Shown piece by piece: positions 1 to 16,253 of a stretch of DNA of 16,253 nt (positions within the stretch are counted from its first letter, which is position 1; the number at the start of each line of letters is the position of its first letter). This DNA is from Clostridia bacterium (GTDB taxonomy: Bacteria; Bacillota; Clostridia; UBA1381), in assembly GCA_017521775.1 (NCBI GenBank), contig JAFXBO010000018.1, forward strand, positions 1-16,253, given 5' to 3'. The notes under the pieces are model-generated. The model saw nothing but the letters and a program-made list of their open reading frames with translations. It did not search any database and was not told the DNA's origin. Made by a program: the position numbers and the translations under genes.

Positions 1-22
1 GAAGAGAAAATAACTTCTCTTC
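1..22 (-). terminator. Possible terminator of the EF-G-like gene
   Basis: A perfect 8-bp stem (GAAGAGAA at 1-8 with TTCTCTTC at 15-22, 6-nt loop) lies about 30 nt past the stop codon of the minus-strand EF-G-like gene. The stem is AT-rich, and the expected U-tract would fall outside the window, so an intrinsic terminator is likely but cannot be confirmed. Confidence 0.4.
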
Positions 23-54
23 TGCTTGTATTTTTGTGCAAATTAGCCAACTAA

Positions 55-2127
55 TCAGTTGTTCTTGTTTGATGAAAGGCTAATTACTTTTTCGGCAATG
101 TTTGAAGGTGCAGTCTCATATCTTGTGAATTCAAAGGTGAAGCTTCCACGACCTTGGCTCATTGAACGAAGGTCAGTCGCATATTTGTGCATTTCTGACA
201 CCGGAACTTCTGCCTCAACAAGATTAAGACCTGGCAATTCACTCTCGCCCATTCCCATAATCTGGCCTCTTCGTTTATTGATATCACCAATAACATCACC
301 CATGATGTTTTCAGGAATATATACTTTTAATGCTCCGATTGGTTCTAATAAAACAGGCTTAGCTTGCTTTAGGCCTTCCTTATATGCAATTGATGCTGCA
401 GTTTTAAATGCCATTTCGGATGAGTCAACAGGGTGATATGAGCCGTCAAGAAGAGTTGCCTTTAAGTTAACAACAGGATAGCCAGCTAAAACTCCGTGAG
501 CACAGGAATCTCTTAAGCCCTTTTCGACTGCAGGGAAATAGTTCTTAGGAACACTTCCTCCAAATACTTTTTCTTCGAATATCATGTCCTCTGTGATACC
601 GGGTTCGAATTCAATCTTAACATGACCATACTGACCATGACCACCTGATTGCTTCTTATGCTTTCCTTCTACAGTTGCTTTTCCTAAAATTGTTTCTCTG
701 TAAGGAACGATTGGGTCTTCTAATTTAACACTAACACCATATTTTGTCTTTAGTTTATTTACTATAACATCAATGTGCTGCTCGCCCTGACCATTAATCA
801 AGGTTTGTTTTGTTTCAGAATTATTTGTAACAGTAAAAGTTGGGTCTTCGTCGGTGAGCTTCATAAGGCCACTGACAATTTTTTCTTCGTCACCCGTAGC
901 CTCAGGATAAACTGCCATAGAGATAACAGGAGCAGGAAATTCAATACCACTTAATATAATATTTTTATTTTCTGCACATAGTGTATCGCCTGTTTTTGAT
1001 TTATCAAGCTTTGCAACAACACCGATATCGCCTGCGATTATTTCAGAAGCATCCTGCTGTTTTTTGCCTGTGAGTGTGAATACCTTACCGATTTTTTCAT
1101 ATGTATCCTTGTTAGGATTATATAGTGTGCTGTCTGCTTTAACACTGCCTGAGTATACTCTGAATAATGACATCTTTCCAACATAAGGGTCAGCAATAGT
1201 TTTGAATATTATTGCAGATGTTGTATCCTGAGCGTCCTGAACAACTTCAACAGGCTCGCCTGTTTTTGAATTATGAGCAACCTCAGTGATTTCGTTAGGA
1301 TTAGGAAGATATTTTCCGATTCCGTCCATCAAACTCATTACACCTACATTATCCTGACCAGTTCCACAATATACAGGGTATATAGTTCCGTCCTTTACAC
1401 CTTGTCTAATGGCTTTTTTAATTTCATCAAAGGTGAATTCTTCGCCATTAAAATACTTATTCATAAGTGCATCGTCAGTTTCTGCGATAGCTTCCATAAT
1501 CATATCGCGAAGAGGAGCAATTTCTGCTTCCATTTCTTCAGGAACAGGAATGTCAATTCTTTCAATTCCTTCATATCTTCTTGCGGTCATATCAACTATA
1601 TCAACATAGCCCTTGAATTTTTCGCCTTCTCTTATAGGAATAACAAAAGGAGTGATAGATTTTCCGAATTTTTCTTTCATTTCTTCAAGAGTTTTCTGGT
1701 AGTTAGCTCTTTCATCATCCATTTTGTTAACGAAGAACATAATCGGAACACCTTTGATTTTAGCATATTTAAATACCTGCTCTGTTCCGACTGAAACACC
1801 ACTTCGGCCACTCAAAACTATAAGAGCTGAATCTGCTGCGCGCAAGCCTTCCTTAACTTCGCCTGCAAAATCAAAATATCCAGGTGTATCAATCATATTA
1901 TATTTCATACCCTTCCATTCAATCGGAATCATAGCTGTCTGAATGGAGAGTTGTCTTTTTACTTCTTCAGGATCATAGTCAGAAATAGTATTTCCGTCTG
2001 CAACCTTGCCCATTCTGTCAATTGCACCACTGTTAATCAGCATTGCCTCTGCGAGTGTTGTTTTTCCGGATTTTCCGTGCCCCATCATAACAACATTTCT
2101 GATACTGTCCATTTTAAAATTTCCCAT
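55..2127 (-). CDS. EF-G-2-like translational GTPase
   Basis: Encodes 690 aa with full EF-G architecture: an N-terminal G domain, domain II and the C-terminal domains III-V. The P-loop is GHGKSGKTT (residues 16-24), G3 is DTPGY (80-84) and G4 is NKMD (134-137). Canonical EF-G has AHIDAGKTT and DTPGH. The changed P-loop and the Tyr in place of the catalytic His match my recollection of the EF-G-2 branch (for example Thermus EF-G-2) rather than the housekeeping translocase. That branch binds the ribosome and hydrolyses GTP, but its physiological role is unclear. The start at 2127 is chosen because AGGAGG (2136-2141) sits 8 nt upstream; an in-frame ATG at 2148 overlaps that site. The gene stands alone, without rpsL, rpsG or tuf beside it, which also argues against the main fusA. 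A tetracycline-resistance ribosomal protection protein is a less likely alternative. Confidence 0.88.
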   Translation of the reverse strand: MGNFKMDSIRNVVMMGHGKSGKTTLAEAMLINSGAIDRMGKVADGNTISDYDPEEVKRQLSIQTAMIPIEWKGMKYNMIDTPGYFDFAGEVKEGLRAADSALIVLSGRSGVSVGTEQVFKYAKIKGVPIMFFVNKMDDERANYQKTLEEMKEKFGKSITPFVIPIREGEKFKGYVDIVDMTARRYEGIERIDIPVPEEMEAEIAPLRDMIMEAIAETDDALMNKYFNGEEFTFDEIKKAIRQGVKDGTIYPVYCGTGQDNVGVMSLMDGIGKYLPNPNEITEVAHNSKTGEPVEVVQDAQDTTSAIIFKTIADPYVGKMSLFRVYSGSVKADSTLYNPNKDTYEKIGKVFTLTGKKQQDASEIIAGDIGVVAKLDKSKTGDTLCAENKNIILSGIEFPAPVISMAVYPEATGDEEKIVSGLMKLTDEDPTFTVTNNSETKQTLINGQGEQHIDVIVNKLKTKYGVSVKLEDPIVPYRETILGKATVEGKHKKQSGGHGQYGHVKIEFEPGITEDMIFEEKVFGGSVPKNYFPAVEKGLRDSCAHGVLAGYPVVNLKATLLDGSYHPVDSSEMAFKTAASIAYKEGLKQAKPVLLEPIGALKVYIPENIMGDVIGDINKRRGQIMGMGESELPGLNLVEAEVPVSEMHKYATDLRSMSQGRGSFTFEFTRYETAPSNIAEKVISLSSNKNN

Positions 2128-2202
2128 TATGTTTTCCTCCTTTTTCAATATATTTGCAAAGGTTTATTAATTCTTCACAAGATATATGTTGTATATACCA
2201 TA

Positions 2203-2231
2203 ATTTTATACTATTTAAACAAAAAAAGCAA
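2203..2231 (-). promoter_or_regulatory. Putative sigma-A promoter of the EF-G-like gene
   Basis: On the minus strand TTGCTT (2226-2231) and TAAAAT (2203-2208) are separated by 17 bp, about 75 bp upstream of the start codon. The surroundings are very AT-rich, so other -10 choices are possible (TATAAA at 2205-2210). Confidence 0.4.
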
Positions 2232-2320
2232 TGACAGAATAGTTAAAAATTTCTGCTTGCTTTTGTATAATATGTATAAGAATAATAAAATATGAGGGCT
2301 TATAAGGGTAAAAATGAATA

Positions 2321-2355
2321 AAAACAGATAAGAAATTCTAATTCTTATCTGTTTT
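2321..2355 (-). terminator. Terminator ending the SCIFF operon
   Basis: A perfect 14-bp stem (2321-2334 with 2342-2355, 7-nt loop) is followed on the minus strand by a T-rich run. It spans the stop codon of the decarboxylase gene, so the last codons form the ascending arm. The stem is AT-rich but long. Confidence 0.75.
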
Positions 2356-3648
2356 CACACAGCTTATTTTATCAATACCATAAAATTTAAATAATTCTGC
2401 TTTTTTCTCGGTAATCAATTCGCCACTCACAGCAATCGGAACTGCAGGAGGACAGGAAACGGTTGGAGAGGCACAGATTCGGCCGATTGCTCGCTCAGTT
2501 TTAACAAGCTCCTGTTTTGATAAAAGCGCCTTTCTTATTGATACAGCTTTTTCACCTTTTTCTATTCTGGGTGAATTTATCGGTTCATAATTTTCGCAAG
2601 AGGATATAAGTTTTTTGATTAAGTCAAAATCCTTTTTTGTATTTTGGGGTGTGAACATAAAGACTATAAATTCATCGTCCGAATATTCACATTCTCCACC
2701 AAGCTCTCTTAACCTTTCTGCCATTTTGTTTCCGTTTGTGTGAATTGTTATTTTTAATGGCTCACATCCGTACAGTTCAAAATTTTTGCTCTTTATATAT
2801 TCCTTTAACTCATTAACACTATGAAAAGTTGATTGAATTAACTCATCATAGTTTGATGTCAAAGTCTTGTTGCATAAATCAAGTGAACAAAGCGTCAGAT
2901 ATGACGGACTGGTTGAAGCAAAAAATGACATTGCATCCTTAATACAAGGGGAATATATCTTGTTGTATTCCTTTGAAATATGAAGATATGCACCACCCGT
3001 TAAAACAGGCAGGGTTTTGTGAGCAGAGTCGCAACACATAGCTGCACCCAAATTAATCGGATGCATATCAAAAAATTTCAGATATGCTCCATGAGCATTA
3101 TCAACAAGTAATGGGGTATCATATTTTTTGCATATCCTTGCAATTTCTTTGATATCACTCATTTGTCCAATATAGTTTGGCGAGGTTATATAAAGAGCAA
3201 ATGGCTCATATTCTTTTAAAACCCTTTCAGCTTCATCTGCAGTGATTGAACCACTGCAAAGTGAATTTGAATTTTTGGGATATATCCAGCACACATCTAA
3301 ATCAAGTGCTGCCACAGTATAGACAAATGATTTATGTACATTTCTTGCAGCAGCAATCAATGGCTTTTTACTGGTGTTTATTAAAGCAGCATATATCATT
3401 GCACGAATACAAAGCGATGAGCCTTCAGTTGAATAGAAGGTATCACCTGTATCAAATATTTTAGAAGCATTTTTTTCGCTCTCTCGTATAATTCCGTCTG
3501 CTTCATACAGGCTGTCAGCACCATAAATTTCGGTTATGTCCATAGACTCACAACCTAAATATTCTACGCCTTTGTGACCTGGCATATGAAATCTTGATAT
3601 GTCGCTGTCGGAATATTTTTTTACAAAATCAAATATTGGAGTTTTCAT
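2338..3648 (-). CDS. PLP-dependent Orn/Lys/Arg decarboxylase family protein
   Basis: About 436 aa of the fold-type I decarboxylase family (Orn/Lys/Arg decarboxylase major domain, Gram-positive SpeA/YaaO type). Visible marks are FHMPGHKG near residues 20-27, the cofactor-contacting Asp in LLVDNAHGAY (Asp183) and the Schiff-base lysine in DSAHKTLPVLTGGA (Lys211). Members decarboxylate arginine, lysine or ornithine to polyamine precursors; the substrate cannot be read from this sequence. At about 436 aa it is somewhat shorter than SpeA (about 490 aa), with a compact C-terminal domain. The start is uncertain. TTG at 3660, ATG at 3654 and ATG at 3648 are all in frame with no clear Shine-Dalgarno. 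I prefer 3648 (MKTPIFDF), which resembles family starts. Every choice overlaps the end of the upstream maturase gene, which suggests translational coupling. The product could instead act on another amino acid. Confidence 0.85.
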   Translation of the reverse strand: MKTPIFDFVKKYSDSDISRFHMPGHKGVEYLGCESMDITEIYGADSLYEADGIIRESEKNASKIFDTGDTFYSTEGSSLCIRAMIYAALINTSKKPLIAAARNVHKSFVYTVAALDLDVCWIYPKNSNSLCSGSITADEAERVLKEYEPFALYITSPNYIGQMSDIKEIARICKKYDTPLLVDNAHGAYLKFFDMHPINLGAAMCCDSAHKTLPVLTGGAYLHISKEYNKIYSPCIKDAMSFFASTSPSYLTLCSLDLCNKTLTSNYDELIQSTFHSVNELKEYIKSKNFELYGCEPLKITIHTNGNKMAERLRELGGECEYSDDEFIVFMFTPQNTKKDFDLIKKLISSCENYEPINSPRIEKGEKAVSIRKALLSKQELVKTERAIGRICASPTVSCPPAVPIAVSGELITEKKAELFKFYGIDKISCVKTDKN

Positions 3649-5002
3649 CTTCATAAGCAATCTGCATCATTATTGCACATTCAATTCTCTTTTTAAAAAG
3701 TTCACAGCCATATTCATAAATCCCTGAAACACTGCCTGTTGCGTGATATGAATTTGCAGCGCAGCCACCTGCACAGTATAGCTTTGCCCAGCAATCTCTG
3801 CAATCAGGTCTTGAGTATGCATTGCATTTTTTGAATTCATTTTGAACTTCGGTGTTTGTTACACCATTATATATATCGCCTAATTTATACTTCTCATCGC
3901 CGACAAACTGGTGGCAAGGATATAAATCTCCCCATGGGGTGACAGCCATATATTCAGTTCCTGAGCCACAGCCCGATACTCGCTTATATATACAAGGTCC
4001 GTTTTTTAAATCTATCATATAATGATAGAATGTAAATCCGTTCCCGTTTTTCTTTCTTTTAATCATTTCTTTTGCAAGAATTTCATATTGCTCAAACAAA
4101 ACAGGTAAATCTTCGTCAGTAAGTGCTGACGGGTCTTTTGGCGAGCATACAACAGGCTCCATACTTAATTCGGTAAAACCTAAATCTGCCATATGGAAAA
4201 TATCATTTGTAAAGTCGGTGTTATGGTGGGTAAATGTTCCTCTCATATAATAGCTTTTATCCCCACGCCTTTTTACAAACTCCTGAAATTTTGGAACAAT
4301 TGTATCGTAGCTTCCTTTGCCCTCATAATTCACTCTGAATTTATCGTGAACTTCTTTTCTTCCGTCAAGACTAAGAACAACATTGTCCATTTCCTTGTTG
4401 CAAAAATCAATCACATCATCATCAATTAGAACACCATTGGTTGTAAGTGTAAATCTGAAATTTTTGTTGTGTTCTTTTTCAATGCTTCTGGCATATTTAA
4501 CAAGGTCCTTAACAACCTGCCAGTTCATTAGTGGCTCGCCACCAAAAAAATCGACCTCAAGATTGTGTCTTGTTCCTGAGTTTTCAATAAGGAAATCCAA
4601 GGCCCTTTTTCCTGTTTCAAAGCTCATTAGCGCTCTGTCGCCCTGATATTTTCCCTGACTTGCAAAGCAATATGAACAATTAAGATTACAGGTGTGAGCA
4701 ATATGTAAGCACAGAGCTTTTATAACACAACTGTTTTTATTTAGCTTTGGTGTTAATTCTTCATAATTATCTTTGGTAAAGAGCTTGTTTTGTCTTTCAA
4801 GAGTTTTTACATCCTCAATGCACTCTTCTACCTCATCTCTATTGACATCATATCTTTTTGTGATATCCAGAATGATTTCGTCTTCTGATTTATTTTTAAA
4901 GCTTTCGATTATATCATAAGCAACCTCGTCAACCATATGAACAGAGCCGCTTGCAGTATCAAGAACTATGTTATATCCGTTAAGCTTATATTGATGAACC
5001 AT
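3629..5002 (-). CDS. SCIFF peptide maturase (radical SAM/SPASM)
   Basis: A 457-aa radical SAM enzyme of the thioether-forming SCIFF maturase family (CteB/Tte1186 type). An N-terminal RiPP-recognition-like region (residues 1-80) precedes the SAM-cluster motif CNLNCSYC (Cys105, Cys109, Cys112), the radical-SAM barrel and a cysteine-rich SPASM region with GCGSG, PCHQF, CRDC and YCAGGC motifs that should bind auxiliary [4Fe-4S] clusters. It would install a Cys-to-backbone or side-chain thioether in the SCIFF peptide encoded just upstream. The start at 5002 is set by GGAGG (5008-5012) with 5-nt spacing; an upstream GTG at 5014 overlaps that site. Its 3' end overlaps the decarboxylase gene. A terminator lies between it and the precursor gene, so it is probably expressed by partial readthrough. 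Confidence 0.95.
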   Translation of the reverse strand: MVHQYKLNGYNIVLDTASGSVHMVDEVAYDIIESFKNKSEDEIILDITKRYDVNRDEVEECIEDVKTLERQNKLFTKDNYEELTPKLNKNSCVIKALCLHIAHTCNLNCSYCFASQGKYQGDRALMSFETGKRALDFLIENSGTRHNLEVDFFGGEPLMNWQVVKDLVKYARSIEKEHNKNFRFTLTTNGVLIDDDVIDFCNKEMDNVVLSLDGRKEVHDKFRVNYEGKGSYDTIVPKFQEFVKRRGDKSYYMRGTFTHHNTDFTNDIFHMADLGFTELSMEPVVCSPKDPSALTDEDLPVLFEQYEILAKEMIKRKKNGNGFTFYHYMIDLKNGPCIYKRVSGCGSGTEYMAVTPWGDLYPCHQFVGDEKYKLGDIYNGVTNTEVQNEFKKCNAYSRPDCRDCWAKLYCAGGCAANSYHATGSVSGIYEYGCELFKKRIECAIMMQIAYEDENSNI

Positions 5003-5020
5003 AATAACCTCCACACTGTA

Positions 5021-5048
5021 AAAACGCCGCCATTAAAGGCGGCATTTT
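5021..5048 (-). terminator. Terminator/attenuator between SCIFF and its maturase
   Basis: GCCGCC (5026-5031) pairs with GGCGGC (5038-5043) around a 6-nt loop, extended by flanking A/T pairs beyond one mismatch. On the minus strand the stem is followed by TTTTT. It begins a few bases after the SCIFF stop codon and ends about 20 nt before the maturase start, so it should make the precursor transcript more abundant than the maturase transcript. Confidence 0.88.
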
Positions 5049-5050
5049 AA

Positions 5051-5197
5051 TTATTTGTTTTCGTTTTCGCACTGTTGGTTTATAGCGCCACAAGATGTTT
5101 TGCAAGCTGACTGGCAAGATGTCTGACATTCGCCACAGCCGCCGTTTTTAGCACTCTTGCAAAGGTCACGAGTTTCAATTGTTTTAATTCTATTCAT
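5051..5197 (-). CDS. SCIFF ranthipeptide precursor
   Basis: A 48-aa peptide with the SCIFF signature (six cysteines in forty-five residues). The core reads CGECQTSCQSACKTSC (residues 21-36), followed by a last Cys in the QQCE context at residue 43. Seven cysteines are present (13, 21, 24, 28, 32, 36, 43); Cys13, in the leader-like part, is additional to the usual six. In the characterised homologues CteA and Tte1186a, Cys32 is joined to Thr37 by a thioether (recalled). Here the equivalent Cys32 is kept but residue 37 is Gly. The start at 5197 has GGAG at 5206-5209 with 8-nt spacing. SCIFF peptides are near-universal in Clostridia; a role in signalling has been proposed, but function is not settled. 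The gene is preceded by a perfect-consensus promoter and followed by a terminator and the maturase gene. Confidence 0.95.
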   Translation of the reverse strand: MNRIKTIETRDLCKSAKNGGCGECQTSCQSACKTSCGAINQQCENENK

Positions 5198-5238
5198 TAA
5201 AAACACTCCATTTCATATTTATATTTAAAATCATACAG

Positions 5239-5267
5239 ATTATATCATAAAAGGATAATTGTGTCAA
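5239..5267 (-). promoter_or_regulatory. Perfect-consensus sigma-A promoter of the SCIFF operon
   Basis: On the minus strand TTGACA (5262-5267) and TATAAT (5239-5244) are separated by exactly 17 bp, about 42 bp before the SCIFF start codon. Both hexamers match consensus fully, which predicts strong expression in vegetative cells. Confidence 0.9.
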
Positions 5268-5319
5268 GGGGTTGTTTTGTGGTAACACTCTAAAAAAATA
5301 TAAATAATACAAAAAGATA

Positions 5320-5348
5320 TTGCAATTTACTATAATATTTGATAAAAT
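5320..5348 (+). promoter_or_regulatory. Putative sigma-A promoter of the glyS operon
   Basis: TTGCAA (5320-5325) and TAAAAT (5343-5348) have a 17-bp spacer and lie 34 bp upstream of the glyS start. A TATAAT at 5331-5336 is an alternative -10 but has only a weak -35 (TACAAA at 5308). No T-box features were recognised in the short leader. Confidence 0.55.
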
Positions 5349-5381
5349 ATAGGAAGTAAAAAAACGAAAGGTGAAAAGAAA

Positions 5382-6773
5382 ATGAAAAATACTGAAAAAA
5401 CAATGGACAAAATTGTGACACTATGCAAAGGAAGAGGTTACATATTTGCAGGCTCTGAAATATATGGTGGCTTGGCAAACACTTGGGATTATGGTCCTTT
5501 GGGTGTTGAATTCAAAAACAATGTCAAAAAAGCCTGGTGGAAAAAATTCATTCAGGAATCAAAATATAATGTAGGTGTTGATTGTGCAATCCTTATGAAC
5601 CCTCAGACATGGGTTGCATCAGGTCATATAGGTGGTTTTTCAGACCCATTGATGGACTGTAAGGAGTGTAAGGCTCGTCACAGAGCAGATAAACTTATCG
5701 AAGATTTTGCATTCAATAAGGGTGAAAGCTTAACTGTTGATGGCTGGAGTAATGAGAAGATGCTTGAATTTATCAAGGAAAACAATATTGTTTGTCCTGA
5801 GTGCGGAAAGCAGAATTTCACAGATATCCGTCAATTTAACCTTATGTTCAAGACATTCCAGGGTGTTACAGAGGATTCAGCATCAACTGTTTATCTTCGT
5901 CCTGAAACTGCACAGGGTATTTTTGTAAACTTTAAGAATGTTCAGCGTTCATCAAGAAAGAAAATTCCTTTTGGTATCGGACAGGTTGGTAAATCATTCA
6001 GAAACGAAATCACACCAGGAAACTTCACTTTCAGAACAAGAGAATTTGAACAAATGGAATTGGAATTTTTCTGTGAGCCTGGAAAGGATATGGAATGGTT
6101 CTATTATTGGAAGGATTTCTGTATGCAATGGTTGTTGGATTTGGGAATGAAGAAAGAGAACTTGAGATTTAGAGATCATTCTCCTGAAGAGCTTTCTCAC
6201 TATTCAAATGCAACATCTGATATTGAGTTTGTATTCCCATTTGGTTGGGGAGAATTGTGGGGTATTGCTGACAGAACAGACTTTGACTTAAAGCAACATC
6301 AGACACATTCAGGTGAAAGTATGGAATATATTGACCAGGTAACAAATGAAAGATATATCCCATATTGCGTTGAGCCATCATTGGGTGCAGACAGAGTAAC
6401 ATTGGCATTCTTGGTTGAGGCATATGATGAGGAGGATTTGGGTGACGGAGATACAAGAGTAGTATTGCATCTTCACCCTGCATTAGCACCTGTTAAGGCA
6501 GCTGTTCTTCCGCTTTCAAAGAAGCTTTCAGAGGGAGCAACAAAGGTATTTGAAGAGCTTTCTAAAAAATATAACTGTGAATATGATGAAGCAGGCTCAA
6601 TCGGTAAGCGTTACAGAAGACAGGACGAAATCGGAACACCTTGGTGTATCACATATGACTTTGACTCTGAAACAGACGGAACAGTAACAATCCGTGAAAG
6701 AGACTCAATGGAACAGACAAGAATTAAAATTGAGGATATCGATAAGTATATCGAGGAAAGATTGAATTTCTGA
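5382..6773 (+). CDS. glyS: Glycyl-tRNA synthetase, single-chain (GlyQS type)
   Basis: A 463-aa class II aminoacyl-tRNA synthetase of the homodimeric, eukaryote/archaeal-like glycine type, the same length as I recall for the staphylococcal enzyme. It charges tRNA-Gly with glycine using ATP. Visible landmarks are the N-terminal motif 1 region (residues 20-57), two CxxC pairs (Cys93/96 and Cys138/141), motif 2 (FRNEI at 207-211 through RTREFEQME at 218-226), motif 3 (PSLGADR, 332-338) and a C-terminal anticodon-binding domain from about residue 360. The start at 5382 has AGGTG (5369-5373) 8 nt upstream. It is the first gene of a four-gene run, with mscL beginning 19 nt after its stop. The symbol glyQS is also used for this form. 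Confidence 0.97.
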
Positions 6774-6792
6774 TTATCGGGAGGAATTGGTT

Positions 6793-7209
6793 ATGAAAAT
6801 TATTGATGAATTTAAAACCTTCATTGCAAGAGGAAATGTGATTGACATGGCTGTCGGTATCATTATTGGTACTGCTTTTACCAAAATCGTAAATTCTCTT
6901 GTTGCTGATGTCATCACTCCTGCAATTTCTGTAATTACAGGAAAGGTTAATTTTTCAGACTTAAAGTATGTTATTGCAGAGGCTACAGAAACGACTGCAG
7001 AAAATGCAGTAAAATACGGAAGCTTTATTCAGGCAGTTATTGACTTTTTGATTATTGCAGTAGTTGTATTTGCTATGGTTAAAATCATAAACACAACTAA
7101 GGCAAGATTTGAGAAAAAGCAAGAAGAAATTGAGGCAGAAGAGCCTCCAAAACCATCAAATGAAGAAATTTTGTTAACAGAAATCAGAGATTTATTAAAA
7201 AAAGATTAA
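6793..7209 (+). CDS. mscL: Large-conductance mechanosensitive channel MscL
   Basis: A 138-aa inner-membrane channel subunit that opens under high membrane tension to release solutes after osmotic downshock; the family forms pentamers. The family start is clear: an amphipathic N-terminal helix (MKIIDEFKTFIARGNVIDMAVG), a Gly-rich first membrane helix (about residues 14-42), a short extracellular loop with a variable segment (about 50-74), a second membrane helix (about 76-100) and a charged cytoplasmic C-terminal helix. Start 6793 is preferred over a TTG at 6787 because GGAGG (6780-6784) is 8 nt from the ATG. It sits between glyS and rhaB with gaps of 19 and 14 nt, so it is probably cotranscribed from the glyS promoter. 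Confidence 0.97.
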   Translation: MKIIDEFKTFIARGNVIDMAVGIIIGTAFTKIVNSLVADVITPAISVITGKVNFSDLKYVIAEATETTAENAVKYGSFIQAVIDFLIIAVVVFAMVKIINTTKARFEKKQEEIEAEEPPKPSNEEILLTEIRDLLKKD

Positions 7210-7223
7210 GGAGTAGGTCTATT

Positions 7224-8708
7224 ATGGGAAAAACATATAAGTTTTTAGCATTTGACTTTGGTGCATCAAGTGGAAGAGCAATGCTTGCCACATTTGACGG
7301 AGAGAAAATTAAATTAGAAGAAAAGCACCGTTTTGCAAACGACCCTGTAACAATGAATGGCGGATTTTATTGGGATGTTATGAGATTGTTCCACGAAATC
7401 AAGCAGGGAATCTTGGCTTGTGCAAATTCAGGGGACAGGGATATTGATTGTATTGGTATTGATACATGGGGAGTTGACTATGGCTTGCTTGATAAGAACG
7501 ACAAGCTTCTTTCAAACCCATATCACTACAGAGATACAAGAACAGACGGAATGTATGATGAAGCATTTAAGAGAGTTCCAAAAGAAGAAATTTTTAATTC
7601 AACAGGTATAGCTTTTAACTGGTTTAATACACTTTTCCAGATGCTTTCAGCAAAGCTTTCAGGAGATGTTGCATTGGAAAATGCAAAAACACTTTTGTTT
7701 ATGCCTGATTTATTGAATTTCCTTTTGACAGGTGAAAAGAGATGTGAATACACAATCGCATCAACATCTCAAATGTTTGATTCAAGAACACATACCTGGG
7801 CAACAGACCTACTAAAAAAGCTTGATTTGCCTACAGATATATTTGCTAAAATGGTATATCCTGGTGAACAGGTTGGTGTGTTACTACCTGAAATCGCAGA
7901 GGAATTAGGAGTTTCTCAAATTCCTGTAATTGCAGTTGCATCTCACGATACTGGCTCAGCTGTTGCATCTGTTCCTGTAGTTGATAATGAAGATTTTATC
8001 TATATATCAAGTGGAACCTGGTCTTTGATGGGTGTTGAGTTGAAAGAGCCTAATGTAACTAAAGATGCTTTAAAATATAATTTCACAAATGAGGGTGGAG
8101 TCAACAAGACCATAAGATTTTTGAAAAACATTATGGGCTTATGGTTAATTCAGGAGTCAAAAAGACAATGGAAGAGAGAGGGAGAAGAGCTTACATTTGA
8201 TGAGCTTGAGCAACAGGCAAATGCAGCAAAACCATTTGAAAGCTTTATCGACCCTGATTATCCTGCATTCCAGACACCTGGTAATATGCCAAGAAGAATA
8301 AGAGAATATTGTGAAAAAACAGGACAAAAAGTTCCTGAAACTAAGGGTGAAGTAATAAGATGTATTGCTCAGAGCTTGGCATTTAAATACCGTCAGACAG
8401 TTGAAGGTATGGAGGATGTAACAGGCAATAAGTATTCTGTTGTCAACATTGTTGGTGGTGGAATTAAGGATAAAATGATTTGTCAGTTTACTGCCAATGC
8501 AACAAAGAGAACTGTTTTAGCAGGTCCTGTTGAGGCTACAAGTATCGGTAACGTTATTGTTCAGGGAATTGGTGTCGGAGCAATAAAAGATATAGAAGAG
8601 GGCAGAAAAATTGTCAGAAAATCTTTTGACATTGCAACATATGAACCACAAAACTCAGATGAGTGGGATAAGGCATATGAAGCATGGAAGAAGATTGTGC
8701 TTGGTTAA
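7224..8708 (+). CDS. rhaB: L-rhamnulokinase (FGGY carbohydrate kinase)
   Basis: A 494-aa FGGY-family kinase. The N-terminal DFGASSGR phosphate motif (residues 11-18), GIDTWGVDYG (about 78-87), HDTGSAVASVP with the probable catalytic Asp, SSGTWSLMG and a C-terminal NIVGGGIKDK with GPVEATSIGN together match rhamnulokinase more closely than xylulokinase or glycerol kinase. The expected reaction is ATP-dependent phosphorylation of L-rhamnulose to L-rhamnulose 1-phosphate in rhamnose catabolism. The RBS AAGGAG (7208-7213) overlaps the mscL stop region. No rhaA, rhaD, rhaM or rhamnose regulator is present in the window, so either the rest of the pathway is elsewhere or the kinase acts on a related ketose. 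Confidence 0.9.
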   Translation: MGKTYKFLAFDFGASSGRAMLATFDGEKIKLEEKHRFANDPVTMNGGFYWDVMRLFHEIKQGILACANSGDRDIDCIGIDTWGVDYGLLDKNDKLLSNPYHYRDTRTDGMYDEAFKRVPKEEIFNSTGIAFNWFNTLFQMLSAKLSGDVALENAKTLLFMPDLLNFLLTGEKRCEYTIASTSQMFDSRTHTWATDLLKKLDLPTDIFAKMVYPGEQVGVLLPEIAEELGVSQIPVIAVASHDTGSAVASVPVVDNEDFIYISSGTWSLMGVELKEPNVTKDALKYNFTNEGGVNKTIRFLKNIMGLWLIQESKRQWKREGEELTFDELEQQANAAKPFESFIDPDYPAFQTPGNMPRRIREYCEKTGQKVPETKGEVIRCIAQSLAFKYRQTVEGMEDVTGNKYSVVNIVGGGIKDKMICQFTANATKRTVLAGPVEATSIGNVIVQGIGVGAIKDIEEGRKIVRKSFDIATYEPQNSDEWDKAYEAWKKIVLG

Positions 8709-8709
8709 A

Positions 8710-9699
8710 ATGAAGAGATTAATATGCTTTGTGCTTATATTTATGATGTCATATGTATCTTGTTTTGCACAGGATATCGATATCAAAGCATATAAAGAAA
8801 AGGACACCAATAAACTCATAGAACTAAAGATAAATGAGCCGGACCAGATGGCTGTTGCTGTTATATATACATCCGATAACAGAATTTATAATTCTCAGAT
8901 AGTAAATATAAAGGATAAAAAAGCAGAGCTTAGGCTAATGTGTCCTGACACTGAATTTGTTTTAAAGCTATATACTGATTTAGGGACAGATAAATCATAT
9001 TCTGTTCCATCTGACAAAATCGAATATTATGAAAAAGAATTTGTCCCTGTATATGGAAATACTGCCGCAGCAATTGGTGCTTTTGCAGTTGTCAAGGATG
9101 TTTGCGAGGAATTAAATGTATCAAATGAGGCAGTTGCATCATTGACAGTTCTATATAGAGGTGAAGAATGCAAGGTTGAGTTCGACATTGATTATTTGCT
9201 TTCTTATCAGGAAAGTGAGGAAAGCATTTCAGTTCTTGACCTTGAGGCAGGGGATATCATAAGGCTTAAAGCAACTCTTTCAGGAAAGCTTGTTGGTGCA
9301 GAGTTTATTTTTAAAGCACCAAAAACTGATGTGGTTTTGGATGAAGAGGAAGCATCAAGACTATATACAACAATAACTGATAAAAAGAATATGAATGTAT
9401 TCGGAGTTGTTGCAGATGTTTATGATGACACTCTTGTGTTATATAACCAAGGTGGGCTTGAGCGTGATGCATTGTATCTTGATATTGATCCAAATACAGT
9501 CGTGTATGGTTTTGATGCAAGCTTAAGAAAGGATAATGTGAAGATATTATCGGCTAAAAAAATTCCGAAGTCTGAGATATTTTCAAAGGATGAGGATGAT
9601 AACATAACAAACTGGGAGGAAAAAAGAGACAGAGTGTATGCATATGTAAGAGTATATGATGGCATTGTGTGTGATGTTATGTTATATGAAAATTATTAA
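8710..9699 (+). CDS. Secreted protein of unknown function
   Basis: A 329-aa protein that I do not recognise. It starts with a short basic end and hydrophobic stretch (MKRLICFVLIFMMSYVSC, residues 1-18) and a probable signal peptidase I site after CFA (residue 20). The Cys at 18 is not in a good lipobox. The mature part looks beta-rich and acidic. The last 110 residues (FGVVADVYDDTLVLYN, later YVRVYDGIVCDVMLYE) resemble beta domains that I recall from SLH-linked envelope proteins of Clostridia, a weak comparison. The start at 8710 lies 1 nt after the rhaB stop and has only a weak Shine-Dalgarno within rhaB, which suggests coupled translation. Longer in-frame starts (8611 onward) overlap rhaB and would bury the signal peptide. 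It is the last gene before the terminator. Confidence 0.8.
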   Translation: MKRLICFVLIFMMSYVSCFAQDIDIKAYKEKDTNKLIELKINEPDQMAVAVIYTSDNRIYNSQIVNIKDKKAELRLMCPDTEFVLKLYTDLGTDKSYSVPSDKIEYYEKEFVPVYGNTAAAIGAFAVVKDVCEELNVSNEAVASLTVLYRGEECKVEFDIDYLLSYQESEESISVLDLEAGDIIRLKATLSGKLVGAEFIFKAPKTDVVLDEEEASRLYTTITDKKNMNVFGVVADVYDDTLVLYNQGGLERDALYLDIDPNTVVYGFDASLRKDNVKILSAKKIPKSEIFSKDEDDNITNWEEKRDRVYAYVRVYDGIVCDVMLYENY

Positions 9700-9700
9700 A

Positions 9701-9730
9701 ATAAAAGCAGGCAAAATTGCCTGCTTTTAT
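9701..9730. terminator. Bidirectional terminator between the glyS operon and spoIIID
   Basis: A perfect 14-bp stem (9701-9714 with 9717-9730) has GCAGGC/GCCTGC at its core and A/T arms that give a T-run on either strand. It lies 2 nt after the stop of the plus-strand secreted-protein gene and overlaps the minus-strand stop codon of spoIIID, so it can end both convergent transcripts. Confidence 0.9.
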
Positions 9731-9987
9731 GTATTTGTGCGTAGTTTTTTATATTTTTCTTTTGTGGCAATTCCGCCTCTTATATGTCTTTCTGACTTGT
9801 TTACATTCAGTATATCGGAAACATTTTTGGAAAGTTCGCTGTTTAATTTTTGCAGTCTTTCGGTAACATCCTTGTGAACTGTTGACTTGGAAATATGAAA
9901 TTCCTTTGCAGCAGCACGAACTGTGGAATTGTTATCTATAATGTAGTTGGCAAGCTCAATTACTCTGTGCTCAATATAATCCTTCAT
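9727..9987 (-). CDS. spoIIID: Sporulation transcriptional regulator SpoIIID
   Basis: An 86-aa helix-turn-helix DNA-binding protein closely resembling SpoIIID throughout: MKDYIEHRVIELANYI at the N-terminus, a central HTH (VRAAAKEFHISKSTVHKDV, about 23-41) and the family C-terminal element RHIRGGIATKEKYKK. In Bacillus and Clostridium it acts in the mother cell during sporulation, where it modulates sigma-E genes and helps sigK expression. The start at 9987 has AGGTG (9993-9997) 5 nt upstream; the longer in-frame ATG at 10014 has no such site. The RBS and start codon lie inside one arm of a perfect 13-bp inverted repeat. The gene follows the FAD/Rieske gene on the same strand with no terminator seen between them. 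Confidence 0.97.
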   Translation of the reverse strand: MKDYIEHRVIELANYIIDNNSTVRAAAKEFHISKSTVHKDVTERLQKLNSELSKNVSDILNVNKSERHIRGGIATKEKYKKLRTNT

Positions 9988-10041
9988 ACAAACACCTCTT
10001 TTACATATATTCAATACTATGCAAAATAAGGTGTTTGTATG
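9985..10041 (-). repeat. 13-bp perfect inverted repeat covering the spoIIID RBS and start
   Basis: CATACAAACACCT (9985-9997) and AGGTGTTTGTATG (10029-10041) are perfect reverse complements, separated by 31 bp. In minus-strand RNA starting upstream of 10041, the 3' arm contains the spoIIID Shine-Dalgarno AGGTG and the AUG, so folding would hide both. RNA starting inside the loop would lack the 5' arm and stay open. A DNA operator with two half-sites is the alternative. Confidence 0.8.
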
Positions 10042-10042
10042 C
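10014..10042 (-). promoter_or_regulatory. Candidate sigma-E/sigma-K-like promoter of spoIIID
   Basis: On the minus strand GCATACA (10036-10042) and CATAGTAT (10014-10021) are separated by 14 bp. They resemble the sigma-E pattern (-35 KMATATT, -10 CATACANT) at 5/7 and 6/8 positions. Transcription would begin near 10007, inside the loop of the inverted repeat. This is inferred from partial matches. Confidence 0.35.
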
Positions 10043-10047
10043 TCATA

Positions 10048-11352
10048 TTAATCTTTAAATGCGTCACCTGTTGCAGGATTATCAATCAGCTTTCCATTCT
10101 CGTCAAATCGGGAGCCGTGGCAAGGACAATCCCAGGAATGTTCAGCCTTATTCCATTTAAGAGCGCAACCTAAATGAGGGCATCTTTTTGTAGTTGGTGA
10201 CATAAAGTTCGTGAGAGTTTCAAAGCAGTTGGAGGCAAGCTGAGGTTTTAAGATGTTTCTTGAGGGAGAAAAAATATCGGAATATTCATTTTCTTTTCCC
10301 ATAACCATATCGCATAAAATTTTTGCAGCCACCATCGAAGAGGTAATGCCCCATTTATTAAAGCCTGTTGCAACATATAAATCAGGAGTTGTTTTAGAAT
10401 ATTGACCGATATATGGAATACTGTCAAGGCTCATACAGTCCTGAGTTGCCCATTGATAAGAGATTTTGGCATCAGGATAATGTTTCTTTTGAAAATTTAT
10501 TAATTCATTAAAAGAACCACCATTTTTTCCTGTTCTGTGACCTCCTCCTCCAAGGAGAAGATAATCTTCATAATTTCTGAATGATAATCCCTTGTCATTC
10601 TCATCAACATACATTCCATCAAAATTTTGAGCGTTTTTTAGTGCAATAACATATGAACGATGCTGATATAGCTTTAAAAAGTAACTGCCGTGTTTATTTA
10701 TAAAAGGGAAATGAGTTGTAACAATTATTTTTTTCGCGTTAATTTCTCCACTGTCAAATATAGCCTTGTCTGGCGTAATGTCGCGAATAAAGGTGTCTTC
10801 ATAAATGTTTAAGTCCTTTGAAATCTGATCAATAAATTTAAGTGGATTAAACTGTGCCTGCTTTTCAAGACGAACTGCACCTGAGGTTTTAAATGGCAGT
10901 TCAATATTTTCACAAAAATCTGCCACACCACCTATTGAGTTAATTGCCCTGACTTCGTTTTCAATTTTTTCTCTGTCCGAAATTGAGTAGGTATATGCAC
11001 TTTTTTCTTCAAAATCACAGTCAATGTTTTCGCATAGCTTAAAATAATCTCTTACTGCATCTTCATTAGCCCTTAGATATTTTTGTGCAAGCTCTTTATT
11101 AAAGCTTTTAATGAGCTTATCATAAACAAGTCCGTGTAAAGCCGTGATTTTTGCAGTTGTGTTTTTGGTTATACCTGAGGCAATTTTATTCCCCTCAACG
11201 AGAATATAATCTATCCCTGCTTTTTCTAAAAAGTATGCACAAAGAATGCCTGAAAGCCCTCCGCCAATAATCAAAACATCAGTTTTATTGTTTCCATTGA
11301 GTTTATCAAAGCTTGGCAATTCCACTTCTTCTGACCATACAGATTTCGTCAT
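10048..11352 (-). CDS. FAD-dependent oxidoreductase with C-terminal Rieske domain
   Basis: A 434-aa fusion. Residues 25-55 form a Rossmann FAD-binding unit (DVLIIGGGLSG, ending in a ribose-binding Glu53), followed by a DadA-like (DAO family) amine/amino-acid oxidase body. The C-terminal 45 residues are a Rieske [2Fe-2S] domain with CPHLGC (Cys391, His393) and CPCHGS (Cys409, His412) as cluster ligands. Cys396 and Cys411 are positioned for the stabilising disulfide seen in high-potential Rieske proteins. The arrangement resembles Bacillus YhfW, whose substrate I do not know. The start at 11352 has GGGGAGG (11361-11367) with 8-nt spacing. No signal peptide or membrane helix is visible, so it is probably cytosolic. 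spoIIID follows 60 nt downstream on the same strand. Confidence 0.93.
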   Translation of the reverse strand: MTKSVWSEEVELPSFDKLNGNNKTDVLIIGGGLSGILCAYFLEKAGIDYILVEGNKIASGITKNTTAKITALHGLVYDKLIKSFNKELAQKYLRANEDAVRDYFKLCENIDCDFEEKSAYTYSISDREKIENEVRAINSIGGVADFCENIELPFKTSGAVRLEKQAQFNPLKFIDQISKDLNIYEDTFIRDITPDKAIFDSGEINAKKIIVTTHFPFINKHGSYFLKLYQHRSYVIALKNAQNFDGMYVDENDKGLSFRNYEDYLLLGGGGHRTGKNGGSFNELINFQKKHYPDAKISYQWATQDCMSLDSIPYIGQYSKTTPDLYVATGFNKWGITSSMVAAKILCDMVMGKENEYSDIFSPSRNILKPQLASNCFETLTNFMSPTTKRCPHLGCALKWNKAEHSWDCPCHGSRFDENGKLIDNPATGDAFKD

Positions 11353-11439
11353 AAAAAATTCCTCCCCGTAAATAGTAGTATTATGGACAATAAAAACGGA
11401 AATTATTATGAACCCCTTTTTATCAGATAAATAATTATA

Positions 11440-11468
11440 TTGACTTTTTGTTTTTTCTGTGTTACACT
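11440..11468 (+). promoter_or_regulatory. Sigma-A promoter of the cobalamin-riboswitch operon
   Basis: TTGACT (11440-11445) and TACACT (11463-11468) are separated by 17 bp, about 20 bp before the start of the riboswitch aptamer. The upstream DNA to 11353 is AT-rich and holds the RBS and presumably the promoter of the divergent FAD/Rieske gene, for which I see no clear hexamers. Confidence 0.7.
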
Positions 11469-11491
11469 AAAAAAAATTAAATAAATTCACA

Positions 11492-11674
11492 CAAAGTGTT
11501 GACTATTCTGTTTGGGGATAGTTGGTGAAAAGGGAATGAGGTGCGAATCCTCTGCGATTACAGTCGCTGTATGTATCCGATGTTTTTTGTCCGTCGGTGA
11601 AAGCCGGTCATTGGGAAACTGAGAAGGCAGGGCAGGAAAATGCTAATAGGATACGAGTCAGAAGACCTGCTTTG
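11492..11674 (+). ncRNA. Cobalamin (B12) riboswitch aptamer
   Basis: The conserved cobalamin-riboswitch elements occur in order: a GGTGAAAAGGGAAT-type box (11524-11537), a hairpin GAGG/CCTC followed by GCGATTACAGTCGC (11538-11568), an internal GCCGGTCATTGGGAAACTG segment with GAAGGC (11593-11628), and the 3' signature GAGTCAGAAGACCTGC (11655-11670). CAAAG (11492-11496) can pair with CTTTG (11670-11674) as a closing helix. The outer boundaries are approximate. Family members bind adenosyl- or hydroxo/methylcobalamin and usually switch off B12 synthesis or uptake genes when B12 is abundant. It precedes the DUF4430/ECF genes. Confidence 0.95.
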
Positions 11675-11675
11675 A

Positions 11676-11710
11676 TGTTATACCGTAAGTGCTTATGCAT
11701 AGGTGTAACA
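11676..11710 (+). other. Hairpin just downstream of the B12 aptamer
   Basis: TGTTATACC (11676-11684) pairs with GGTGTAACA (11702-11710) as a 9-bp stem with one G-U pair and a 17-nt loop. Its place right after the aptamer fits the regulatory hairpin (P13) whose loop forms the kissing interaction in cobalamin riboswitches. That assignment is inference. Confidence 0.4.
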
Positions 11711-11720
11711 GTTTCAGCTT

Positions 11721-11741
11721 GACTCTTTTCAGAGTCTTTTT
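11721..11741 (+). terminator. First terminator-like hairpin in the B12 leader
   Basis: GACTCT (11721-11726) and AGAGTC (11731-11736) form a 6-bp stem with a TTTC loop followed by five T. It is short and possibly weak. The distal hairpin at 11770-11793 is the stronger terminator candidate. Confidence 0.5.
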
Positions 11742-11768
11742 GGGGTGTGAAATTCACAGGAAAACTCT

Positions 11769-11809
11769 GCTGTGGTAATGAAAATTGCCGCAGTTTTTTT
11801 GTTTTTTTT
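11769..11809 (+). terminator. Main terminator of the B12 riboswitch platform
   Basis: CTGTGGTAAT (11770-11779) and ATTGCCGCAG (11784-11793) form a continuous 10-bp stem with two G-U pairs and a GAAA tetraloop, followed by seven T, a G and eight T. It ends 25 nt before the start codon of the downstream gene, so termination here would shut off the whole operon. TTCACAG (11753-11759) can compete for its left arm. Confidence 0.88.
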
Positions 11810-11834
11810 GCGGCACAAAATGGAGGGATTACAA

Positions 11835-13904
11835 ATGAAAACAAAAAGAATTTTATCACTATTTATTATCATCTCTATGATGATGAGCTTATGCGGTTTT
11901 TCTGTACAAGGTGAGGAAAATCCGCAGATTTCAATAATTCACAACATTGCCGAAAAGTACACCACTGAGGCAATATTAAGTGATGAAAACATTTATTGGT
12001 TTTTAGCAGACCTTGCGGAATATGCCAAGCTATATCCTGATAGTGAGCATATTATGAGTGAGGAGCTAAAGCAAGCTGCTCTTGACAAAGTTATTGAATT
12101 TGCTGACAATGCAACAGCACCGGGAGATTTGGCAAAAGCAATTATTGCAATGCGTTCTCTTGGCTATGATGCAAGAAAAGTAACAACAAAAGAGTTGCAG
12201 GAAATTGATGTTGTTGCAAAGCTTACAGCGCTTGTAGATGCACAATCAACAGATGTGACAAATCCTTACACACTTTCATATGTAATAATTGCTTTGCAGC
12301 AGGGAGCAGAATATGCAACTGAAACACAAATGAACTGGCTTTTAGAACAGGCAATTACAACAAAAGATGCATGGCAGGATACAATGTGGGGACCTGACGG
12401 TGCAGCTCCGATGGTGTTGGCACTTCGTCCTTATTACGATACAAATGATGATATTAAAACACTTGTAGATGAAACCATTGATATTATTAAAAATTGTCAG
12501 ACTGACACAGGAATGATGACAGACAGCGTTTGTTCTACAGGAGTTTCAATGATGGCTCTTGGGGCGATGGGAATTGACTGTGAAACGATTGTGAAAAACG
12601 AAAAAAGCCTTATTGACGGAATGATGACATATGCAACCCAAGGTCTTGATGGATTTAATCAGTGGGGTTATTCATTCGATACAGAACAGGGCTTCAGGGG
12701 TCTTCTTGCATGGCAGTTATCAAAAAAAGGTGAAGTGATTTTTGATTTCTCCTCATATCCGATGAATGAGGCAAAGGCAACAGCTGATTTGCCGGAACTT
12801 CCAACAGAACCTACACCAGAGCCAACACCTGGTTATCCGTCTAACGAAACAACTGAAACAATATCAATTAAAATTAAAGTTATGATGCATAATGAAGAAG
12901 AGTGTAACAATTCTTATACATACAAAAACAATTCCGATGAGTACACTGCGCTTGTTAATCAGACAGTTATTGCAGAAATAGGAACAAGTGTATATGATGT
13001 TTTGGTTGAAGCCCTTACACTAAGCAGAATTAATTATGTTGAGGGAAGCAGAGGATATATAGTCTCAATTGACGGAGTGGATGAATTTGAACACGGAGAC
13101 AAATCAGGCTGGATGTTTATGGTAAATGGAGAGCATATAAATACAGGTAGTGGTTCAACATTGCTTACTGAAGATTCAACAGTCACATGGTTTTACACTG
13201 ATAATTACGAAAAGGAAAAGGGTTCTGAAAGCTTTTCCACTTCGCTTGGCGGTAAGCCGACAGTAGTAGTGAAAAAAGAAGAAGAGGAAGAAGTTAAAGA
13301 AGAGGAAAAGAACGAAGAAGAAATTGTAAAGCCTGAAAAGATAGAATTTACTGAAAACACTTATTCGGATGTCAAAAAGGATGATTGGCATTATGAAGCA
13401 GTAAAATATGCGTTTGAAAACAATCTTATGCAAGGAACAGAAAACGGATTTGAGCCTGATGAAAAAATGACAAGAGCAATGCTTGTGACTGTTCTTTATA
13501 GACTTGAAAGCCCTGTCGAGAAATCTCAGTTTTCTGATTTTTTAGACATCGAAGAAGGTGCATGGTATGAAGACAGCGTTTTATGGGCGGCAGAAAAGAA
13601 AATTGTGACAGGTGTGAGTGATACCGAATTTGCACCGAATCAAGAACTTAGCCGTGAGCAGATGGCAGTTATTCTTTATCGTTATGCAAAATCAATAGGG
13701 ATTAACACAGAGAATACCTCAAATCTTAATGAATATAAAGACCAGGAAGAAATCAGCGATTGGGCGCTTGATGCATTTGTCTGGGCAAATTCTGTTAACT
13801 TGATAAATGGTATTGGAGAAAATGAACTGTCGCCGAAAGCAAGTGCAACAAGAGCGCAGATTGCAACAATTCTGATGCGATTTTGTGAGATGATTTCCAA
13901 ATAA
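11835..13904 (+). CDS. SLH-anchored transcobalamin-like surface protein
   Basis: A 689-aa modular surface protein. Residues 1-26 are a signal peptide without a proper lipobox. Residues about 30-310 are helical repeats resembling the prenyltransferase/terpenoid-cyclase alpha/alpha toroid (GPDGAAPMVLAL, STGVSMMALGAMG, QWGYSFDTEQGFRGLLAW). A Pro/Thr linker (319-335) leads to a DUF4430/transcobalamin-C-like beta domain (about 341-457, with SGWMFMVNGEH and STVTWFYT). An acidic Glu/Lys linker (478-505) precedes three SLH repeats (about 507-555, 566-618, 634-684; TRAM, SREQ and TRAQ motifs) that should bind secondary cell-wall polymer. The toroid plus beta domain is the layout of intrinsic factor and transcobalamin, which clamp B12 between the two. 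The start at 11835 has GGAGGG (11822-11827) 7 nt upstream. The B12 riboswitch and ECF genes support a cobamide receptor role, which is inferred. Confidence 0.88.
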   Translation: MKTKRILSLFIIISMMMSLCGFSVQGEENPQISIIHNIAEKYTTEAILSDENIYWFLADLAEYAKLYPDSEHIMSEELKQAALDKVIEFADNATAPGDLAKAIIAMRSLGYDARKVTTKELQEIDVVAKLTALVDAQSTDVTNPYTLSYVIIALQQGAEYATETQMNWLLEQAITTKDAWQDTMWGPDGAAPMVLALRPYYDTNDDIKTLVDETIDIIKNCQTDTGMMTDSVCSTGVSMMALGAMGIDCETIVKNEKSLIDGMMTYATQGLDGFNQWGYSFDTEQGFRGLLAWQLSKKGEVIFDFSSYPMNEAKATADLPELPTEPTPEPTPGYPSNETTETISIKIKVMMHNEEECNNSYTYKNNSDEYTALVNQTVIAEIGTSVYDVLVEALTLSRINYVEGSRGYIVSIDGVDEFEHGDKSGWMFMVNGEHINTGSGSTLLTEDSTVTWFYTDNYEKEKGSESFSTSLGGKPTVVVKKEEEEEVKEEEKNEEEIVKPEKIEFTENTYSDVKKDDWHYEAVKYAFENNLMQGTENGFEPDEKMTRAMLVTVLYRLESPVEKSQFSDFLDIEEGAWYEDSVLWAAEKKIVTGVSDTEFAPNQELSREQMAVILYRYAKSIGINTENTSNLNEYKDQEEISDWALDAFVWANSVNLINGIGENELSPKASATRAQIATILMRFCEMISK

Positions 13905-13921
13905 AAAGGACAAAAGGTATT

Positions 13922-14620
13922 ATGAAGAATAGAACAAAAATTATTGTAGGAATTATAATTGCAATTTCTCTTATAGCCGCATTTTTTGCGAATAGCGAAG
14001 TGCCTCAAAATCAAAGTTTTGATGAGGTGCAGATTGAAGAAACTGTAAAAGAACCTGAATTGATAACAGAAGACATTGAAGAACCGTCAAAAGAAACTCC
14101 TGCTCTTGAACAAAAAGAGCAGGAGAAACCAAAGAAAACGGAAGAAGCAGCGAAACAAAAAGAGGCAGAGCCTGTTATTGAAGAAATATTAGAGCCTGAG
14201 AAAAAAGACGAATTAACTTGCACAATGTCGGTAAGATGTGATACAATTATTAAGAATATTGCATTGCTTGATGTGGAAAAAAGAGAGTTGCTGCCGCCAA
14301 ATGGTGTAATTTATCCTGAACAAACGAGAGTACTTTTTGAGGGTGAAAGCGTATTTGACCTTTTATTGAGGGAAACTAAGAAAAATAATATACATATGGA
14401 ATTTGTAAAAACACCTGTTTATAATTCGGCGTATGTTGAGGGAATTGGTAATTTTTATGAATTTGATTGTGGCGACCTTTCTGGTTGGATGTGCAAAGTT
14501 AACGGACAATTTTTAAAATGCGGTCCCTCAGATTATATTTTAAAGGATAAAGACAAAGTTGAATGGGTTTATACCTGTGACCTTGGTAAAGATGTGGGAG
14601 AACAATATGCAAAAGAATGA
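13922..14620 (+). CDS. Membrane-anchored DUF4430 protein
   Basis: A 232-aa protein with an N-terminal uncleaved-looking membrane helix (IIVGIIIAISLIAAFFA, residues 7-23), a long charged Glu/Lys/Pro stalk (about 30-96) and a single DUF4430/transcobalamin-C-like domain (about 98-220) containing GESVFDLLL, GDLSGWMCKVNGQ and DKVEWVYTCD. The domain is related to that of the preceding gene; SGWM, VNG and the closing W-Y-T strand are shared. It carries six cysteines (100, 106, 183, 191, 200, 219) where its partner's domain has one, so disulfides or another stabilising role are possible. It begins 17 nt after the preceding stop, and its end overlaps the T-component gene by 14 nt. I infer an envelope-facing protein that accepts ligand from the SLH receptor and presents it to the ECF importer. 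Confidence 0.85.
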   Translation: MKNRTKIIVGIIIAISLIAAFFANSEVPQNQSFDEVQIEETVKEPELITEDIEEPSKETPALEQKEQEKPKKTEEAAKQKEAEPVIEEILEPEKKDELTCTMSVRCDTIIKNIALLDVEKRELLPPNGVIYPEQTRVLFEGESVFDLLLRETKKNNIHMEFVKTPVYNSAYVEGIGNFYEFDCGDLSGWMCKVNGQFLKCGPSDYILKDKDKVEWVYTCDLGKDVGEQYAKE

Positions 14621-15485
14621 ATTTAAAACATATCATCCTGTAGTAAATTTTATATATTTTGTATTGATAATCGGATTTTCGTGCGTGTTTATGCATCCGA
14701 TTAGTTTGTGTATATCTTTGTTTTCTGCACTTATTTATTCGTCAGTATTAAAGGTGAATTTGAGAATAAAGTACATTCTGCCTATGTTTATAGGCATGGC
14801 AATTTTAAATCCTATTTTTAGCCATGGGGGCGTAACAATACTTTCGTATCTTCCAAGCGGAAATCCTCTGACATTGGAAGCAATAATATATGGAATAGCA
14901 GCATCTGCTATGCTCATAAGTATTATCTGCTGGTTTTTCTGCTATAACGAAGTGATGACAAGTGATAAATTTATTTATCTTTTTGGAAGAGTTATTCCGT
15001 CGCTGTCGTTGGTTTTATCAATGACATTAAGGTTTGTGCCGAGATTTATAGAACAGATGAAAAAAATTTCCCAAGCTCAAAAAGCTATTGGAAAAGGTGT
15101 AGGCGAGGGGAATTATATAAATCGTATAAAAAATGGTATATCAGTTATTTCCGTAATGATTACATGGTCATTTGAAAATGCGATTGACACAGCAGACAGT
15201 ATGAAATCCCGTGGTTATGGAACAAAGGGAAGAACATCCTTTTCGATATTTAAATTTGATAAGCGCGACATAAAAGCTTTGACTGTAATCGTAATTTTAG
15301 GATTATATATCATAGTCGGAGGAATTTTTGACGGAATGTATGTTAAGTATTTTCCATCAATCAGATATGATATATCAGTTTATTCATTAAGTGTTTTTTT
15401 AGCATATCTTATATTTTGTCTTATACCATTGATAATTGAAATGTGGGAGGTAATCAAGTGGAAATATATAATATCAAAAATTTGA
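14607..15485 (+). CDS. ECF transporter T-component (CbiQ/EcfT family)
   Basis: A 292-aa integral membrane protein with about five to six hydrophobic helices and the two cytoplasmic coupling regions of energy-coupling-factor T-components: QAQKAIGKG (156-164) and ADSMKSRGYG (197-206), the latter holding the xRG motif that docks on the ATPases. T-components join the ATPase pair to a substrate-specific S-component. The start at 14607 is set by GGGAG (14596-14600) 6 nt upstream; it overlaps the preceding gene by 14 nt, so translation is coupled. CbiQ is the name used in cobalt/cobalamin clusters, but the family assignment does not fix the substrate. The riboswitch and DUF4430 neighbours point to a cobamide. 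Confidence 0.93.
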   Translation: MQKNEFKTYHPVVNFIYFVLIIGFSCVFMHPISLCISLFSALIYSSVLKVNLRIKYILPMFIGMAILNPIFSHGGVTILSYLPSGNPLTLEAIIYGIAASAMLISIICWFFCYNEVMTSDKFIYLFGRVIPSLSLVLSMTLRFVPRFIEQMKKISQAQKAIGKGVGEGNYINRIKNGISVISVMITWSFENAIDTADSMKSRGYGTKGRTSFSIFKFDKRDIKALTVIVILGLYIIVGGIFDGMYVKYFPSIRYDISVYSLSVFLAYLIFCLIPLIIEMWEVIKWKYIISKI

Positions 15486-16253
15486 GCTTTACCTATCCAA
15501 ACCAAGATAAAAAAGCTCTTAATGAAATAAATCTCACAGTCAATGAGGGAGAATTTGTATGCATCATGGGAAAATCAGGATGCGGAAAAACAACTCTTTT
15601 AAGGCTTCTAAAAACTGCTTTAGCACCTAATGGGGAGATTTGCGGGAGTATATATTTTATGGGAAATCCCATAAGTGAATGTGATAATTATACCGAGGCA
15701 CAAAAAATTGGTTTTGTGATGCAGAATATTGAAGCACAGCTTGTGACCGATAAGGTGTGGCACGAGCTTAGTTTTGGTTTGGAAAATTTGGGTGTTCCTA
15801 CAGGGAAAATCAGAGCAAGAGTTGCGGAGATGGCATCATTTTTCGGAATTGGAGAATGGTTTTATAAGGATGTTTGCGATTTGTCAGGCGGGCAAAAGCA
15901 AATATTAAATCTTGCATCGATAATGGTTATGCAACCGAGTGTTCTTATATTGGACGAGCCAACAAGCCAGCTTGACCCTATTTCTGCAATGGAATTTTTA
16001 AAAACTCTTGAGAGAATTAACAAGGAGCTTGGCACAACTATTATAATAACCGAGCATAGAACAGAAGAAATTTTTTCAATTTGTGACAGGGTTATTGCTA
16101 TGGATAACGGAATGATTTTAGCTGACGAAAGAAAAGAAAAACTTCCTGATAAATTAAGTGGAACGGAGTTTAATAAATTTCTTCCGACAGGTGCGAGAAT
16201 ATACGAAAAGCTTTCAAATGAAAAAAATTATCCGATAACCGTTCGTGATGCAA
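15458..16253 (+). CDS. ECF transporter ATPase (EcfA/CbiO-like), 3' end outside window
   Basis: An ABC ATPase open at the window edge, with 265 codons present. Landmarks are Walker A GKSGCGKTT (residues 38-46), the Q-loop in VMQN (Gln89), signature LSGGQ (142-146), Walker B VLILDEP (162-168) and the switch His200. It hydrolyses ATP for the ECF importer. The start is a GTG at 15458 with GGGAGG (15445-15450) 7 nt upstream; it overlaps the T-component gene by 28 nt. After one complete nucleotide-binding domain the frame continues into PTGARIYEKL and YPITVRDA, which look like the linker of double-domain ECF ATPases (two NBDs in one chain). I therefore expect a second ATPase domain beyond the window; this is inference. 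Confidence 0.92.
   Translation, partial: MEIYNIKNLSFTYPNQDKKALNEINLTVNEGEFVCIMGKSGCGKTTLLRLLKTALAPNGEICGSIYFMGNPISECDNYTEAQKIGFVMQNIEAQLVTDKVWHELSFGLENLGVPTGKIRARVAEMASFFGIGEWFYKDVCDLSGGQKQILNLASIMVMQPSVLILDEPTSQLDPISAMEFLKTLERINKELGTTIIITEHRTEEIFSICDRVIAMDNGMILADERKEKLPDKLSGTEFNKFLPTGARIYEKLSNEKNYPITVRDA

Follow-up and report, generated by a model that had tools for sequence, protein, structure and literature searches.

Organization of the locus

The stretch of DNA analysed here, referred to as the window, is an entire contig (C190; 16253 bases) of a metagenome-assembled Clostridia genome of 1.16 Mb that is 72% complete. From position 11477, its plus strand carries a cobalamin riboswitch, two terminator-like hairpins and then four genes, with these features:

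11477..11688, plus strand: cobalamin riboswitch aptamer RF00174 (65 bits, gathering threshold 31.5, E 2.3e-14, model positions 1-189 of 189)
11721..11741, plus strand: terminator-like hairpin followed by a T run, a candidate for the expression platform (pattern scan)
11769..11804, plus strand: second terminator-like hairpin with T run (pattern scan)
11835..13904, plus strand: SLH-anchored toroid and DUF4430 surface protein, 689 aa, intrinsic-factor-like (Pfam, AlphaFold2 model, fold search)
11925..12776, plus strand: alpha/alpha toroid of the surface protein, residues 31-314 (model residues 1-284, mostly pLDDT over 90; matches the alpha domain of transcobalamin and intrinsic factor)
12789..12851, plus strand: flexible linker from toroid to beta domain (model residues 289-309, pLDDT under 50)
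12855..13202, plus strand: DUF4430 beta domain of the surface protein (Pfam core 12981-13199; model residues 311-426)
13326..13904, plus strand: three SLH repeats, cell-wall anchor (PF00395, 102.2 bits in 3 stretches; region start placed by eye)
13922..14620, plus strand: membrane-anchored beta-domain (DUF4430) protein (Pfam E 5.3e-14; model; fold matches)
14607..15485, plus strand: ECF T-component, transmembrane coupling protein (PF02361, CbiQ family, E 2.1e-12)
15458..16252, plus strand: first of two ECF ATPases, incomplete at the contig end (PF00005, E 1.4e-27)

A first-pass annotation had described a riboswitch followed by one overlapping operon encoding an SLH protein with toroid and DUF4430 domains, a membrane-anchored DUF4430 protein, an ECF T-component and an ECF ATPase. 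Pfam and structural models bore out this gene set, and the riboswitch stood as well; the overlap holds for genes 2 and 3 (14 bases) and genes 3 and 4 (28 bases) but not for genes 1 and 2, which from their coordinates are separated by a gap of 17 bases.

The aptamer was recovered by Rfam at full length and above the gathering threshold. Between it and the first gene a pattern scan found two terminator-like hairpins, with 0.2 expected in the region, and positions 11689-11815 fold better than shuffled sequences (z -2.97), suggesting that the two hairpins form the expression platform. A promoter-like site at 11440 was dropped as a chance occurrence (one found, 1.1 expected). Neither a cobalamin riboswitch nor a DUF4430 gene was found elsewhere in the incomplete genome from which the window comes.

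Two predicted surface proteins with transcobalamin-like folds

The product of the first gene begins with a hydrophobic stretch that by eye resembles a signal peptide. Pfam places DUF4430, presumably the family that InterPro names "transcobalamin-like, C-terminal", at residues 383-455 (E 6.6e-14), and a profile of the protein family (A1) matches solved SLH domains of S-layer proteins. The toroid of the window protein is not seen by Pfam at the sequence level; it emerged from an AlphaFold2 model of the toroid-DUF4430 part (mean pLDDT 90.3). When this model was searched against the PDB by fold, all 15 matches at E<=0.001 were to transcobalamin, intrinsic factor or haptocorrin, at 12-18% identity in the structural alignments. 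The proposed comparison of this part of the protein with the animal carriers came out in favour of the first-pass reading: the model has a toroid, and at E<=0.001 the succession of toroid and beta domain matches those carriers only. The model gives the fold of each domain rather than their mutual angle, the linker having a pLDDT under 50 and the whole-length rmsd being near 19 A. These computations indicate a surface protein with a predicted two-domain fold and domain order like those of intrinsic factor.

Sequence-based searches were less sensitive to this resemblance. The intrinsic-factor toroid profile PF01122 has no match in the window protein at E<=0.1, so we describe the protein as intrinsic-factor-like and not as a family member. 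Seventeen of 37 aligned family members do match PF01122 at E<=0.1, and its cut-off was exceeded in nine of ten relatives, which were chosen for already having a precomputed match to this profile. A PDB sequence search with the toroid-DUF4430 part alone returned nothing credible, and in a search with profile A1 the SLH part dominated the matches. A toroid-only profile (A2) placed intrinsic factor first, yet at an E of 0.26, and was not taken as proof.

The second gene encodes a protein with a predicted membrane helix at residues 3-23, an unstructured spacer at 28-94 and a folded domain at about 97-220. By fold, this DUF4430 domain matches the beta domain in each of the three animal carriers, namely intrinsic factor, haptocorrin and transcobalamin. 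Searching with the protein gave 4652 relatives at E<=0.001; a profile of tethered proteins (A3) returned only low-complexity noise from the PDB.

An importer with a CbrT-like S-component

The ATPase gene is cut by the contig end. Relatives have proteins, mostly 800-900 residues long, in which two ATPases are followed in the same chain by an S-component (A-A-S; Pfam confirms this for that of L005), and the N-terminal part of these shares 48-65% identity with the window ATPase. The best NCBIfam model for the window ATPase is ECF_ATPase_1 (200 bits, under its cut-off of 315). Because the window is the whole contig, the S-component was sought on other contigs, and contig C41 of the same genome starts within a second ATPase, of which the first part is missing, and continues into a 291-residue S-component. 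C41 probably follows directly on from C190.

The best PDB match of this S-component is CbrT of ECF-CbrT (32.7 bits, E 5.5e-7), with the next match at E 0.011. A profile built from 17 S-component domains matched CbrT at 60.6 bits (E 1.4e-15) over nearly its full length, while the next S-components scored 19.5 and 15.5 bits. The S-component that the first-pass annotation had proposed to look for beyond the window resembles CbrT rather than one for an unrelated vitamin or metal, and it sits on another contig. CbrT binds and transports both cobalamin and cobinamide (PMC5997447). By homology, the importer encoded here would take up cobamides through its CbrT-like S-component, the T-component and two ATPases.

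Other specificities were considered. A folate or riboflavin S-component, suggested by sub-threshold NCBIfam hits, is less likely because the match to CbrT is far stronger, and a metal importer, considered in view of the CbiQ-family T-component, was rejected on the strength of the S-component's likeness to CbrT. Contig C33 of the same genome bears another ECF cluster, which may be a shared housekeeping module.

Conservation among relatives and across the phylum

Among 101 genomes (the source genome and 100 relatives), the toroid-DUF4430 part had matches in 52, the S-component in 51 and the riboswitch in 77. Thirty first-gene rows were picked by hand, leaving out rows with only DUF4430 or a second toroid, and 24 of these had a riboswitch on the same strand within 8 kb upstream; by rough arithmetic for genomes near 2 Mb, the chance expectation is well under one in 30. 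For the other six, none is listed on their contigs, and several of these genes lie at a contig edge. Of 53 S-component rows, many of them on short contigs, 26 had a same-strand riboswitch no more than 12 kb upstream. Starting instead from the 95 riboswitches, 40 stand ahead of a toroid or S gene under the same rule, and 36 lie in genomes without either.

The usual gene order in relatives is an SLH protein with toroid and beta domain, a second SLH toroid, the tethered beta domain, T and A-A-S. The second toroid is absent from the window, as it is from L064 and L075. A gene identified by Pfam as a corrinoid adenosyltransferase lies between the tethered domain and T in L006, a homologue occupies the same place in L079 and L089, and in L118 and L119 an adenosyltransferase gene lies just downstream. 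Five genomes (G037, G046, G047, G051 and G053) keep the surface genes apart from the T-A-A-S genes, each set with its own riboswitch.

Across the phylum, the S-component type was detected at E<=1e-6 in 97 of 299 sampled genomes, the source genome included. Forty loci were fetched as a non-random sample: 33 are consecutive top rows of the S-component list, excluding the source genome, and seven were picked lower in the list with a preference for genomes in few contigs. The S-component was detectable as an open reading frame in 39 of them (all except L170), and these 39 loci carry a T-component in 33 cases, ATPases in 37, a same-strand DUF4430 gene no more than 13 kb from the S-component in 27, and an SLH-DUF4430 protein in one reading frame in 19. 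The strict "toroid" profile, the only one used for counting since a second profile ("tor2") may contain some SLH sequence, found 15 reading frames in 12 of the 39 loci. Six loci have a T gene and no nearby DUF4430 gene (L136, L137, L141, L144, L147, L172), and six have no nearby T gene (L140, L148, L153, L162, L165, L173). The arrangement SLH-beta, T, A-A, S is met again in different families.

A cobalamin riboswitch was present in all 14 phylum loci scanned with Rfam, each of which had been chosen for having DUF4430 genes. With all Rfam scans combined it was found in 40 of 57 sources (L097, L100 and L101 being outside the scan), and for seven of the 17 misses (L077, L080, L082, L086, L087, L089, L092) the riboswitch was placed just outside the fetched stretch. 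The next reading frame on the same strand after the riboswitch encodes an SLH or toroid protein in 36 of the 40 loci, the exceptions being L062, L093, L099 and L166; L157 and L164 each have two riboswitches, of which the nearer was used.

Indications that the hosts depend on imported cobamides

The source genome encodes a short-form, MetH-like, B12-dependent methionine synthase (TIGR02082, 479 bits, under the full-length cut-off of 1011), and neither CbiC nor a BtuC-type permease was found in the 72% of it that is estimated to be present. Ten genomes, the majority nearly complete, were chosen because they carry the system; all ten encode a protein with a B12-binding domain, and one encodes CbiC. 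A FecCD-family permease exceeds the cut-off in three, strongly in only one. The picture suggested is of cobamide-dependent bacteria that are obliged to import. Pyruvyltransferase-family proteins are probably required for anchoring by SLH repeats, and PF04230, which represents this family without singling out its wall-acting members, was found in all ten genomes, the source genome included.

A probable route for cobamide capture and relay

Computation yielded the riboswitch, the two domains of the surface protein with their fold and order, the fold of the tethered beta domain, the CbrT-like S-component in the same genome and the conserved gene order. These results point to a cobamide-scavenging operon of cobamide-dependent gut Clostridia that combines capture at the wall, a tethered beta domain and CbrT-like ECF import, a reading that we hold with good, though not full, confidence. 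Intrinsic factor and transcobalamin hold B12 between their two domains, and the surface protein and the tethered protein probably both bind cobamide. When corrinoid is scarce, the riboswitch would permit transcription of the operon, and the SLH protein in the cell wall would hold cobamide with its toroid on one side and its beta domain on the other. A helix and a disordered spacer of about 67 residues would fasten the second beta domain to the membrane; that domain might then take the ligand or guide it to the CbrT-like S-component, for import by the ECF module of T and two ATPases. Handover in this direction and order is suggested by the layout of the proteins. In a split variant, the second SLH toroid of relatives could pair with the tethered beta domain.

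The strongest competing explanation, which we judge unlikely, accepts an importer for corrinoids and supposes that the toroid and DUF4430 proteins do not bind corrinoids, that they serve instead in the wall, in adhesion or as toroids acting on glycans, and that their place in the regulon is accidental. The toroid fold is common to many enzymes, SLH proteins are abundant in these genomes, and the case for cobamide binding by the surface proteins is one of inference. Against this, the toroid-then-beta pair finds only B12 binders at E<=0.001, PF01122 is present in relatives, the surface gene adjoins the riboswitch in 36 of 40 loci, and the operon encodes a second beta domain on a tether.

We think it more improbable still that the ligand is a precursor (cobinamide or a lower-ligand base) or cobalt instead of a finished cobamide. 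Such a reading would fit a T-component of the CbiQ family and a B12 riboswitch, which can control any step of supply; but two-domain binders of the intrinsic-factor kind need the corrin to bridge their domains, the S-component matches CbrT with no metal S-component among its matches, and some of the operons include adenosyltransferase genes, which indicates corrinoids. In favour of a precursor, the CbrT of Lactobacillus delbrueckii takes up cobinamide besides cobalamin (PMC5997447); cobinamide alongside cobamides would be a variation of the capture-and-relay explanation.

It is very improbable that the locus is an ordinary ECF-CbrT, a transporter already characterised (PMC5997447), that is controlled by a B12 riboswitch and has unrelated surface genes as neighbours. 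A same-strand DUF4430 gene within 13 kb is lacking in 12 of the 39 phylum loci, but 27 have one, and the order of surface and importer genes is too regular across families for chance neighbours.

Gut communities compete for cobamides. If cobamide capture and relay is indeed the function, Clostridia have an answer of their own, independent of the surface lipoprotein BtuG of Bacteroides, that is built on the two-domain architecture of human intrinsic factor, regulated by B12 and linked to an importer of known type; a function would also be suggested for many DUF4430 proteins, with a bearing on the origin of animal B12 carriers. We offer more tentatively, at somewhat below even confidence, the broader idea that this is a widespread capture-relay route in bacteria without an outer membrane and that the animal carriers share an ancestor with these proteins, possibly of bacterial origin.

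Comparison with known systems

To our knowledge, how B12 is concentrated before import in bacteria without an outer membrane is a largely open question. In the open-licence PMC literature, to which the search was confined, ECF-CbrT and the surface binder BtuG of Bacteroides came up, but no description of a bacterial intrinsic-factor-like capture protein was found. The importer class is known, while the capture stage and the architecture appear to be undescribed.

A fold search also matched RUMGNA_00854 of Ruminococcus gnavus (PDB 3U7Z), a "putative metal binding protein" that is only 10-13% identical.

BtuG is a beta-propeller, a fold unrelated to the present proteins. In Bacteroides this lipoprotein catches B12 at the surface together with the outer-membrane transporter BtuB (PMC6143338), and the likeness lies in surface corrinoid capture that feeds an importer in gut bacteria; the present system would use a wall-anchored protein and an ECF importer instead.

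ECF-CbrT of L. delbrueckii (PDB 6FNP; PMC5997447) shares with our system a homologous S-component, over nearly its full length, and an ECF module. CbrT is described as sharing a common ECF module (PMC5997447), unlike the dedicated one here, which has its own T and ATPases, with A-A-S in one chain in many relatives, and is joined with putative surface binders; the available text of PMC5997447 makes no mention of a surface binder for ECF-CbrT.

The animal carriers intrinsic factor, transcobalamin and haptocorrin resemble the surface protein in having a toroid followed by a beta domain, are its best structural matches over both domains, and are linked to it through PF01122 in its relatives, although the window protein itself falls below detection by that profile. 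The animal proteins are recognised by endocytic receptors, whereas the protein described here is bacterial, carries an SLH anchor to the wall and is encoded in an operon with an importer.

Conserved residues and fold of the tethered beta domain

An alignment of 44 tethered beta-domain proteins, among them the membrane-anchored DUF4430 protein of the window (13922-14620, +), showed that cysteines 100, 106 and 219 of the latter are invariant, as is histidine 158, a candidate cobalt ligand. The Ruminococcus gnavus protein of PDB 3U7Z, titled 'putative metal binding protein', ranks beside the transcobalamin beta domain in the fold matches and on that ground is assigned the same fold; it may be a protein of a B12 system.

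Other genes of the window

Further genes and ORFs in the window are:

3629-5014 (-), SCIFF peptide maturase (TIGR03974, 776 bits)
5051-5206 (-), cysteine-rich ORF of 51 codons, directly upstream of the maturase gene
8611-9699 (+), protein for which neither Pfam (E<=0.01) nor NCBIfam (E<=1e-20) gave a match
10048-11352 (-), FAD-dependent oxidoreductase with a Rieske domain at its C-terminal end (Pfam)

Judged by eye, the cysteine-rich ORF looks like the precursor peptide belonging to the maturase, and the two like an ordinary thioether-peptide pair. The gene at 8611-9699 adjoins a SpoIIID-family gene on the opposite strand, and the oxidoreductase gene is divergent from the B12 operon.

Operons of relatives

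Two distant relatives (loci L157 and L164) each have a pair of closely spaced cobalamin riboswitches upstream of the operon:

L157, 3553-3831 and 3927-4093
L164, 16039-16226 and 17077-17264

Locus L005 (11805-13412) and loci of other relatives encode a second SLH toroid protein that lacks the DUF4430 domain, and in many relatives its gene adjoins that of the tethered beta domain, making it possible that these neighbors are a two-piece version of intrinsic factor.
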